From Gillisia sp. (GTDB lineage: Bacteria > Bacteroidota > Bacteroidia > Flavobacteriales > Flavobacteriaceae): DNA of 64,000 nt. Made by a program: the position numbers and the translations under genes. Of this stretch, positions 1 through 64,000 are shown piece by piece (position 1 is the stretch's first letter; every line of letters begins with the position of its first letter). The stretch lies in NCBI GenBank assembly GCA_024635655.1, contig JAGXIL010000024.1:1-64000 (forward strand). The letters are read 5' to 3'. Below the pieces are notes generated by a model. That model saw only the letters and a program-made list of their open reading frames with translations. It did not search any database and was not told the origin of the DNA.

Positions 1-160
1 AAAAGAGAATTTTCATCATGGCAGGATATTATTAAAGTGTGTTGGAAATAGGTGCTGGTGTTAAATATCGGGTTTCTTATGCAGGATATCAATATCTACT
101 TGAGAAAATAAAAAATAAATATTGCTGAGGGGGACAGCTTTAATTTCTATATGTAAAATT

Positions 161-262
161 AGAAGCACCAAATACCAATAAATTACAAGCACCAAATTCC
201 AAGCACCAAATACCAAATACCAAAAATTAGAAGCACCAAATTCCAAGCACCAAAATCCAAAA
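161..262. repeat. Degenerate heptad (7-bp period) repeat, CCAANNN type
   Basis: Phrased in sevens, the sequence reads as units such as gcaccaa, attccaa, gcaccaa, ataccaa, ataccaa. CCAA recurs every 7 bp for about 100 bp with small phase slips. It is intergenic and belongs to the same structural class as the arrays at 377, 904, 6487, 15011, 26434, 26748 and 61272. Confidence 0.75.
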
Positions 263-376
263 AAATAAAATAGCTTAAAAATTGTCACTCTTTATTTGAG
301 GGTCTGGCATTCCTGTCTCCTCTGAGTAATTCGTTTAAATATTTTCTGTCCATTTTCCACTCCTGCCTTTTTAAAC

Positions 377-418
377 CGACAACTGACAACTCGCCAAAAC
401 TATCAACTCTCTACTCCT
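377..418. repeat. Degenerate heptad repeat
   Basis: Six consecutive 7-bp units read cgacaac, tgacaac, tcgccaa, aactatc, aactctc, tactcct. The unit drifts but the period of seven holds. Intergenic. Confidence 0.55.
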
Positions 419-506
419 GCCTTGCCGGCAGGCAGGCTACTCTTTTTTAAACATTTCATATACTAAGGATTAAAACCTAATTTGTAAGCAATCAAAAAGG
501 ATAAAA

Positions 507-893
507 ATGCTGTGGATATTTATGCAGGTTATGAAACGGTTAAAAAAGAAAAGCAAAGCCATTCCAATGCTTTTTTTAATCTTTGCAGCACCCCTTTCTG
601 CTCAAACGGTGTATCCCGTAAAATTCGCCACGCAGGCAGATGTTAAGATTCACGAGGTAAAATTTGAAACCCAGGCCGACCTGAAAGTATTTCGTGTGGC
701 CTTTAAGAACCAGGCAACAGATTGCAGCGGATTGTGGTATTATACCAATTTTGAGAATCAGGTACAATGGAAGATTTTCTTCACTGATTTTGAAACTCAG
801 GCCAATCTTAAGATCTTCTACGTAAAATTCCGCAACCAGGCCGGCTGGAGAAATGAAGAAAAGAAACATCTTTTTTGCAATAATTCCAATTAA
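507..893 (+). CDS. Secreted small protein with F-x-N/T-Q repeats, septoil-knot (DUF6150)-like
   Basis: The 128-aa protein starts with a signal peptide (hydrophobic stretch ending in PLSAQ). Internal ATGs at 522 and 531 are possible starts; 531 gives the most typical signal peptide. The mature part is built from six short strands with F-x-(N/T)-Q-A/V motifs, each followed by a K-rich beta strand, and a central C-S-G-L-W turn. Regularly spaced F..Q-D/K strands with a central CxGxW resemble my recollection of the Bacteroidota DUF6150 family, renamed for its 7(1) 'septoil' knot. The assignment rests on pattern memory, not a search. Function is unknown. It is probably periplasmic or extracellular. 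It sits alone, 61 bp upstream of a secreted phosphoesterase. Confidence 0.7.
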   Translation: MLWIFMQVMKRLKKKSKAIPMLFLIFAAPLSAQTVYPVKFATQADVKIHEVKFETQADLKVFRVAFKNQATDCSGLWYYTNFENQVQWKIFFTDFETQANLKIFYVKFRNQAGWRNEEKKHLFCNNSN

Positions 894-903
894 TTATTTT
901 TTT

Positions 904-945
904 GACTAAAGACTGAACACTAAAGACTAATAACTAACCACTAAC
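904..945. repeat. Heptad repeat (NACTAAN)
   Basis: Six units in a row: gactaaa, gactgaa, cactaaa, gactaat, aactaac, cactaac. The array fills nearly all of the gap between the small secreted protein and the next gene, ending 9 bp before its TTG start. Confidence 0.75.
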
Positions 946-954
946 AAAACCCCC

Positions 955-1806
955 TTGAAAAAGCTCCACATATTATTTTTCATCCTTTTCCTTTTCTCCA
1001 ATAACCTCCTCATCGCCCAGGTAAAGATCTCCTCCTGGAATCTTGCGAATTTCGGAAAGACAAAGACAGAGACCGAAATCAATTATGTTGCTGAGGTTCT
1101 GAGGGATTTTGATGTGGTGGCACTGCAGGAAGTAGTGGCGGGTTATGGAGGCTCCCAGGCGGTAGCAAAACTCGCAGATGCCCTGAACCGAAAAGGCGCA
1201 AAATGGGATTACGTGGTGAGTGATCCTACTGAAAGTACTCCTTATGCTACAGAGCGTTATGCGTTCTTATGGAAAACGGCTAAAGTGAAGGGGGTGAGGA
1301 AAGCCGGGCTGGATCAGAATTATGTGCATGAAATCGACAGGGAGCCTTATATGATGGATTTCAGCTATCAAGGAAAAACTTTTACGCTGGTAAGTTTTCA
1401 CGCTATTCCCAAAAAGAAGCAACCGGAAACAGAGATCAAATACTTCAAATTTCTACCGGGACATTACCCAGATAAAAACCTGATCTTCCTTGGGGATTTT
1501 AACGTACCCCAGAGTCATACGGTGTTTAATCCACTTAAGAAGATCGGATATAAACCTGTCTTTACAGATCAAAAGACAACAATGAAAATGAAATGTGTAG
1601 GGGAGGAATGCCTGGCATCAGAATATGATAACATTTTTTACAATTCCAATGAACTTCATTTAGTGAATTGCGGAGTGGTTTTAATCTATAAGAATTTCCC
1701 CGATATGAAAGCCGTGCGGCGTATTTCAGATCATATTCCGGTATGGGCAGAGTTTGATTTTTCTACGGAAGGTAAGGAGGGGCAGATGTTGTTGTTGGAA
1801 AAGTGA
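955..1806 (+). CDS. Secreted endonuclease/exonuclease/phosphatase family protein
   Basis: The 283-aa protein has an N-terminal signal peptide (hydrophobic core ending LLIAQ), so it is exported. The EEP (DNase I-like) fold is supported by the ordered motifs SSWNLANFG (first metal-site strand), VALQEV (catalytic Glu), a Tyr/Arg region TPYATERYAF, LGDFN (Asp and Asn of the active site) and C-terminal SDHIPVWAEF (catalytic His). The family cleaves phosphodiesters or phosphomonoesters with Mg2+. A secreted nuclease is the likeliest role, but substrate cannot be read from sequence. The frame begins with TTG at 955; it is retained because the signal peptide begins there. The gene is monocistronic and is followed by a repeat-rich gap. 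Confidence 0.88.
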   Translation: MKKLHILFFILFLFSNNLLIAQVKISSWNLANFGKTKTETEINYVAEVLRDFDVVALQEVVAGYGGSQAVAKLADALNRKGAKWDYVVSDPTESTPYATERYAFLWKTAKVKGVRKAGLDQNYVHEIDREPYMMDFSYQGKTFTLVSFHAIPKKKQPETEIKYFKFLPGHYPDKNLIFLGDFNVPQSHTVFNPLKKIGYKPVFTDQKTTMKMKCVGEECLASEYDNIFYNSNELHLVNCGVVLIYKNFPDMKAVRRISDHIPVWAEFDFSTEGKEGQMLLLEK

Positions 1807-2326
1807 TTGGAGTACTGGCGAGAAGGTTTGAACTGATCAAGAAGGTTAGATGCTGAAACGAGCCTGTCCTGAACTTGTCGAAGGGTTCAGCATGACGTTG
1901 CTAGGAAAACAACTTTCCCACGTCACCCTGAACCTGCCTGCCGGCGAGGCAGGTTTATTTCAAAGTCTAGCTTGCTTAGAACGGGGTACTAACTAGGAAG
2001 TATGAACTGATCAAGAAGGTTAGATGCTGAAACGAGTTCAGCATGACGGTGCTAGAAAAACCGCGTTGCCACGTCACCCTGAAATAAGCCTGCCAGCGAG
2101 GCAGGCTTATTCCAGGTCTAACTTACTTAGAAAAAGGAACTAGCTAGAAAGTATGATCTGATCAAGAAGGTTAGATTGTGAAACTAACGTGTCCTGAGCT
2201 TGTCGAAGGGTTCCGCATGATGGAGCGAGAATGTGTTATAAGGATAAAAAACGCACTTCACAATATAGATCCAAAAGCAATTTTAACAATAGTTAACAAC
2301 TCAGCATTTTTTTGTAAGTTTATTTT
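1807..2326. other. Intergenic gap made of dispersed repeats
   Basis: This 520-bp gap carries three tandem copies of a repeat unit (annotated separately) and no ORF of interest. The last 80 bp, before the LytTR regulator, are AT-rich and contain ttaacaatagttaac and a weak -7-like taagttta at 2315-2322. Confidence 0.6.
1835..2235. repeat. Three tandem copies of a ~150-175 bp intergenic repeat
   Basis: The unit start gatcaagaaggttaga occurs at 1835, 2009 and 2160. Each copy continues with a variant of a 'gaaacgag..ttcagcatgacg' segment; copies 1 and 3 include tcctga(a/g)cttgtcgaaggg. Copies 1 and 2 add cgtcaccctgaa and a gcctgcc..gaggcaggc palindrome. The gttcagcatgacg and cgtcaccctgaac parts are near-inverted, so each copy can fold. 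Related sequence recurs at 15060-15260. This is a dispersed REP-like family, not a coding element. Confidence 0.75.
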
Positions 2327-3079
2327 ATGATAAAAGCCGTAATAATTGATGATGAAATAAATGCCCAGAATTTGTTGGAAAAAATCCTGGCCAGGTATTT
2401 TCCAAATAAATTCAATATTGTGGAAAAATGTATTTCGGTAGATTCGGGGGTGGTCGCCATTGAGAAATACGAACCGGAATTGGTGTTTTTGGACATTCAA
2501 ATGCCTGAAAAGAGTGGTTTTAAACTCTTCAAATATTTTAATCTCATTAAATTTGAAGTTATTTTTACCACTGCCTACAACCAGTTTGCCATTAAAGCGA
2601 TCAAGCGGAGTGCGCTGGATTATTTAGTGAAACCAATAGATCATTTAGAGCTATCTGCAGCCGTAAAAAAGTTCGAAAAGAAAAATGAAGGGCATTTCGC
2701 CCAGAAAAAATTATCGTTATTACTGGAGAACCTCAACGTAAATGACCAGAACGTAAGTAAAATTGCTTTTCCAACAATTGAGGGATTTGAACTCATACAC
2801 ACAAATCAAATTTTATATTGCAAGGCCGAAAGTAATTACTGCAGCATAAAAAAAATTGAGGGCATTACTAAAACGGCTACCAAAACGCTGAAATATGTGG
2901 AAGAAATCCTTCCTACAGCTTCTTTTAAAAGAATTCATAAAAGTTACGTAATCAATTTAAATTACGTGGTGAGATATAACAGGGCAAATAAGGAAATTGA
3001 ATTAACCAATGGAGAAAAACTTCCTGTTTCTTTCCGAAAAGAAGAAGAGTTTATAAATGCCATTCTACAAAATCAATAA
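2327..3079 (+). CDS. LytTR-family response regulator
   Basis: The 250-aa protein has an N-terminal receiver domain (acidic pair DD at 8-9, phospho-acceptor Asp56 in LVFLDIQMP, conserved Lys in YLVKPID) and a C-terminal LytTR DNA-binding domain (about 145-245, with YCKAESNYCSI and HKSYVINLNYV). It should bind DNA once phosphorylated by the kinase encoded immediately downstream, whose reading frame overlaps its end by 23 bp. That overlap implies co-translation as one two-component pair. No target gene is evident from context. Confidence 0.93.
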   Translation: MIKAVIIDDEINAQNLLEKILARYFPNKFNIVEKCISVDSGVVAIEKYEPELVFLDIQMPEKSGFKLFKYFNLIKFEVIFTTAYNQFAIKAIKRSALDYLVKPIDHLELSAAVKKFEKKNEGHFAQKKLSLLLENLNVNDQNVSKIAFPTIEGFELIHTNQILYCKAESNYCSIKKIEGITKTATKTLKYVEEILPTASFKRIHKSYVINLNYVVRYNRANKEIELTNGEKLPVSFRKEEEFINAILQNQ

Positions 3080-6041
3080 ACTTTTCCTCTTATTTTTTCT
3101 ATGGTTCAGTTTAGCCATCTCTCAAAATTATCCCGGTAAAAATTATACTGCAGCCAATGAGTTGCCAAATAATGCCGTAAGGTCCTTACTGGTTGACAGC
3201 AATAATATTCTTTGGGTCGGAACTGAAAACGGAGTAGTAAAAAAGGAAAATGACGTATTTACTTACTTTTTTGAAGAGGATGGATTAGCTCTCAACAGCT
3301 GTTGGGCCATTGCTGAAGATAAAAACAACAATTTATGGTTTGGCAGTTACGGCGGAGGAATAAGCATTTATGACGGATTTAAGTTCAAAGTTATTTCAGA
3401 AAAAGATGGCTTGGTTCACAACGAAATTACCAAACTATATTTTTACGGAAATTATATGTATGTGGGAACCAGTGACGGTGTTTCAATAATTGACGTAAAT
3501 AATTTTGAAGTACTTTCTTTAAATATTCCCCCCGGTGATGAGCTTTTCAGAATTCAGGATTTTTTCGAGTACAAAAAACAAATTTACGTTGTCACTTATA
3601 ATTCAGGAATTTTTAAAATTCAAAATAAGAATGATCAGCCGGCTCTGGTTAAAGTAAATCATCATAAAAATATATATTCTGTTTTAGTTGATGGTGACAG
3701 TATCTACAGTAGTAACAAAGGTTTTTTTACAAAATATCCTCTTGCCGGTTATGTGAGTGAAAAAGATTCTCTTCCCTTGAAAAAACGTGGTCATTCCATT
3801 ATTTGGGATCACGTAAAAACCGGAGACCATAAAATTTTTGCTGCAGCCTGGGGAATTTATGATAGTAACGGGGGAATTTACGAACTGGTGGATGACAGGT
3901 TAATTTCCAGGGCTTTCGAGTTTAATATTTCAAGCAAAGAAGTAATCTCCCTGGCTTATGATCCAAATTTCGAAAAATTATATGTGGGAACCAAAGATGC
4001 CGGATTGTTTGATATCGCTTTGAATCCTCAAATTAAATTCCATGAGATTGAAGAAAAAAATATCTCGGGATTTGCTAGAACAACAAATTCTTCCGCAGTA
4101 TTATGCAACAAAGGTCTTTTTATAGTTGGTGATAAAATTGAACGTATGGTTACTCTGTCTCAACTAAAAAAATGGCAGGAAAGCTATGTGAAAAACACCA
4201 ACTTGCCTTTACCGAAGCACCGGGATGATTTTTATGAACTGGACTATACTACAAAGGCTGAGGATATCAGTTTTTATGACGTAAAAGTTTCCGGAGATAT
4301 TTATTGGGTGAATACCAACATCGGAGTCTTTGCCATTAAAGGTTCCGGGAAACTGCATCGTTATTTACCCCTGCACACAGAAGAGATCAATTTTACTCCG
4401 GCCGGGGATCTTATAGAAACCAATCCTTACGGTGGCGTGAGAGTGTATAGTGATCTGGACGCTTTTCAATATTCCCATTTTGATAAAAAAGATTCCCAAA
4501 CCCCTACCATGGTGGTGAGCAGTTTACAGCAGAAAAATAAAACTTATTTCTTATCAATTTTTTCAGGCCTTTATGTGTGGGATAACAATGAATTTAAATC
4601 CTATTTGAACAGTGGAATATGGGAGGAAAAAAAATTGAAACACATTACCTCTTTAGAAAAAAATATCGCCCTTTCAAATGAGTACGGGGACGTGTTTATT
4701 GTAAATGACGAAGCATCCTTTAAAATTTTAAAGAAAATACCCCGGGCGGAAATTCAGGGGAATTCTATTTCTTTTCTGAAGGACTACCAGGGAACATTAA
4801 TAATTGGAACAGAAAAAGGATTAACAATTTATAAAAACAACCGTTACATATTCTTAGATAAGGAACAAGGCCTGGAACAACCTTTATTGTGTGCCGAAGT
4901 AAGTCAAAACTTTTTGTCTATTGGAACCAATAACGGATATTATGTTGTTGATCTGGATGTTGTTAATGAAACTAAGGCTTTGGTAGATGAAATAACACTG
5001 AAAGAAATTTTTATCAACCATAAAGAATTTTATTTGGAACCATTAACCGGAAAGGACAGGGTAAATTTAGCGCACAACGAAAATACGGTAATGCTTAAAT
5101 TTAGTACTAATGCTCATCCTTATCCGAATAAATTAAAATATCAATACCGTTTAAATACCAGTGAGTCCTGGAGTTTTGCTTCCTCCAAACCGGAAATATT
5201 CCTGCCTTCTTTACCAACAGAAAATTACAATGTAGAGGTAAAAGTATTAGATGAAAGTACCGGTTTAAGTTATACCAGGCCCTTGCTGAACATGGCAATA
5301 CTTCCTCCTTTCTGGAAAACCTGGTGGTTTGCTTCTCTGGTTACAAGCATAATAATTCTAATGATTTATAGTATTAATAAAATTCAAATAGGGCAAACCC
5401 AAAGATTTGAAGCACAAAAAGGATTGATCCAGAAACGTTTGGAAGAAACCAAAATGGAAGCGCTCCTGGCGCAAATGAATCCGCATTTTATTTTTAATGC
5501 CATGAATTCTATTCAGTACTATATCATGGACAACGAGATAGATAAAGCGACTGTGTTTTTAGGAAATTTCGCCAAATTGATCAGGCTTAACCTGGATCAC
5601 TGTACCAAACCAACTATTTTATTGACTGAGGAAATAGAATATCTGCAATTGTATATTCGGGTTGAAAATACGCGCTTTAATAATGCAGTTAAAGTGATAT
5701 TTGAAACAGATCCTCTAATAGATATTTACGAAGTAGAAATTCCCACGATGTTATTACAGACTTTCGTGGAAAATGTTTTTGTCCACGCATTTCCTGCGAG
5801 CATCACAGATCCAACTTTAAAAGTTTCTTTTAAATTAGTGTCAGAAGGTATTTTGCAATGCAAAATTGAAGACAACGGAATTGGATTTTCCGACACCTCA
5901 TCCAATAGACTGCACGAATCTAAAGGCGTTAATTTGGTAAAAGAACGCCTGACATTGTTGGGTTACAATGTCGAAAAAGCAGTACAAATAACTTCTGTGA
6001 AAAATAAAGGCACCTCCATCATCCTTTTACTAAAGGTCTAA
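3057..6041 (+). CDS. Two-component propeller sensor histidine kinase
   Basis: The 994-aa protein has a signal peptide, then about 700 residues of beta-propeller repeats (N-x-L-W-x-G-T/S-x-x-G motifs such as NILWVGTENG and NNLWFGSYGG). A Y_Y_Y-like Ig module follows (about 665-750), one transmembrane helix (about 755-775), a coiled linker and a LytS-type HisKA domain with phospho-acceptor His810 in QMNPHFIFNAM. It ends in an HATPase domain (VENVFVHAF, DNGIGF). This is a periplasmic-sensor kinase of the reg_prop type. It lacks the fused receiver/AraC part of hybrid sensors and so uses the separate LytTR regulator it overlaps. No glycan genes adjoin it, so its signal is unknown. Confidence 0.93.
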   Translation: MPFYKINKLFLLFFLWFSLAISQNYPGKNYTAANELPNNAVRSLLVDSNNILWVGTENGVVKKENDVFTYFFEEDGLALNSCWAIAEDKNNNLWFGSYGGGISIYDGFKFKVISEKDGLVHNEITKLYFYGNYMYVGTSDGVSIIDVNNFEVLSLNIPPGDELFRIQDFFEYKKQIYVVTYNSGIFKIQNKNDQPALVKVNHHKNIYSVLVDGDSIYSSNKGFFTKYPLAGYVSEKDSLPLKKRGHSIIWDHVKTGDHKIFAAAWGIYDSNGGIYELVDDRLISRAFEFNISSKEVISLAYDPNFEKLYVGTKDAGLFDIALNPQIKFHEIEEKNISGFARTTNSSAVLCNKGLFIVGDKIERMVTLSQLKKWQESYVKNTNLPLPKHRDDFYELDYTTKAEDISFYDVKVSGDIYWVNTNIGVFAIKGSGKLHRYLPLHTEEINFTPAGDLIETNPYGGVRVYSDLDAFQYSHFDKKDSQTPTMVVSSLQQKNKTYFLSIFSGLYVWDNNEFKSYLNSGIWEEKKLKHITSLEKNIALSNEYGDVFIVNDEASFKILKKIPRAEIQGNSISFLKDYQGTLIIGTEKGLTIYKNNRYIFLDKEQGLEQPLLCAEVSQNFLSIGTNNGYYVVDLDVVNETKALVDEITLKEIFINHKEFYLEPLTGKDRVNLAHNENTVMLKFSTNAHPYPNKLKYQYRLNTSESWSFASSKPEIFLPSLPTENYNVEVKVLDESTGLSYTRPLLNMAILPPFWKTWWFASLVTSIIILMIYSINKIQIGQTQRFEAQKGLIQKRLEETKMEALLAQMNPHFIFNAMNSIQYYIMDNEIDKATVFLGNFAKLIRLNLDHCTKPTILLTEEIEYLQLYIRVENTRFNNAVKVIFETDPLIDIYEVEIPTMLLQTFVENVFVHAFPASITDPTLKVSFKLVSEGILQCKIEDNGIGFSDTSSNRLHESKGVNLVKERLTLLGYNVEKAVQITSVKNKGTSIILLLKV

Positions 6042-6560
6042 CGATTACTTCCAAATTGCACACGTTTACTAAACACCTATTATTTGCTTTAACAAAATAT
6101 TTAGTTTTGACAGAAATTAGGGGAAGCTACAGTCGTCGCTCCCGGATTAGATATTATAAGTAGGGTTATGATGTTTTTTCTGGGGCAATACTAACTGTTC
6201 TTTCCCTTATTTTTTTAAAGTTATATTCCGAATTTTTAGAGCGATTTATATTTAGATTTATTGTTTAATAAGTATTAAACTGATTAGGACCAGGACTTTA
6301 CTTTACATGGATTCCCTGTTGTTCCTTTCCCGCAGAAACCGCTGATTTAAAACCGCGGATATTCGCAGAAGATCTTGTGAGAATCTTATTTCTAATTTCA
6401 CGAAACGGTCACTCGTATTCAGTACTCCACAGTTTGTTATTTTCTTAGTATTAGTTATTAATGGTGGTTTTTTAATTTTATATTTTCGCCTAACGCCTAA
6501 CGCCTAACGCCTAACGCCTAACGCCTAACGCCTAACGCCTAACGCCTAACTCCTTTACCT
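6042..6560. other. Convergent intergenic region
   Basis: This 519-bp gap lies between the 3' ends of the histidine kinase and the Lrp/AsnC gene. I see no gene, RNA or clear terminator. The only notable feature is the exact heptad array at 6487-6549. Confidence 0.6.
6487..6549. repeat. Nine perfect tandem copies of 7-bp CGCCTAA
   Basis: The heptamer cgcctaa is repeated nine times without a mismatch (63 bp) and ends 11 bp from the stop codon of the AsnC gene on the opposite strand. A perfect array of this length is expected to vary in copy number by slippage. It is the cleanest member of the period-7 arrays in the window. Confidence 0.97.
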
Positions 6561-6980
6561 TTACTCTTTCCCCACCCTGGAAAGTATCAAATGCGTAGTA
6601 GGCTCCCCAAAATTTACGAGCTTATCGATAAATTGCTGCAGGTGAAGCTGGTCCCGAAGGGCCACGCGGATATGGAAATTGTGCTGCCCGGTTATCCTGT
6701 AGGCTTCTTTTACCTCGGGATAGGACTCGAGTTCCGATAGGGCGCTTTTGAACTTTCCACTAAAGATCTTTAGCATAATAAAAACTTCCAGGTTGTTTCC
6801 CATCAGGGCCTGGTCAAGGCGAAGGGTGTATCCCCTGATTACGCCGGAATCCTCCAGTTTCTTTATACGTTCCCTTACCGAAGAAGGAGAGAGGAAGATC
6901 TGTTTGCCTATTTCGGCAAAAGACAGACGGGAATTAGACTTTAAAATATTGATTATTTTGAGATCTGTGGCATCTACCAT
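6561..6980 (-). CDS. Lrp/AsnC family transcriptional regulator
   Basis: The 139-aa protein has an N-terminal winged HTH (about 3-60; LKIINILKSNSRLSFAEIG, then LSPSSVRERIKKLEDSGVI) and a C-terminal RAM/effector-binding domain (VFIMLKIFSGKF..., TGQHNFHIRVAL). Length is normal for the family. It is divergent from a TauE/SafE permease 127 bp away, so it may control that permease and itself. A minus-strand -7 element (TATTTTTG at 7001-7008) precedes the gene. The effector, usually an amino acid in this family, is not known. Confidence 0.92.
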   Translation of the reverse strand: MVDATDLKIINILKSNSRLSFAEIGKQIFLSPSSVRERIKKLEDSGVIRGYTLRLDQALMGNNLEVFIMLKIFSGKFKSALSELESYPEVKEAYRITGQHNFHIRVALRDQLHLQQFIDKLVNFGEPTTHLILSRVGKE

Positions 6981-7000
6981 TGAAAAAAGGCTTTAAATAT

Positions 7001-7008
7001 CAAAAATA
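7001..7008 (-). promoter_or_regulatory. -7 element for the Lrp/AsnC gene
   Basis: On the minus strand the sequence is TATTTTTG, an exact TAnnTTTG match, 20 bp upstream of the ATG. No clear -33 TTTG is present. Confidence 0.5.
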
Positions 7009-7074
7009 CTCATTTTAGTTTAAAAATAGGAAATACAGCAGTTGATTCAACTTCTTCAGGCAATAGCTAAGGTT

Positions 7075-7082
7075 TAAATTTG
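7075..7082 (+). promoter_or_regulatory. -7 element for the TauE/SafE gene
   Basis: TAAATTTG matches TAnnTTTG exactly, 25 bp upstream of the GTG start. A short palindrome gttgattcaac (7041-7051) lies just upstream and could be an Lrp-type binding half-site pair. Confidence 0.5.
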
Positions 7083-7107
7083 TGTCGCTATAAAAAATTA
7101 GAGAATT

Positions 7108-7824
7108 GTGGATTTAAACATTTTGATCATCCTTGGGATTGCGATCTTTTGCGGATTTTTCGTTCAGACGCTTATCGGTTTTGCCGGCTCCCTTATCGCT
7201 TTGCCCATCCTTCTGTTCGCCGTGAAATTGCCCGATGCCATAGCCTTTATTTCCATCTTTTATTTGTTTTCAAGTGCTTTTATGGTGCATAAGGAATGGA
7301 AAAACATTGATAAGGATACCATTCTCAGGCTTACGTTGACCTCGGTAATAGGAGTGGTCCTGGGCATTATCGTTCTCACCTACTCAAAACCCGCAATTCT
7401 GCAAACCGGCCTTGGGATTTTCATCCTTTTATACGTATCCTACGTGGTCCTGGGGAAAACAGAATTAGCTATAGGCAGAAAGACCAACTGGGCCTTTGGG
7501 GTAATGGGAGGTTTCTTTTCCGGCGTCTTTTCTACAGGCGGGCCTTTATATGTTATTAGCGTGAAAAATTCGGTGCAGGAGGCAAAAACCTTTAGAGCCA
7601 CGATGATAGGGGTGCTTGCTCTGGTGACCTTGATCAGGATCCCGGCTTTAAGTATAAGTGGTGTACTGGACCTGGATCACGTAAAGATGAGCCTGATAAT
7701 TTTACCTGTTTTCTTCCTTGCGCAGTTCCTGGGAACAAAACTGTTTCCGAAGGTAAATGAGGTGCAATTCAAGAGGATCCTGCTTTTCCTTTTATGCCTT
7801 TCGGGAGTGGCGTTAATCTTTTAA
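7108..7824 (+). CDS. Sulfite exporter TauE/SafE family membrane protein
   Basis: The 238-aa polytopic protein has about eight hydrophobic segments. The TauE/SafE (DUF81) pattern shows as two homologous halves, each with a G-F-x-G-S/G-x-x motif: LIGFAGSLIALPILL at the start and GVMGGFFSGVFSTGGPLYVI in the middle. Family members export small organosulfur or carboxylate anions across the inner membrane. The substrate here is unassigned. Translation probably starts at the GTG at 7108, just after the -7 element. It is divergent from an Lrp/AsnC regulator, which hints at amino-acid-responsive control. Confidence 0.88.
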   Translation: MDLNILIILGIAIFCGFFVQTLIGFAGSLIALPILLFAVKLPDAIAFISIFYLFSSAFMVHKEWKNIDKDTILRLTLTSVIGVVLGIIVLTYSKPAILQTGLGIFILLYVSYVVLGKTELAIGRKTNWAFGVMGGFFSGVFSTGGPLYVISVKNSVQEAKTFRATMIGVLALVTLIRIPALSISGVLDLDHVKMSLIILPVFFLAQFLGTKLFPKVNEVQFKRILLFLLCLSGVALIF

Positions 7825-8033
7825 ATATACTGATGTTTAGATATCTTATGATGTAGAATAGGGGTTAAATTAATTCCTTTCCCCGCCACTAAAGGAAAGG
7901 AAGGGATTTCAGGCGAACTTGTTTATAGACTAAACATTTATTGAAGTTATCCCATTTTCCCCGCCACCCTTTAGGGAGGGGCAAAGCGGGGGAAGAGTTG
8001 TTACCGCTATTCTTTTTAAGAAAGTTTGAACTG

Positions 8034-8066
8034 AAACCTCACTGGTCTTGTAGATCTGTGAGGTTT
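8034..8066. repeat. Palindromic dispersed repeat (AAACCTCAC...GTGAGGTTT)
   Basis: Perfect 9-bp arms at 8034-8042 and 8058-8066 with a loop containing tcttgtagatct. A second, longer copy of the same element occurs at 9911-9943. It lies between the 3' ends of the TauE/SafE and hydrolase genes and might also serve as a transcript end. Confidence 0.7.
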
Positions 8067-8081
8067 GCTTCTCCACCAACC

Positions 8082-8699
8082 TTATTTGAAGATCAATTTA
8101 TTGGCCTGTTCAATTTCTTCCTGAGAGATGGTGTGCGGACGGTTGTCGTAGATCTCAACCCGCACCGAAGCATTCATTTTATTCATAATATCCCCGGTTT
8201 GCTGCACCCTTTCCACCGGGACGTGTTCATCTGGATTTCCCGACCCTATGAACACCGGAGTGCCTTGCAGGTCTCCGCTGTATTTATCCTGATCAAGGTG
8301 GTCTCCTATGAGTCCCCCGGTAAAAGCGGCTACCCCTCCAAATTTTTCGGGATATCGGGTGACGTATTCCAGGGTAAGGCAGGCACCCTGGGAGAACCCA
8401 AGGAAGTAGATATGATCTGTAGGGACCCCCTGGTCTTTTATTTGTTCCACCAGTTCTTTCACCACGTCCAGGGCAGAGGATAGCCAGGGTTCATTTTCAG
8501 AGGTGGGAGCCATAAATGACTTGGGATACCAGCTGTTATTGGTGGCCTGAGGTGCTACAAGCGCATATTCCTCTACATTTAAGTGTCCCCTCATGGCAAG
8601 GATATCTTCGGCGCGTGCCCCGCGGCCGTGGAGCATGATCAATATTTTTTCAGCTTCATTAATTCCTTTTCCTGCGCTTTGTATGTCTTTGGTGTGCAT
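8082..8699 (-). CDS. Carboxylesterase/phospholipase-type alpha/beta hydrolase (MhqD-like)
   Basis: The 205-aa alpha/beta hydrolase matches the Abhydrolase_2 family. It has an oxyanion region LIMLHGRGA, the nucleophile elbow FLGFSQGA with catalytic Ser, an acid region GNPDEHVP with Asp, and RPHTIS with the catalytic His near the C-terminus. It lies 97 bp downstream of a two-domain VOC dioxygenase on the same strand. The same pairing exists in the Bacillus mhq (methylhydroquinone/catechol resistance) system, where MhqD and MhqO act in quinone and aromatic detoxification. A similar stress role is inferred; the actual ester substrate is not visible. Confidence 0.88.
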   Translation of the reverse strand: MHTKDIQSAGKGINEAEKILIMLHGRGARAEDILAMRGHLNVEEYALVAPQATNNSWYPKSFMAPTSENEPWLSSALDVVKELVEQIKDQGVPTDHIYFLGFSQGACLTLEYVTRYPEKFGGVAAFTGGLIGDHLDQDKYSGDLQGTPVFIGSGNPDEHVPVERVQQTGDIMNKMNASVRVEIYDNRPHTISQEEIEQANKLIFK

Positions 8700-8796
8700 C
8701 TTTTTTTAATCTTTAGTGGGATCCAACAAAGGATCGTAATTAATAAATCAGGCCGGAGAGGGATCCATCAGATCCTCCCCTACGTTTTAACCTTAT

Positions 8797-9738
8797 TTAG
8801 TTTGTATTTATTTCCGGTAAAACCTTTTCTATCTGTTCCCTGGAGCTCTTATACCTGTCCGGTAACTGCAGACTGCTTCCTAATTCTTCCACAGTCTCAT
8901 CTGTTGCAAAACCGGGATTATCTGTTGCGATCTCGAAGAGGACTCCGCCGGGTTCCCGGAAGTACAGGGAAAAGAAATAATCCCTGTCGATCTTTTCAGT
9001 AATATCCAACCCATGTCTTATAACCTTTACCCTATACGCCATCAGGGTCTTTTCATCTTTTACCCTAAAGGCCACATGATGATTTGTCCCTCCGGCATTT
9101 AAACCGGCTGCAACCTGAGGTTTTTCGTGCAGGTCTACAATTGCAGCTGTCTCTATGGCATCGGTCTTGAACCGGTGCAGGTTATCTTCCTGCCCCAAAA
9201 ATTTATATCCGAAGATATCGGTAAGGATCGCAGCTGTGGCTTCAATGTCGTTCAGGGTAAGGGTGATATTGTGGAAACCTTTGGTGGCCACTTCCTCCTT
9301 TACTTCTGCTGTCACCCAGGGCTTCCGGTTGTCGTTGGTTTTCGAAACGATCATTTCCAGGTTCAGGCCATCAGGGTCCTGAAAGGGTAGAAATTGTTCC
9401 TCAAATTTTTCTGAAACTTCGCCATGAGAAACATTAAATTTTTCAAACCGCGCTTTCCAGAAATCCAGGCTGCCTGCGGGTACAGAATAGCCTATTTCAG
9501 TGGCCATTCCCGCCCCGTTTACTCCCTGCCGTACCCGTGGCCATGGGAAAAAGGTGAGGATGCCGCCAGGGGTTCCGTTGCCATCTCCAAAATAAAAGTG
9601 ATAGGTCTTGGGGTCATCAAAATTTACCGTTCTTTTTACCATTCTCAGGCCCAGCACTTTGGTGTAGAAGTTGTAATTGCGCTGGGGATCTCCTGCAATA
9701 GCGGTAATGTGGTGTATTCCTAAAATGCTGTTGTCCAT
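8797..9738 (-). CDS. Ring-cleaving dioxygenase (VOC superfamily, MhqO-like)
   Basis: Two glyoxalase/VOC modules form a type I extradiol dioxygenase-like protein of 313 aa. Candidate metal ligands are visible: GIHHITAI (first module), GFHNITL and NHHVAFRV (second module), and GVLFEIATDNPGF with the C-terminal Glu. The track ORF begins at a GTG at 9756, but an exact -7 element (TAACTTTG, 9756-9763 on the minus strand) covers that codon. I therefore place the start at the ATG at 9738, where MhqO-type proteins begin close to GIHHITAI. It probably forms an operon with the downstream MhqD-like hydrolase for quinone or catechol detoxification. Confidence 0.9.
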   Translation of the reverse strand: MDNSILGIHHITAIAGDPQRNYNFYTKVLGLRMVKRTVNFDDPKTYHFYFGDGNGTPGGILTFFPWPRVRQGVNGAGMATEIGYSVPAGSLDFWKARFEKFNVSHGEVSEKFEEQFLPFQDPDGLNLEMIVSKTNDNRKPWVTAEVKEEVATKGFHNITLTLNDIEATAAILTDIFGYKFLGQEDNLHRFKTDAIETAAIVDLHEKPQVAAGLNAGGTNHHVAFRVKDEKTLMAYRVKVIRHGLDITEKIDRDYFFSLYFREPGGVLFEIATDNPGFATDETVEELGSSLQLPDRYKSSREQIEKVLPEINTN

Positions 9739-9755
9739 AAATCGAGTTTTGTTCA

Positions 9756-9763
9756 CAAAGTTA
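9756..9763 (-). promoter_or_regulatory. -7 element for the MhqO-like gene
   Basis: Minus strand TAACTTTG, an exact TAnnTTTG match, 17 bp upstream of the ATG at 9738. It overlaps the alternative GTG start, which argues that the GTG is not used. Confidence 0.55.
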
Positions 9764-9910
9764 CCTTCTATAGAATGAAGAAGAGTTGATATAAGTTAAT
9801 AAAAAAAAATGACCTGCTTCCCCGGATTAAGAATTGATTGCGAGCCGGGGAGGGGATGGCGGTAAAAGATCTTTTGGGGAGCTTGATAACTATTTCTTTA
9901 TCTCACCAGG

Positions 9911-9943
9911 AGACCTCACAGATCTTGGAGACCTGTGAGGTCT
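9911..9943. repeat. Palindromic dispersed repeat (AGACCTCACAG...CTGTGAGGTCT)
   Basis: Perfect 11-bp arms (9911-9921 and 9933-9943) enclose an 11-nt loop. Arms and loop (containing gatct) are related to the element at 8034-8066, so this is a mobile or dispersed hairpin family rather than a gene-specific terminator. Confidence 0.75.
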
Positions 9944-9993
9944 GGCTTTGGGGTTTTCATTCCCATTCCTCTTTTATGGTATATTTAAAAAAA

Positions 9994-10025
9994 CAGCCCG
10001 GGAAAATTTTCCCGGGCTGTTTTTA
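9994..10025. terminator. Bidirectional intrinsic terminator
   Basis: Arms acagcccgggaaa/tttcccgggctgt form a 13-14 bp perfect stem with T-runs outside on both strands. It ends the DUF4168 gene on the minus strand (stop at 10042) and can act in either direction. Confidence 0.88.
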
Positions 10026-10041
10026 TCTTTAAATATGGTGC

Positions 10042-10527
10042 TTAATTATTATCTTGTTCAAAAGATGCTTTAAGTCTTTCCTGAAGTTCAGGATCGTTTT
10101 GAAGCTGCATAGCGATCTCCTGGTATCTTTCAAAAGTCATATCCAGGTCAGATACTATGTCTTCCATTTGTTGCTGAAATCCTACCTGTCTCTTGTCAAT
10201 TTCAGTAGAAATATTTTCATACTGCTCTTTTTCTTCATCGGTTGCTTCTACCGGGGTGGCAGGGTCTACCGTTGCCTGGTGTATCTCGTTGAAGCGTTGT
10301 ATCTGCATCCCCTCTTCTTCAACTACTCCTGTGAGTTCCTGCTGAATTTCCTGATTCAACATTCTCATTACCTGAAAAGCCTGGGCAAATTCAGCAAGTT
10401 CTTCATCTGAAACCTCCGTCTGTTGCACTTGAGGTTCCGGGGCGGGAGTCACCTGGGCAAAAGTTGCGGTGCTTCCGAAAGCAAAAAACAGCATGATCGC
10501 TGCAATTCCGTTCAATGTCGTTTTCAT
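10042..10527 (-). CDS. DUF4168 domain-containing exported protein
   Basis: With the start at the ATG at 10527 the protein is 161 aa and has a clear signal peptide (MKTTLNGIAA...TATFAQ). The track's longer start at 10566 would put a charged tail before it and overlaps a -7 element. The mature protein is Q/E-rich and helical. The DUF4168 signature is seen twice as amphipathic helices (AEFAQAFQVMRMLNQEIQ with EEEGMQIQRFNEIHQ, then VSDLDMTFERYQEIAMQLQ). Such proteins are abundant, often stress-related periplasmic proteins without a known activity. A terminator lies directly after it. Confidence 0.87.
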   Translation of the reverse strand: MKTTLNGIAAIMLFFAFGSTATFAQVTPAPEPQVQQTEVSDEELAEFAQAFQVMRMLNQEIQQELTGVVEEEGMQIQRFNEIHQATVDPATPVEATDEEKEQYENISTEIDKRQVGFQQQMEDIVSDLDMTFERYQEIAMQLQNDPELQERLKASFEQDNN

Positions 10528-10563
10528 AATTATCTTTTTTAATTGATATTTTATTTTGAAACC

Positions 10564-10571
10564 CAAAAATA
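10564..10571 (-). promoter_or_regulatory. -7 element for the DUF4168 gene
   Basis: Minus strand TATTTTTG, an exact TAnnTTTG match, 36 bp upstream of the ATG at 10527. It overlaps the track's upstream start codon, supporting the shorter reading. Confidence 0.5.
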
Positions 10572-10730
10572 AAAAGTTTCTGTGGGAGATAATAATTATA
10601 TACTGTTTTCAGGGGAACTTTAGCACCGTTTTAACTGGAAATCAGATGAAAGTTAATTCAATACTAACAATTTGGGCGCTTTTTTGATCCGGAAAAACTT
10701 AGTTTTTCAACTGTTCCTTACGGTTTTATG

Positions 10731-11564
10731 TTATTTTTCAGCCGGATTATCTTTGTTATCGTGGTCATAGGTAACGCCGAGAAAAAACATAAAAATGCCG
10801 TAGCAAATGGTACCTATGGCTACCAGGATAAACGACAAGTGATTCACGTGGTCTCCAAGGAAATTGAAGGCTTTATCTGTATTCACCACATCCCCGGCAT
10901 CTTCAAGGAAACCTGCTTTGATAAAGAAAAAACCAATGATCCCTATGATGATCCCCCTGGCCAGGTATCCTACCCAGGCAAGAGAATGGATCAACTTCTT
11001 GGTGTCTTTTCCAAATTGAGCAATATTTAATCGCTCCTTATATCCCCGGGTTACGCCGTAGTGAAATTGTACAATGGCGGTAAGAGCAATGACTACCCCC
11101 AGGGTAATAATGGCCACATCGCCCCAATTTTTCTGCAACATGCTTCCTACCATCTCACGCTCCTGTGTAGGTTGCCCGTCCTCCTGGATCTGGCTTACCC
11201 CGAAGATCACCATTACTGCAGAATAAGCGATCAAAACATCTGCAATCGAGCTAAGGCCAATGCCCCATCTTCTTAAGATCCCTTTCCACGATCCTCCATA
11301 GTTGTAGGGATCGTTAATTGCCTCATATATACGCCAGGCTATATAGCTCACCGTTCCCAGCAGCACAATCCAGACAAAGATCTTGCCTGCCAGGTAATCA
11401 TACATAAATGCAAGAAGACTTCCTTCATCTGCTCCTCCCTCCTTAATTTGTAAATAGGAGAGGATGGCAATGATTCCAATTGCTGAATAAATTAATCCTG
11501 TGGAAATGCAACCGTAAATAGGTAGATATCTAATATAAAACTTACGCTTTTTGCTTTGAGCCAT
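10731..11564 (-). CDS. DUF1206 domain-containing membrane protein
   Basis: The 277-aa protein has six or more transmembrane helices arranged as three similar pairs. Each pair begins with a G-x-x-x-R/T-G-x-I/L-Y/I motif (GCISTGLIYSAIGI near the N-terminus, GYLARGIIIGIIGFF in the third unit), as in DUF1206. The basic start MAQSKKRKF and acidic C-terminus place it in the inner membrane. Function is unknown; homologues often lie near general stress genes, consistent with the DUF4168 neighbour. It has its own promoter. Confidence 0.87.
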   Translation of the reverse strand: MAQSKKRKFYIRYLPIYGCISTGLIYSAIGIIAILSYLQIKEGGADEGSLLAFMYDYLAGKIFVWIVLLGTVSYIAWRIYEAINDPYNYGGSWKGILRRWGIGLSSIADVLIAYSAVMVIFGVSQIQEDGQPTQEREMVGSMLQKNWGDVAIITLGVVIALTAIVQFHYGVTRGYKERLNIAQFGKDTKKLIHSLAWVGYLARGIIIGIIGFFFIKAGFLEDAGDVVNTDKAFNFLGDHVNHLSFILVAIGTICYGIFMFFLGVTYDHDNKDNPAEK

Positions 11565-11589
11565 GCTTTGCTATTGGAAAATAAAGCTA

Positions 11590-11597
11590 CAAAATTA
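11590..11597 (-). promoter_or_regulatory. Promoter for the DUF1206 gene
   Basis: Minus strand TAATTTTG is an exact -7 match 26 bp upstream of the start. A TTTG (plus strand caaa at 11620-11623) sits 22 bp further upstream as a -33 candidate. Confidence 0.5.
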
Positions 11598-11736
11598 CTG
11601 TAAAACAATTTTAAAAGACCAAAGTCGGGTTTCTGGTCTCACGAGTCCAGCACGATCTTACGACTTCTCCTTTTGAAGCTATAATATATCCCGGAAATTT
11701 GTACTTGATCTTAACAGCCGGTTTCAGGTCATCCTT

Positions 11737-13605
11737 TTAAAATTCCATTACTGAAACTACCTCCAGGGTTAGCGGTTTTCCTACCTTTTCTTCGATCCTG
11801 GCCTTGATGCGTTTCATGTTTCCGGGTTCAATGGCATCTGCGCTTACTAGTTTGACCGAAACCGTAAGTTGCTTTCCAAATCTCACTTTTACATCCTTGA
11901 CCACTACCTCCTCTATTTGAGCACCCTCAAGCGCCCGGGTAATATTTGCCTCCTGGAGAATACGGTCAAAGGAAAGGGAAAGGGGCACCATGACCAGTAC
12001 CACAATTACCAGGGTATAGATAAGTCCCATCTTTGCTCTCTTAAAAGGTGCAAAACCAAGAAATAAAAAGGTGATCCCGGCAAACATGATGATTCCTGCC
12101 AAATTGGTGAGAAACAATAAGAAGGCCCCTGAAAAAACATCCCAGTCCCACCAGCCTATGCCTATTCCGGCAACAGCAAGTGGCGGAACCAGGGCTACGG
12201 CTATAGCCACCCCGGCCAGGCTTTTTGCAATTCCCTGTTCTGCGTGAGCGTAGGCTGCAGCCACCCCGGAAACTACTGCTATTCCCATATCCAGTAGGTT
12301 TGGGGATAACCGCGCTTCTATTTCAGAAGTGAGGATTTCCAGGGGGATGATCATACTTACCCCTGCAGCAAACAGCAGGGAAACAAAAGTGCCCGCTGAA
12401 ATTGTAGTGATGCCCGTTTTGAGCATTTGCGTATCATAACGTACCATGCCCATAGAAAAGGATACAATGGGGGTTATAATAGGGGCAAGGATCATTGCTC
12501 CAATGATCACCGGGGAAGAATTTCCAAAGAGGCCAAAGGTTGCAATTAGCGTTGATAGGATCATCATGATCATAAATGGGGCGGTGATCCGGGCTTTTTC
12601 CCGAAGTACCTTGAACAGTTCCTGAAATTCCTCTGTTGTAGCCCGTGGCAGAAAAGGCAGTTTTCTTTTAATAAGTTCCTCCCGTTTCCTTCCTGATGGT
12701 AATCTATCGGTCTTAAAACTCTTTTTTACTTCGGCTCCCTCTGTTTTAGCAGTGTAAATACTGTCCTGCATAAGGATCAATGCCTCCTTTTGTACGTGTA
12801 GTTCTAATTCGAGTGCAGTATGGCGAATTCCGTCAATGGTAAATTCGATCTCCTGTTCATCCTTGATCCTTAGATTGGAAGTCTTTATTTGTCCTATAAA
12901 AGAGGGGAGTGTATCCATGGGCCTCCTGGCCGGGATAAGGCTGCGCAGTAAAAACCAAAACAATTCTGAAATATTTTGAGGCGCGAGAATGAAAACATGG
13001 AACATTCCGTCATTGATGGCGCTTTGGGAGATCAGCCTTTTTGAAACTACAGAGTTGAGGGGGTGTTCCACCACGATGATCCCAAGCGCTGAGGTTTGAG
13101 CAATTTTTTCATCATCGGCACTAAGAAAGTAGGAGCGGTGGGATAGGGATGGGATCTTACGTATGTTTTTAATAAAGGTCATTGCCTCACTGGTAAAATT
13201 GTTTTTCACCGGTACCTTGGTCAACGCAAACACATTACCAATATTAATTGCCTGAAATACCGGTTTCCCATTGCAAAAAAGCATATCGAGCTTTTGCACC
13301 CCCTTGCTCTCCAGGATCATTCTTATAGCTTCTTCCATTTTACCCGAAATACCCAAACCTTTGGATATGTGGATATTGCCGGGGTGGGGAAGTACTCCAA
13401 CAGGCCAGGGTTTTCCTGCTGCCAGTTCCAGGAAGGTTCGCAAATTCTCATCGTCCAAAAAGGTGATGAATTTTCCTTCCGCATCGGGCTCGAAATCATC
13501 GGGAAAGGGAAAGCTTAAAAGCCGGAACAGGTCCTCCCTAAATAAAGGAACTACATCTTTTTCTACTTGTTCTTGTTCTTCGGAAAGGTGTAGAATATAA
13601 TGCAT
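11737..13605 (-). CDS. DUF389 / TIGR00341-type membrane protein
   Basis: The 622-aa protein has two parts. Residues 1-300 are soluble and resemble a diacylglycerol-kinase-like or regulatory domain (GLGISGKMEEAIRMI, then a stretch with NDGMFHVFILAPQN). Residues about 340-560 are a DUF389 membrane domain of six to seven helices with the hallmark GNSSPVIIGAMILAPIITP and YAHAEQGIAKSLAGVAIAVALVPPLAVAG segments. A short beta-rich tail follows. DUF389 function is unknown; a transporter or channel role is often supposed. Homologues that combine a DGK-like N-terminus with DUF389 are known in marine Bacteroidota. Monocistronic. Confidence 0.88.
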   Translation of the reverse strand: MHYILHLSEEQEQVEKDVVPLFREDLFRLLSFPFPDDFEPDAEGKFITFLDDENLRTFLELAAGKPWPVGVLPHPGNIHISKGLGISGKMEEAIRMILESKGVQKLDMLFCNGKPVFQAINIGNVFALTKVPVKNNFTSEAMTFIKNIRKIPSLSHRSYFLSADDEKIAQTSALGIIVVEHPLNSVVSKRLISQSAINDGMFHVFILAPQNISELFWFLLRSLIPARRPMDTLPSFIGQIKTSNLRIKDEQEIEFTIDGIRHTALELELHVQKEALILMQDSIYTAKTEGAEVKKSFKTDRLPSGRKREELIKRKLPFLPRATTEEFQELFKVLREKARITAPFMIMMILSTLIATFGLFGNSSPVIIGAMILAPIITPIVSFSMGMVRYDTQMLKTGITTISAGTFVSLLFAAGVSMIIPLEILTSEIEARLSPNLLDMGIAVVSGVAAAYAHAEQGIAKSLAGVAIAVALVPPLAVAGIGIGWWDWDVFSGAFLLFLTNLAGIIMFAGITFLFLGFAPFKRAKMGLIYTLVIVVLVMVPLSLSFDRILQEANITRALEGAQIEEVVVKDVKVRFGKQLTVSVKLVSADAIEPGNMKRIKARIEEKVGKPLTLEVVSVMEF

Positions 13606-13768
13606 ATGATCTGCTGGTGTATTTATGGCTGAAAGATACTAATATTATTGGCCATACTCTTGCTCTGAAAAACTCATTTAAACCGTAAATTCTGCGGAAG
13701 GAGCCTGCTAAAACGGAAGCTTTCCACCGAAAAAATTGGATCAACTTAAAAATTAGAAAAGCGGAACT

Positions 13769-14350
13769 TTAGATAAAGACATTGATGATCTTTAGATGCT
13801 GAAGCAATAATATGGTCTTTGCGTCCTTGATCTCTCCGGAAGCTACTTTCTCCCAGGCTTCCTCAAAATCCATTTCCAGGACTTCAAAATTCTCCTGTTC
13901 CCCATCAGCTCCGCCACCTTCATCCATTTTCTGCTCTTTAGAATATTCAGCTGTAAAAAAATGCATGAGTTCTGTAATTGAACCCGGGGACATATAGGCT
14001 TCGAAGATCTTTTCTGGATTCTTGATCTCATACCCGGTTTCTTCCCTTGCTTCCTTAACCGCACAATCCTCAGGGGAATCCTGTTCCAGTAGCCCCGCGC
14101 AGGCTTCTGTCAAATAACCCCCGAAATTTCCGTTCAAATACGTGGGAAGACGAAATTGCCGGGTAAGGATCACCTTTTTAGTTTGCTTATTATATAACAA
14201 AACAGTGGCTCCGTCTCCTGTATCGTAGCTTTCCCTGGACTGTTCTTCCCACTCCCCATCTTTGTTTTGGAGCTCAAAAGTAAGCTTATTTAAAATTCCC
14301 CAATCCTCTGATAATACTTCCGATTTTCTGACTTTTATAAATTCTTTCAA
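13769..14350 (-). CDS. nudK: GDP-mannose pyrophosphatase-like Nudix hydrolase (NudK-like)
   Basis: From the TTG at 14350 the protein is 193 aa and lines up end to end with enterobacterial NudK: DGATVLLYN, VILTRQFRLPT, ACAGLLEQDSPE, the Nudix box with intact metal ligands KEAREETGYE, YMSPGSITELMHFF, and a GEIKDAKTILLLQ tail. NudK hydrolyses GDP-mannose and related sugar nucleotides to GMP and sugar-1-phosphate. The track ORF starts at a GTG at 14392, but that codon is close to a TACTTTCG -7-like sequence and the added residues are not family-like. A sugar-nucleotide clearance role is likely; ADP-ribose activity cannot be excluded. Confidence 0.88.
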   Translation of the reverse strand: MKEFIKVRKSEVLSEDWGILNKLTFELQNKDGEWEEQSRESYDTGDGATVLLYNKQTKKVILTRQFRLPTYLNGNFGGYLTEACAGLLEQDSPEDCAVKEAREETGYEIKNPEKIFEAYMSPGSITELMHFFTAEYSKEQKMDEGGGADGEQENFEVLEMDFEEAWEKVASGEIKDAKTILLLQHLKIINVFI

Positions 14351-14494
14351 GATGTTGTTTTTTGCATGTAGTGCCGAAAGTATAAATTTCACAAGCTCTT
14401 TTTTCTTATTTATAATATCTTTAATAAAAGATTATGCTCTTTCGCATTTACCTTTACCTGCTCCTGATCTAAGCTGAAAATCCGCGGTACCCGA

Positions 14495-14527
14495 TTTGCT
14501 TCCGGAGACCATAAATGATTATCTTTA
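14495..14527 (+). promoter_or_regulatory. Candidate promoter of the VOC protein gene
   Basis: TTTG at 14495-14498, 21 bp spacing, then TATCTTTA at 14520-14527 (one mismatch to TAnnTTTG), 18 bp before the ATG at 14546. Confidence 0.45.
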
Positions 14528-14545
14528 CCTTTAAACGCTCCTGTA

Positions 14546-15001
14546 ATGAAAGGATTTAAGAATGCATTTATTATTATGACTATAATATTGTTCACAAATT
14601 TTTCGTCTGCACAAAATCAGTTCAACTTCAACAAAGACCACGACGCCCTGTTGGTAAAGGATCTTGAGGCAGCTGCCAATTTTTATAAAAATATCCTGAA
14701 GCTGGAAGAAATTCCCAATGGGGGTTTAGGAGACCATATTAGATGGTTTCAACTTCAGGACAAGGTTCAGATCCACCTAATTAAGAGCGATGATGAGATC
14801 TCACAGCATAAAGGAGTTCACATGGCAATCAATACAAATAATCTTAAGGGTTTAATGAAGTATCTGAACTCTAAAAATATTCCCTTTGAAAACTGGCCGG
14901 GGGAGAAAGGAACTACCAATTCCCGCCCCGATGATGTGAAGCAGATCTACCTTCAGGATCCCGATGGTTATTGGATCGAGGTCAATGATAATTCGTTGTA
15001 G
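14546..15001 (+). CDS. Secreted VOC (glyoxalase/bleomycin-resistance) family protein
   Basis: The 151-aa protein has a signal peptide (hydrophobic segment ending NFSSAQ) followed by one VOC module of about 120 aa: KDHDALLVKDLEAAANFYKNIL at the start, VQIHLIK with a His ligand, GVHMAINTNNL, and DPDGYWIEVND with the terminal Glu ligand. VOC proteins are metal enzymes or binding proteins of varied substrates. Export is unusual for a glyoxalase, so a housekeeping methylglyoxal role is unlikely. Followed by a heptad repeat. Confidence 0.82.
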   Translation: MKGFKNAFIIMTIILFTNFSSAQNQFNFNKDHDALLVKDLEAAANFYKNILKLEEIPNGGLGDHIRWFQLQDKVQIHLIKSDDEISQHKGVHMAINTNNLKGLMKYLNSKNIPFENWPGEKGTTNSRPDDVKQIYLQDPDGYWIEVNDNSL

Positions 15002-15010
15002 GGTTTGGGG

Positions 15011-15052
15011 AGTGGAGAGTGGAGAGTGGAGAGTGGAGAGTGGAAAGTGGAA
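15011..15052. repeat. Six tandem copies of 7-bp AGTGGAG/AGTGGAA
   Basis: Four exact agtggag units are followed by two agtggaa units (42 bp), 9 bp after the stop codon of the VOC gene. It is a second near-perfect heptad array, with a unit unrelated to CGCCTAA. Confidence 0.95.
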
Positions 15053-15065
15053 AATTTGGTATTGA

Positions 15066-15256
15066 TTTAAAGCGTTAGATGCTGGAACAGGTTCAGTATG
15101 ACGCGTCGATAATAGCTGTAGGAGTTAAAGTGTCCTCCCTCTCGTCACCCTGGATTTATTTCAGGGTCTATTGGGTTAGAACGGGGAACCTGCGAGGAGG
15201 TTGGTAGTAATTAAGAACGTTAGATGCTGAAAGAGTTCAGCATGACGCGTCGAGAA
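15066..15256. repeat. Two copies of the dispersed 'ttcagcatgacg' element
   Basis: gcgttagatgctggaacag and acgttagatgctgaaagag each lead into ttcag(t/c)atgacgcgtcga. The cgtcaccctg..tttcagggtct segment between them is also found in the 1.8-2.2 kb repeat. These are diverged members of the same family. Confidence 0.65.
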
Positions 15257-15311
15257 TGAGCTAAGTGGCTGTTGTTACCGGGATATCACGATGATTCTCC
15301 TTTAATATTTA

Positions 15312-16634
15312 CTATTCACATTCAAAACACTTCTCAAGTTCGGGGCTGAGGTCGAGGTCTTCTGAGCCTTTGAGGGGTTCCTCAAGTACTCCTTTTTCCT
15401 GGATAAGGTTCCTGAATTCTACTGCGTGGGCTACAAGGTTGTCCCTTCGGTGTGCGATCTTTTCTGCTATTTCCGGTCCGTCCAGCTCATAAAATGCTTT
15501 GGGCCAGGTGCGCAATGCCGCATATATTTTTTTATCGGTAAGCATTTTCTGAAGATCTTCTGCTTCTTTTATAAAAATCTCTTCAGGAGTATCGTAGAGG
15601 AAATAACGGTCATTTGAATAAACCAAACCTGGCATGTGGTCTATCTCCTTTTCAAAAGGACGTACCAACGGTTCTATACTTTTGTGGGAAAGGATATTCG
15701 GAATTACTCCCTGCAGCTTAAAGAAAACGTTATCCCTGTCACCCGGCAGCGGATGCGCCAATAGCATACTGTCCTTTTCAACCAGGACCCAGCCGTACTG
15801 CTTGGCATGCCGGTCCCAGTCGCCAATGAGCAGGTCAAATAACCGACTTTTTATATATTCGCTTTTGTCTATTTGTAGACGCGCTCCCAGTTCCATTTTT
15901 AATTCCTGAAGGTCGTCTGTCTCCACAAGTTCCTTCACACCTTCAACAGGAGTGGGATTTACCTCTCCTTCTGTTTCCAATTCCAACAGAAAGAGGCGGT
16001 TACCATATTTCTCATTAAAATCTCCCAAAAATTTCTGTTTTGGTACAAATACCGGCCTCGGATATGTATGCAGCACCCCGGCAGCTTCGGCTAAAGCCGC
16101 TGCTGCTACCGCCCCATAAGGATGACTCGCAGAAATGGCGTCTGTAATTATGTTTTCCAGGCCAAGTTTACGGGCGATCTCCGGCACATGGCTATCCGGA
16201 TCTTTGTTGATGCTCCTCAGGCTGTACATAACCCCATCGGAACTTTTTAACTTTAAGGAAGTGGTTTGTGAACCCCCACCTTCTTTAATTATTATCATTC
16301 CGCCGTGCAGGGTGTCCAGGAAAACCACCGGAATTTTAACCGGGGTAGACCAGGCTTCCCTGTAATTCTCTCCCTGCATAGCCTCCTTCAGAAAATTGCC
16401 CCGGTATAAAGTACTGGCAGCAATTAAAACCGAATCATGCTTCCGGAAATTTACTGTTTCCAGGTCCTGCGTATTCAGGATCACAGCGGTGTTTTCTTCA
16501 GACTTTCCTGAAACAGAAAAGTAGACCGCGCCTATAAAAAGGATCATCAGGAATAATAGAAGCCATAGGATTTTCTTCACTTTTAAAGAATTTTCTGTAC
16601 CAACAGAGAAGAAAATTAGTGAATTTTTTGACAA
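15312..16634 (-). CDS. Membrane-anchored kinase-like protein of unknown function
   Basis: The 440-aa ORF begins at a TTG; a GTG at 16580 just before the membrane helix (KKILWLLLFLMILFIGAV) is an equally likely start. The rest is periplasmic. An N-lobe-like region has GGMIIIKEGGGSQT and YSLRSINKDPDS. The C-lobe has LIGDWDRHAKQYGW, then PLPGDRDNVFF, resembling the D-x-x-x-x-N/Q catalytic and D-x-D metal segments of FAM20/HipA-like atypical kinases. I recall the same region inside larger Bacteroidota proteins with metallophosphoesterase and BamA-like domains. Here it stands alone. A phosphotransferase acting in the periplasm is an inference only. The C-terminus ends CFECE. Confidence 0.7.
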   Translation of the reverse strand: MSKNSLIFFSVGTENSLKVKKILWLLLFLMILFIGAVYFSVSGKSEENTAVILNTQDLETVNFRKHDSVLIAASTLYRGNFLKEAMQGENYREAWSTPVKIPVVFLDTLHGGMIIIKEGGGSQTTSLKLKSSDGVMYSLRSINKDPDSHVPEIARKLGLENIITDAISASHPYGAVAAAALAEAAGVLHTYPRPVFVPKQKFLGDFNEKYGNRLFLLELETEGEVNPTPVEGVKELVETDDLQELKMELGARLQIDKSEYIKSRLFDLLIGDWDRHAKQYGWVLVEKDSMLLAHPLPGDRDNVFFKLQGVIPNILSHKSIEPLVRPFEKEIDHMPGLVYSNDRYFLYDTPEEIFIKEAEDLQKMLTDKKIYAALRTWPKAFYELDGPEIAEKIAHRRDNLVAHAVEFRNLIQEKGVLEEPLKGSEDLDLSPELEKCFECE

Positions 16635-16666
16635 TGAGAGAAGGCCGCGATTTTTAAGTTTTAAGA

Positions 16667-17209
16667 TCAGGAGGAACTTCTGTTAAAATCATTCTCACTT
16701 ATGATCTCCCATAATTTGCCATTATGTTTAAGCAGAAATAAACTTTCAGCCTTAAAATCCGCCTCGTATTCTCTGTCTTTAAAATCTTCCCACACCCGCT
16801 GAAAATTCTGCCGCCCAAGATCACGGGTTGCTATGGTAAGATGGGGATGTATGCTGTGCTGCTTATCTTTGGCATGTACAAAAGGAGAAATTCCCTCCTG
16901 CAACCGGTCAAAAAGATTTATAACAGGTTGTTTATTGATAACCTCTGCAAAAATAGCGCGTTGATCAAATCGGCCAAAGCCCGAAATCTTAATTATGAAA
17001 GCCTGCTGTTTTTCAGAAAAACTTTCGAGAAATACCTTTAATTCCTCCTCAATGGGTTCGGGCATTTTGAAAGGCCTTTGCAGGGTGATATGTGCAGGGA
17101 GTTTGAGGGCGTGTTTCATTTGGTACTTTTCCCTCACTTCCTCCTTTAATGATCTTATCTCATCTTTAATCTTCCCCGGAGGAATAAGTGCTACAAAATA
17201 AAGGCTCAT
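16667..17209 (-). CDS. 2H phosphoesterase (2'-5' RNA ligase family)
   Basis: The 180-aa cytoplasmic protein has the two catalytic H-x-T-x motifs of the 2H superfamily, LPAHITLQRPF (about residue 41) and HPHLTIATRDL (about 121), in two similar halves. Bacterial ThpR/LigT relatives open RNA 2',3'-cyclic phosphates or act on 2'-5' linkages. It is 32 bp upstream of the kinase-like gene on the same strand and possibly co-transcribed with it. Length is normal for the family. Confidence 0.85.
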   Translation of the reverse strand: MSLYFVALIPPGKIKDEIRSLKEEVREKYQMKHALKLPAHITLQRPFKMPEPIEEELKVFLESFSEKQQAFIIKISGFGRFDQRAIFAEVINKQPVINLFDRLQEGISPFVHAKDKQHSIHPHLTIATRDLGRQNFQRVWEDFKDREYEADFKAESLFLLKHNGKLWEIISENDFNRSSS

Positions 17210-17270
17210 CTTCTGCTAATTTACTATATAAGTTAGCAAAAAATGAGCAATATTTTCAGAAACTAAAATC

Positions 17271-18491
17271 TTAGACCTTAACGGTATCAAAATCCAGCTC
17301 CACCTGGTTTCTTACCAGATCTTCAAATTCTTCCCTTTTTCTTATCAAATGGGCTTCACCGTTATACCAAAGCACCTCGGCGGGACGGTAACGGGAGTTG
17401 TAATTACTGGCCATGGTGAAACAATAGGCGCCGGCGTTGTTAAAAGCCAGCAGGTCTCCTTCTTTGATCTCGGCAATTCTCCTGTTATTTCCGAAGGTGT
17501 CGGTTTCACAGATATATCCCACTACCGAATAGAATCTTGGCTTTCCATCGGGATTGGAGATATTGTGGATTTCATGGTTGGAACCGTAAAGCATGGGCCT
17601 GATCAAATGGTTGAATCCGCTGTCTACCCCTGCAAACACGGTTGAGGTGGTTTGCTTGATGACATTGACTTTGGCGACAAATTTCCCTGCTTCACTCACT
17701 AAAAACTTTCCGGGTTCAAAGGCAAGGGTAAGTTCTCTGCCATATTCTTTACAGAAATCTTTAAACCTTCGGGTAAGTTTTTCTCCGAATTCTTCAATAT
17801 TGGTCTCAATATCGCCGGGCTTGTAAGGCACTTTAAATCCGCTTCCGAAATCGAGGAATTCAAGGTCTTTAAAATGTTTTGCGGTATCGAAAAGAATTTC
17901 AGAAGCATATAAAAACACTTCAATATCAAGGATATCGCTACCGGTGTGCATATGTATCCCGTTGATGTTCATTCCGGTGTTCTCTACAATGCGCAGCAAA
18001 TGCGGAATCTGATGTATCGAGATCCCGAACTTGGAATCGATATGCCCAACCGAAATATTAGTGTTTCCACCTGCCATCACGTGCGGATTGATACGTATAC
18101 AAACCGGAACCTTGGGATGCATCGTTCCGAACTGTTCAAGTATAGAAAGATTATCAATATTGATCTGAACCCCCAGTTTCGTGACTTCTTCAATTTCTTC
18201 AAGGGAAACCCCGTTTGGAGTGTAAATGATGTGAGATGGGTCAAAACCTGCCTTTAGCCCTAATTTCACCTCTTGTATGGAGACGGTATCCAGTCCTGCA
18301 CCCAGGCTTTTCATTAATTTCAGGATTGAAATATTGGAAAGGGCCTTTACTGCATAATTGATCCGCAGGCTTTCAATATTGGAAAATGCGGAAGTCAAAC
18401 GGTCATATTGACTGGTGATCTTTTCAGCATCATATACGTATGCCGGGCTACCAAAGTCGGCTGCAATTTTAATCAGGTCTTGATTGTTCAT
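17271..18491 (-). CDS. lysA: Diaminopimelate decarboxylase
   Basis: The 406-aa fold-type III PLP enzyme catalyses meso-diaminopimelate to L-lysine plus CO2, the last lysine step. It has the PLP-lysine strand NYAVKALSN near residue 47, HMHTGSDI, the phosphate-binding region EFLDFGSGFKVPY, FEPGKFLV, the substrate-binding VDSGFNHLIRPMLY, and the dimer-partner Cys motif YICETDTFG. The C-terminal Tyr appears in NNAGAYCFTMASNYNSR. A Bacteroidota promoter precedes it directly. No lysine riboswitch is visible. Confidence 0.96.
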   Translation of the reverse strand: MNNQDLIKIAADFGSPAYVYDAEKITSQYDRLTSAFSNIESLRINYAVKALSNISILKLMKSLGAGLDTVSIQEVKLGLKAGFDPSHIIYTPNGVSLEEIEEVTKLGVQINIDNLSILEQFGTMHPKVPVCIRINPHVMAGGNTNISVGHIDSKFGISIHQIPHLLRIVENTGMNINGIHMHTGSDILDIEVFLYASEILFDTAKHFKDLEFLDFGSGFKVPYKPGDIETNIEEFGEKLTRRFKDFCKEYGRELTLAFEPGKFLVSEAGKFVAKVNVIKQTTSTVFAGVDSGFNHLIRPMLYGSNHEIHNISNPDGKPRFYSVVGYICETDTFGNNRRIAEIKEGDLLAFNNAGAYCFTMASNYNSRYRPAEVLWYNGEAHLIRKREEFEDLVRNQVELDFDTVKV

Positions 18492-18510
18492 CTTCTGTTT
18501 TTATAAAGTG

Positions 18511-18542
18511 CAAAAATATAGAGGATTTCCTTAAATCTACAA
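18511..18542 (-). promoter_or_regulatory. lysA promoter
   Basis: Minus strand TATTTTTG (18511-18518), an exact -7 match 19 bp before the ATG. A TTG at 18540-18542 lies about 21 bp further upstream as -33. Confidence 0.6.
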
Positions 18543-18637
18543 GGAATGTCAAAAAATAACTCATTCCAACAAAATGTACAAAATTTACAGTTTTGAAAGA
18601 GAAGAGGGGGGGAAGATGGATGCCCCTGCAGAACCTT

Positions 18638-19810
18638 TTATTCTATGGCCAATACCGCCTGTTCCCTTTTCCGAAGCACCAGGATTATTCCAAGGGCAAT
18701 AAAGACACCCATTCCTGCCATTGCCGCTCCAACCAGGGTTGCAGATGCAATGCCGTATCCCATGGCTATAGGTAAACCTGCAAAATAAGCCCCGGAAGCA
18801 TTACCCACATTAAATGCGCTTTGATTCAAAGAGGATCCTAACATTTCTGAACCTTTGGCAGTTGTGATCATCGCCATTTGTATAGGAGTGGCAAGACAAA
18901 AAGCAAAGGTGCTTATTAGAAATGTCAGGACCAGAACAGCAATTTTATCTGTGGCAAAAAATGTATTGCTTAGAAGCAATATGACCATAATTACAAGGGT
19001 AATTACCACTGCATTAATTGGAGAGAACTTCTCTGCCAGTTTTGCGCCAATGAAATTTCCCACTACCATCCCTATACCCGCCAGGATCATCACGTAGCTT
19101 ACAATACTTTCAGGATGCCCGGCCACATTGGTGATAAGCGGGGCTATGTAACTGTACCAGGCAAAAAATCCGCCGGTACCAATGGTGGTTAAGAAAAAGA
19201 CCATCCACAATTCGCCTCTTTTCAGCACCTTCAGATCTTTTCGCAATCCGTTGGAGGAAGATATAGGCAGGGCGGGCATCCAAAAAATAACACTTAAAAC
19301 AGCAAGAATTCCTACTATTCCTACGGCCAGAAAAGATACTCCCCAGGAGTAGGATTGCCCAAGATAGGTGCCTAAAGGTACCCCCAGGACATTGGCTACC
19401 GTAAGGCCGGTGAACATCATAGCTATAGCCTGAGCCGATTTACCCGGTTTTGCCAGTTTTCCAGCTACTACCGCGCCTATACCAAAAAAGGCACCATGGG
19501 GGAGTCCCGACAAAAACCTCATTACCATCAGGGAATTGTAATTATATGCATAGGCAGAGAGGGTATTGAATATTGTAAACCACACCATAAGCCACATCAG
19601 GATCTTATGGGCAGGCCATCTTCCGGCTATTCCGGTTATGACCGGGGCTCCAACCACTACTCCCATGGCGTATGCTGATATAAAATGCCCCGCCTGGGGT
19701 ATGGTGATGTCTAAGTCTTCTGCTACATTGGGTAAGATCCCCATGATAACAAATTCTGTCATTCCTATCCCAAAACCTCCAATGGCTAATGCAATGAGTG
19801 CTTTCTTCAT
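18638..19810 (-). CDS. MFS transporter, DHA1 AraJ-like family
   Basis: The 390-aa inner-membrane protein has 12 helices. The AraJ/YdhP-type DHA1 pattern is clear: GMTEFVIMGILPNVAEDL in TM1, AYAMGVVVGAPVI in TM2, RFLSGLPHGAFFGIGAVVAGKL (motif with G-x-x-H-G-x-F-F) and GLTVANVLGVPLGTYLGQ in TM5. This subfamily is proton-driven efflux of sugars or small drugs. The exporter may protect against accumulated sugars or antibiotics; substrate is not predictable. It stands alone with its own promoter. Confidence 0.9.
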   Translation of the reverse strand: MKKALIALAIGGFGIGMTEFVIMGILPNVAEDLDITIPQAGHFISAYAMGVVVGAPVITGIAGRWPAHKILMWLMVWFTIFNTLSAYAYNYNSLMVMRFLSGLPHGAFFGIGAVVAGKLAKPGKSAQAIAMMFTGLTVANVLGVPLGTYLGQSYSWGVSFLAVGIVGILAVLSVIFWMPALPISSSNGLRKDLKVLKRGELWMVFFLTTIGTGGFFAWYSYIAPLITNVAGHPESIVSYVMILAGIGMVVGNFIGAKLAEKFSPINAVVITLVIMVILLLSNTFFATDKIAVLVLTFLISTFAFCLATPIQMAMITTAKGSEMLGSSLNQSAFNVGNASGAYFAGLPIAMGYGIASATLVGAAMAGMGVFIALGIILVLRKREQAVLAIE

Positions 19811-19830
19811 TTTGACTAAAAATTAATTTG

Positions 19831-19838
19831 CAAAAATA
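19831..19838 (-). promoter_or_regulatory. -7 element of the MFS gene
   Basis: Minus strand TATTTTTG, an exact match, 21 bp upstream of the ATG. A TTG at 19855-19857 is a possible -33 with short spacing. Confidence 0.5.
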
Positions 19839-20152
19839 CGGGAGATAAACAATACAAGGTAATTTTTAGGGGATAAAATGCTAAATCGATATAGCTGTCA
19901 GGCCTTGTTTTTAGGTGGAAATGTTCTATAAAAAAACTTACAATCAAGGTACTGCCTTTATGAACCAGGTTTAAATAAGAGATAGAAAAACCCTGCTATT
20001 TAAGTGGTGGAATCGAAAATTCCTCTATTATTTGTTAAAAAGAACATATATTATAAGGTAACATCTAATCTTAGGGTTAAAAAATATTGGTACAATCCTT
20101 TTACATTTGTTACTTTTGTCAACCGTAATAAATACTGAAGTAAAAGCAGATT
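19839..20152. other. Divergent intergenic region before sucC
   Basis: The gap between the MFS gene and sucC is AT-rich and contains the two divergent promoters. I see no ORF, RNA structure or repeat in it. Confidence 0.5.
20087..20118 (+). promoter_or_regulatory. sucC promoter
   Basis: TTGG at 20087-20090 and TACTTTTG at 20111-20118 (exact -7) with about 20 bp between, 35 bp upstream of the ATG. Confidence 0.6.
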
Positions 20153-21343
20153 ATGAACATACACGAATATCAAGGAAAAGAAATTTTAAGCAGCTTTGGA
20201 GTGCGCATCCAGCGTGGTATTGTTGCTCATAATGCAAAAGAAGCAGTAGATGCTGCAAAAGAACTTACTGAACTTACAGGAACCGGCTGGCATGTGATCA
20301 AAGCCCAGGTCCATGCAGGAGGACGAGGAAAAGGCGGGGGTGTAAAACTTGCCAAAAATCTTAAGGAAGTAGAAGAAATTGCAGGACAAATTATAGGTAT
20401 GAACCTTATTACGCCTCAAACTTCTGCTGAAGGGAAGCGGGTTCACCAGGTTCTGGTAGCTGAAGATGTTTATTACCCCGGGGACAGTGAACCTGAAGAA
20501 TATTATATGTCTGTGCTTCTTAACCGTTCAACTGGCCGTAACATGATCATGTATTCTACCGAAGGTGGAGTGGATATTGAATCTGTTGCTGAAAACACTC
20601 CGGAACTTATTTTTACTGAAGAAATTGACCCATCAGTAGGCTTAATGCCTTTCCAGGCCAGAAGAGTTGCTTTTAATCTTGGCCTTAGCGGAAATGCTTT
20701 TAAAGACATGACAAAATTTGTGATGGCGCTTTATAAGGCATTCGAAAATTCAGATTCTTCTTTATTTGAGATCAACCCGGTCCTTAAAACTAGTGATGAT
20801 AAAATTTTGGCCGTTGATGCTAAAGTTACTTTAGATGATAACGCCCTTTACCGTCATAAAGATTATGCAGAGATGCGTGATATTCGTGAAGAAAATGCAA
20901 CTGAAGTAGAAGCGAGAAAAGTTGGCCTTAGCTACGTAGATCTTGACGGAAACGTAGGATGTATGGTTAACGGTGCCGGACTTGCCATGGCAACTATGGA
21001 CCTTATTAAACATGCCGGGGGAGAGCCTGCAAACTTTTTGGACGTTGGAGGAACTGCAGACGCAAAACGAGTAGAAGAGGCTTTCAGGTTGATCCTGAAG
21101 GATCCTAAAGTAAAAGCGATCCTTATCAATATTTTTGGAGGAATTGTAAGATGTGACAGGGTTGCACAGGGTATAGTAGATGCCTATAAAAATATGGGGA
21201 ACATCGAAGTGCCGATCATTGTGCGTCTTCAGGGAACCAATGCTGATATCGCGAAAGAACTTATAGACAATAGCGGACTTGGGGTACACAGTGCAGTTGA
21301 ATTTCAGGAAGCAGCAGATAAGGTACAGGAAGTGCTTAGTTAA
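20153..21343 (+). CDS. sucC: Succinate-CoA ligase (ADP-forming) subunit beta
   Basis: The 396-aa enzyme is the nucleotide-binding subunit of succinyl-CoA synthetase (TCA cycle). The N-terminal ATP-grasp region starts MNIHEYQGKEIL and includes KAQVHAGGRGKGGGVKLA and FEINPV (Mg-binding). The C-terminal CoA-ligase domain has GCMVNGAGLAMATMD, NFLDVGGTAD, NIFGGIVRCDRVA and the gate region LQGTNAD. No sucD lies next to it, so the alpha subunit must be encoded elsewhere. Strong promoter before it and a strong terminator after it mark a single-gene transcript. Confidence 0.97.
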   Translation: MNIHEYQGKEILSSFGVRIQRGIVAHNAKEAVDAAKELTELTGTGWHVIKAQVHAGGRGKGGGVKLAKNLKEVEEIAGQIIGMNLITPQTSAEGKRVHQVLVAEDVYYPGDSEPEEYYMSVLLNRSTGRNMIMYSTEGGVDIESVAENTPELIFTEEIDPSVGLMPFQARRVAFNLGLSGNAFKDMTKFVMALYKAFENSDSSLFEINPVLKTSDDKILAVDAKVTLDDNALYRHKDYAEMRDIREENATEVEARKVGLSYVDLDGNVGCMVNGAGLAMATMDLIKHAGGEPANFLDVGGTADAKRVEEAFRLILKDPKVKAILINIFGGIVRCDRVAQGIVDAYKNMGNIEVPIIVRLQGTNADIAKELIDNSGLGVHSAVEFQEAADKVQEVLS

Positions 21344-21365
21344 CGACATAATTCGTATATAAATC

Positions 21366-21398
21366 AAAATCCCGGTACTTCCGGGATTTTTTGTTTTT
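21366..21398 (+). terminator. sucC intrinsic terminator
   Basis: Perfect 10-bp stem aaaatcccgg/ccgggatttt with loop tactt, followed by ttttttgttttt, 23 bp after the stop codon. Confidence 0.9.
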
Positions 21399-21653
21399 AT
21401 ATGTTGAGAGGACAGAGGACCAGGTGTCAGGCTGAGCTGGCGGTAGCCACGGTCGAAGCCGGGTTAATATTGATAATTTTGAGGTAGCCAGAAGGCCTCT
21501 CCTTCTACCATCTTATGGCGCCAATCCTATTTAATAACTGAAAAAACCAACCTCGTCCTGCGGACACTCCTCTCTGGAGGGAACTATTTGACCGGAATTT
21601 ATCATTTTTCTTTAACTTATGTGAACCTCCTCAATGGTAGGCGTTTAAGCAAA

Positions 21654-21720
21654 GCTCCAGAGGAGCGGTATATTTATAGAACAACGGAAAAAATCAACAA
21701 ATAAGCAGGAGCGGCATATT
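21654..21720 (+). repeat. 'AGCTCC-GAGGAGCGG-TATTTATAGAAC' dispersed repeat, copy 1
   Basis: gcaaagctccagaggagcggtatatttatagaacaacggaaa..aacaaataagcaggagcggcatatt. It matches copy 3 at about 22014-22097 over its full length with few changes. Confidence 0.75.
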
Positions 21721-21756
21721 AATACCCTGAAAAATCATCATGCTGTCTGTTTTCAT

Positions 21757-21790
21757 TGAGGATGTATGCGGCTCCTCCGGAGCTCTAAAA
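21757..21790 (-). repeat. Same repeat, inverted partial copy 2
   Basis: gaggatgtatgcggctcctccggagctct is the reverse complement of the agagctccggaggagccgcat core of the flanking copies. Confidence 0.65.
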
Positions 21791-22013
21791 TCAGTATTGC
21801 CAAATACTTTCCTAATTATCAGATTAGGGTTTTAAGTTTAACGCTAGTTCGCCAACACACCTTACCCTTTCAAGCCTCCTTCGACCAGGCCGCAAGACGT
21901 TTATTTAATTAAAAAATGATTTTCGTGCGGCCGCTCAGGATGACATTGTGTTATAATGGCCATAGTCAGGCGACCTGAATCAAATTTTTAAAACACGTCA
22001 GTGGTATGCTTAA

Positions 22014-22097
22014 AGCAAAGCTCCAGAGGAGCGGCATGTTTATAGAACATTGGAAACAATCCACAAATAAGCTCCGGAGGAGCGGCATATTTATACC
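22014..22097 (+). repeat. Same repeat, copy 3
   Basis: aagcaaagctccagaggagcggcatgtttatagaac..aacaaatccacaaataag-type spacer, then gctccggaggagcggcatatttata. It contains two agctcc(a/g)gaggagcgg cores in tandem about 57 bp apart, as in copy 1. Confidence 0.75.
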
Positions 22098-22145
22098 ATT
22101 TTCCCAGGATTAAATGTTTTAGTTCAAAGTTGTCTTTACCTGGGG

Positions 22146-22421
22146 CTACTTTCCACTAGCGTCTTCTGAATCCGGGATGGTTTTGGCCTCTTTCTTGGGC
22201 ATGGGGCCTCGTTTGTAGATTACGAGTCCATTGAGGAAATTGCGGAGGAACTGGTCGCCGCATTCCATGTATTTTGGGTGGTCCTCAGCTCTGAAGATCG
22301 CTCCGAGTTCACTTTTAGTGACTTTAAAATCTACCAGGGAGCAGATCTCTACAATATCGTCATCACGTAATTTAAGCGCGACGCGTAATTTTTTAAATAT
22401 GTCGTTGTTTGATAATGCCAT
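22146..22421 (-). CDS. DUF1456 family protein
   Basis: The start is placed at the ATG at 22421 (MALSNNDIFKKLRVAL); the longer track start at 22472 is excluded because an exact -7 element lies between the two. The 91-aa product carries one DUF1456 repeat (NDIFKKLRVALKLRDDDIVEIC, FRAEDHPKYMECGDQFLRNFLNGL) and a charged, probably disordered tail. Classical YehS-type members are about 156 aa with two repeats, so this is a single-repeat version. Function of the family is unknown. The transcript would have almost no 5' leader. Confidence 0.88.
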   Translation of the reverse strand: MALSNNDIFKKLRVALKLRDDDIVEICSLVDFKVTKSELGAIFRAEDHPKYMECGDQFLRNFLNGLVIYKRGPMPKKEAKTIPDSEDASGK

Positions 22422-22425
22422 AGTG

Positions 22426-22433
22426 CAAAAGTA
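22426..22433 (-). promoter_or_regulatory. -7 element of the DUF1456 gene
   Basis: Minus strand TACTTTTG, exact match, only 4 bp from the ATG at 22421. This implies a leaderless or nearly leaderless mRNA, and it lies inside the track's longer ORF. Confidence 0.55.
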
Positions 22434-22611
22434 AGAAATTCCGGGGTCTATTGAAAAAATGAAATTGCTCATATCTGTGCCCTTTCAAATTTGCCTCAAA
22501 AGGTTTTTTTTTAATTTTCCGGAAAAAACGTTTCCTTTGGATATCTGCCGCACCAAAGAGACCTTAGAAAAGTCAATCTCCTAAGTTGCTGCAATTTTGA
22601 GCCCCATACCT

Positions 22612-23619
22612 ATGAATGAACCAGGAACAATCTCTGCTGAAGATCTAAAATTTTACACCCTTTCAAATAATGCCGGAATCTCTGTCACATTGCTCAACCT
22701 TGGAGCCGGTGTCTTTGATCTGTTAGTTCCCGATAAGGATGGAAATCTTGTAAATGTAGTAGTAGGTCCTAAGAACAGGGAAGATTATCTGCTGCCTGAG
22801 TATCTGCAGGAAAACCGCTGTTTTGGATCCTCAGTTGGCCGGTATGCGGGAAGGATCTCCAACGGGAAATTCCGTATCAACAATGAATCCTTCCAATTAT
22901 CTGTAAAGGACGGGGTTCACATGCATGGAGGCAGTCGGGGTTTACAGCACAAGTTATGGGAGCTTGAGTCACAGGACAAAGATCGAAATGCTATTTGTTT
23001 CAGTTGTTTATCTGAAGCAGGGGAAGAGGGCTATCCCGGAAATTTAAAGGTACAGGTCACCTATACCCTTACAAAGGAAAATGCACTGGAGATTGAATAC
23101 AAGGCGGTTACAGATAGTTCCACTCCCGTAAATATAACCAATCACACCTTTTTTAATCTAAATGGCGGCGGTAGTGTTAGCGATCACGAACTAATTATCA
23201 ACGCGTTACATATTCTTGAAGTCGATGACAGACAACTGCCTACAGGTGAAATTGTCAATTTAAGAGGCCGGCCAAAGGATTTTTCCTTTAACATGAGAAT
23301 TGAAGAGCAGGAAATTGATGATACTTTTAAACTGGAGAAATCCGGTGACTTTGCGGCAACGCTTTTTGCCTGCAACACAGGGATCAGAATGCAGGTGAAA
23401 ACTAATCAGCCTGCAGTGGTTATTTATATTCCGGAGGCATTGCCTAACAAGTGGAAGTATAAAAACGAAGTTTTAAAATTTCCTACTATCTGTATTGAAA
23501 CTCAGAATTTTCCCGATGCCCCCAATCATAAGCATTTTCCTTCAGCCATTTTAGAGCCGGGTGAAGATTATGTCAATTTTTCCTCTTATAAATTCAGTGT
23601 AGAAAATGAGAAAGAATAA
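22612..23619 (+). CDS. galM: Aldose 1-epimerase (mutarotase)
   Basis: The 335-aa enzyme interconverts alpha and beta anomers of galactose and glucose. Visible are GRYAGRISNGKF, GVHMHGGSRGLQHKLWE (catalytic His region), NITNHTFFNLNG (second His) and the base Glu in CIETQNFPDAPNH, all as in GalM. The ATG at 22612 is preferred over the TTG at 22597, which is covered by a -7-like CAATTTTG. It heads the galactose cluster, 60 bp before the symporter. Mutarotase also helps glucose or maltose use, so it may serve both loci in the window. Confidence 0.93.
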   Translation: MNEPGTISAEDLKFYTLSNNAGISVTLLNLGAGVFDLLVPDKDGNLVNVVVGPKNREDYLLPEYLQENRCFGSSVGRYAGRISNGKFRINNESFQLSVKDGVHMHGGSRGLQHKLWELESQDKDRNAICFSCLSEAGEEGYPGNLKVQVTYTLTKENALEIEYKAVTDSSTPVNITNHTFFNLNGGGSVSDHELIINALHILEVDDRQLPTGEIVNLRGRPKDFSFNMRIEEQEIDDTFKLEKSGDFAATLFACNTGIRMQVKTNQPAVVIYIPEALPNKWKYKNEVLKFPTICIETQNFPDAPNHKHFPSAILEPGEDYVNFSSYKFSVENEKE

Positions 23620-23679
23620 ATGTACTAAATACGATTATTAAATATAAAATTTTATATTTATCCACAATAATAAGCATCT

Positions 23680-25266
23680 ATGGTAGGAATTTTATCGTTT
23701 GTTGGTTTTACTGCCCTTGTGGCCATTTTTGCTTACCTCTCAACCCGAAAAACCGACGAAACTTCCAGTGACGGATATTTCCTTGGAGGCCGGAGTTTAA
23801 CTGCCGGGGTAATTGCAGGTTCGGTACTGCTAACTAACCTTTCTACGGAGCAGATCGTGGGATTAAACGGACAGGCCTTTAGTGAAGGGATCCTGGTGAT
23901 GGCCTGGGAAACTCTGGCAGCCATTGCCATTGTAATCACGGCGTTATTCCTGCTGCCCAGGTATCTCAAAGGCGGACTTACAACCGTGCCACAATTCCTG
24001 GAAAGAAGATTTGATAAAATGACCAAGACCATAGTTTCGGCTTTGTTCCTTTCAGGATATATGATCATCTTTTTACCAATCGTGCTTTATTCCGGAGGAT
24101 TGGCCCTCAGCACCATGTTCGGCGTACCGGAAATGCTCGGCATCTCTGATACCGCTGCCCTTTGGCTATCGGTATGGGGAATTGGGATCATAGGATCCAT
24201 TTACGCCATTTTTGGAGGATTAAAGGCGGTGGCGGTTTCGGATACCGTGAACGCCATTGGTTTATTAATAGGGGGATTGATGATCCCGGTTTTTGGCCTT
24301 ATGGCCATTGGAGATGGCGGGATCCTTAACGGACTCGAAGTATTGGTAGAATCCAATCCCGAAAAATTTAACTCTATAGGAGGGCCTGAAGCTTCAGTGC
24401 CTTTTAGTACAATATTTACCGGAATGATGCTGGTGCAGTTGTTTTACTGGGGAACCAATCAGGCCATTATTCAACGTGCCCTGGCTGCAAAAAATTTAAG
24501 GGAAGGACAAAAAGGGTTGATGCTTGCTGCTTTTATAAAGATCCTGGGGCCCATTATGGTGGTGCTTCCGGGGATCATAGCTTATCATATGTTTCAGGGG
24601 GACCTCGCTAATGCAGACCAGGCTTATCCTGCCCTGGTGAATGCGGTTTTGCCGGCTCCCCTGGTAGGGTTCTTTGCTGCTGTACTTTTCGGGGCGATCC
24701 TGAGTTCCTTTAACTCTGCGCTGAACAGCTCAGTTACCCTTTTCGGATTTGATATTTACAAGCAGTATTTCAATGCAGAAGCCACGGAAGAAACTGTGGT
24801 TAAAAAAGGAAAACAATTCGGGATCTTTCTGGCTATTATGTCTATGTTCATCGCGCCTTTAATTGCCAACGCGCCTATGGGCTTGTTTGGATATCTTCAG
24901 GAAGTGAATGGGGCCTATAGTATTCCTATTCTTACTATAGTGATCGTTGGATATTTGAGCAACAGGATCCCTGCACTCGCTGCAAAAATTGCCATTTTCA
25001 GTGGGGTGGGTTTTTATCTCATTTATCTGGGCCTGAAGTATTTTGTAGTGGAAGAGGGATCCCTGCCTCATTACCTGCACGTCATGGCCATACTTTTTGT
25101 GCTGAACATCACCATTATGTACCTTATCGGAAAATGGAGGCCTACAGAAGTTGCCTATGTTGATCAACACACCAAACAAGTGGATATAGTGCCGTGGAGC
25201 GCTGCAAAACCTGTGGGTATAGGAATTGTTACTCTGGTAATCTTTATCTATGTCTATTTCGCGTAG
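23680..25266 (+). CDS. Sodium/sugar symporter, SSS family (SglT-like)
   Basis: The 528-aa protein has about 14 transmembrane helices. SSS signatures are the unwound TM1 region SVLLTNLSTEQIVGLNGQAF, the YAIFGGLKAVAVSDTVNAIGLLIGG region around TM5, and FGAILSSFNSALNSSVTLFGFDIY in TM8 with the Na2-site serines. The nearest characterised relatives are galactose/glucose symporters, and the flanking galM, galT and galK fit galactose uptake driven by sodium. It imports across the inner membrane; an outer-membrane receptor is not present in this locus. Confidence 0.92.
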   Translation: MVGILSFVGFTALVAIFAYLSTRKTDETSSDGYFLGGRSLTAGVIAGSVLLTNLSTEQIVGLNGQAFSEGILVMAWETLAAIAIVITALFLLPRYLKGGLTTVPQFLERRFDKMTKTIVSALFLSGYMIIFLPIVLYSGGLALSTMFGVPEMLGISDTAALWLSVWGIGIIGSIYAIFGGLKAVAVSDTVNAIGLLIGGLMIPVFGLMAIGDGGILNGLEVLVESNPEKFNSIGGPEASVPFSTIFTGMMLVQLFYWGTNQAIIQRALAAKNLREGQKGLMLAAFIKILGPIMVVLPGIIAYHMFQGDLANADQAYPALVNAVLPAPLVGFFAAVLFGAILSSFNSALNSSVTLFGFDIYKQYFNAEATEETVVKKGKQFGIFLAIMSMFIAPLIANAPMGLFGYLQEVNGAYSIPILTIVIVGYLSNRIPALAAKIAIFSGVGFYLIYLGLKYFVVEEGSLPHYLHVMAILFVLNITIMYLIGKWRPTEVAYVDQHTKQVDIVPWSAAKPVGIGIVTLVIFIYVYFA

Positions 25267-25376
25267 ACCGGGTTTATAGATTCCCGTTCTATGATCGAGG
25301 TTTTCAGCACTTCCTGCAAAGGTTAACAAGGCTGTTATTGACATTCAGTTCTTAGAGGCTTCTCTACACTGCATTG

Positions 25377-26417
25377 CTACTGTTTATTATAATGTACTTC
25401 TGGTAAATTACTCAGGGTCTCTGCCGCCTGTTCTGCAGTAATATCCCGCTGGGGGCTTGCAAACAGTTCATAACCCACCATGAATTTCTTTACCGTTGCT
25501 GATCGCAGCAGCGGCGGATAAAAGGACATATGGAAATGCCACTCGGGATACTCATCTCCCGTAGTAGGTTGCTGGTGAATTCCGGAAGAGTAGGGGAAGG
25601 AGGTTTGAAATAAATTGTCGTAGCGAATACAGAGGGCCTTGATTATTGCAGCAAAAGCCTCTTCTTCCTCAGCATCCATTTGGCCCATATGCTGAAGGTG
25701 TTTCTTCGGAAGGATCATTACCTCATAAGGCCATATTGCCCAATACGGAACCAGGGCAACAAAATGTTCATTTTTAACCACAATACGTTCATCCAGTTCC
25801 AGTTCCTGCTCCAAATAATCCTGAAGCAGACTCCTCTTATTAGCATCCCAATGCGCTTTAAAATGCTTTCCCTTTTTCAGTACTTCAGAAGGAATGGATC
25901 TCTGTGACCAGATCTGGCCATGGGGATGCGGATTGCTGCACCCCATGGCATCCCCCTTGTTTTCAAAGATCTGGACGTAGTTGATGTCTTTTTCAGCACC
26001 TAACTGTGCATATTCATTCCTCCACATTTTAATTACCTTTTGAATTTCCTCAACCTCCATAAGCGGAAGGGTAAGGGAATGATCGGGAGAGAAACAAACT
26101 ACCTTGCAAATTCCCGATTCAGATTCTGCCTGCAGTAAACCTTTTGAAAATTTCTCTTCAGAGCCATCCGGCATCAAAGCCGGAAAATCATTTTCAAAGG
26201 TATAGGGTTCTTTATAATCCGGATTCACCTCTCCGCCCGATCGGCTGTTGGTAGGGCACAAATAACAGGTAGGGTCATATTTCGGCCTAACCTCCGTTAC
26301 CGCCTGCTCTGTCTTTCCCTGCCATGGCCTCTTTGTGCGGTGCGGGGAAACCAACACCCATTCGCCGGTTAAGATGTTATACCGTCTGTGGGGGGCTTCG
26401 TTAAAGGTGCTGTTCAT
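25377..26417 (-). CDS. galT: Galactose-1-phosphate uridylyltransferase
   Basis: The 346-aa Leloir enzyme (ATG at 26417; the track's TTG at 26438 is less likely) transfers UMP from UDP-glucose to galactose-1-phosphate. It has zinc-site CYLCPTN, FENDFPAL, the active-site NPHPHGQIWSQ with the uridylylated second His, LVPYWAIWPYEVMILPKKH, and GIHQQPT with WHFHMSFYPP near the C-terminus. It lies downstream of galK on the same strand with a 386-bp repeat-filled gap, and is convergent with the symporter. No galE lies in this window. Confidence 0.96.
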   Translation of the reverse strand: MNSTFNEAPHRRYNILTGEWVLVSPHRTKRPWQGKTEQAVTEVRPKYDPTCYLCPTNSRSGGEVNPDYKEPYTFENDFPALMPDGSEEKFSKGLLQAESESGICKVVCFSPDHSLTLPLMEVEEIQKVIKMWRNEYAQLGAEKDINYVQIFENKGDAMGCSNPHPHGQIWSQRSIPSEVLKKGKHFKAHWDANKRSLLQDYLEQELELDERIVVKNEHFVALVPYWAIWPYEVMILPKKHLQHMGQMDAEEEEAFAAIIKALCIRYDNLFQTSFPYSSGIHQQPTTGDEYPEWHFHMSFYPPLLRSATVKKFMVGYELFASPQRDITAEQAAETLSNLPEVHYNKQ

Positions 26418-26433
26418 AGGTGTTATATTAATA

Positions 26434-26700
26434 TTCAAATTTCAAGGTAATTTCAAGGGTCAAGGATCAAGTTTCAAGGTTCAGGTTTCTGGTTTCAAGG
26501 TTAAAATTCCAAATTCCAAGATCCAAATTCAAGGTTCAAGAATCAAGGCTCAAAGTTCATGTTTCTGATAAAATTCCCAATTTTCATGCTATAAATTCGA
26601 GGTTTCAGGTTCCAAACTTCAGGTTTCAGATTCAGATTTAAAGAACCAAAATTCTAACCTCTGGTTTTAAATTCCGAGCTCCAAATTCAAGGTTCGAAAT
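26434..26700. repeat. Long degenerate heptad repeat (NTTCAAG type)
   Basis: About 260 bp between galT and galK read in sevens (caaattc, caagatc, caaattc, aaggttc, aagaatc, aaggctc, aaagttc and so on), with drifting units and occasional phase breaks. It is the longest period-7 tract in the window and holds no gene; the 77-aa track ORF inside it is an artefact. Confidence 0.75.
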
Positions 26701-26747
26701 TTCAGGTTAAAAATAAACTTTCGCGATAGGGAGCTCCAGGTCTTTAT

Positions 26748-26817
26748 CACCCATCTCTTACTCTTCACTCCTAACTCTTAACCCATAACTAATCACCAAT
26801 CCCTAATCCCTATCCAC
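26748..26817. repeat. Heptad repeat running into the 3' end of galK
   Basis: Units read ctcttac, tcttcac, tcctaac, tcttaac, ccataac, taatcac, caatccc, taatccc, tatccac. The last two and part of a third cover the stop codon and last codons of galK on the minus strand, so the repeat supplies the end of that gene. Confidence 0.75.
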
Positions 26818-27936
26818 AACAACCCCTTCCCCCGCAACTACAGTAATAAATTCGGGAGGGAAACCGAATTTCTTTTCATAAGCTGAAGATATTTCCTTCT
26901 CAAATTCTGCTATTTTATCTTCTACAATAATATTGATCGTACAGCCGCCGAAGCCTCCGCCCATCATTCGGGAACCGTAGATGTACTCTTTATCTTCAGT
27001 ATAATTTACCAGAAAATCCAGCTCTTTACAACTCACTTCGTACAGATCCCGAAGTCCATAATGCGACTGGTACATTAAGTCCCCAAATTTTCGGAGATCT
27101 CCGGCTTTTAAATTTTTACTTGCCCCGATGACCCTCGAATTTTCTTCAAGAACATAGAGCACACGGTTGTATTGGGTTTCTGAAAGTTGTGTCCGGAAGG
27201 AATTCAGCATCTCAAGATCAACATCCCGAAGCGTTTTAACTTCCTGATTCTTCTGCTGAATTATCTCCAGCGCGGTTTCACATTCTGCTCTCCGGGTATT
27301 GTATTCCCCTTCCGCCAGGCTGTGGGAAACTTTAGTATTCACCAGCAGGATCTTACATGATCCAAAATCGGCAGGAATGTATTGGGCTTTCAGATCCAGG
27401 CAATCCAGCAGGATCAAATGTCCGCTTTTGCTCATTACCGAGGCGTATTGATCCATGATCCCGCATTGGGAACCGACGAAATTATTTTCTGCTGCCTGGG
27501 ATAGCTGTACGATCTCAAATTTAGAGAGCCCCAGGTTAAACAAGGCGTTTAATCCGGTGGCAAGGCCACATTCCAAAGCCGCAGAAGAACTGATTCCCGC
27601 TCCTATAGGAAGCTCGCTCTTCAGTCTGCATTCAAATCCGCGGAGTGTTTTGCCGCGCTTCTGAATTTCATTTACCACTCCCAGAATGTAATTTTCCCAG
27701 GTAGAGCTACTTTTTGCAATTTTATCCAGGTCAAACTCCAGGTGCGAATTATAGGTCTCACTAAAGACTGTGCACGATTTATCCTCTCCATTGGCCCGCA
27801 GTTCAAAAAAGATCTTTTTATTAATCGCGGTAGGCAAAACCAAACCTCTGTTATAATCGGTATGCTCTCCAATGAGATTGATACGGCCGGGGGACTCAAC
27901 TGTAATCCACGTTTTTGAACCGGATTGTAATGACAT
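26803..27936 (-). CDS. galK: Galactokinase
   Basis: The 377-aa GHMP kinase makes galactose-1-phosphate from galactose and ATP. Motifs are the galactokinase signature INLIGEHTDYNRGLVLP, the phosphate loop LPIGAGISSSAALE, the catalytic Asp region SQCGIMDQYASVM, and GSRMMGGGFGGCTI. The extreme C-terminus (VVVDRD-stop) lies in the heptad array at 26748-26817 and is the only non-family-like part. Its -7 element and a 25-bp palindrome lie in the intergenic region shared with the divergent Nudix-type regulator, so repression by that protein is expected. Confidence 0.96.
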   Translation of the reverse strand: MSLQSGSKTWITVESPGRINLIGEHTDYNRGLVLPTAINKKIFFELRANGEDKSCTVFSETYNSHLEFDLDKIAKSSSTWENYILGVVNEIQKRGKTLRGFECRLKSELPIGAGISSSAALECGLATGLNALFNLGLSKFEIVQLSQAAENNFVGSQCGIMDQYASVMSKSGHLILLDCLDLKAQYIPADFGSCKILLVNTKVSHSLAEGEYNTRRAECETALEIIQQKNQEVKTLRDVDLEMLNSFRTQLSETQYNRVLYVLEENSRVIGASKNLKAGDLRKFGDLMYQSHYGLRDLYEVSCKELDFLVNYTEDKEYIYGSRMMGGGFGGCTINIIVEDKIAEFEKEISSAYEKKFGFPPEFITVVAGEGVVVDRD

Positions 27937-27985
27937 ATTTCTTATTTTTCAGTAAAGAAAGCTTCTTTAGTTTAAGATTAATTTT

Positions 27986-27993
27986 CAAAGATA
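27986..27993 (-). promoter_or_regulatory. galK -7 element
   Basis: Minus strand TATCTTTG, exact TAnnTTTG, 50 bp upstream of the galK ATG. Its upstream base is also the first base of the 25-bp palindrome. Confidence 0.6.
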
Positions 27994-28017
27994 ATTAATG
28001 TATTTTATACATTAATT
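27993..28017. promoter_or_regulatory. 25-bp perfect palindrome, candidate operator
   Basis: aattaatgtat-ttt-atacattaatt: perfect 11-bp arms around a 3-bp centre. It occupies the spacer and -33 region of the galK promoter and lies 57 bp from the start of the divergent Nudix-HTH regulator. It is the best candidate binding site for that regulator. Confidence 0.7.
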
Positions 28018-28073
28018 CTTTATTAAGAAAAAAAGTGGTTTTTTTGTGTAGGTGATCTTCTAATACAAAATAT

Positions 28074-28775
28074 ATGGATTCAGAATTACAGGATTTTTAT
28101 GTACATCAGGATAAAATGTATGTTGCTACAGATTGTATAATATTTGGGTTTGAGGATGGAAAAATTAAACTTTTAGTTTTCAGGAGGCGGGTAGAACCCA
28201 TTAAAGGGGAGTGGTCGCTTATTGGAAGTTTTGTCAAAATAGATGAAGATGTACAGGAAGCGGCAAAGCGGGTTTTGACAGAAATCACAGGTTTGAAGAA
28301 TGTATTTATGGAAGAGCTAAAAACCTATGGAAAAGCCGACCGTGACCCCGGTTACCGATGTATCTCTGTAGGGCAGTACGCATTGATACGTATCAATGAT
28401 TACGATAAAGAACTCGTGGAGAAACACGGCGCCCACTGGTATGATATTAAAGACCTCCCAAATCTTGTGCTGGACCATAACCAGATGGTTGCTGATGCTA
28501 TGGAGCGTTTAAAGCAAAAAGCCCGGTACCAGCCTATAGGCTTTGAACTGTTACCTGAGAAATTTACTATTCCCCAACTGCAGCAGTTGTATGAAGCTAT
28601 ATATCAAAAGGAGCTGGATGACCGGAATTTCCGAAAAAAAGTACTGTCACATAACGTGTTGATCAAACTTGAAGAGAAGGATAAAACCACCTCAAAAAGA
28701 GGGGCTTTTCTTTATAAATTTGACCATAAGACCTACAATAAATTGCTGAAATCGGGTTATAACTTCGAAATTTAA
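28074..28775 (+). CDS. Nudix-HTH sugar-responsive regulator (NrtR/AraR family)
   Basis: The 233-aa protein has an N-terminal Nudix-like domain (about 12-150) and a C-terminal winged-helix domain (about 155-230; FTIPQLQQLYEAIY, NFRKKVL, GAFLYKFD). The Nudix box reads FVKIDEDVQEAAKRVLTEITGL: relative to GX5EX7REUXEEXGU the leading Gly and two of the three metal Glu residues (positions 16 and 20) are replaced by Ser, Val and Ile. Catalysis is therefore unlikely and the domain probably senses a ligand, as in the Bacteroides arabinose regulator AraR. It is divergent from galK with a palindrome between them. Galactose or a phosphorylated derivative is the likely effector; arabinose is an alternative. 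Confidence 0.88.
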   Translation: MDSELQDFYVHQDKMYVATDCIIFGFEDGKIKLLVFRRRVEPIKGEWSLIGSFVKIDEDVQEAAKRVLTEITGLKNVFMEELKTYGKADRDPGYRCISVGQYALIRINDYDKELVEKHGAHWYDIKDLPNLVLDHNQMVADAMERLKQKARYQPIGFELLPEKFTIPQLQQLYEAIYQKELDDRNFRKKVLSHNVLIKLEEKDKTTSKRGAFLYKFDHKTYNKLLKSGYNFEI

Positions 28776-28958
28776 ATAAATTTAGAAATATTCATTGTTG
28801 TATACTTACCTGATAATTTTATTCAATGCTAAAAAAGCAAGTGAATGAGTTGTTTTTTCAAAATTAATTGTAAATTTTACGTTTATAAAAAGGGGTTTGA
28901 GGCACCCGATGTGAAGACAATATTTAGCACTCGTTTATTTCCATCTTAAATAAAAATT

Positions 28959-29852
28959 ATGAGCAGTAAATACAACCGCAGAGATGCAATAAAAAATCTG
29001 GCACTGGGAACCGGGGTTCTAAGCCTGGGAGGCGTTATGAGCTCATTTGCAGCTATAAGTTGTGAAAATGAAAAACCACAGCAAAACCTTAAAGGGAATA
29101 TCAACCATGCGGTTTGCTGGTGGCCATATAATGACCTGGATTTTGACAACTTCGCGAAAGAGTCTTCAGAGTTGGGAATTCAAGCCATAGATCTTTTAAC
29201 CCCGTCGCAATGGGAAACAGCAGAAAAATACGGACTGAAATGTTCTATGGCTACAGATGATTTTGCAGTCATTGAGCACGGTTTTAATGACCCTGCCAAT
29301 CACGCTGCATTGCAGGAAAATTATAAAGGCTTAATAGATAAGGCATCAGAAGCAGGAATAAAAAATGTGATCTGTTTTTCCGGAAACCGCCGCGGTATGG
29401 ACGATGATACCGGAATTGAAAATTGTGCCACAGGGCTCATTCCGCTCGTGGATTATGCAGCAGAGCGTGATGTGGTGCTGGTGATGGAACTTTTGAACAG
29501 CAAAGTAAATCATCCCGATTATCAGTGTGATCATACAGCTTGGGGTGCACGCCTGGCAGAAGCGATGGGCAGAGAAAATTTCAAACTTCTTTACGATATC
29601 TACCACATGCAGATCATGGAAGGAGATGTTATTGCCACCATTCAGAAATACAACAAGTACATTAATCATTATCATACGGGAGGCGTACCGGGGAGAAACG
29701 AGATCAATGAAACTCAGGAATTGTTTTATCCTGCTATTATGCGGGCGATTGTGGAAACAGGTTTTAACGGCTATGTAGCACAGGAATTTGTGCCTACTTA
29801 TGAAGATAAGATTGCGGCATTAAAAGAAGCTATTGCTATATGTGATGTTTAA
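28959..29852 (+). CDS. Exported hydroxypyruvate isomerase-like TIM-barrel protein
   Basis: The 297-aa protein has a twin-arginine-type leader (NRRDAIKNLALGTG, hydrophobic segment, then AISCENE, which could also be lipidated at Cys), so it is probably exported folded. The rest is an AP endonuclease-2/Hyi-like TIM barrel. Visible are LVMELLNSKVNHPDYQ with a catalytic-type Glu, KLLYDIYHMQIMEGDV, INHYHTGGVPGRNE and GYVAQEFVPTY with the second Glu. Hyi interconverts hydroxypyruvate and tartronate semialdehyde, but exported Bacteroidota homologues act on unknown sugars. It precedes a GH88 gene by 136 bp, suggesting a role in uronic-acid glycan use. Confidence 0.85.
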   Translation: MSSKYNRRDAIKNLALGTGVLSLGGVMSSFAAISCENEKPQQNLKGNINHAVCWWPYNDLDFDNFAKESSELGIQAIDLLTPSQWETAEKYGLKCSMATDDFAVIEHGFNDPANHAALQENYKGLIDKASEAGIKNVICFSGNRRGMDDDTGIENCATGLIPLVDYAAERDVVLVMELLNSKVNHPDYQCDHTAWGARLAEAMGRENFKLLYDIYHMQIMEGDVIATIQKYNKYINHYHTGGVPGRNEINETQELFYPAIMRAIVETGFNGYVAQEFVPTYEDKIAALKEAIAICDV

Positions 29853-29988
29853 TAGGATATTGAAATAAATTTCATTTGGTAAATAGCTTATAGCCTTGAT
29901 ATGATTAATTAAGGAAAAGGTTTAGGAGTACGCCGGCAAAGATTCTGGAGATACATAAATTATTCAATTTTACGCCAAAAAATATAAG

Positions 29989-31209
29989 ATGAGAAAGAAG
30001 GAAATAATTACCGGAATTTTGCAACAAGTTACCGCAAACCTGACCCTTGTGGTATTCACAATAGTCACTGCCGGGGTGTCCTCCTGTGCCGGTCAGAAGA
30101 AAATATCTGGGGATAGCATAACAGCTACATTGGAACTTGCAGCAGCACAGTATAGGGATATGGCGGCCCAGCTACCTGAAGGAAGATTCCCAAAGACTTA
30201 TTATCCGAAGGAAGACAGGTTTGAAACCAGCGGCTCTGAATGGTGGGTAAGCGGGTTTTACCCCGGGACGCTTTTGTATCTTCATGAAGAATTAAATGAT
30301 CCGCAGCTTCGGGAGGAAGCGAACCGGATCATGGAAGATTTGGAGAAGGAACAGTATAACAAAACCACCCATGACCTTGGATTTATGATGTTCTGCAGTT
30401 TTGGACATTTGAACCGTCTTGATCCCCGTCCTGAGTACGATGAGATCCTTATGACTAGTGCCAGATCCCTGGCTACGAGATTTAATGAAAAGGTGGGGGC
30501 CATCCGTTCCTGGGACTCCGATGATGACAGTTTTCTGGTGATCATAGATAATATGATGAACCTGGAACTTCTTTTTTGGGCTTCCGAATTTAGTGGAGAT
30601 CCCACCTATAGGAATATAGCAATTACTCATGCCAACACTACCATGCAGCATCATTTCCGACCCGATAATAGTTCCTACCACGTGATCAATTACAATGAAA
30701 ATACCGGGGAGGTAAAGGAAAAAAGAACTGCACAGGGGGCGGCCGATGAGTCTGCATGGGCCAGGGGCCAGGCCTGGGGTTTATATGGGTACACGGTGAT
30801 GTACCGGGAAACCAAAGAACAAAAATACCTGGATCAGGCAATAAAAATCGCTGATTTCATGCTGGATCATTCCCACATGCCACAGGATAAAATTCCTTAC
30901 TGGGATTATAATGCCCCAAATATTCCCGATGCGCTAAGAGATTCATCTGCCGGGGCGATCATGGCTTCAGCATTACTGGAGCTAAGTGAGTATGTGGATG
31001 CGGGAAAAAAGAAAAAGTATTTTTCCACAGCGGAAACCGCTATCAAAACCCTGATGAGTGATACGTATTTAGCCGAGAAAGGCAGCAATGGCGGCTTCAT
31101 TTTAAAACATGGGGTAGGGCATCTTCCGGAGAATTCGGAGGTGGATGTGCCACTAACCTACGGGGACTACTATTTTGTGGAAGCCCTGCTGCGATATAAA
31201 AACCGTTAA
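29989..31209 (+). CDS. GH88 unsaturated glucuronyl hydrolase, lipoprotein
   Basis: The 406-aa lipoprotein (signal peptide with lipobox AGVSSCAG) has the (alpha/alpha)6 barrel of GH88. Landmarks are EWWVSGFYPGTLLYLHEE, HDLGFMMFCSFGHL, SWDSDDDSFLVIIDNMMNLELL (first catalytic-type Asp in the IDNMMN motif) and QGAADESAWARGQAWGLYGY (second Asp/RGQAW). GH88 removes the 4,5-unsaturated uronic acid left on oligosaccharides by polysaccharide lyases. No lyase lies in this window, so the enzyme must act on products made elsewhere. No acidic residues follow the Cys, which favours a periplasmic location. Confidence 0.92.
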   Translation: MRKKEIITGILQQVTANLTLVVFTIVTAGVSSCAGQKKISGDSITATLELAAAQYRDMAAQLPEGRFPKTYYPKEDRFETSGSEWWVSGFYPGTLLYLHEELNDPQLREEANRIMEDLEKEQYNKTTHDLGFMMFCSFGHLNRLDPRPEYDEILMTSARSLATRFNEKVGAIRSWDSDDDSFLVIIDNMMNLELLFWASEFSGDPTYRNIAITHANTTMQHHFRPDNSSYHVINYNENTGEVKEKRTAQGAADESAWARGQAWGLYGYTVMYRETKEQKYLDQAIKIADFMLDHSHMPQDKIPYWDYNAPNIPDALRDSSAGAIMASALLELSEYVDAGKKKKYFSTAETAIKTLMSDTYLAEKGSNGGFILKHGVGHLPENSEVDVPLTYGDYYFVEALLRYKNR

Positions 31210-31269
31210 AGTAATTTCCTGAGGTGGGAGATCTAATGAAGTGGAAATAGACAATGGTAATTCAAAAAA

Positions 31270-31333
31270 TTTATTCGTGCATTCGTGGCTTAAAAACATA
31301 AAGGTGAAGTTTAGCCACGAATGCACGAATAAA
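31270..31333. repeat. 64-bp inverted repeat with 21-bp perfect arms
   Basis: tttattcgtgcattcgtggct (31270-31290) is the exact reverse complement of 31313-31333, with a 22-nt loop. A partial third copy is at 34090-34107. It could form a strong hairpin in the gap after GH88. Confidence 0.9.
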
Positions 31334-31467
31334 AATTATATGGGATCCTGGTAATTTTCCTTCGGAAAACATTCCTAACAGCCCAGTAATTCTTACCTAT
31401 TAAGCTATGAAAGGGCCTTCAAAAAGAAAATATTAAAACAGTATTTACATACTAAAATAAAATTTTT

Positions 31468-34047
31468 ATGAGATTAGGGCAATTCATTTTCCTTCTGTTT
31501 TTCTTGGTAACCGGAATTGTGGCCGCACCCGCACAGGAAAAAAGAGATGTTTATGTAGATGACAGCGGCACAATGCGCTGGGGCCATAATGATGAAGAAG
31601 TCAAAGGCTTTGGTGTCAATTATTCGGTGCCATTTGCCCATGCCTATCGTACTGCCAAAAAAATGGAGGTAGATGTTAAAGAAGCCATAGATAATGATGT
31701 ATATCACTTCTCCCGGCTAGATTTTGACCTTTACCGTATCCATGTTTGGGATACTGAAATAAGCGATGCTGAAGGAAATCTTCTTGAAAACGAACACCTG
31801 GAAGCTTTTGATTATTTACTGAAGCAGCTGAAAGACAGAAATATTAACTTTATGATCACCCCTATCGCATTTTGGGGGAGTGGCTGGCCGGAACCAGATC
31901 CTGAAACTCCCGGTTTTTCCCATAAATATGGAAAAGAGGGAAGCCTCACAGAGCCCGAGGCCATTGAAGCCCAGGAAAATTACCTGGCGCGGTTCCTGGA
32001 ACACGTCAATCCATATACAGGAGTAGCCTATAAAGATGAGCCCAATATTATAGCATTTGAAGTCAGCAATGAACCCCATCATAAAGGCACCGCTGAAGAG
32101 GTAACCGAATTTGTTCAAAAAATGGTCACCGCAATGCGCAGTACCGGGACTGAAAAGCCTATTTTTTATAACGTGAGCCATAGTACCCATCTTGCGGAGG
32201 CCTATTTTGATGCCGATATACAGGGAGGAACTTTTCAATGGTATCCAACCGGATTGGGTTTTCAGAAAGAACTGGAAGGGAATCTGTTGCCTAATGTGAA
32301 TGATTACAATATCCCTTTTGACGATGTTATCAAAAAGAATAACGCAGCAAAGCTGGTATATGAATTTGATGCGGCAGATGTTATGAAATCCTACATTTAT
32401 CCGGCTATGGCAAGGAGTTTTCGCGAAGCCGGAATTCAGATCGCCACCCATTTTGCCTATGACCCCACCTACATGGCTCATGCCAATACCGAATATAACA
32501 CTCATTATATGAACCTGGCATATACTCCTTCAAAAGCCCTGGCTTTAATGATCAGTGGGAAAGTTTTTCATGAGGTTCCCATGGGGAAAGATTTAGGAAA
32601 ATATCCGGACAATCTAACATTTCAAAATTTCAATATAGATTACGACAATGACCTTGCCTCTTATAATGCTGAAGAAGATTTTATCTACACCAATACAAAT
32701 AACCTTCAGCCTAAGAACTTATCATCACTGAAAAAATTAGCCGGATTTGGAAATTCGGAAGTGGTTAAATACGAAGGTGCAGGGGCTTATTTTCTCGACA
32801 AGCTGGAAGATGGAGCCTGGAGGCTGGAAGTCATGCCGGACGCTATCCTGGTTGACAATCCCTTCGGAAAAAACAATCTGGAAAAAACTGTCGCCGTTAT
32901 TAACTGGAACACCTGGGAAATGAAGGTAGACCTGCCGGATCTGGGAGAAAATGTGAGCATAAGATCACTCAATGAAGGGAATGACTTTACTGCAGAAGTA
33001 AATGGAAAAAGCTTTTCTATTGCCCCGGGTACCTATCTCATTTATAAAGAAGGATCAAACCCAACTGTTGCTGAAGGACAGAATTTGAACAATATCAGTA
33101 TTACAGAATTTTTTGCGCCGGAGTCCACTGTTGAAAAAACATATGTGATCCACGAGGCGGTAGAAGAAATTTCAGAAAATTCTTCTTTAGAAATTACATC
33201 CACTATGGTTTCAAACGAGGACATTGAAAAAGTTGAGGTGTGGCTTCAGAATGGGAATGTTTATGAGAGCATGGAGCTTACAAGGCAGGAAGGATATACC
33301 TATTCAGCTGAGGTTCCGGAAAACTTGCTTCAGCAGGGTTTTCTTCAGTACCGCATAATTGTCAATACCGCAAACTCCAGTTTTACTTTTCCGGCAGATC
33401 AGGAAGGAGATCCGGGACAATGGGATTTTTTTTCCGATGAATCGTATGTAACCAGGATAGTAAAGGAGGAGCATCCTTTATTCTTATTTAATGCTGTTGA
33501 AAATTCAGATCATATTGTGGGAAAATGGCAAAGAGGGAATCAGCTGGTGCCGGGAGATGCTCCGGGAGAAGCCGAATACCAGGTGAAAGTGGAGCAACTG
33601 TATGAGGAGGACGAAGAGAATTTAAATGCCGATCCTATATATGATTATTCCTTCCGTTACAACTTTTCAAAAAAAATACAAGGAAGGGCAGAGGAATTAC
33701 CCCATTTTGATAAACTGGTTGTAAAGGGGAGAAGTCTTTCATCAGAACTGCAAAAAGTACAGGTTGCATTGGTGAATAAAGACGGGGCAAGCTTTGGGAA
33801 GATCATTGAACTGCAGCCTACAACACAGGAATATGTGATCGATCTTGCAGAACTGGAACCGGTAAAGACAGTTACGCTGCCAAGGCCTTATCCGGGTTTT
33901 CTACCTTATTATTTTGACCATAAGCTTCCGGAAATGTTTGATGTTTTTGAAATGAAAAGTTTACAGATATCTATTGGTCCCGGCCTTGATCAGGAGGAAC
34001 GTGAGGGGAAGCAGGAAATGGGAATTACGAGTATTAGATTGGAGTAG
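31468..34047 (+). CDS. Secreted glycoside hydrolase, clan GH-A (GH5-like)
   Basis: The 859-aa exported protein has a signal peptide (to APAQEK) and a TIM barrel over about 25-400. It shows RIHVWDTE, ITPIAFWGSGWP, the acid/base motif AFEVSNEPHH (N-E-P), and the nucleophile strand KLVYEFDAADV with Glu, as in clan A retaining glycosidases. Residues 400-530 resemble a beta-sandwich glycosidase accessory domain. Residues 540-859 are additional beta-rich, acidic modules of unknown type. Bacteroidota homologues are usually labelled only as secreted proteins. Substrate is unknown; position after GH88 suggests shared glycan work. It has no SusCD partner here. Confidence 0.8.
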   Translation: MRLGQFIFLLFFLVTGIVAAPAQEKRDVYVDDSGTMRWGHNDEEVKGFGVNYSVPFAHAYRTAKKMEVDVKEAIDNDVYHFSRLDFDLYRIHVWDTEISDAEGNLLENEHLEAFDYLLKQLKDRNINFMITPIAFWGSGWPEPDPETPGFSHKYGKEGSLTEPEAIEAQENYLARFLEHVNPYTGVAYKDEPNIIAFEVSNEPHHKGTAEEVTEFVQKMVTAMRSTGTEKPIFYNVSHSTHLAEAYFDADIQGGTFQWYPTGLGFQKELEGNLLPNVNDYNIPFDDVIKKNNAAKLVYEFDAADVMKSYIYPAMARSFREAGIQIATHFAYDPTYMAHANTEYNTHYMNLAYTPSKALALMISGKVFHEVPMGKDLGKYPDNLTFQNFNIDYDNDLASYNAEEDFIYTNTNNLQPKNLSSLKKLAGFGNSEVVKYEGAGAYFLDKLEDGAWRLEVMPDAILVDNPFGKNNLEKTVAVINWNTWEMKVDLPDLGENVSIRSLNEGNDFTAEVNGKSFSIAPGTYLIYKEGSNPTVAEGQNLNNISITEFFAPESTVEKTYVIHEAVEEISENSSLEITSTMVSNEDIEKVEVWLQNGNVYESMELTRQEGYTYSAEVPENLLQQGFLQYRIIVNTANSSFTFPADQEGDPGQWDFFSDESYVTRIVKEEHPLFLFNAVENSDHIVGKWQRGNQLVPGDAPGEAEYQVKVEQLYEEDEENLNADPIYDYSFRYNFSKKIQGRAEELPHFDKLVVKGRSLSSELQKVQVALVNKDGASFGKIIELQPTTQEYVIDLAELEPVKTVTLPRPYPGFLPYYFDHKLPEMFDVFEMKSLQISIGPGLDQEEREGKQEMGITSIRLE

Positions 34048-34334
34048 TTTAGCGATGATGTCTTTTTAAAAATAAGTTTTAAAAAGTTTAGCCACGAATG
34101 CACGAATGTTTTTCTAAAATATCCGTGCGCAAAAAAAATTGCCACTAAGGAAGAAAGGCACAAAGGTTCACGAAGCCTTAGAAATGAAAAAGTGGGTAAT
34201 TACTATCCCCTCCGGGGAGGGGTGTCCGCAGGACGGGGTGGGCACGCAAAGCAAAGTAAGAAAAAAATAAGTGCGCAAAAACATAAGCTATGAACTTAAA
34301 AAGAACAAAGTTTCTTAAGTGTCAAAATAAGAAC
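34048..34334. other. Intergenic dispersed repeats
   Basis: No gene. It contains the agtttagccacgaatgcacgaat element (34086-34107), a gccactaaggaagaaaggcacaaagg sequence typical of Bacteroidota spacer repeats, and cctccggggaggggtgtccgcaggacgggg at 34207-34243, which is related to 21551-21581 in reverse. Confidence 0.6.
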
Positions 34335-34374
34335 AAATAAGTAAGGCTGCCATTAACGGCAGCCTTACTTATTT
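34335..34374. terminator. Strong bidirectional terminator after the alpha-amylase gene
   Basis: Perfect 17-bp arms aaataagtaaggctgcc/ggcagccttacttattt with a 6-nt loop. It ends 17 bp from the stop codon of the minus-strand amylase gene. Confidence 0.8.
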
Positions 34375-34390
34375 ATAGAAAATATAGATA

Positions 34391-35833
34391 TTATTCTGTA
34401 ATCGACCAGATACTATACGAATTGGCCGGAGCTTCAATTTCCACTTTTCCGTCTTCCCCTGTGGCAGGAGAAAAAGAAGAGTTGGTGCTGTAATCATGCA
34501 AGGTGGTGCTTGTCCAGCTTGTAGTTACATTTCTTCGCTTCGTGCTAGGGCTTGTATTGATATATAGGATCAAGCCCGGGTTTGTTCCGTCTCCACTGCG
34601 TTTCATAATATATTCATCGTTATCTACATGAAGAACTTCTATCTCTCCCGTTGCAATAGTGTTGTTTATTAGAATTAACTGTTCCAGTTCTTCCTGAAAT
34701 TCCTCATTTTCATAATCGGAATAGAAGATCGTGGGATATCCTGGATGGGTAAGGATAAATGCATAGGCTTTCATCTTATTTTCTGCAGCAATACGGTTAT
34801 CTTCATTTTCGTCTTTTTCGGTATCGTGATTGGCCGTGAAAGTCACAGCTTTATCGGGATACTCTTGCCAAACCATTTCTCTCGTTAAGATGGTAAGATC
34901 ATCATGACGGTCAAAAGCTTCGTCCATTTTATAAAATGCTGCAAAATCAAATACGGCAACTCCGGTTTCCTCTATATAATTTTTAAGTACATCAGGATTT
35001 CCGTCCCATAATTCTGCAACCCCAAAACCTCCTACGGCATCCATCCACTCTTTAACGACCCATGGCTCAAATCCCAGGACATAATCAAATCTCCAGCCGT
35101 CAAATCCTACTTCATTCTTGTAATAGTTAGCTACAGAATAATCTTCAGCCCATAACCAGTTCTGTACATATTCCTGGTTGTGATCTAAATTGGTCTCTTC
35201 ATAAAAAAGGCTGCCTTCGTCATAAGGACTGGTGCTGTTAGGATAGAAATTTTCATAGTTTCTGTTGAACTTATTTGAAGCATTTGCGTGACTTGGATCA
35301 AATAAGGTCCAGGTCTCTTTTTCGCGGTAAGGATTCCATTCCAGGGCACCCCCGGAATTGTGGTTCAGCACAATATCTGCAATTACCTCCAGGTCATTGG
35401 CATGTGCTTCGGCAATCAAGGCATCTAATTCGGCCCGGGAACCAAAACGGGTTTCTACTGTTCCCAGCTGGTCGTATTCTCCCAGGTCAAAATAATCTGA
35501 AGGATCATATCCCATGGAATAGCCTCCGGATTGTCCTTTTGAAGCAGGGGGTAACCAGATACGGTCAATACCGGCATCTGCCCAACCGGAGACTTTTTCT
35601 GTTAACAGGTCCCACCATTCATGTCTTGGCTCCACATCCCAATAAAAGGCCTGCATCATCACACCCGTTCCATTGTCATAATTTTCCAGGTTCAGCGCCT
35701 GGGGCTCTTCGGTTGGAGGAGTGACCACCTGGCCATCATCTGTATTGTCTATAGGATCATTGTCGCTGGAACAGGATGCCACTCCCGCGAAAATTGATAA
35801 CATAGCTCCGTAGACTAAAAATTTATTTTTCAT
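34391..35833 (-). CDS. Surface-type alpha-amylase lipoprotein, GH13 (SusG-like)
   Basis: The start is set to the ATG at 35833 (MKNKFLVYGAMLS, lipobox GVASCSSDND); the track's longer start lies inside a terminator hairpin. The 480-aa protein has the GH13 barrel: DRIWLPPAS, VIADIVLNHNSGG, GWRFDYVLGFEPW (catalytic Asp), GVAELWDG (Glu) and FTANHDTEKD (Asp). A C-terminal beta domain ends the protein. Acidic residues after the lipid Cys (SSDND) match the Flavobacteria surface-export signal, so it probably cuts starch outside the cell before uptake by SusCD. It is the last gene of the minus-strand operon. Confidence 0.93.
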   Translation of the reverse strand: MKNKFLVYGAMLSIFAGVASCSSDNDPIDNTDDGQVVTPPTEEPQALNLENYDNGTGVMMQAFYWDVEPRHEWWDLLTEKVSGWADAGIDRIWLPPASKGQSGGYSMGYDPSDYFDLGEYDQLGTVETRFGSRAELDALIAEAHANDLEVIADIVLNHNSGGALEWNPYREKETWTLFDPSHANASNKFNRNYENFYPNSTSPYDEGSLFYEETNLDHNQEYVQNWLWAEDYSVANYYKNEVGFDGWRFDYVLGFEPWVVKEWMDAVGGFGVAELWDGNPDVLKNYIEETGVAVFDFAAFYKMDEAFDRHDDLTILTREMVWQEYPDKAVTFTANHDTEKDENEDNRIAAENKMKAYAFILTHPGYPTIFYSDYENEEFQEELEQLILINNTIATGEIEVLHVDNDEYIMKRSGDGTNPGLILYINTSPSTKRRNVTTSWTSTTLHDYSTNSSFSPATGEDGKVEIEAPANSYSIWSITE

Positions 35834-35849
35834 AATTATAAGGTTTAAT

Positions 35850-35911
35850 AAAAAAAGCTGCCCGGGAATGGTGTATTGGATCATTCCCAATCCAATATTC
35901 CCAGACAGCTT
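35850..35911 (-). terminator. Intrinsic terminator or attenuator between susE and the amylase gene
   Basis: On the minus strand a long stem (aagctg...gggaatattgga / tccaat...attcccgggcagctt) is followed directly by TTTTTTTATT. It stands between the susE stop (35931) and the amylase ATG (35833), so it would cut most transcripts from susCDE before the amylase. Confidence 0.8.
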
Positions 35912-35930
35912 AGACTATAATTTATTGTGA

Positions 35931-37070
35931 CTATTCTTCCGAATCTACCGGTATAAGAATATATCTTCCAGTAAGGTCATTGAACCAGATTTCGTAAATA
36001 CCTTCCGGTGCAGTCATGTTGTCTGGTGACCCATAATTGGCTATTCCGCTGAGGCCTTCCTGACCTACTCCCCAATTGTCAGTCCAGTCATCATCGGCAC
36101 GGAATTTAAATTCTCCGGTTCCCAGTTCGAAATCCTGAACATACCACACATGAGGATCAAATTCAGATTGGGTCATATCGGTATCATCGTCCCATCCACC
36201 AGAAGTGGCATCTCCTATAACACCAATGGTGCTGTATGTAGCTTCTCCACTTTCATTAAATGGATCAAAGCTGTAGGTCATTTCATCTATATCCATAGTA
36301 AGGGTATAGTAACCTGCAGTGCTTACTTCAAAAGATCCGGGATCCTCACCCAGAATATCACTACTGCTAAGGCTTCCGTTGTCAAGACCCCACTGTGGTT
36401 GCCATGCACCCCGTTCTTCCAGAAGTTTAAATTCTCCGGCACCAAAATATCCGGTGTAAGTATAAACATTTGGGTTGTCGGCATCTCTAAAAAGAGGAGT
36501 ATTATTGTTGTTCTCACTCCATCCTGCTGCAGTGGCATCTCCCACTAAAAAGAAATTTTTCAATGGCTCCTCCTCATCTGGTGCATCTTCAGGGAGGATT
36601 ACAGTAAGCCCTCTAACCTCAGAAGTTTCAGACAGTTCGTTTCCACCGCCACTTCCGGCATAGGCTTTTACCCGGAAATAAACCTGTCCCATGTTTGGCG
36701 CTTCAGAAGCCGGGTCATTATCAAGGCCTGCATCTTCTGCCAGAGACATTAACTGATTTACAGTTATAGCCAGATTATTATTAGAAGTAGTACCTATAAC
36801 ATCGAAGCTTTCAAAATCGGGATCTGTAGAACCCTGTAGTTCATAAGTGATGTTCGTGGGAACTTCAAAATCTACAGCATTCCAGACAAATCTTTCCGCA
36901 ACGTTGTTCCTGGTAGCATTAGTTAAGATGTACTCCTGACTAAAGTCATTGACAAAATCAATCCCTTCCATATCGGGTTGGGCAATAAAGACAACATCAT
37001 CATCGCTGCTGCAGGAATTTAATCCTACAAAGGCTGCGAATGTTAAAAATAAGATCGATAATTTTTTCAT
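35931..37070 (-). CDS. susE: SusE/SusF-type starch-binding outer-membrane lipoprotein
   Basis: The 379-aa lipoprotein (lipobox VGLNSCSSDDD with surface signal) starts with a SusE domain (about 30-150; FVWNAVDFEVPTNITYELQ, FRVKAYAG). Two SusF-like carbohydrate-binding modules follow (about 170-265 and 275-375), each with a FLVGDATAAGW / GVIGDATSGGW opening and aromatic-rich loops (WQPQWGLDNG, DDWTDNWGVG). Their Trp-containing loops fit maltodextrin binding. It is the third gene of the susCDE set and probably helps capture starch at the cell surface. Confidence 0.92.
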   Translation of the reverse strand: MKKLSILFLTFAAFVGLNSCSSDDDVVFIAQPDMEGIDFVNDFSQEYILTNATRNNVAERFVWNAVDFEVPTNITYELQGSTDPDFESFDVIGTTSNNNLAITVNQLMSLAEDAGLDNDPASEAPNMGQVYFRVKAYAGSGGGNELSETSEVRGLTVILPEDAPDEEEPLKNFFLVGDATAAGWSENNNNTPLFRDADNPNVYTYTGYFGAGEFKLLEERGAWQPQWGLDNGSLSSSDILGEDPGSFEVSTAGYYTLTMDIDEMTYSFDPFNESGEATYSTIGVIGDATSGGWDDDTDMTQSEFDPHVWYVQDFELGTGEFKFRADDDWTDNWGVGQEGLSGIANYGSPDNMTAPEGIYEIWFNDLTGRYILIPVDSEE

Positions 37071-37086
37071 TTTATTTTTTTTATTA

Positions 37087-38685
37087 TTAGTAACCTGGAT
37101 TTTGAGATAGATTTGTATTTACACCTAATTCTGCTGCAGGAATAGGCATTAATCTGCGGAAGCTGGAAGTTGTAGTTCCCTGTGGAACTCCTCCTTTAAA
37201 GGCCCACACCTTATTCTCGGTGAATTGGTTGAAACGTATAAGGTCTGTTCTTCTGTGAGCTTCCCAGTATAATTCTCTGGCTCTTTCGTCAATAATGAAA
37301 CTCAGGGTAAGATCTGAAGCCGAAATATTGTCATCATCATCTCCGTAAGCGCGTTCTCTTAGTTCGTTGACGTAATTCACTGCCTGCCCTGCAGATCCGC
37401 CACCGCCTCTTACAACAGCTTCTGCATACATCAGGTATGCATCTGCAAGCCTGAACATTGGAAAGTCAGTGTCTGGAAATTCGCCTGAAGTATCTTTTCC
37501 GGGGTTGCCATCGCTGTCAATATTTTTATATTTTGTTATGGCAAAACCTTCAGTAAAGGGAGCAATGTCTCTTACCTCTTTGTTTTGGCCTTCAGTAAAG
37601 AACATTCCTCTTGAATCTTCAGAATCTTCCCCCCCTGGGAAGGTGTTCACAAACTGCTGGGTTGTTCTTAATCCAGCCCATCCACCGTTCATACCAAATT
37701 CATCAGCGTCCATAGCCCCGCCAATAGCGGCATGGATAATATAGGTCATACCTCCGTAATTCTGAGAATTTAATCCGTCGTAAGTAATTGGGAAGATAAC
37801 TTCATCCTGTGCTCCATTGGTGTCATTATCAGCTAAAAATAAATATTCATAAGGCACATTTGCAATATCATACGGGGAATTTATAGCTTTTTCAGTATAG
37901 GTAATAACATCAGCATATCTTTCATTTCCGGTGTACACTTCAGCATTTAAATATAATTTAGAAAGGAGCATCCAGACAGCAGCACGATCGGCACGGCCGT
38001 ATTCATTTTCTTTTGCTCCTGTAATATCATCTTCTATATCCAATAATTCACTTTCAACGAAAGCAAATAAATCCTCACGCTGTATTTGAGGCGGAAGAAA
38101 AGCCCCAATAGGATCTTCTTCTGTTACAAAAGCAGGGTTACCAAATAGATCCAGTGCGTGATAATAACTAAGAGCACGAAGAAAACGGGCCTCTGCGCGG
38201 TAATTTGCAATAGTGGCTCTCAATTCTCCTTCAACTCCACGCGCATCCAGGGCTGCATCATCGGTTTGTCTTAAAAATTCATTTACCAATGCCACCTGGT
38301 ACATGATTCTGCTGTACATGGTACGTGTAAATTCATTACCTGCAGTCCAGGTTTGGAAATTAAGGTCGTATATAGTTCCGTCATTCCATCCAATCACTGC
38401 CTCATCTGTGGGTAACTCCTGTAGGTTGAAATACAACCGGAGGTAGTTGGAGAATCCCTCGTCCAGTCCGGCAAGGTCAGGGTTCCCTGCAGGTCCCTGT
38501 TGCCCGCTCAGGGAAATCCCTGCATAGAGTTTGGCAAGAAAAGCTTCATAAGAGGCAGCATCTGTTAAGGCAGACTCTGATGTTTCCCTGTTGTCCTCCG
38601 GGGTTAGTTCCAGTTCATCCTGGCACGACCACAATAACATACTGCTCATAAATATGATCAGTACCGGTCTTAGTTTTTTATACAT
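37087..38685 (-). CDS. susD: SusD/RagB family glycan-binding lipoprotein
   Basis: The 532-aa lipoprotein (lipobox LLWSCQDELE) has the TPR-rich SusD fold. It shows RAEARFLRALSYYHALDLFGNPAF, the second helical pair with AAVWMLLSKLYLNAEVYTG, and RLADAYLMYAEAVVRGG with NYVNELRERAYG. The C-terminal RRTDLIRF...LMPIPAAELGVNTNLSQNPGY tail is diagnostic. It caps the SusC barrel and binds oligosaccharide on the cell surface. It begins 25 bp after susC. Confidence 0.96.
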   Translation of the reverse strand: MYKKLRPVLIIFMSSMLLWSCQDELELTPEDNRETSESALTDAASYEAFLAKLYAGISLSGQQGPAGNPDLAGLDEGFSNYLRLYFNLQELPTDEAVIGWNDGTIYDLNFQTWTAGNEFTRTMYSRIMYQVALVNEFLRQTDDAALDARGVEGELRATIANYRAEARFLRALSYYHALDLFGNPAFVTEEDPIGAFLPPQIQREDLFAFVESELLDIEDDITGAKENEYGRADRAAVWMLLSKLYLNAEVYTGNERYADVITYTEKAINSPYDIANVPYEYLFLADNDTNGAQDEVIFPITYDGLNSQNYGGMTYIIHAAIGGAMDADEFGMNGGWAGLRTTQQFVNTFPGGEDSEDSRGMFFTEGQNKEVRDIAPFTEGFAITKYKNIDSDGNPGKDTSGEFPDTDFPMFRLADAYLMYAEAVVRGGGGSAGQAVNYVNELRERAYGDDDDNISASDLTLSFIIDERARELYWEAHRRTDLIRFNQFTENKVWAFKGGVPQGTTTSSFRRLMPIPAAELGVNTNLSQNPGY

Positions 38686-38710
38686 AATCTTTTTGTTTAA
38701 ATTATTTTTA

Positions 38711-41650
38711 TTAGAATGTCAAATCAATTCCCAATACAAGGTTTCTTGTTCTGGGGTAGAAATTGTTGTCTATACCACTACTAATTTCGGGATCCAGGCC
38801 TTCATATTCTGTGATCACAAACAGATTCGAGCCTGTTAAGCTCACCCTGAAATCTACATCATCACCGGGAACTAAATATCCAAGAGATATATTATCCAGT
38901 CTTACAAAATCGGCACTTCTTATATAGTAATCAGAGAAAAACTGGTTGTCCTGAAAATTACTCTGTAGTACACTGCTGTTGAAATTTGAGTAATAATCGG
39001 AAGGGGTTATCGTACCTGCTCCAACAAATCCGTTTGCAGATTGGGTATTGTTATATACATAGTTATTAAAATTCCCTCTGAATGTGAAACTAAAGTCGAG
39101 GTTTTTGTAGTTCATAGTGTTGGTAATTCCCATATAATAATCTGGAGTAGCCTTTTTGTATGGCTGGCGGTCTGCCTCGGTAATTACATTATCACCATTC
39201 ACATCCACATAAGCTCCTTCTATAGGCTGTCCCTGGTCATTGTAAACCTGTCGGAAAACAAAAAATGTTGTGGGGTCGTAACCTTCTTTCCACAACTGAA
39301 TAGTATTCCCAACCCCTCCTGAAATACCCCCTTGTGGTATAAAGAAATCTGGGTTTTCTCCCAAAGAAAGCTGCGTGATCTCAAGATCCTGGAAAGTGAT
39401 GTTGTAATTGATGTTCCAGTTAAAATCATCTGTACTTACCAGAATTCCATCCAATCCAACTTCAACACCACGGCTTACCGTTTGCCCTACGTTGGTTGTA
39501 AGAAAATCTGAAAGATTTGCCCCTGCCGGCACCGGTATTGTTGCCAAAAGATCTTTTGTCTCCCTGTAATAAGCATCAACACTTCCGGAAAGACGATCGT
39601 TGAAGAAGCCAAAATCCAAACCTACGTTGTAGGTGCGTAGTTCTTCCCACTTAAGGTTTGCATCAAATTCTTCAGGTCTTACTGTGTCTACAAATCGTGG
39701 GGAACCATCAGGATTGTAACCAAACTGAGTTCTTGCTCCACCCTGGCTGGGGGTATAAACTCCCTGATACCCATAATTCACTCCAATTTCCTGGTTTCCG
39801 GTGATACCGTAACCGGCACGTAATTTCAGGTTTGAAAAGGTAGCTGAATTCTCCATAAAAGGCTCATTCATGATCTTCCAACCTACAGAGACCGATGGGA
39901 AGTTACTCCAGCGGTTAGCCTCGGCAAACCTGGAAGAACCATCTCTCCTGTAGCTGGCAGAGATAAGATAGCGATTGGAAATATCAAAACTTGCTCTTGC
40001 AAAGTAAGATTCCAATGCGTTTCTGTTCACATTCCTTGGTTGTGTTTGCAGAACATTATTTTGTGTAAATGTAGACTGGCTGGATACGTAAAACTCCTGG
40101 AAAGAGTGACCTGCTGTAAAATCTACTTTGGTATCAAGGTTAACAAGTGCAGTTTTATAATTAAAGTAAAAATCTAATAATGTATTTCTGTTAAGCCCTT
40201 CATAGAAATTTTGAAAGGAAACATCTTCTCCTACTACTGCAGAGGTGATTGGCCTTCTCTGGTAACCATCATTTTCTGAATAGTCGATCCCCGCATTCAG
40301 ATTAAATTTTAATCCCTGTAAAAAAGGAATATTATAATCTACATTTAAATTGGTTATAGTTCTTACGTTCTCAGAGTTATTATTGTTTTGGCTCAATAGT
40401 GCCAGTGGATTCCTTGTTGCCAGTCTTTGTTCATCATCTGTAGTGTCTCCATCCCGAAATTCAAAGAAACCGTCAAAAGGGCTGGTAGGGTCATACACAG
40501 GCTGAGTAGGGTCAAAAGCTGCAGCAGCACCTATCGCTCCCTGGTCAGCAAACCTGTTCCTGTCAATATTCCCTTTGGCATTGAGGGTCAATTTCAGGTC
40601 ATTGTCCAGCAGGTTTTGAGTTAAAGTTGCATTTAATGCATTTCGTTCATAAAGGTCAGTCTTGAGCACCCCTGTTTGATCGGTACGGTTAAAATTTACA
40701 CGGTAAGTAAAATTTTCAAATCCCTGGGCAACGGTAAAGTTATGGATCGCACCTACAGACCGCTGATAGATCTGGTCCTGCCAGTCAGTATTTTCATCTC
40801 CTAACAGAGATGGGTCTGTGTTGGGGGCATTGGTTACGATCTCACGAAATTGCGGACCATCAAGTACATTCACTTTATCTGTAATTTCTCCAAGGGAAGC
40901 CTGCAGGCTGTATTCTGCAGAAAATTCTGAAGCCAGACTCCCTTTTTTAGTAGTAATAAGAATTACCCCATTAGAAGCCCTGGAACCGTAAATGGAGGTT
41001 GCAGCAGCATCTTTCAGGATTATGAAATCTTCAATTTCATTAGGGTTAATAGCATTAAGCTGATTCCTTACCCCCTGAACCCCTCTTTGATCCAACGGAA
41101 TTCCGTCTACCACAACAAGCGGGGAATTGTTTCCGGAAAGGGAAGAACCTCCACGAATCCTGATCTCTGATCCACCACCGGGCTCACTGCTGGGAGTGAT
41201 CCTCACCCCGGCAGATTTTCCTGCAATAAGTTGTTCAGGTGAAATAACCGCTCCGCGGTTGAAGGATTCGGGGCTAATTTTTTGAACTGCACCGGTTGCA
41301 TCCTGTCTTGTGGTAGATCCATACCCTATAAGTACAACCTCTTCCAGGGCAGCTTGGCTTTCATCAAGTATCACGTCAATGGTGGTTTGCCCTTCAAAAG
41401 CGATTTCCTGGGAGGTGAATCCAAGAAATGAAAACTCCAGAATATCGTTGTTATTAACATTTGAAAGCGTATAATTACCATCAAAATCAGAGGTGGTACC
41501 ATTGTTAGTACCTTGTACTACAATATTTACCCCCGGAACAGGTAAGCCTGTAGCACTTTCGGTGACATTACCACTAACAGTCTGTTGGGCAAAAAAGCTC
41601 ATTGGCAGCATAAGCAGCAAAAACAATGTGCTTTTACATAATTTTTTCAT
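38711..41650 (-). CDS. susC: SusC/RagA TonB-linked outer-membrane transporter
   Basis: The 979-aa protein has a signal peptide (MKKLCKSTLF...SFFAQ), a carboxypeptidase-regulatory-like domain (about 25-100, VSGNVTESATGLPVPGVNI), a TonB box region (EEVVLIGYG) and a plug with the SusC signature (IRIRGGSSLSGNNSPLVVVDGIPLD; YGSRASNGVILITTKKG). A 22-strand barrel ends in NLVLGIDLTF with the terminal Phe. It imports maltodextrins across the outer membrane using TonB energy. It is the first gene of the minus-strand operon and divergent from the LacI regulator, with a LacI-type palindrome 110 bp upstream. Confidence 0.97.
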   Translation of the reverse strand: MKKLCKSTLFLLLMLPMSFFAQQTVSGNVTESATGLPVPGVNIVVQGTNNGTTSDFDGNYTLSNVNNNDILEFSFLGFTSQEIAFEGQTTIDVILDESQAALEEVVLIGYGSTTRQDATGAVQKISPESFNRGAVISPEQLIAGKSAGVRITPSSEPGGGSEIRIRGGSSLSGNNSPLVVVDGIPLDQRGVQGVRNQLNAINPNEIEDFIILKDAAATSIYGSRASNGVILITTKKGSLASEFSAEYSLQASLGEITDKVNVLDGPQFREIVTNAPNTDPSLLGDENTDWQDQIYQRSVGAIHNFTVAQGFENFTYRVNFNRTDQTGVLKTDLYERNALNATLTQNLLDNDLKLTLNAKGNIDRNRFADQGAIGAAAAFDPTQPVYDPTSPFDGFFEFRDGDTTDDEQRLATRNPLALLSQNNNNSENVRTITNLNVDYNIPFLQGLKFNLNAGIDYSENDGYQRRPITSAVVGEDVSFQNFYEGLNRNTLLDFYFNYKTALVNLDTKVDFTAGHSFQEFYVSSQSTFTQNNVLQTQPRNVNRNALESYFARASFDISNRYLISASYRRDGSSRFAEANRWSNFPSVSVGWKIMNEPFMENSATFSNLKLRAGYGITGNQEIGVNYGYQGVYTPSQGGARTQFGYNPDGSPRFVDTVRPEEFDANLKWEELRTYNVGLDFGFFNDRLSGSVDAYYRETKDLLATIPVPAGANLSDFLTTNVGQTVSRGVEVGLDGILVSTDDFNWNINYNITFQDLEITQLSLGENPDFFIPQGGISGGVGNTIQLWKEGYDPTTFFVFRQVYNDQGQPIEGAYVDVNGDNVITEADRQPYKKATPDYYMGITNTMNYKNLDFSFTFRGNFNNYVYNNTQSANGFVGAGTITPSDYYSNFNSSVLQSNFQDNQFFSDYYIRSADFVRLDNISLGYLVPGDDVDFRVSLTGSNLFVITEYEGLDPEISSGIDNNFYPRTRNLVLGIDLTF

Positions 41651-41706
41651 AAGATTTGTTTAATTGTTTCACTAAAAATTAACATTATATTTTCACTTCC
41701 AGAAGT

Positions 41707-41714
41707 TAAAAGTA
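41707..41714 (-). promoter_or_regulatory. Candidate susC -7 element
   Basis: Minus strand TACTTTTA (one mismatch to TAnnTTTG), 57 bp upstream of the susC ATG. No -33 is evident, which would fit an activated promoter. Confidence 0.35.
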
Positions 41715-41759
41715 GGTAAAATGGGGGAGATTTTATGAGGCCTGCCCCCGAAAACCCTT

Positions 41760-41775
41760 ACGACAACGTTTTCGT
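41760..41775. promoter_or_regulatory. LacI-family operator candidate upstream of susC
   Basis: acgacaac-gttttcgt is a 16-bp palindrome with one mismatched pair and the AACGTT/CG core of LacI/CcpA-family operators. It lies between susC and the LacI regulator gene, about 110 bp from susC and 164 bp from lacI. Confidence 0.75.
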
Positions 41776-41938
41776 GTTGAAAACTTTTCCGAATTAAGGA
41801 ATAGGAATTTTATTAGTATTATTTTTAGGAATGAACTATTTTTTGATTCGCTTTAAATGTAATATTGTATTTGGTTTTAAATCTGTTGATTAAGGTGCTT
41901 TACGTTGTTATAAAAGCACATTTTAAAAATTCTACACA

Positions 41939-42961
41939 ATGAAAAAGAAAATAACCCTGAAACAAATTGCCAGAGAACTGGATGTTTCGGTTTCTACCGT
42001 TTCAAAAGCTTTAAGGGATAGTATAGAGATAAGTGAGGATACCAGGCAGAAAATTAAAGCTTTTGCCAAACTTTATAATTACAAGCCAAATAATATCGCG
42101 CTTAGCCTTAAGAACCGGAAATCAAAAACCATAGGGGTTATCATTCCAGAGATTGTACACCATTTCTTTACTACGGTTATTAGCGGTATCGAGCAGGTAG
42201 CTAATGAAAAAGGCTATCACGTAATTATATGTATGTCAAATAATTCTTTTGATAAGGAGGTGATCAACATGGAGTTGCTGGCCAATGGCAGTACCGATGG
42301 ATTTATTTTATCTGTTGCTAAGGAAACCCAGCAAAAACAGGATTACCACCATTTGACCGAAGTTATAAATCAGGGAATGCCACTGGTCATGTTTGACCGG
42401 GTTATTGAAGAAATTGAGTGTGATAAAGTGATCATTGACGACCTTAATGCTACTAAAAAAGCAGTTCAGCGATTAATAGATCTCAACTGTAAAAAAATCG
42501 GGCTCATTACCACGGTAGATTATGTGAGTGTTGGAAAGTTGCGCACAGATGGTTATGTACAGGCGCTTCGGGAAAACAAAATTTCAGTCAATCCTGATAT
42601 TATTCTTAAGGTGGAAGATTTTGATAACAGTGAAGAGGAGATACAGGCTTTTCTGATTGGGAAAGAACTCGATGGCCTGTTTGCTGTAAATGAACATTTT
42701 GCCATTTATGCTATAAAAGCATTTTTGAACCAGGGATTAAAGGTGCCTGAAGATGTATCGGTTATTGGGTTTACAAATGGAGAGCTGTCCCGGCAATTCA
42801 TTCCTAGTTTAACAACGGTTAGTCAACACGGGGTAGAAATGGGGGCAAAGGCAGCCACCCTGCTTATCAAAAAGCTGGAAAGTGAAGAGGGTGTTGAAGA
42901 ACCTTATGAAACAATTACCATAGAAACCAGTTTAATAGAAAGAAATTCTACAAAACGATGA
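41939..42961 (+). CDS. LacI-family transcriptional regulator of the maltodextrin locus
   Basis: The 340-aa regulator has the LacI HTH at the N-terminus (KITLKQIARELDVSVSTVSKALRDS), the hinge helix NNIALSLKNRKSKTIGVIIPE and a periplasmic-binding-protein-like effector domain (HHFFTTVISGIEQVANEKGYHVI, DGFILSVAKE, VMFDRVIEEIECDKVIIDD, FAVNEHFAIYAIKAF, SVIGFTNGELS). Divergent placement from susC and 134 bp ahead of the MFS-pgmB-GH65 genes implies it controls the locus. Maltose or a maltose-derived phosphate is the likely effector. Confidence 0.93.
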   Translation: MKKKITLKQIARELDVSVSTVSKALRDSIEISEDTRQKIKAFAKLYNYKPNNIALSLKNRKSKTIGVIIPEIVHHFFTTVISGIEQVANEKGYHVIICMSNNSFDKEVINMELLANGSTDGFILSVAKETQQKQDYHHLTEVINQGMPLVMFDRVIEEIECDKVIIDDLNATKKAVQRLIDLNCKKIGLITTVDYVSVGKLRTDGYVQALRENKISVNPDIILKVEDFDNSEEEIQAFLIGKELDGLFAVNEHFAIYAIKAFLNQGLKVPEDVSVIGFTNGELSRQFIPSLTTVSQHGVEMGAKAATLLIKKLESEEGVEEPYETITIETSLIERNSTKR

Positions 42962-43012
42962 GTTTATATAAAACATTTAAAAAATAAACTATATTTACGG
43001 CGTTAATTCGTT

Positions 43013-43052
43013 GTCAAAACAAATATTTTCACTTCCGCTAATATGTTTTGAC
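43013..43052. promoter_or_regulatory. Inverted repeat before the MFS gene
   Basis: gtcaaaaca/tgttttgac are perfect 9-bp arms 22 nt apart, in the 133-bp gap between the LacI gene and the MFS gene. There is no T-run, so a regulatory or mRNA-structure role is more likely than termination. Confidence 0.45.
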
Positions 43053-43094
43053 GAGTCATAGAGCTTGTCGTAGTAATAATTTTTACCCCACGAT

Positions 43095-44615
43095 ATGCAG
43101 AAGCGCAATCTCAGTTTTTGGGAAATATGGAACATGAGTTTCGGTTTCCTGGGCATACAGTTTGGTTTTGCCTTACAGAATGCCAATACTTCCCGAATTT
43201 TTGAAACTCTTGGTGCAGATATAGAAGATATTCCTATTCTGTGGATTGCTGCTCCCGTAACCGGATTAGTAGTGCAGCCCATAATTGGATATTTTAGTGA
43301 CCGAACATGGACCCGATTAGGAAGAAGAAGGCCTTATTTTCTTATAGGAGCCATTTTGTCTTCGCTTGCCTTGTTCATTATGCCCAATTCTCCTACTTTA
43401 TGGGTTGCAGCCGGAACCTTATGGATTATGGATGCTTCTATTAATATTTCCATGGAGCCCTTCCGGGCCTTTGTGGGAGACAATCTCCCGGAGCGGCAAA
43501 GGACGCTGGGTTTTTCTATGCAAAGTTTTTTTATAGGAACAGGTGCCGTAATAGGATCTGCTTTACCATGGATCTTTACCAACTGGATAGGTTTGAACAA
43601 TACAGCTGCGGAAGGGGTTATCCCCGATTCTGTAAAATGGTCTTTTTATGTTGGAGGGGTGGTATTTTTTCTTGCCGTTCTTTGGACGGTTATAAAATCA
43701 AAAGAATATTCTCCTGCTGAACTTGAGAATTTTGAAAAAAGCCGGTTGCAGGCCAATCCCGCTCCCGTAGAGATCATTAACAAAGAGAAGAATATCAGAA
43801 GCCAGCTTATTTCCGGACTAATCATGGCAATTACCGGGGCGGTTTTTTCAATAATGATTTATTTGAATGACCTCACCAAAGAACTTTATATACTGTTTAT
43901 TAGCTTTATTTTTATTGGAGTGCTTTTTATAGCCGCATCTCAACTTCGGTCTAAAGACGTGAGAAATGGATTTACGATCATTATTACCGATATGCTTAAT
44001 ATGCCCACGACCATGAAACAACTGGCATGGGTGCAGTTCTTTTCCTGGTTTGCCTTATTCTCCATGTGGATCTATACCACCCAGGCGGTCACAGGCCACG
44101 TATTTGGAACTTCAGATACAACTTCAGAGTTGTATAATGATGCGGCAGACTGGGTGACCATAATGTTTGGCGTATATAATGGAGTTGCGGCGGCAGTGGC
44201 ATTTCTGTTGCCGGTACTCGCCAGAAGGACCAGTAACAAATTTACTCATATGCTGGCATTAACAGCCGGAGGTTTAGGCCTGCTATCAATTTATTTTGTT
44301 TCAGATAAGATCGGTCTGATCATGGCCATGGTAGGAGTTGGTATTGCGTGGGCAAGTATTTTGTCCATTCCTTATGCCATGCTTTCGGGCTCCTTACCTT
44401 CAGCAAAAATGGGGTACTATATGGGAGTTTTTAATTTCTTTATCGTGATTCCTCAAATTGTAGCAGCTACGATTTTAGGATTTCTTGTCAAGGAGCTATT
44501 TAACAATGAGCCAATTTATGCCTTGATCATAGGAGGTTTTGCTATGATCATTTCAGGGTTATTAACCTTACGGGTAACCACACAACGTAAAATTCATATA
44601 AGTGAACAGCAATAA
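43095..44615 (+). CDS. MFS sugar transporter (SLC45-like), probable maltose permease
   Basis: The 506-aa protein has 12 transmembrane helices of the glycoside-pentoside/SLC45 type. Evidence is LSFWEIWNMSFGFLGIQFGFALQNAN in TM1, the charged loop GYFSDRTWTRLGRRRPYFLIGA, PFRAFVGDNLPERQRT between TM4 and TM5, and WVQFFSWFALFSMWIYTTQAV in TM7. Plant and bacterial relatives carry sucrose or maltose with protons. Lying directly before pgmB (14-bp overlap) and the GH65 phosphorylase, it should bring maltose or short maltodextrins into the cytoplasm. Confidence 0.92.
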   Translation: MQKRNLSFWEIWNMSFGFLGIQFGFALQNANTSRIFETLGADIEDIPILWIAAPVTGLVVQPIIGYFSDRTWTRLGRRRPYFLIGAILSSLALFIMPNSPTLWVAAGTLWIMDASINISMEPFRAFVGDNLPERQRTLGFSMQSFFIGTGAVIGSALPWIFTNWIGLNNTAAEGVIPDSVKWSFYVGGVVFFLAVLWTVIKSKEYSPAELENFEKSRLQANPAPVEIINKEKNIRSQLISGLIMAITGAVFSIMIYLNDLTKELYILFISFIFIGVLFIAASQLRSKDVRNGFTIIITDMLNMPTTMKQLAWVQFFSWFALFSMWIYTTQAVTGHVFGTSDTTSELYNDAADWVTIMFGVYNGVAAAVAFLLPVLARRTSNKFTHMLALTAGGLGLLSIYFVSDKIGLIMAMVGVGIAWASILSIPYAMLSGSLPSAKMGYYMGVFNFFIVIPQIVAATILGFLVKELFNNEPIYALIIGGFAMIISGLLTLRVTTQRKIHISEQQ

Positions 44616-45261
44616 AGGATTTATTTTTGACCTTGACGGAGTCATTGTTGACACCGCCAATTACCATTTTCTGGCCTGGCGTAAGCTCGCCAATAACCTG
44701 GGTTTTGATATTACTGAAGCTCAGAACGAAAAATTAAAAGGTGTGAGCAGGGTAAGATCCCTGGAACAAATTCTGGAATGGGGAAATGTTAGCCTTAGCC
44801 AGGATGAATTCATGGAACAAATGGCATTAAAAAATGACAATTACCTTACCTATATATCTACTATGGATTCCACAGCCATTCTGCCGGGGGTATCCCGGGC
44901 CATTGATCATTTAGTAGAAAATAACATTCCTGTGGCTTTAGGCTCTGCCAGTAAAAATGCCCGCTCTATATTAGAAAGAACAGGATTATATCACAAATTC
45001 AATACAGTTGTTGACGGTAACGATGTCAACAAGGCAAAACCCAATCCCGAGGTGTTTTTAATTGCGGCTTCAAAACTAAAAGTAGAACCATCAAATTGTG
45101 TGGTGTTTGAAGATTCCCAGGCGGGGGTAAAGGCTGCAAATACTGCAAACATGATAAGCATAGGAATTGGAGATAAAAAAGTTTTAGGTGAAGCGCAGCA
45201 TGTCTTCCCTAATTTTGACGAAATTGATACAGAATTTATTAATAAATTATTGAAAGTTTAA
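44602..45261 (+). CDS. pgmB: Beta-phosphoglucomutase
   Basis: The 219-aa HAD-superfamily enzyme interconverts beta-glucose-1-phosphate and glucose-6-phosphate. It has IFDLDGVIVDTANYHFLAW (nucleophile and acid/base Asp pair), the cap domain up to about 85, VALGSASKNA, KAKPNPEVF (Lys) and CVVFEDSQAG (metal Asp). Its frame overlaps the MFS gene by 14 bp and ends 1 bp before the GH65 start. This arrangement matches the beta-anomer product of an inverting maltose phosphorylase. Confidence 0.95.
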   Translation: MNSNKGFIFDLDGVIVDTANYHFLAWRKLANNLGFDITEAQNEKLKGVSRVRSLEQILEWGNVSLSQDEFMEQMALKNDNYLTYISTMDSTAILPGVSRAIDHLVENNIPVALGSASKNARSILERTGLYHKFNTVVDGNDVNKAKPNPEVFLIAASKLKVEPSNCVVFEDSQAGVKAANTANMISIGIGDKKVLGEAQHVFPNFDEIDTEFINKLLKV

Positions 45262-45262
45262 T

Positions 45263-47569
45263 ATGAATCAGGATTATATCATACCAGACAATTGGTCTAT
45301 TATTGAAGAAGGATTTGAAGAGGGACGTGTTAAGTCTTCTGAAAGTTTATTTAGCATCGGAAATGGTGCCATGGGCCAAAGGGCAAATTTTGAAGAATCC
45401 TACACCGGTCCTTCCTTCCCCGGGAGTTACATAGCAGGAGTTTATTATCCCGATAAAACCAAAGTTGGCTGGTGGAAGAATGGCTATCCTGAATATTTTG
45501 CAAAAGTACTTAACGCTCCCAATTGGATTGGAATTAATATCATTGTTAATGGAGAAGCTTTGGATCTTAAGACCTGTAAAATGGTAGAGGATTTCCGAAG
45601 GGAATTAAATATGAAGGAGGGGTGGTACCAAAGAAGTTTTACCGCCACTCTTGCCAATGATCATCAAATCAAGGTGGTATCTACCCGCGTTTTATCCATG
45701 GATCTGGATGAACTTGGAGTGATAAATTATGAAATTGAATCCTTATCGGGCCCCGCTGAAATTACTTTTAAGCCATATTTAGATAGTGGAATAACCAACG
45801 CCGATGCCAACTGGGAGGAAAAATTCTGGAAAACGCTGGAGGTTAAATCGGAAGAACAACAAGGGTTTATAACATCGAAAACCCTTAAAACCGAATATCA
45901 TGCCTGTACCTTTATGCAGTCGCAGGTTTTGCTAAATGGTAAGAAAATTGATGCCGGTTTTTCAGAAGAAACAACAGAGGATAAAATTATTTACTCCTAT
46001 ACCGTAAAGGTAGACAAAGGGGAAAAGGTAAGCCTTCAGAAATTTGCCGGTTATGTTACAGATATGAACCATAGCAGGGAAGAACTGGTAGAGGCCGCAA
46101 GAACTGTGATCTCTAAAGGCATTCAGCTTGGTTTTGAAGAGTTGCTTGCGATGCAGAAAGCAGCCTGGGCAGCGATCTGGGAAATGGCCGATATTTCCAT
46201 TAACGGAGATATTAGGGCACAGCAGGGGATTAGATTTAATATTTTTCAGCTCAATCAAACCTATTCCGGAAAAGACGAACGGCTGAATATAGGACCAAAA
46301 GGATTTACCGGGGAAAAGTATGGAGGAGGTGCCTACTGGGATACAGAAGCTTATTGTATTCCATTCTATATGGCCACCAAAGATCAGCAGGTAGCAAGAA
46401 ACCTTTTGACTTACAGGTATAACCATCTTGAAAAAGCCATTGAAAATGCTGAAAAATTAGGTTTCAAAGATGGTGCAGCTCTCTATCCAATGGTGACCAT
46501 GAACGGGGAAGAAAGTCACAATGAATGGGAGATCACCTTTGAAGAGATCCATCGTAACGGGGCTATGATATTTGCCATTTTTAATTACGTTCGGTTTACA
46601 GGGGATTTTGAATACATTCCCGAAAAAGGCCTTGAAGTGATGATAGCAGTGGCCAGGTTCTGGAAACAACGTGCGAATTTCAGCAAGCCTAAAGGAAAAT
46701 ATGTGATCCTGGGTGTAACAGGGCCTAATGAATACGAGAATAATATAAATAATAACTGGTATACCAATTATATTGCTAAGTGGTGTCTGGAATATTGCAC
46801 CGCCATGGTGAAACAGGTAAAAGATGGCTACAGGGATGATTTTGACAGGATCAAAGGGCATACTAACCTTTCTTATACAGAGGTTCTAAAGTGGAAGGAA
46901 ATAGCAGAAGAAATGTATTTCCCATATTCTGAAGAGCTTGAGGTTTATTTGCAACAGGATAACTTTTTAGATAAAGAGATCATTCCTGTTAAAGATCTGC
47001 ATAAAGATCAGCGGCCTATTAATCAAAAATGGAGCTGGGACAGGATCTTGCGTTCCTGTTATATTAAACAGGCAGATGTTTTACAGGGTTTTTATTTATT
47101 TGAGGAGCAATTCAGCCTGGAATCCATGGAGAAACATTTTGATTTCTATGAACCTTTGACAGTCCACGAATCTTCATTATCTCCCTGTGTTCACAGTATA
47201 CATGCAGCAAGACTGGGGCGTATGGATCAGGCTTATGACTTTTACCTTCGAACCTCCAGGCTTGATCTTGACGATTACAACAATGAAGTTAAAGAAGGTT
47301 GTCATATTACAAGTATGGCCGGAACCTGGATGAGTATTGTGGAAGGATTTGGCGGAATGAGGGTGGTTAAAGATCAGCTGAGTTTCACTCCGCGAATTCC
47401 CAACCAATGGGATTCTTATTCCTTTAAAGTAAACTTCAGGAACCAGATCGTAAAGGTTGAGGTAGCAGCAGATAAATCGCATTTTAGCCTTGAAGGAAAA
47501 GAATCTATTGATATCATAGTAAAAGGAAAAACCATTACTGTTGAGCCAAATTCTCCGGTAACTGTGTAG
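45263..47569 (+). CDS. GH65 disaccharide phosphorylase, probable maltose phosphorylase
   Basis: The 768-aa cytoplasmic enzyme has an N-terminal beta-sandwich (RVKSSESLFSIGNGAMGQRANFEE), an (alpha/alpha)6 barrel and a short C-terminal beta domain. Catalytic features are GEKYGGGAYWDTEAYCIPF, the general acid Glu in GVTGPNEYENNIN, and phosphate-site segments NQKWSWDRILRS, YEPLTVHESSLSPCVHSI and HITSMAGTWMSIVEGFGG. GH65 members phosphorolyse maltose, trehalose or kojibiose with inversion. Coupling with pgmB and alpha-amylases makes maltose the probable substrate. No signal peptide. Confidence 0.94.
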   Translation: MNQDYIIPDNWSIIEEGFEEGRVKSSESLFSIGNGAMGQRANFEESYTGPSFPGSYIAGVYYPDKTKVGWWKNGYPEYFAKVLNAPNWIGINIIVNGEALDLKTCKMVEDFRRELNMKEGWYQRSFTATLANDHQIKVVSTRVLSMDLDELGVINYEIESLSGPAEITFKPYLDSGITNADANWEEKFWKTLEVKSEEQQGFITSKTLKTEYHACTFMQSQVLLNGKKIDAGFSEETTEDKIIYSYTVKVDKGEKVSLQKFAGYVTDMNHSREELVEAARTVISKGIQLGFEELLAMQKAAWAAIWEMADISINGDIRAQQGIRFNIFQLNQTYSGKDERLNIGPKGFTGEKYGGGAYWDTEAYCIPFYMATKDQQVARNLLTYRYNHLEKAIENAEKLGFKDGAALYPMVTMNGEESHNEWEITFEEIHRNGAMIFAIFNYVRFTGDFEYIPEKGLEVMIAVARFWKQRANFSKPKGKYVILGVTGPNEYENNINNNWYTNYIAKWCLEYCTAMVKQVKDGYRDDFDRIKGHTNLSYTEVLKWKEIAEEMYFPYSEELEVYLQQDNFLDKEIIPVKDLHKDQRPINQKWSWDRILRSCYIKQADVLQGFYLFEEQFSLESMEKHFDFYEPLTVHESSLSPCVHSIHAARLGRMDQAYDFYLRTSRLDLDDYNNEVKEGCHITSMAGTWMSIVEGFGGMRVVKDQLSFTPRIPNQWDSYSFKVNFRNQIVKVEVAADKSHFSLEGKESIDIIVKGKTITVEPNSPVTV

Positions 47570-47592
47570 AAACAAGATCACCATTATATAGG

Positions 47593-47615
47593 AACCCGGA
47601 AATTTTTTCCGGGTT
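47593..47615 (+). terminator. Hairpin after the GH65 gene
   Basis: aacccggaa/ttccgggtt perfect arms with a short T loop, 23 bp after the GH65 stop. The 3' T-run is weak (atctttat), so partial termination or mRNA processing between the cytoplasmic and secreted enzyme genes is likely. Confidence 0.55.
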
Positions 47616-47668
47616 ATCTTTATACGGCAATAAAATTATAGGCTTATAAACACTTAAAGAATAAGGCC

Positions 47669-49507
47669 ATGCAAATCAAATTAACCCTTTTACTTTTTTT
47701 CCTGTTTCTTTCTGTAAAAGCCCAGGTAGAAAGAGTTGAACCGCCATTTTGGTGGAGTGACATGAATCAGGCCGAATTGCAGATCATGTTCTACGGAAAG
47801 AATATCGCCGAACACGATATTGTTGTAGCAAAGGATATGATCGTAAAGAATGTGATCAAAACTGAAAATCCCAACTATATCTTTTTAACCCTGGAGACTG
47901 AGGGGCTTCAGCCGGGTGAATATAAGATAGATTTCAGGAAAAACGGAAAAATTGCTTTCAGCGAAAATTATGAATTTAAAACCCGCAGGGAAAATTCTGC
48001 TGAAAGGAAAGGTTTTGATGCTACAGATGCAATTTATCTAATCATGCCTGACCGCTTTGCAAACGGAGATCCCGGAAATGATTCTCATCCCGATGTAACT
48101 GAAAAAGCAAACCGGGAACTGCCCGGCGGCAGGCACGGGGGTGATATACAGGGAATTATAGACAACCTGGATTACCTTAATGATCTTGGAGTAACAGCTA
48201 TATGGAATACTCCTATGCTCGAAGACAACGATCCTGCTTACTCGTACCATACATATGCGCAAAGCGATGTTTATAGAATAGACCCCAGGTACGGGACCAA
48301 TGAAGATTATAAGAGGCTGGCTTCAGAAATGCATAATCGGGACATGAAGTTGATCATGGATTATGTCACCAATCACTGGGGTGCAGAGCACTGGATGATC
48401 AAGGATCTTCCCTCTTATGACTGGATCAATCAGTTTCCCGGCTACGAGAATTCAAATTACAGAATGACAACCCAATATGATCCTCACGTGGCTCATATTG
48501 ATCTTAAATATTGTGTAGATGGCTGGTTCGTTAGGACAATGCCGGACCTCAATCAACAGAATCCGCTGGTACTTAACTACCTCACTCAAAACGCCATCTG
48601 GTGGATCGAATATGCAGACCTTGACGGGTTTCGGGTAGATACCTACTCCTATAATGACAAAGAGGGGATCGCCCAATGGACCAAATCTATTATGGACGAA
48701 TATCCTTATTTCAATATTGTAGGTGAAGTCTGGATGCACGATCAGGCGCAGATCTCTTATTGGCAAAAGGATAGCCCCATTGGTGCTATTCAAAGCTATA
48801 ATTCCAATCTTCCATCTGTAATGGACTTTACTTTGCACGATGCCATTATGGTCATGTTTGACCAAGAAGAAGCTTCGTGGGACCAGGGAATGATCAAAGC
48901 CTATGAAAATTTCGTCAACGATTTTCTATATCCTGATATAGATAATTTGCTTGTTTTTGCGGGAAATCATGATACCAACAGGATCAACGAACAATTTGAC
49001 AATGATCTTGAAAAATACAAACTGGCAATGACCCTGGTTCTTACCACCCGCGGGATCCCGCAACTGTATTACGGGGATGAAATAGGGATGCGCGGAGATA
49101 AAGGAAAAGGGGACGGAGACATACGGCGGGATTTTCCGGGAGGATGGGAAGGCGATGAAATCGATGCCTTTGAGCAAACGGGGCGGAATGAGATGCACGA
49201 TAGCTATCACTCCTTTACCAGGACTTTACTCAACTACAGAAAAAATGCTGAAGTTTTACATTTCGGAAAATTACTGCAATACATTCCTGAAGATAATGTT
49301 TATGTCTATTTCAGGTATAACGATGATGCAAGGATTATGGTGGTGCTGAATAATAGTCCACAGTCACGGGAACTGGATCTTGCCAGGTATGCTGAAGGTT
49401 TGGGAGGAGCAGTAAGCGGCAGGGAAATTTTATCATCTGAAGAAATATCTTTGGACGAAAAATTGATGATCGACGGAAAAACCCCGATGGTGATAGAATT
49501 AAAATAG
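47669..49507 (+). CDS. Periplasmic GH13 cyclomaltodextrinase/neopullulanase (SusA-like)
   Basis: The 612-aa protein has a cleavable signal peptide (FLSVKAQ) without a lipobox, so it is periplasmic. An N-terminal cyclomaltodextrinase beta domain (PPFWWSDMNQAELQIMFYG) precedes the GH13 barrel: YLIMPDRFANGD, GGRHGGDIQGI, MDYVTNHWG, GFRVDTYSYND (nucleophile), NIVGEVWMHD (Glu) and FAGNHDTNRI (Asp). A C-terminal beta domain follows. It probably trims imported maltodextrins or cyclodextrins to maltose and glucose for the inner-membrane permease. Confidence 0.93.
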   Translation: MQIKLTLLLFFLFLSVKAQVERVEPPFWWSDMNQAELQIMFYGKNIAEHDIVVAKDMIVKNVIKTENPNYIFLTLETEGLQPGEYKIDFRKNGKIAFSENYEFKTRRENSAERKGFDATDAIYLIMPDRFANGDPGNDSHPDVTEKANRELPGGRHGGDIQGIIDNLDYLNDLGVTAIWNTPMLEDNDPAYSYHTYAQSDVYRIDPRYGTNEDYKRLASEMHNRDMKLIMDYVTNHWGAEHWMIKDLPSYDWINQFPGYENSNYRMTTQYDPHVAHIDLKYCVDGWFVRTMPDLNQQNPLVLNYLTQNAIWWIEYADLDGFRVDTYSYNDKEGIAQWTKSIMDEYPYFNIVGEVWMHDQAQISYWQKDSPIGAIQSYNSNLPSVMDFTLHDAIMVMFDQEEASWDQGMIKAYENFVNDFLYPDIDNLLVFAGNHDTNRINEQFDNDLEKYKLAMTLVLTTRGIPQLYYGDEIGMRGDKGKGDGDIRRDFPGGWEGDEIDAFEQTGRNEMHDSYHSFTRTLLNYRKNAEVLHFGKLLQYIPEDNVYVYFRYNDDARIMVVLNNSPQSRELDLARYAEGLGGAVSGREILSSEEISLDEKLMIDGKTPMVIELK

Positions 49508-49570
49508 AAAAGATAATTAACCTGAAAAAGAGAAGATTTGTCCTCGATCAAATCGCTAATAAGAAATCCA

Positions 49571-51451
49571 ATGAGCAGCCGAAAATATAGTTATATCTTA
49601 ATATTAATTTCGGTTTGCATCGGCTGTAAATACGAACCAAAACCTCAGGAAGATCAAGCTATGGAAGAACCTGAAAAAAAGAAAGAGGTAGTCTACCAGG
49701 TCTTTACCCGTTTATTCGGTAATACAAATTCCAATAATAAAGCATGGGGAACTATTGAAGAAAACGGAGTTGGGAAATTCAGTGATTTTACTCCTAAAGC
49801 ATTGCAGGAAATTAAAGAGCTGGGGGTTACATACATTTGGTACACCGGAGTACCGCAACATGCAGTGATCACAGATTATTCAGATTATGGCATTTCCCAG
49901 GATGATCCTGATGTGGTAAAGGGCCGTGCAGGATCTCCTTACGCGGTAAAAGATTACTATAACGTTAATCCCGATCTTGCCGAAGATCCCGCCAACAGGC
50001 TTCAGGAGTTTGAGGAATTGATCGCCCGTACCCATCAGGCAGGATTAAAAGTACTTATTGACATTGTGCCTAATCACGTAGCGAGAAATTACAGGGGTCT
50101 CACCAATCCTGAAGGTGTAACCGATTTTGGAGCAGGCGATGATACAACCGTCACTTATAGCGTAAACAATAATTTTTATTACAACCCCGGAGAAGCTTTT
50201 CAGGTGCCTGATTGGAGGGACGGCTATGAACCACTTGGTGGCGAAAACCATCTTTTAGCCGACGGAAAATTTGATGAAAATCCGGCAAAATGGACCGGGA
50301 ATGGCGCCAGGGAATCTCAACCCGATATGAATGACTGGTATGAGACGGTGAAGATCAATTACGGAATAGACCCCGATGGAAAAAAGGAATTCCCCGATTT
50401 GCCTCAAGACTTTGAAGATGAAGATTACCGTGCCCACTACAATTACTGGAAGGATAAAACAGTGCCGGACTCCTGGAAGAAATTTAAAGATATCACCTTG
50501 TACTGGATAGATAAAGGAGTGGATGGATTTCGTTTTGATATGGCAGAAATGGTGCCGGTTGAATTCTGGAGTTATATGAATTCTGCCATAAAAATGAAGA
50601 ACCCACAGGCTTTTCTGCTTGCAGAAGTATATCAGCCGCATTTGTACAGGGACTACATCAAAAAAGGTAAGATGGATTACCTGTACGATAAGGTGCAGCT
50701 TTATGATACCATTAAAAACGTGATGCAGGGGCATGGAAAAACAGATCATATTCCGCCTATTCAGGAAGACCTGAAGGATATAGAACAGCATATGCTTCAC
50801 TTTCTGGAAAACCACGACGAGCAGCGTATCGCCAGTCCGGAATTTGCAGGAAGTGCTGAAAAGGGAAAGCCGGCCATGGTAGTGTCAGCCACCATTAGTT
50901 CATCTCCAACCCTGGTATATTTTGGCCAGGAACTGGGAGAACCGGGAGCAGAGGATGCCGGTTTTGGAAAACCTTCCAGAACTTCCATTTTTGACTATAT
51001 AGGAGTGCCATCCTATCAACGCTGGGTAAATGACAAACAATTCGACGGCGGAAAATCCACTGCGGAAGAGAAAGATTTACGGGATTTTTATAAACGCCTC
51101 CTGAATTTTACCATAAACAGTCCGGCATTGGTGGGAAATTATAAGGACCTGCACGCTTACAACAGGGAAAATACAGAAAATTATTCAGATAAGGTATTGT
51201 CCTATGCCCGGTGGAGTGAAAACGAAAAGCTTATTATCGTCTCAAATTTTGAGGCACAAAACAGCTACGACTTTAAACTGAAAATTCCGGAAGAACTTAT
51301 CACTTTCTGGGAACTGCAAGATGGCACCTATACTTTTTCAGATCAGCTTTACGAAGATCATACTTCAGAATTAACAGTAGAAAACGGAAGTGGGAGCATT
51401 CAAATCAAGCTGGATCCCCTCCAATCATTTATATTAAAATTTAAGAAATAA
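49571..51451 (+). CDS. GH13 alpha-amylase lipoprotein
   Basis: The ATG at 49571 is chosen because it begins the lipoprotein signal peptide (SVCIGCKYEPKP); the track's TTG at 49538 would add a non-signal tail. The 626-aa protein shows GH13 motifs EVVYQVFTRLFGN, GVTYIWYTGVPQ, VLIDIVPNHVARN, GVDGFRFDMAEM (nucleophile), FLLAEVYQPH (Glu) and HFLENHDEQR (Asp), then a beta C-terminal domain. A long insertion around 185-270 (GGENHLLADGKF...) distinguishes it from its neighbours. It forms a tandem with two other GH13 genes, 1 bp before the next. Confidence 0.92.
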   Translation: MSSRKYSYILILISVCIGCKYEPKPQEDQAMEEPEKKKEVVYQVFTRLFGNTNSNNKAWGTIEENGVGKFSDFTPKALQEIKELGVTYIWYTGVPQHAVITDYSDYGISQDDPDVVKGRAGSPYAVKDYYNVNPDLAEDPANRLQEFEELIARTHQAGLKVLIDIVPNHVARNYRGLTNPEGVTDFGAGDDTTVTYSVNNNFYYNPGEAFQVPDWRDGYEPLGGENHLLADGKFDENPAKWTGNGARESQPDMNDWYETVKINYGIDPDGKKEFPDLPQDFEDEDYRAHYNYWKDKTVPDSWKKFKDITLYWIDKGVDGFRFDMAEMVPVEFWSYMNSAIKMKNPQAFLLAEVYQPHLYRDYIKKGKMDYLYDKVQLYDTIKNVMQGHGKTDHIPPIQEDLKDIEQHMLHFLENHDEQRIASPEFAGSAEKGKPAMVVSATISSSPTLVYFGQELGEPGAEDAGFGKPSRTSIFDYIGVPSYQRWVNDKQFDGGKSTAEEKDLRDFYKRLLNFTINSPALVGNYKDLHAYNRENTENYSDKVLSYARWSENEKLIIVSNFEAQNSYDFKLKIPEELITFWELQDGTYTFSDQLYEDHTSELTVENGSGSIQIKLDPLQSFILKFKK

Positions 51452-51452
51452 T

Positions 51453-53126
51453 ATGAAAAAAATTATAGCCTTAGCGCTAATTTTCCTGACCCTGAGTTGT
51501 AATACCTTTTCAAAAAAGAATGAGACCCGGGAGGAGAATATTGCAGTCTCTAACGAGACTCCGTTTGTTTGGGAAGCGGCCAATATCTATTTTTTACTTA
51601 TTGACAGGTTCAATAATGGCGATAAATCCAATGACGTCAACTTTGACAGAACAGAGGAAACGGCAGTGTTGAGAGGATTTGAAGGAGGAGATATCCAGGG
51701 GGTAACCCAAAAAATAAAAGAAGGATACTTTACAGATCTGGGAATTAATGCCATCTGGATGACTCCGGTAGTAGAGCAAATTCACGGGGCAACCAATGAA
51801 GGCACTGGAAACACCTATGGTTACCACGGGTACTGGACCAAGGATTGGACTGCTATAGATCCCAATTTTGGAACCAGGGAAGAGCTGGCAGAATTGGTTG
51901 AGGCGGCTCACCAAAATGGGATCCGCATCTTATTAGATGCCGTGATCAATCACACCGGTCCGGTGACCGAACAAGATCCTGTATGGCCTGAGGAGTGGGT
52001 GCGAAATGACACCGCCTGTACTTACCAGGATTACGAATCTACTGTCACCTGCACCCTGGTAGAAAACCTTCCGGATATAAGAACGGAAAGTGATGAAGAA
52101 GTAGATTTACCCCCTCAACTGGTAGAGAAATGGAAAGCTGAGGGAAGATACGAAGAAGAGGTAGCCGAGCTGGATGCATTTTTTGAGCGTACAGGGCACC
52201 CCCGTGCTCCCCGTTTCTATATTATGAAATGGCTGGCCGATTATATAACCGATTTTGGAATTGACGGATACCGGGTTGACACCGTTAAACATACCGAAGA
52301 ATATGTTTGGCAGGAATTCCGCGATATCGCAGATCATGCTTTTGCTGAATATAAAGAGAATAATCCTGACAGGGTTTTGGATTTTAATGATTTTTATATG
52401 GTTGGCGAGGTATATAACTACGGGATAAGCAGCGGACAAGAATTTGATTATGGAGACCGGAAAGTGAATTATTTTGATGATGCTTTTGATGCACTTATTA
52501 ATTTTGAGCTTAAATACAATGCAAGGGAGCAGGGCCTTGACAGCATATATACAAAATATAATAATGCGTTGATGACCACTTTTGATGATCATGGCTTTGT
52601 AAATTATCTCACTTCCCATGATGATGGAGATCCCTTTGACAAGGAGAGGGAAAAACCTTTTGAAACTGCAAATGTTCTTCTTCTCACCCCCGGTACATCC
52701 CAGGTTTACTATGGAGATGAATCGGCACGTACTTTAGTGGTTGAAGGAGCTGAAGGAGATGCTAACTTAAGGTCCTTTATGAATTGGGAAGAAGTAGAAT
52801 CAAATGAAGAGACCCAAAAGATACTGGAGCACTGGCAAAAGCTTGGGCAGTTTAGGGCAGCTCATCCGGCGGTGGGAGCCGGAGACCACCAAATGATCTC
52901 TCAGGAGCCATATTATTTCTCCAGGAATTTTGATCATAATGGATTTAATGACCGGGTGGTCATAGGCGTAAATGTTCCGCGGGGAGAGAAAACCATCAAA
53001 GTTTCCGATGTTTTTGAGGAAGGGGAGATCTTAAGAGATGCTTATTCCGGAATTTCTGTGGAAGTTGAGAACGGGCAGGTGGTGATCGTTTCAGATGAAG
53101 AAATGGTTTTGCTGGAGAAGGAATAA
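51453..53126 (+). CDS. GH13 alpha-amylase lipoprotein
   Basis: The 557-aa lipoprotein (lipobox TLSCNTFSKK, no acidic surface signal, so probably periplasmic) carries GH13 motifs ANIYFLLIDRFNNGD, GGDIQGVTQKI, GINAIWMTPVVE, ILLDAVINHTGPV, GIDGYRVDTVKH (nucleophile), FYMVGEVYNYG (Glu) and YLTSHDDGDPFD (Asp). A helical insertion lies at 215-265. It begins 1 bp after the previous gene's stop. With the upstream GH13 pair it gives three different exported amylases in one operon, presumably for linear, branched and cyclic maltodextrins. Confidence 0.93.
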   Translation: MKKIIALALIFLTLSCNTFSKKNETREENIAVSNETPFVWEAANIYFLLIDRFNNGDKSNDVNFDRTEETAVLRGFEGGDIQGVTQKIKEGYFTDLGINAIWMTPVVEQIHGATNEGTGNTYGYHGYWTKDWTAIDPNFGTREELAELVEAAHQNGIRILLDAVINHTGPVTEQDPVWPEEWVRNDTACTYQDYESTVTCTLVENLPDIRTESDEEVDLPPQLVEKWKAEGRYEEEVAELDAFFERTGHPRAPRFYIMKWLADYITDFGIDGYRVDTVKHTEEYVWQEFRDIADHAFAEYKENNPDRVLDFNDFYMVGEVYNYGISSGQEFDYGDRKVNYFDDAFDALINFELKYNAREQGLDSIYTKYNNALMTTFDDHGFVNYLTSHDDGDPFDKEREKPFETANVLLLTPGTSQVYYGDESARTLVVEGAEGDANLRSFMNWEEVESNEETQKILEHWQKLGQFRAAHPAVGAGDHQMISQEPYYFSRNFDHNGFNDRVVIGVNVPRGEKTIKVSDVFEEGEILRDAYSGISVEVENGQVVIVSDEEMVLLEKE

Positions 53127-53256
53127 AATTTCGAAACGTCCATTTACAGATAATATTCATACCGCAACAACGAAAATATAACCCGATGCTAATTTGGAAT
53201 TGGAGTCACGAGAATACAGAATTCTGATAAATCAACAGGTGTTTTCATTAATTTTT

Positions 53257-53288
53257 TAAAAAGGCCATATCATATGAGCCTTTTTTTA
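53257..53288 (+). terminator. Terminator of the maltodextrin operon
   Basis: aaaaaggcc..gagccttttttt: short G/C stem flanked by A and T runs, about 130 bp after the last GH13 stop. It separates the operon from pfkA. Confidence 0.55.
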
Positions 53289-53299
53289 TGAGTTATTAA

Positions 53300-53315
53300 C
53301 CGAAAACGTTTGAGT
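53300..53315. promoter_or_regulatory. LacI-type operator candidate upstream of pfkA
   Basis: ccgaaaac-gtttgagt matches the symmetric consensus acgaaaacgttttcgt at 13 of 16 bases and shares the core with the susC site at 41760-41775. It lies 50 bp before the pfkA ATG and upstream of the putative -33. Confidence 0.55.
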
Positions 53316-53327
53316 ATCACGGCCGAA

Positions 53328-53359
53328 TTAGGTTTTAACCCAAAAATCAAATAGTTTTA
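53328..53359 (+). promoter_or_regulatory. Candidate pfkA promoter
   Basis: TTAG (53328-53331) and TAGTTTTA (53352-53359; one mismatch to TAnnTTTG) with about 20 bp spacing, 5 bp before the ATG. Confidence 0.4.
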
Positions 53360-53364
53360 CATTA

Positions 53365-54351
53365 ATGCAAGCACAAATTAAGAAAATAGGGGTATTAACT
53401 TCAGGAGGAGATGCCCCGGGAATGAATGCAGCAATTAGGGCTGTTGTTAGAAGTTGTGCATACCATCAGGTAGCATGTGCCGGGATCTTTAGAGGATACC
53501 AGGGGCTTATTGAAAATGATATCGAAGATCTTGATGCACGGTCGGTAAGGAATATTATAAGCAGGGGAGGTACATTTCTTAAATCTGCCCGCTGTAGTGA
53601 ATTTATGACCAAAGAAGGCCGGAAGATAGCTTTTGATAATTTGAAAAACGCCGGAATAGATGCCCTTATTATTATTGGTGGGGATGGTACTTTTACCGGG
53701 GGGCTTGTCTTTGAATCTGAATTCAATTTTCCCGTTATAGGAATTCCCGCAACAATAGATAACGACATAAGCGGCACAGATTTCACGATTGGCTATGATA
53801 CTGCTCTCAACACTGTTGTTGAAGCTATAGATAAGATAAGGGATACCGCTAGTTCTCATAACAGGCTTTTCCTGGTTGAGGTAATGGGTCGGGATGCCGG
53901 AGCCATAGCCCTGAACAGTGGCATTGGAGCCGGAGCAGAAGAGATCCTTATCCCGGAAGAAAGTGATGGAATTGAACGGCTTTTAGAATCTCTCCGGAAA
54001 AGCCGGAAGTCTGGAAAAACTTCCAGTATAATAGTTATTGCCGAAGGTGATAAAAGCGGAAAAAATATTTTTGAAATGGCAGAGATCATTCAGGAAAATC
54101 TAAGTAATTACGATATTCGGGTTTCTGTACTTGGCCATATTCAACGTGGAGGTTCTCCCAGTTGTTTTGATCGGGTTCTGGCCAGTAAATTAGGCGTTGG
54201 AGCTGTAGATGCAGTGCTTGACGGAAAGCATAATATTATGGTGGGGATTCACCATCAAAAAGTGGTATCGGTTGCCCTGGAGCTTGCCATTAAAGGAGAA
54301 GATAAATTCGACAGGGATCTAAGGAGGGTGGCAGACATCACTTCAGTTTAA
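53365..54351 (+). CDS. pfkA: ATP-dependent 6-phosphofructokinase
   Basis: The 328-aa enzyme phosphorylates fructose-6-phosphate, the committed glycolytic step. It has GVLTSGGDAPGMNAAIRAVV, IIGGDGTFTGG (ATP-type Gly after GGD), PATIDNDISGTDFTIGYDTA with the catalytic Asp, VEVMGRDAG and LGHIQRGGSPS. The residue before TIDND is Ala rather than the Gly of ATP enzymes or Lys of PPi enzymes, a mild oddity still consistent with ATP. It sits directly after the maltodextrin operon and 18 bp before gap, with a LacI-type site upstream. Confidence 0.95.
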   Translation: MQAQIKKIGVLTSGGDAPGMNAAIRAVVRSCAYHQVACAGIFRGYQGLIENDIEDLDARSVRNIISRGGTFLKSARCSEFMTKEGRKIAFDNLKNAGIDALIIIGGDGTFTGGLVFESEFNFPVIGIPATIDNDISGTDFTIGYDTALNTVVEAIDKIRDTASSHNRLFLVEVMGRDAGAIALNSGIGAGAEEILIPEESDGIERLLESLRKSRKSGKTSSIIVIAEGDKSGKNIFEMAEIIQENLSNYDIRVSVLGHIQRGGSPSCFDRVLASKLGVGAVDAVLDGKHNIMVGIHHQKVVSVALELAIKGEDKFDRDLRRVADITSV

Positions 54352-54366
54352 AATTTTAAATATTGA

Positions 54367-55368
<1,002 letters not shown>

Positions 55369-55391
55369 ATTTTTAAACCCCAACAAATTGG

Positions 55392-55442
55392 AAAGGCTGC
55401 TTTAAGAGCTCGTAAATTGTGCCCTTAGATCAGCCTTTTTTT
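55392..55442 (+). terminator. gap terminator
   Basis: aaaggctg...cagccttttttt: 7-8 bp stem with a larger loop and a T-run, 24 bp after the gap stop. Confidence 0.6.
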
Positions 55443-55460
55443 ACTTCTTAATTATTTTAT

Positions 55461-56318
55461 ATGATATTAATTGCCGATGGTGGCTCCACCAAATGCGACT
55501 GGATCCTCTTAAGTAACACGGGAGAACAGATATTCAAGACCAGGACGAAAGGATTGAATCCTGCTGTATTTCCTGAATTAATGTTGGAACAACGTATAGA
55601 AGAGAATCCTGAATTACAGGAAGTAAAAAATCAAGTGGAACGAATCCATTTTTTTGGTGCCGGATGTGGTACCGAAACTCCGAGGAAATTACTTGAGGAC
55701 ATCATAGCCAACTTTTTTACAAACGCTTCAGAAGTCTTGGTAAAAGAGGATATGGTAGCGGCTGTATATGCTGCCACTACCGAACCGGGAATAGTATGTA
55801 TCCTGGGAACCGGATCAAATAGTTGTTTCTTTGACGGCAGGAATATAGAGATGGCAGTGAATTCTCTGGGTTATATCCTTATGGATGAAGCCAGTGGAAA
55901 TTATTTCGGAAAAAGATTGATCAGGGACTTTTATTACAAAAGAATGCCGCCGGATATTGCCAAGAAATTTGCAGCGACCTTTAACCTTGATTCCGATGAG
56001 ATCAAGAAGAATCTTTACAGAAGAGAGAATCCTAACACTTACCTGGCCTCCTTTGCAGAATTTATTTTCACCAATGAACGCAACGGGTACTTTTATAAAC
56101 TGGTGCATGAAGGTATTCAGGATTTTATGCAGTCCAGGGTTTTATGTTTTAAACAGGCCCAAAATGTGCCCATACATTTTATAGGAAGTATAGCCTATTT
56201 TAGTGAAGATATAATAAGAGCAGTAGCCCAGCCGTACAGTCTTGAAATAGGAAATGTAATTCGAAGACCAATAGATGCCCTTATAGAACATTATAGAAAA
56301 AATGTGCTAACTACTTAG
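55461..56318 (+). CDS. N-acetylglucosamine kinase-type BadF/BadG family protein
   Basis: The 285-aa ASKHA-fold kinase has the phosphate-1 loop LIADGGSTKCDW at the N-terminus, adenosine/phosphate-2 segments ILGTGSNSCFFDG, and the connecting LGYILMDEASGNYFGKRLI. Eukaryotic NAGK and Bacteroidota homologues phosphorylate N-acetylglucosamine or related sugars. The gene begins 92 bp after gap, past the probable terminator. Kinase activity is secure from the fold; the sugar is inferred. Confidence 0.87.
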   Translation: MILIADGGSTKCDWILLSNTGEQIFKTRTKGLNPAVFPELMLEQRIEENPELQEVKNQVERIHFFGAGCGTETPRKLLEDIIANFFTNASEVLVKEDMVAAVYAATTEPGIVCILGTGSNSCFFDGRNIEMAVNSLGYILMDEASGNYFGKRLIRDFYYKRMPPDIAKKFAATFNLDSDEIKKNLYRRENPNTYLASFAEFIFTNERNGYFYKLVHEGIQDFMQSRVLCFKQAQNVPIHFIGSIAYFSEDIIRAVAQPYSLEIGNVIRRPIDALIEHYRKNVLTT

Positions 56319-56368
56319 TAGCCAGCATTCCATAAATTATTCCTACATTTAAGTAAAACAATATTTAA

Positions 56369-57907
56369 ATGCTGGTCAAGGTTTATGGAAGTGCCGTTTT
56401 TGGCGTAGAAGCTACTACAATTACAGTTGAAGTTAATATGGCTCCGGGTATAGCCTATAACCTGGTAGGGTTACCCGATAATGCCATTAAGGAAAGCAGT
56501 TACCGGATAGCGGCTGCTTTGCAAAATAATACCTATAAATTTCCCGGAAAAAAGATCACCATCAATATGGCCCCGGCCGATTTGAGAAAAGAAGGCTCTG
56601 CCTATGATCTTACGCTTGCCCTCGGGATCCTGGCGGCTTCACGGCAGATCAATGCAGAGGATATTGATAAATATATCATTATGGGAGAGCTTTCTCTCGA
56701 TGGTAGCCTTCAGCCTATAAAAGGAGCCTTGCCTATTGCTATTAAAGCCAATGAAGAAGGTTTTAAAGGTTTTATCCTGCCCAAACAAAATGTAAAAGAA
56801 GCCGCTATAGTAAATGATCTTGAAGTTTATGGTGTAGATAACATCCTGCAGGTGATCAAATTTTTTGATAAGGGAGAACCTTTGGAGCGAACAGTGATCA
56901 ATACCCGCGAAGAATTCTACAACAGCCTGGACCATCTGGAACACGATTTTGCCGATGTCAAAGGCCAGGAATCCATTAAACGCTGTATGGAAATTGCCGC
57001 AGCCGGCGGACATAACATCATTCTCATTGGCCCGCCCGGATCAGGAAAGACCATGCTGGCTAAAAGGCTTCCCAGTATCCTGCCTCCCATGACGCTTCAC
57101 GAAGCTCTGGAAACCACCAAAATACATAGTGTGGTAGGTAAGGTGAAAGAAAATGTGGGCTTGATGTCACAACGCCCCTTTAGAAGTCCCCATCATACTA
57201 TTTCTGATGTCGCATTAGTCGGTGGAGGGGCATATCCTCAACCGGGAGAGATCTCCCTGTCCCATAACGGGGTTTTGTTCCTGGATGAGTTACCGGAATT
57301 CAAACGCGGAGTCCTAGAGGTGATGCGGCAGCCGCTGGAAGACCGGGAAGTAACCATTTCCCGCGCAAAATTCACAGTGACCTATCCTTCAAGTTTTATG
57401 CTGGTGGCCAGTATGAATCCCAGCCCGAGTGGATATTTTAATGATCCGGGAGCACCTCTTACTTCTTCTCCTGCAGAGATGCAGCGATATTTAAGCAAAA
57501 TAAGCGGGCCCCTGCTTGACCGTATTGATATTCATATAGAAGTTACTCCGGTGCCTTTTGAAAAATTAAGTGAGGAAAGAAAAGGGGAAAGCAGCGTAGA
57601 GATCAGGAAAAGAGTAACTAATGCCAGGCAACTTCAGACCGATCGGTTTACAGATAATGAAAATGTTCATTATAACGCGCAAATGAGCGTGAAACAAATC
57701 AATTCGTACTGTCAGCTTGAGGAAACTTCCAAACAACTGCTAAAGACGGCTATGGAACGTTTGAATCTTTCCGCCAGGGCCTATGACCGGATATTAAAGG
57801 TTTCCCGAACCATAGCCGATCTTGAAGGTTCAGAAGTTATTAATGGATCACATATAAGTGAGGCCATACAATATCGCAGTCTGGACCGGGAGGGTTGGTT
57901 TGGGTAA
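56369..57907 (+). CDS. comM: YifB/ComM family Mg-chelatase-like AAA+ ATPase
   Basis: The 512-aa protein has an N-terminal ChlI-like domain (1-170; YGSAVFGVEATTITVEV, VGLPDNAIKESSYRI), an AAA+ core (Walker A IGPPGSGKTMLAKRLP, Walker B NGVLFLDELPEF, ASMNPSPSG sensor, LLDRIDIHIEV) and a C-terminal lid. ComM is a hexameric helicase that promotes branch migration during natural transformation. It is widespread in Bacteroidota. It is 50 bp after the kinase gene and may share its transcript. Confidence 0.93.
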   Translation: MLVKVYGSAVFGVEATTITVEVNMAPGIAYNLVGLPDNAIKESSYRIAAALQNNTYKFPGKKITINMAPADLRKEGSAYDLTLALGILAASRQINAEDIDKYIIMGELSLDGSLQPIKGALPIAIKANEEGFKGFILPKQNVKEAAIVNDLEVYGVDNILQVIKFFDKGEPLERTVINTREEFYNSLDHLEHDFADVKGQESIKRCMEIAAAGGHNIILIGPPGSGKTMLAKRLPSILPPMTLHEALETTKIHSVVGKVKENVGLMSQRPFRSPHHTISDVALVGGGAYPQPGEISLSHNGVLFLDELPEFKRGVLEVMRQPLEDREVTISRAKFTVTYPSSFMLVASMNPSPSGYFNDPGAPLTSSPAEMQRYLSKISGPLLDRIDIHIEVTPVPFEKLSEERKGESSVEIRKRVTNARQLQTDRFTDNENVHYNAQMSVKQINSYCQLEETSKQLLKTAMERLNLSARAYDRILKVSRTIADLEGSEVINGSHISEAIQYRSLDREGWFG

Positions 57908-58064
57908 TCAATAAGTATATAATTAAAAGTTTATTAGCTCGTTGTATTAAAGACTTTTTAAAATTTGGTTGATGCCTCACTACAGCAGGTATAAATAGGG
58001 TTTTTTCTTTAATAAGGTCTGCTAATATGTAGAGAAAATAATAATTGTGATAAGGGGATAATTA

Positions 58065-58352
58065 TTATGTAGATGAATTATTTATTCCCTTCAAGTATTT
58101 TTTTCGTTTTTGATTGAACTTCTTCATCAAATTATTATTTCCATTCTCCTGTAAATATAAATTTGAAATGAAAAATGTGAAAAAAGTGAGGAATAAAAAG
58201 AGAGACCCGACAATAAAAAAATAAATATAGTATTCTTCTAAAGAATCTAAAAAGGTTAAACAACCAATTGCCATCAGATAATTGACAAGAAACAGTATTA
58301 AAAAAACACGATATACATATTTTATTTTAAATGGAATCATGTTTTTTAACAT
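58065..58352 (-). CDS. Small hypothetical membrane protein
   Basis: The 95-aa protein has two strongly hydrophobic segments (about 14-34 and 42-65) separated by an acidic turn, and a basic tail (KKFNQKRKKYLKG). The ATG start gives a positive-inside N-terminus. I recognise no family. It is lower in GC than its neighbours, stands alone and is convergent with comM; it could be recent or lineage-specific. Coding status is moderately supported by membrane-protein topology and isolation in a clean gap. Confidence 0.5.
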   Translation of the reverse strand: MLKNMIPFKIKYVYRVFLILFLVNYLMAIGCLTFLDSLEEYYIYFFIVGSLFLFLTFFTFFISNLYLQENGNNNLMKKFNQKRKKYLKGINNSST

Positions 58353-58569
58353 CGGTTAATAAACTAATGTAACGTTAAAAAGAAAGCGCTAAAATTTAAA
58401 TTGAAGTTTTTATAACGTTATTCATTTTAATAATACCGTTTTCACTCATAATATCTATTTGAAAAATCGGTAGAACCGGAAAGGATAAAAAATAAGAACT
58501 ACCAGATCATTCTGAAAAGTCTGAAGATTAAAAATGTCAAACAACCCCAAAGCATCTAACAGTTTTTAA

Positions 58570-58577
58570 TACATTTG
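58570..58577 (+). promoter_or_regulatory. -7 element of the DUF2891 gene
   Basis: TACATTTG matches TAnnTTTG exactly, 22 bp before the ATG at 58600. Confidence 0.5.
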
Positions 58578-58599
58578 GAAAAATAAATAAGCCCCACAC

Positions 58600-59757
58600 A
58601 TGAAAAATCTGCTTCTCGTTGTTTTCCTCATATTGATCATTGGTTGTAAAGGGGAGGACCGTTTAAAATCTGAAAAAGAACAAGCCACTAAAGACAGTAT
58701 AGCTGGTTTTGAAGTTAATCTTGACAAACTTGTGGACAGCGAAACTATAGAATTAAACCTGGAACAGGCAAACAGGCTGGCCGATTTGCCTTTAAACTGC
58801 ATAAATAAAGAATATCCCAATAAATTGGGCCAAACCCTGGGAAGTGAAAAAGACCTGAACTCTCCTGTTACCCTGCATCCTGCTTTTTACGGCTGTTTTG
58901 ATTGGCATTCATCAGTTCACGCACACTGGTCCCTGGTAAGACTGCTCAAAAAATTCCCGAAACTGGAGAAAGCAAGTGAGATCAATGAGAAGTTGGAAAC
59001 TTCTCTTTCTAAAGAAAATATCGCGAAGGAAATGGAATACTTTAGGCAGGAACACAACCTAGATTACGAGCGTACTTACGGGTGGGCCTGGTTACTGAAG
59101 CTTTCACAGGAACTTCAAACCTGGGATACTGATATGGGAAAAGAACTTTCCTCAAATCTTCAACCCTTGACCGATCTTATTGTTGAACGATATGAGGAGT
59201 TTCTGCCTAAACTTAATTATCCCATAAGAGTAGGGGAGCATACCAATACTGCTTTTGCTTTAAGCTTTGCACACGATTATGCTGTTGCTACAGAAAATGA
59301 AGATTTTGAAGCCATAATAGAAGAAAGAGCCAGAGATTTTTACCTGAAAGATAAAGGTTGTCCTATTGCATGGGAACCCAGCGGATTTGATTTTTTCTCT
59401 CCCTGTCTTGAAGAAATTGATGTGATGAGAAGGGTACTGCCAAAAGCAGCTTTTTCGCTGTGGATGGATAATTTCATGCCAGAGCTTAAAGATCCCGCAT
59501 TTACTCTTGCGGTTGGAGAAGTTTCAGATAGAAAAGACGGGAAACTAGTGCATTTAGATGGGTTAAACTTTAGCAGGGCCAGGATATTCTACGGGCTTGC
59601 CAAACAATATCCCGAAGAATATGCTCATCTACAGGAACTGGCCGACCTGCATATAAATTATTCATTTTCCAATTTGGTGGGAGACAGTTATGAAGGAGGG
59701 CACTGGTTAGGAAGTTTTGCCATTTATGCTCTGGAAGAAGCCAAAAAAGCCAATTGA
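58600..59757 (+). CDS. DUF2891 family lipoprotein
   Basis: The 385-aa protein has a lipoprotein signal (LILIIGCKGED). The mature region is helical, probably an alpha/alpha barrel, with conserved DUF2891 landmarks: HPAFYGCFDWHSSVHAHW, RTYGWAWLLKLSQEL, VGEHTNTAFALSFAHDYA, CPIAWEPSGFDFFSPCLEE and GGHWLGSFAIYAL. The His/Trp/Cys clusters suggest an enzyme, but none is established that I know of. Its stop overlaps the TTG start of the NRAMP-type transporter (attga), so the two are translationally coupled; the pair is 5' of pxpABC. Confidence 0.88.
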   Translation: MKNLLLVVFLILIIGCKGEDRLKSEKEQATKDSIAGFEVNLDKLVDSETIELNLEQANRLADLPLNCINKEYPNKLGQTLGSEKDLNSPVTLHPAFYGCFDWHSSVHAHWSLVRLLKKFPKLEKASEINEKLETSLSKENIAKEMEYFRQEHNLDYERTYGWAWLLKLSQELQTWDTDMGKELSSNLQPLTDLIVERYEEFLPKLNYPIRVGEHTNTAFALSFAHDYAVATENEDFEAIIEERARDFYLKDKGCPIAWEPSGFDFFSPCLEEIDVMRRVLPKAAFSLWMDNFMPELKDPAFTLAVGEVSDRKDGKLVHLDGLNFSRARIFYGLAKQYPEEYAHLQELADLHINYSFSNLVGDSYEGGHWLGSFAIYALEEAKKAN

Positions 59758-60977
59758 GGAGCTGGTTTAAAAATGTAGGACCGGGAGTACTGGTTTCTGC
59801 TGCCTTTATAGGTCCGGGCACTGTGACTGTATGTACGCTTGCCGGTGTGAATTTTCAGTATGCCTTGTTGTGGGCGCTGTTGCTTTCAATTCTGTCCTGT
59901 ATCGTTTTGCAGGAAATGGCTGCAAGACTTGGGATCATAGCCCAAAAAGGTCTAAGTGAATGCATACGTGAGGAAGTGCAAAACCCGGTATTAAAGGTTG
60001 CTGCAGTGGTACTTATTTTTTCTGCTATAGTGGTGGGTAACGCAGCCTATGAAGCAGGAAATATTACAGGTGCAGTACTTGGCATCACTGCCGTTGCGCC
60101 CCCGCTCAATTTGCCGCTGGGAAATTTTTCCTTAAACCTGTGGAGTATTATTATTGGAGCTATAGCCTTTGGTCTTCTGTCGATGGGAAATTATAAGGTT
60201 CTGGAAAGGGTGTTTATAGGTCTTGTAGTTTTAATGAGTATTTCATTTCTCGTCACCGCCTTTGTTGTAAAGCCTGATCTTTCTGAAATAGTAAAAGGTT
60301 TATTCATTCCTACAACAGGGGAAGCAGGTTTGCTCACTGTCATGGCCCTGGTAGGAACTACAGTAGTGCCATATAATCTTTTTCTGCACGCTTCCCTGGT
60401 AGGTGAAAAATGGAATAAACCGGGAGACCTAAAGATCGCCAGGAAAGAACTCACCTTTGCTATTATTCTTGGCGGTATAGTTTCTATGGCCATTGTAATA
60501 TGTGCTGCGGCACCAAATCTTGATCATGTTACTTCTGCAGCAGATCTTGCCCTTGGCCTGGAACCCTTATTCGGGCAATATTCAACCTGGTTTATCGCAG
60601 TTGGTCTTTTGGCAGCCGGCATAACCTCTTCCATTACCGCTCCTTTAGCGGCAGCTTATGTTGTGCGGGGGTGTTTGGGGTGGAAGGATGGATTAAATTC
60701 TTTAAGGTTTAAATCTGTATGGGCCACGATTCTTCTGCTTGGTGTCTTTTTTTCGTCGCTAAAATTGCAGCCTATAGAGATCATAAGGTTTGCACAAATT
60801 GCCAACGGGATCCTTCTGCCCGTCATAGCTATATTCCTGTTTTGGATCGTCAATAAATCTTCTGTTATGGGTAAATACAGGAATACCGGTTATCAAAATA
60901 TTTTAGGAATAGTTATTATCGCTATCTCTATCTTTCTTGGTGCCAAGTCAATTTATACTGTTTGGCAATCCCTGTAA
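59754..60977 (+). CDS. NRAMP-fold transporter with non-canonical metal-site motifs (YcsG-like)
   Basis: The 407-aa protein has 11 transmembrane helices of the SLC11/NRAMP superfamily (TM1 GPGVLVSAAFIGPGTVTVCTLAG; TM6 VGTTVVPYNLFLHASLVGEKW). Canonical metal transporters have DPGN in TM1 and MPHN in TM6. Here these are GPGT and VPYN, so the metal-binding Asp, first Asn and Met are absent. Bacillus subtilis ycsG, an NRAMP relative, lies beside ycsF/kipI/kipA (pxpABC), the same neighbourhood as here. A non-metal solute such as 5-oxoproline is a reasonable inference. It overlaps the DUF2891 stop by 4 bp and starts with TTG. Confidence 0.85.
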   Translation: MRSWFKNVGPGVLVSAAFIGPGTVTVCTLAGVNFQYALLWALLLSILSCIVLQEMAARLGIIAQKGLSECIREEVQNPVLKVAAVVLIFSAIVVGNAAYEAGNITGAVLGITAVAPPLNLPLGNFSLNLWSIIIGAIAFGLLSMGNYKVLERVFIGLVVLMSISFLVTAFVVKPDLSEIVKGLFIPTTGEAGLLTVMALVGTTVVPYNLFLHASLVGEKWNKPGDLKIARKELTFAIILGGIVSMAIVICAAAPNLDHVTSAADLALGLEPLFGQYSTWFIAVGLLAAGITSSITAPLAAAYVVRGCLGWKDGLNSLRFKSVWATILLLGVFFSSLKLQPIEIIRFAQIANGILLPVIAIFLFWIVNKSSVMGKYRNTGYQNILGIVIIAISIFLGAKSIYTVWQSL

Positions 60978-61409
60978 ATCTCCGGTAATGCTGCAGATCT
61001 TTATCCTTACCTCCAAATAAGGCACTTCCTTTCTTAAAAAACCTTATACTCAACGGAATAGTATTTTCACACTCAACTTATCTATATGCCAAATTTTTCA
61101 TACATTCCTGGGATTAATAGCCCGAGGCTTGCTTTACTATTTTCATTTTTTGGATTTGCAATTTTAATTCCTTGTAGGCTTGCCCCGTCATTTCTTATTT
61201 TTTCGAACTTACAATTTGAATTGTAGAATTCTCCAGCCTCGTAGCCATGCCTCACAATTTTATCTTCTTTATAATTTGGAATTTGGAATTTTATTTTTGG
61301 AATTTGATTTTTGGAATTTTCAAACCTAGTGGACTCGCCCCCAATAATTTTTATTTATAATCCTTGTATCTTGAACCTATTTTCAACATCGAACTTTAAT
61401 TTTTAAGAG
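60978..61409. other. 432-bp gap before pxpA
   Basis: No gene. It is very AT-rich, with the GAATTTG heptad array (61272-61320). There is no clear -7 element directly ahead of pxpA. A weak tgtatcttgaacc at 61366-61378 is the nearest. Confidence 0.5.
61272..61320. repeat. Seven-unit heptad repeat (GAATTTG/ATTTTTG)
   Basis: Units read taatttg, gaatttg, gaatttt, atttttg, gaatttg, atttttg, gaatttt (49 bp) with an unbroken period of seven. It is in the leader region upstream of pxpA. Confidence 0.85.
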
Positions 61410-62150
61410 ATGAAACAAGCACATATTAACTGCGATTTGGGAGAAGGAGGGGAGCGCGATGAAGAATTAATGCCTCTTATTTCTTCCTGTAATATTGCCT
61501 GTGGTGGTCATGCCGGGACAGTGAAAAGTATGCGTGAAACTGTTCATCTGGCTTTGGAGCATAATGTGGAAATGGGAGCACATCCTTCCTATCCCGATAA
61601 GGAGAACTTCGGAAGAAAAACCCTGGATATTACATCTGAAAATTTAAAGCAAAGTCTGGTAGCCCAAATCTTAAGTCTAAAACAAATTGCAGAAGCCGAA
61701 GGAGGAAAACTGAATCATGTGAAGCCTCACGGGGCTCTTTATAATGATGCTGCAAAAGATGAAAAAACAGCTGAAATAGTTATAGATGCCATTCTTGAAT
61801 TCGATCAAAAATTAGCCTTATATGCACCTCAGGATTCTGTGATTTCCCGTTTGGCTGAAGGTAAGATCGAGGTGGTTTTTGAAGCTTTTGCAGATCGAAA
61901 TTATAGGGAAAATTATGAGCTGGTTTCCCGTAAAAAAAGCAATGCTTTGATTACTGAAAAAGAGGCTGTTTTTGAACATCTTTTTTCTATGGTTTCAGAG
62001 CAAAAGATCACCTGTGAAACCGGTACAAAAATCCCCTGCCGCGCTATCACATTTTGCCTTCACAGTGACACTCCAAATGCACCTGAAATAATGAGATTTC
62101 TTGATCAAAAACTGAAGGAAAATAATATGGAAATTTTGCGACATGAATAA
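61410..62150 (+). CDS. pxpA: 5-oxoprolinase subunit A (LamB/YcsF family)
   Basis: The 246-aa protein starts INCDLGEGGERDEELMPLISSCNIACGGHAGT, the LamB/YcsF signature, and includes GAHPSYPDKENFGRK, NHVKPHGALYND and FCLHSDTPNAP. PxpABC is the ATP-dependent prokaryotic 5-oxoprolinase that converts 5-oxoproline (pyroglutamate) to glutamate. Its end overlaps pxpB by 8 bp, so the three genes form one operon. Confidence 0.96.
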   Translation: MKQAHINCDLGEGGERDEELMPLISSCNIACGGHAGTVKSMRETVHLALEHNVEMGAHPSYPDKENFGRKTLDITSENLKQSLVAQILSLKQIAEAEGGKLNHVKPHGALYNDAAKDEKTAEIVIDAILEFDQKLALYAPQDSVISRLAEGKIEVVFEAFADRNYRENYELVSRKKSNALITEKEAVFEHLFSMVSEQKITCETGTKIPCRAITFCLHSDTPNAPEIMRFLDQKLKENNMEILRHE

Positions 62151-62877
62151 TGCATTGCCAAAAATAAGCTTGATGGGGGAGCGGTCAATTCTAATAGAAT
62201 TTGAACCTGATATAGATAAAAATCTGCTCGAAAAGCTACTAAATATTAAAAAATTACTAGAAATAAAATTATTTGAATCAAAGGTTGAGGTAATAAATAC
62301 ATATTCCTCGTTATTAATTATTTACATGTCTAATATAGAGAATGTCTATAGTGCCTTTTCAGCCGTAAATGAGGTGCTGGAGGATGCTAATGTAGTAAAA
62401 AATCACCAACCGGAATTATTTCACATCCCCGTGTGTTACGATCCGGAATTTGGACTTGATCTTTCCGAAATTTCCCTGAACAAAAATCTCAGTTTTAGTC
62501 GAATTATAAATCTTCATACTGCACCGGTTTACACTGTATATTTTCTGGGTTTTTTACCCGGATTTTTATACCTGGGAGGCCTCGATAAAAAGCTTCAGAT
62601 TTCCCGAAAAGAACAGCCTCGATTAGAGGTGCCAAAAGGGTCAGTTGGAATAGGTGAATTCCAAACTGGAATTTATCCCAAAAAGAGTCCCGGCGGGTGG
62701 CAAATTATAGGAAATTCCCCGGTAGTTTTGTTTGACGTAAACTCTGATCCTCCTTGTGAAATTTCAGCAGGAGATAAGGTGAAATTTTTCCCTGTCTCAA
62801 AAAAGGAATTTCAGGAAATTAATGATGCGGTAGGAACAGGAAAATTTCAGCTAAAGAAAGAAAAATATGAAAGCTGA
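62143..62877 (+). CDS. pxpB: 5-oxoprolinase subunit B (KipI family)
   Basis: The 244-aa protein matches the allophanate-hydrolase-subunit-1/KipI family. Motifs include MGERSILIEF, HIPVCYDPEFGLDL, FLGFLPGFLYLGGLD, RLEVPKGSVGIGEFQTGIYP and GGWQIIGNSP. With PxpC it forms the ATP-using part of 5-oxoprolinase. It overlaps pxpA by 8 bp and pxpC by 11 bp. Confidence 0.95.
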   Translation: MNNALPKISLMGERSILIEFEPDIDKNLLEKLLNIKKLLEIKLFESKVEVINTYSSLLIIYMSNIENVYSAFSAVNEVLEDANVVKNHQPELFHIPVCYDPEFGLDLSEISLNKNLSFSRIINLHTAPVYTVYFLGFLPGFLYLGGLDKKLQISRKEQPRLEVPKGSVGIGEFQTGIYPKKSPGGWQIIGNSPVVLFDVNSDPPCEISAGDKVKFFPVSKKEFQEINDAVGTGKFQLKKEKYES

Positions 62878-63718
62878 AATTGAAGTTTTACAACCCGGAT
62901 TATTTTCTACAATTCAGGATGTGGGAAGATTTGGATACATGAAATACGGCGTGCCTGTAAGTGGATCAATGGATACATACTCAGCAAAAATGGTAAACCT
63001 TATTCTACAAAATTCTCCCGATTGTGCGGTAATGGAAGTTACTCAAACCGGTCCGAAATTAAAATTTTCAGCCCCGGTTGAAATTGTAATCTCGGGAGGA
63101 AATCTTTCTCCTAAAGTAAATGAAACTGAAATTAAACATAATACTATTTTCCGGGTTCAGACGGGAGATGTATTGAGCTTCGGAAAAAGGCAATTTGGGT
63201 GCAGGAGTTATTTGGGCATTTCAGGTGGATTTCAAACAGAAAAGATTTTAAACAGCAGGAGTTGGTATGAAGGAATAACTAAGAATTCTCATCTTGTAAA
63301 AGGGATGAAATTGGGGTATCATTCTATAGTAGGTTCTATAAATAATACGTATTCTTCTATTAAACCGGAATCATCTTATATAAGAAATCAGGGAATAGTT
63401 GTTGCCAAAGGACCTGAATTTGAGAAAATGCCGGATACTTTGAAAGAAGAGATCTTTCTTCAGGAGTTTTCAGTTAGTAAAAATTATAACCGAATGGCTA
63501 TTCAACTGGAAGAAAATTTTAAAAATTCTATGGAACCTATTACCACCGGCCCTGTTGTACAGGGGACCGTGCAGCTTACCCCGGGAGGGAAAATCATCAT
63601 TTTAATGAGAGACTGCCAAACCACAGGAGGCTACCCCCGGATTCTGCAAGTTATGGAGCAGGGAATGAATTCCCTTGCTCAAAAATTAAAAGGAGACAGG
63701 ATAAGTTTTCGATTGTAA
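62867..63718 (+). CDS. pxpC: 5-oxoprolinase subunit C (KipA family)
   Basis: The 283-aa protein is of the biotin-dependent carboxyltransferase/KipA type: EVLQPGLFSTIQDVGRFGYMKYGVPVSGSMD at the N-terminus, YLGISGGFQTEKIL in the middle and DCQTTGGYPRILQVM near the end. It completes the PxpABC complex. The last 280 bp of the window after it hold no gene. Confidence 0.95.
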   Translation: MKAEIEVLQPGLFSTIQDVGRFGYMKYGVPVSGSMDTYSAKMVNLILQNSPDCAVMEVTQTGPKLKFSAPVEIVISGGNLSPKVNETEIKHNTIFRVQTGDVLSFGKRQFGCRSYLGISGGFQTEKILNSRSWYEGITKNSHLVKGMKLGYHSIVGSINNTYSSIKPESSYIRNQGIVVAKGPEFEKMPDTLKEEIFLQEFSVSKNYNRMAIQLEENFKNSMEPITTGPVVQGTVQLTPGGKIIILMRDCQTTGGYPRILQVMEQGMNSLAQKLKGDRISFRL

Positions 63719-64000
63719 TATATCAATTCATGCAGAGGGCGAAGCTATCTCCCCTTGCCACTACAAAGGTTTAAAAGAAAAGTGCCTTCTGAAATACAAT
63801 TTAAGGACCCCTACCTCCTAAATCGTTAACATACGGCACTTTGCTAATCTAATTAACAGGATAAATATACCTTACTATTTTTCTCCATAAAAGGGTGTTT
63901 TTCCCCTTTTTATGCTGTAGTGATAAAATAAGTTAAAATTATTTATACTTTTAACAGATAATATTTAAAATAATAACCTGTTTAAAAATTTTATATGGGA
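63719..64000. other. Terminal intergenic segment
   Basis: AT-rich with no coding sequence. A hairpin cataaaaggg/cccctttttatg at 63886-63914 lies about 170 bp after pxpC; it has no clear T-run beyond the stem and may be a late terminator. Confidence 0.45.

Follow-up and report, generated by a model that had tools for sequence, protein, structure and literature searches.

What does a protein of the NRAMP superfamily carry across the membrane when its metal ligands have been replaced, and when its gene is placed between a gene for a DUF2891 lipoprotein and a complete set of 5-oxoprolinase genes? The locus in question occupies positions 58600 to 63718 of the window, i.e., the whole stretch of 64,000 nucleotides of Gillisia sp. 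DNA that was analyzed. We propose that this operon is devoted to acquisition and breakdown of 5-oxoproline (pyroglutamate), with an NRAMP-type importer, the PxpABC enzyme, and DUF2891 as a supplier, and we put the probability of this reading at roughly two in three.

Organization of the locus

The open reading frame list and the Pfam scan confirm all five genes and their placement, all on the forward strand. The DUF2891 lipoprotein (385 aa, 58600..59757; PF11199, 453 bits), with lipobox LIIGC, is followed by the transporter (407 aa, 59754..60977; PF01566, 293 bits), which belongs to the branch with GPGT and VPYN motifs. Then come pxpA, encoding 5-oxoprolinase subunit A of the LamB/YcsF family (61410..62150; PF03746, 278 bits, and NF003814, 258 against a cut-off of 226), pxpB for subunit B (62143..62877; PF02682, 216 bits, and TIGR00370, 177 against a cut-off of 146), and pxpC for subunit C (62867..63718; PF02626, 213 bits). 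The three subunits thus stand together in one operon, each above its Pfam cut-off; NCBIfam models are above cut-off for PxpA and PxpB, and the PxpC equivalog is matched below it (148 vs 500). The order DUF2891, transporter, pxpA, pxpB, pxpC recurs across Flavobacteriia.

The transporter starts with TTG, which shares the tetranucleotide TTGA with the stop codon of the DUF2891 gene, and this overlap makes translational coupling plausible. Adjacent pairs of these two genes in relatives overlap or are at most 25 nt apart in 51 of 54 cases. The translational coupling stated in the earlier note is accordingly plausible. The note's placement of the transporter upstream of pxpABC holds, with one correction: an intergenic stretch of 432 bp (60978..61409) precedes pxpA. 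This stretch contains a dispersed GGAATTTG-type repeat; in the near relatives L063-L065 the same gap amounts to a few bases or none. Promoter and terminator scans gave no signal above the level of shuffled sequence.

An NRAMP fold with a rebuilt TM1/TM6 site

The transporter is a member of the NRAMP superfamily with the LeuT fold, as indicated by the PF01566 match, by the broken helices TM1 and TM6, and by Foldseek matches to EleNRMT and DraNramp. In the AlphaFold2 model (mean pLDDT 84.7), the helix breaks are found at residues 19-20 of TM1 and 204-205 of TM6. Both diagnostic motifs fall at these breaks: FIGPGT (residues 18-23; 59805..59822, forward strand) aligns with the canonical DPGN metal site, and TTVVPYN (residues 202-208; 60357..60377, forward strand) takes the canonical MPHN position. 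The replacement reported in the earlier note is thus confirmed by translation and alignment, and the loss of ligands is complete: the four metal-ligand positions are G, T, V and Y in 83/83 members of the clade, as compared to D, N, M and H in 30/30 canonical proteins. The TM3 Glu of the proton pathway (E120 in L003 numbering) is changed to Asn, also in 83/83, and the pair of Arg residues in TM9 is not conserved. What is shared with canonical MntH/NRAMP is therefore the fold and the PF01566 family, whereas the metal ligands and the TM3 Glu are all replaced; the NCBIfam MntH model scores the transporter at 157.7 bits, far under its cut-off of 430. Annotation databases label such genes 'Nramp family divalent metal transporter', a label that is probably wrong.

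The closest solved fold is that of EleNRMT, a representative of NRMT Mg2+ transporters (TM-scores 0.83/0.85, 25% identity). NRMTs, too, are missing the full canonical site, but they keep the TM1 Asp (NDAGG), along with APW in TM6, whereas the window transporter has Gly in place of that Asp. The DxxG motif in TM1, by which NRMTs are defined (PMC8806188), is absent from it.

Gene neighborhoods and phylogeny of the transporter clade

We surveyed neighborhoods and co-occurrence in 148 Bacteroidota genomes; what is said of other phyla relies on single plasmid records and on published papers. In the PF01566 survey, sequences were read for 29 GPGT-type transporters. Of these, 23 have pxpA or HyuAB/OPLAH at a distance of no more than 6 kb, the window being an additional case; for five of the others pxpA is present elsewhere in the genome, and for the last one (G030) HyuB is. 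By coordinates, no canonical DPGN/MPHN transporter in the survey is near pxpA (0/46), so that the enrichment over canonical MntH, which the earlier note had made the test of its own proposal, turns out to be very strong. None of the NRMT-like (DAGG), DPSG, GTGS and GVSH types is found beside 5-oxoprolinase in the survey. Genomes with a GPGT-type transporter have pxpA or HyuB in 40/40 cases vs 16/108 of the others (p=2e-23), and in 34/34 cases when limited to transporters whose sequence was read (p=6e-19), although these p-values ignore kinship and overstate independence, since the surveyed genomes are related.

The same clade is also associated with an enzyme that is ATP-dependent but non-homologous to PxpABC. 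OPLAH replaces pxpABC next to the transporter in L056 and L176, and HyuA with HyuB adjoin it in L172, L175, L177 and L178, as well as in haloarchaea L203 and L212. OPLAH/HyuAB proteins are likewise found beside DUF2891 (L056, L214); a search of the window's own genome for OPLAH/HyuAB found none. GPGT-type transporters form a single branch (SH-aLRT 96), which is recovered with a support of only 45 when long rows are removed from the tree.

Relation to PxpT, YcsG and MumT

Another branch of the superfamily, comprising PxpT, YcsG and MumT, resembles the window's clade in the loss of metal ligands and in gene adjacency to 5-oxoprolinase subunits. Its members that were read have different motifs, GPGF at TM1 and GGY (GGYI) at TM6, and no DUF2891 is seen beside their genes in the loci read. 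The window transporter shows 22-25% identity to members of this branch, 18% to YcsG in structural alignment, and is placed on a separate branch of the tree; orthology with YcsG/PxpT is rejected, identity to the Bacillus badius and A. baumannii members being 24-25%. The analysis neither demonstrates nor refutes that the two branches are sisters. No characterized member of the window transporter's branch was found, and a YcsG-branch relative had no match in the PDB sequence set.

The characterized proteins belong to this other branch. Deletion and complementation of PxpT in C. glutamicum (2026) show that it is needed for growth on 5-oxoproline, and a B. subtilis result by which YcsG, too, is required to use 5-oxoproline is cited in the same work (PMC13274462). 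The B. subtilis parallel drawn in the earlier note is a fair one with regard to gene context, but does not extend to the transporter branch. The central idea of the note, an NRAMP-type protein serving 5-oxoproline uptake, is well supported, but its principle has already been published for YcsG/PxpT (PMC13274462).

DUF2891, a domain recurring in unrelated 5-oxoproline systems

DUF2891 has the alpha/alpha-barrel fold, as in C. jejuni CJ0554 (PDB: 8ieu/8iev); our literature search found no publication on these structures. The AlphaFold2 model of the window protein (pLDDT 84.9) matches 8ieu with Foldseek E-value 1e-18 and TM-scores 0.79/0.90, and a DUF2891 profile aligns to it at E-value 8e-101, retaining the conserved blocks; the invariant residues of the family include the His, Asp and Glu positions H103, E157, H214, D264, H318 and H368. 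CJ0554, with 38% identity to the window protein in structural alignment, is the DUF2891 protein of the C. jejuni cj0552-4 operon (DUF969-DUF979-DUF2891), and a cj0552-4 mutant lost 5-oxoproline use (PMC12795558). The two loci thus have DUF2891 in common within 5-oxoproline uptake operons, but the DUF969/979 transporter of C. jejuni is unrelated to NRAMP.

At least six different arrangements place DUF2891 next to genes for 5-oxoproline use: with NRAMP and pxpABC, with OPLAH and NRAMP, with pxpABC alone, with DUF969/979, with OPLAH and DUF969/979, and with pcp and DUF969/979 facing pxpABC, the latter exemplified by Streptomyces, where DUF969-DUF979-pcp-DUF2891 lies opposite pxpABC. Gene context changes often along the DUF2891 tree. 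Together with the C. jejuni mutant, these recurrences in unrelated systems support the connection of DUF2891 to 5-oxoproline. The dependence is not strict: 5-oxoprolinase is found in 9/17 Bacteroidota genomes with DUF2891 vs 47/131 others, which is not significant (p=0.19), and 8/17 have neither pxpA nor HyuB. DUF969/979 is rejected as a partner in Bacteroidota, DUF979 occurring in 0/148 genomes. Neighbors of solo DUF2891 genes are often peptidases (M54, M24, M16, M20, M14, M3, S46, tricorn-S41), a weak lead from genes picked partly by eye and with no control set.

Proposed pathway and alternatives

The NRAMP-superfamily protein would carry 5-oxoproline or a small pyroglutamyl compound over the inner membrane via the TM1/TM6 site, in which the four metal ligands are now Gly, Thr, Val and Tyr; PxpABC would then open the ring in an ATP-driven reaction to give glutamate. 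Gene content, motifs, clade and linkage make 5-oxoproline itself the most likely substrate. A quite unlikely alternative is a divalent-metal importer that provides the adjoining 5-oxoprolinase with the Mn2+ or Mg2+ it needs, as proposed for YcsG (MntG) and MumT. Mn2+ import is reported for both: cells overexpressing ycsG contain more Mn, and the promoter of the operon is bound by MntR (PMC10448178), while in A. baumannii MumT facilitates Mn accumulation and mutants without it are less fit when Mn is limiting (PMC5050338). The NRAMP fold and the verdict of annotation pipelines also agree with this proposal. It is at odds with the substitutions at the ligand positions and at the TM3 Glu, more so given that even the Mg2+-type NRMTs retain the TM1 Asp, and with the phenotype of C. 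glutamicum delta-pxpT, albeit in the other branch, which cannot use 5-oxoproline for growth and is normal in its growth on glucose (PMC13274462). That none of the metal ligands remains in a clade tracking two unrelated types of 5-oxoprolinase favors an organic substrate. That substrate range might be wider, including hydantoins, N-carbamoyl compounds and pyroglutamyl dipeptides alongside 5-oxoproline. One subclade adjoins HyuAB-type proteins, whose family also acts on hydantoins, and L203 encodes an Asp/Glu racemase family protein, so that another cyclic amide is possible in the haloarchaeal setting; yet the window's subclade pairs with pxpABC, a dedicated 5-oxoprolinase, and the partner in L056 and L176 is a fused OPLAH-type protein, making the broad range improbable here.

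As for DUF2891, an extracytoplasmic lipoprotein in this locus, it may feed the transporter by freeing 5-oxoproline from pyroglutamyl conjugates or peptides. This role of an alpha/alpha-barrel releasing enzyme is the least certain step, with a chance that we consider somewhat below even. An unlikely alternative is a racemase or epimerase making D-5-oxoproline usable, which would suit the barrel fold and its conserved, invariant His, Asp and Glu residues, and a family whose members, exported or devoid of a signal peptide, stand beside different 5-oxoproline transporters. The L218 operon combines DUF2891 with pyroglutamyl-peptidase I, so that another hydrolase for pyroglutamyl compounds would in part duplicate its function; and in L207 DUF2891 is near a 'putative hydro-lyase', of a family that includes D-glutamate cyclase. 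The racemase, however, would have no 5-oxoprolinase to use its product in 8 of the 17 genomes. The coupling of lipoprotein and transporter genes could also suggest a protein that binds 5-oxoproline and delivers it to the transporter, but this is very unlikely: forms in the DUF969/979 operons of Klebsiella and Kosakonia have no signal peptide, exported solo forms are encoded by genomes that lack the transporter, and the alpha/alpha barrel is unlike any known periplasmic binding protein fold.

Implications

In the literature, the same NRAMP relatives have been called 5-oxoproline importers (PxpT, YcsG) and Mn2+ importers (MntG, MumT). The link of NRAMP to 5-oxoproline is thus partly published already, and the association with DUF2891 is the newer part. 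Judging by gene context, a separate NRAMP branch beyond YcsG/PxpT now appears tied to 5-oxoprolinases. On a broader and more tentative view, to which we give slightly less than even odds, this second branch, found from Bacteroidota to haloarchaea, would import 5-oxoproline or cyclic amides, and DUF2891 would found a new class of alpha/alpha-barrel enzymes that free or interconvert pyroglutamyl compounds in partnership with three unrelated 5-oxoproline systems. DUF2891, a domain with a solved but unexplained structure, gains a probable place in metabolism, along with a few candidate substrates.

Gene content of the proposed 5-oxoproline locus

The earlier note placed a 5-oxoproline salvage module at 58600-63718. 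ORF analysis and Pfam searches recovered all five genes there, and the link between transporter and 5-oxoprolinase holds, while the interpretation of the module is supported in part only. On the forward strand, a DUF2891 gene (PF11199; 58600-59757) with a lipobox is followed by the NRAMP-superfamily transporter (59754-60977), whose TTG start overlaps the DUF2891 stop (TTGA). The genes of the 5-oxoprolinase subunits, pxpA, pxpB and pxpC, with overlapping ends, are found downstream of a 432-bp gap (60978-61409). The gap is a local feature, because the transporter almost abuts pxpA in Gillisia and Salegentibacter relatives (L063-L068); it contains a short, AT-rich repeat of the GGAATTTG type, of which 18 more partial matches are spread over the genome. 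A glycolysis/comM gene block lies upstream of DUF2891 in the window and in loci L070, L114, L116 and L118. In L070, L114 and L118, DUF2891 follows this block, yet neither transporter nor pxpABC is found downstream, so that the DUF2891 site may be older than the operon.

A scan of public genomes, in which pieces were read, placed the transporter in 51 and pxpA in 50 of 80 DUF2891 loci, most of them from Flavobacteriia. As these loci were ranked by similarity to the window DUF2891, the fractions are open to bias. Adjacent DUF2891 and transporter genes overlap or are spaced by at most 25 nt in 51 of 54 pairs. Several loci depart from this arrangement: in L113, L117 and L095 the gene of a 1073-1076 aa protein (in L113, a tricorn-like S41 peptidase) separates DUF2891 from the transporter or from pxpA; in L050 gamma-glutamyltranspeptidase replaces pxpABC after DUF2891 and the transporter, with pxpA about 260 kb off in the same genome; and in L058 (1456-2569) DUF2891 is broken over two frames and is probably a decayed copy.

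Two NRAMP-superfamily branches are linked to 5-oxoprolinase

The survey covered 148 Bacteroidota genomes, from which all listed matches to PF01566 were taken; we read the regions around some 90 of these matches, aligned all transporters, and defined classes by TM1 and TM6 motifs. The expected enrichment of NRAMP homologs lacking DPGN near 5-oxoprolinase genes was borne out for the GPGT/(V)YN class: for 23 of its 29 survey genes, and for that of the window, pxpA or the unrelated HyuAB/OPLAH is no more than 6 kb away, as against 0 of 46 high-scoring canonical DPGN/MPHN genes near pxpA by coordinates (all 30 that were read have DPGN/MPH). The remaining six GPGT genes come from genomes in which pxpA (five) or HyuB (one) is located elsewhere. 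No member of the NDAGG/APW (EleNRMT-like), DPSG/SPY, GTGS or GVSH classes was near a 5-oxoprolinase. With the GPGT and GPGF classes taken together, 5-oxoprolinase co-occurs in 40/40 genomes versus 16/108, where six of the 40 were classed by position and score with the motif unread (34/34 without them), and shared ancestry of the genomes makes p-values overstate the evidence. The enzyme switches inside the GPGT branch, one subclade being linked to pxpABC and others, including haloarchaeal plasmids, to OPLAH/HyuAB. The second NRAMP-superfamily gene of the window's genome (G000:C56:114216-115256, locus L002), outside the window, is very divergent (GVSH/IPLD) and scores 48 bits against PF01566; the draft assembly, which is 82% complete, yielded no canonical MntH.

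In 83/83 GPGT proteins, the metal-ligand positions Asp, Asn, Met and His are changed to Gly, Thr, Val and Tyr, and TM3 Glu to Asn. Both motifs map to the TM1 and TM6 breaks in the AlphaFold2 model of the window transporter, the usual substrate site of the NRAMP-type fold. The TM1 break of the window transporter is of the GxG type and free of acidic residues, and may resemble the TM1 with which amino-acid carriers of this superfamily bind carboxylates; in the Foldseek ranking such carriers (ApcT, AdiC, CAT homologue) come after NRAMPs.

The idea of an NRAMP-type 5-oxoproline importer, put forward in the earlier note as a new substrate class, has already been published: C. glutamicum PxpT is required for growth on 5-oxoproline, as shown also by complementation, and B. 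subtilis ycsG mutants are unable to grow on it (PMC13274462). YcsG has also been renamed MntG and claimed to be a Mn2+ importer, its effect on 5-oxoproline being argued to be possibly polar (PMC10448178), and A. baumannii MumT is described as a Mn2+ transporter (PMC5050338). All canonical metal ligands are absent from this GPGF/GGY branch, despite the published Mn2+ import by MumT and YcsG. The A. baumannii (L231) and Bacillus badius (L230) members have GPGF/GGY and their genes adjoin pxpA, as does this class in four Bacteroidota genomes (L190, L191, L193, L194); YcsG and PxpT were assigned to the branch by gene order, their published mutual identity of 50%, and the poor similarity between YcsG and the window protein (18% by structural alignment). 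The branch has 22-25% identity to the window transporter, less than the 28-30% that the latter has to canonical and NRMT proteins. There are, therefore, two separate NRAMP-superfamily branches tied to 5-oxoprolinase, and their possible grouping as sisters has a tree support of 23. No characterised member of the window transporter's branch was found; the transporter half of the locus is a new branch of a published idea.

DUF2891

The predicted fold of DUF2891 has a good match to one solved protein only, C. jejuni CJ0554 (PDB 8ieu/8iev), with other alpha/alpha-barrel enzymes, e.g., GH76, far behind. In C. jejuni, cj0552-0554 encode DUF969-DUF979-DUF2891, i.e., DUF2891 is found with different transporter genes than in the window. 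A preliminary test showed the cj0552-0554 mutant to have lost the ability to use 5-oxoproline, an ability that the authors credit to DUF969/979 (PMC12795558); the operon mutant also takes in DUF2891. The same trio is found on Klebsiella, Kosakonia and Niveispirillum plasmids, and OPLAH-DUF969-DUF979-DUF2891 form an overlapping operon in Sphingomonas. In Streptomyces, pxpABC faces DUF969-DUF979-pcp-DUF2891, with pcp encoding pyroglutamyl-peptidase I, and in Bacteroidota genome G108 (L056) DUF2891 is beside OPLAH and the NRAMP-superfamily transporter. Thus, DUF2891 accompanies several unrelated kinds of 5-oxoproline genes. Three observations speak against a strict tie: its gene context switches often along the DUF2891 tree, pxpA and HyuB are both absent from 8/17 Bacteroidota genomes with DUF2891, and the genome-level association with 5-oxoprolinase is not significant in the Bacteroidota survey. 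A "putative hydro-lyase", of a family that takes in D-glutamate cyclase, is encoded with YcsG-type pxp genes in Bacillus badius (L230, 7209-8000) and near the Klebsiella DUF2891 operon (L207, 12830-12996), hinting at D-5-oxoproline metabolism.

Nearly all Bacteroidota copies of DUF2891 are exported proteins, and the examined Klebsiella, Kosakonia, Roseomonas and Caballeronia copies have no signal peptide; the existence of both forms favours, over a receptor, an enzyme able to act on whichever side of the membrane it is placed. An epimerase is possible, but a hydrolase suits best both the 5-oxoproline gene company and the looseness of the tie. A putative hydrolase freeing 5-oxoproline from blocked peptides or conjugates would fit best, because unblocking pays even without 5-oxoprolinase. 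Of the two halves of the locus, DUF2891 is the one about which less is known and which lends itself to direct testing.
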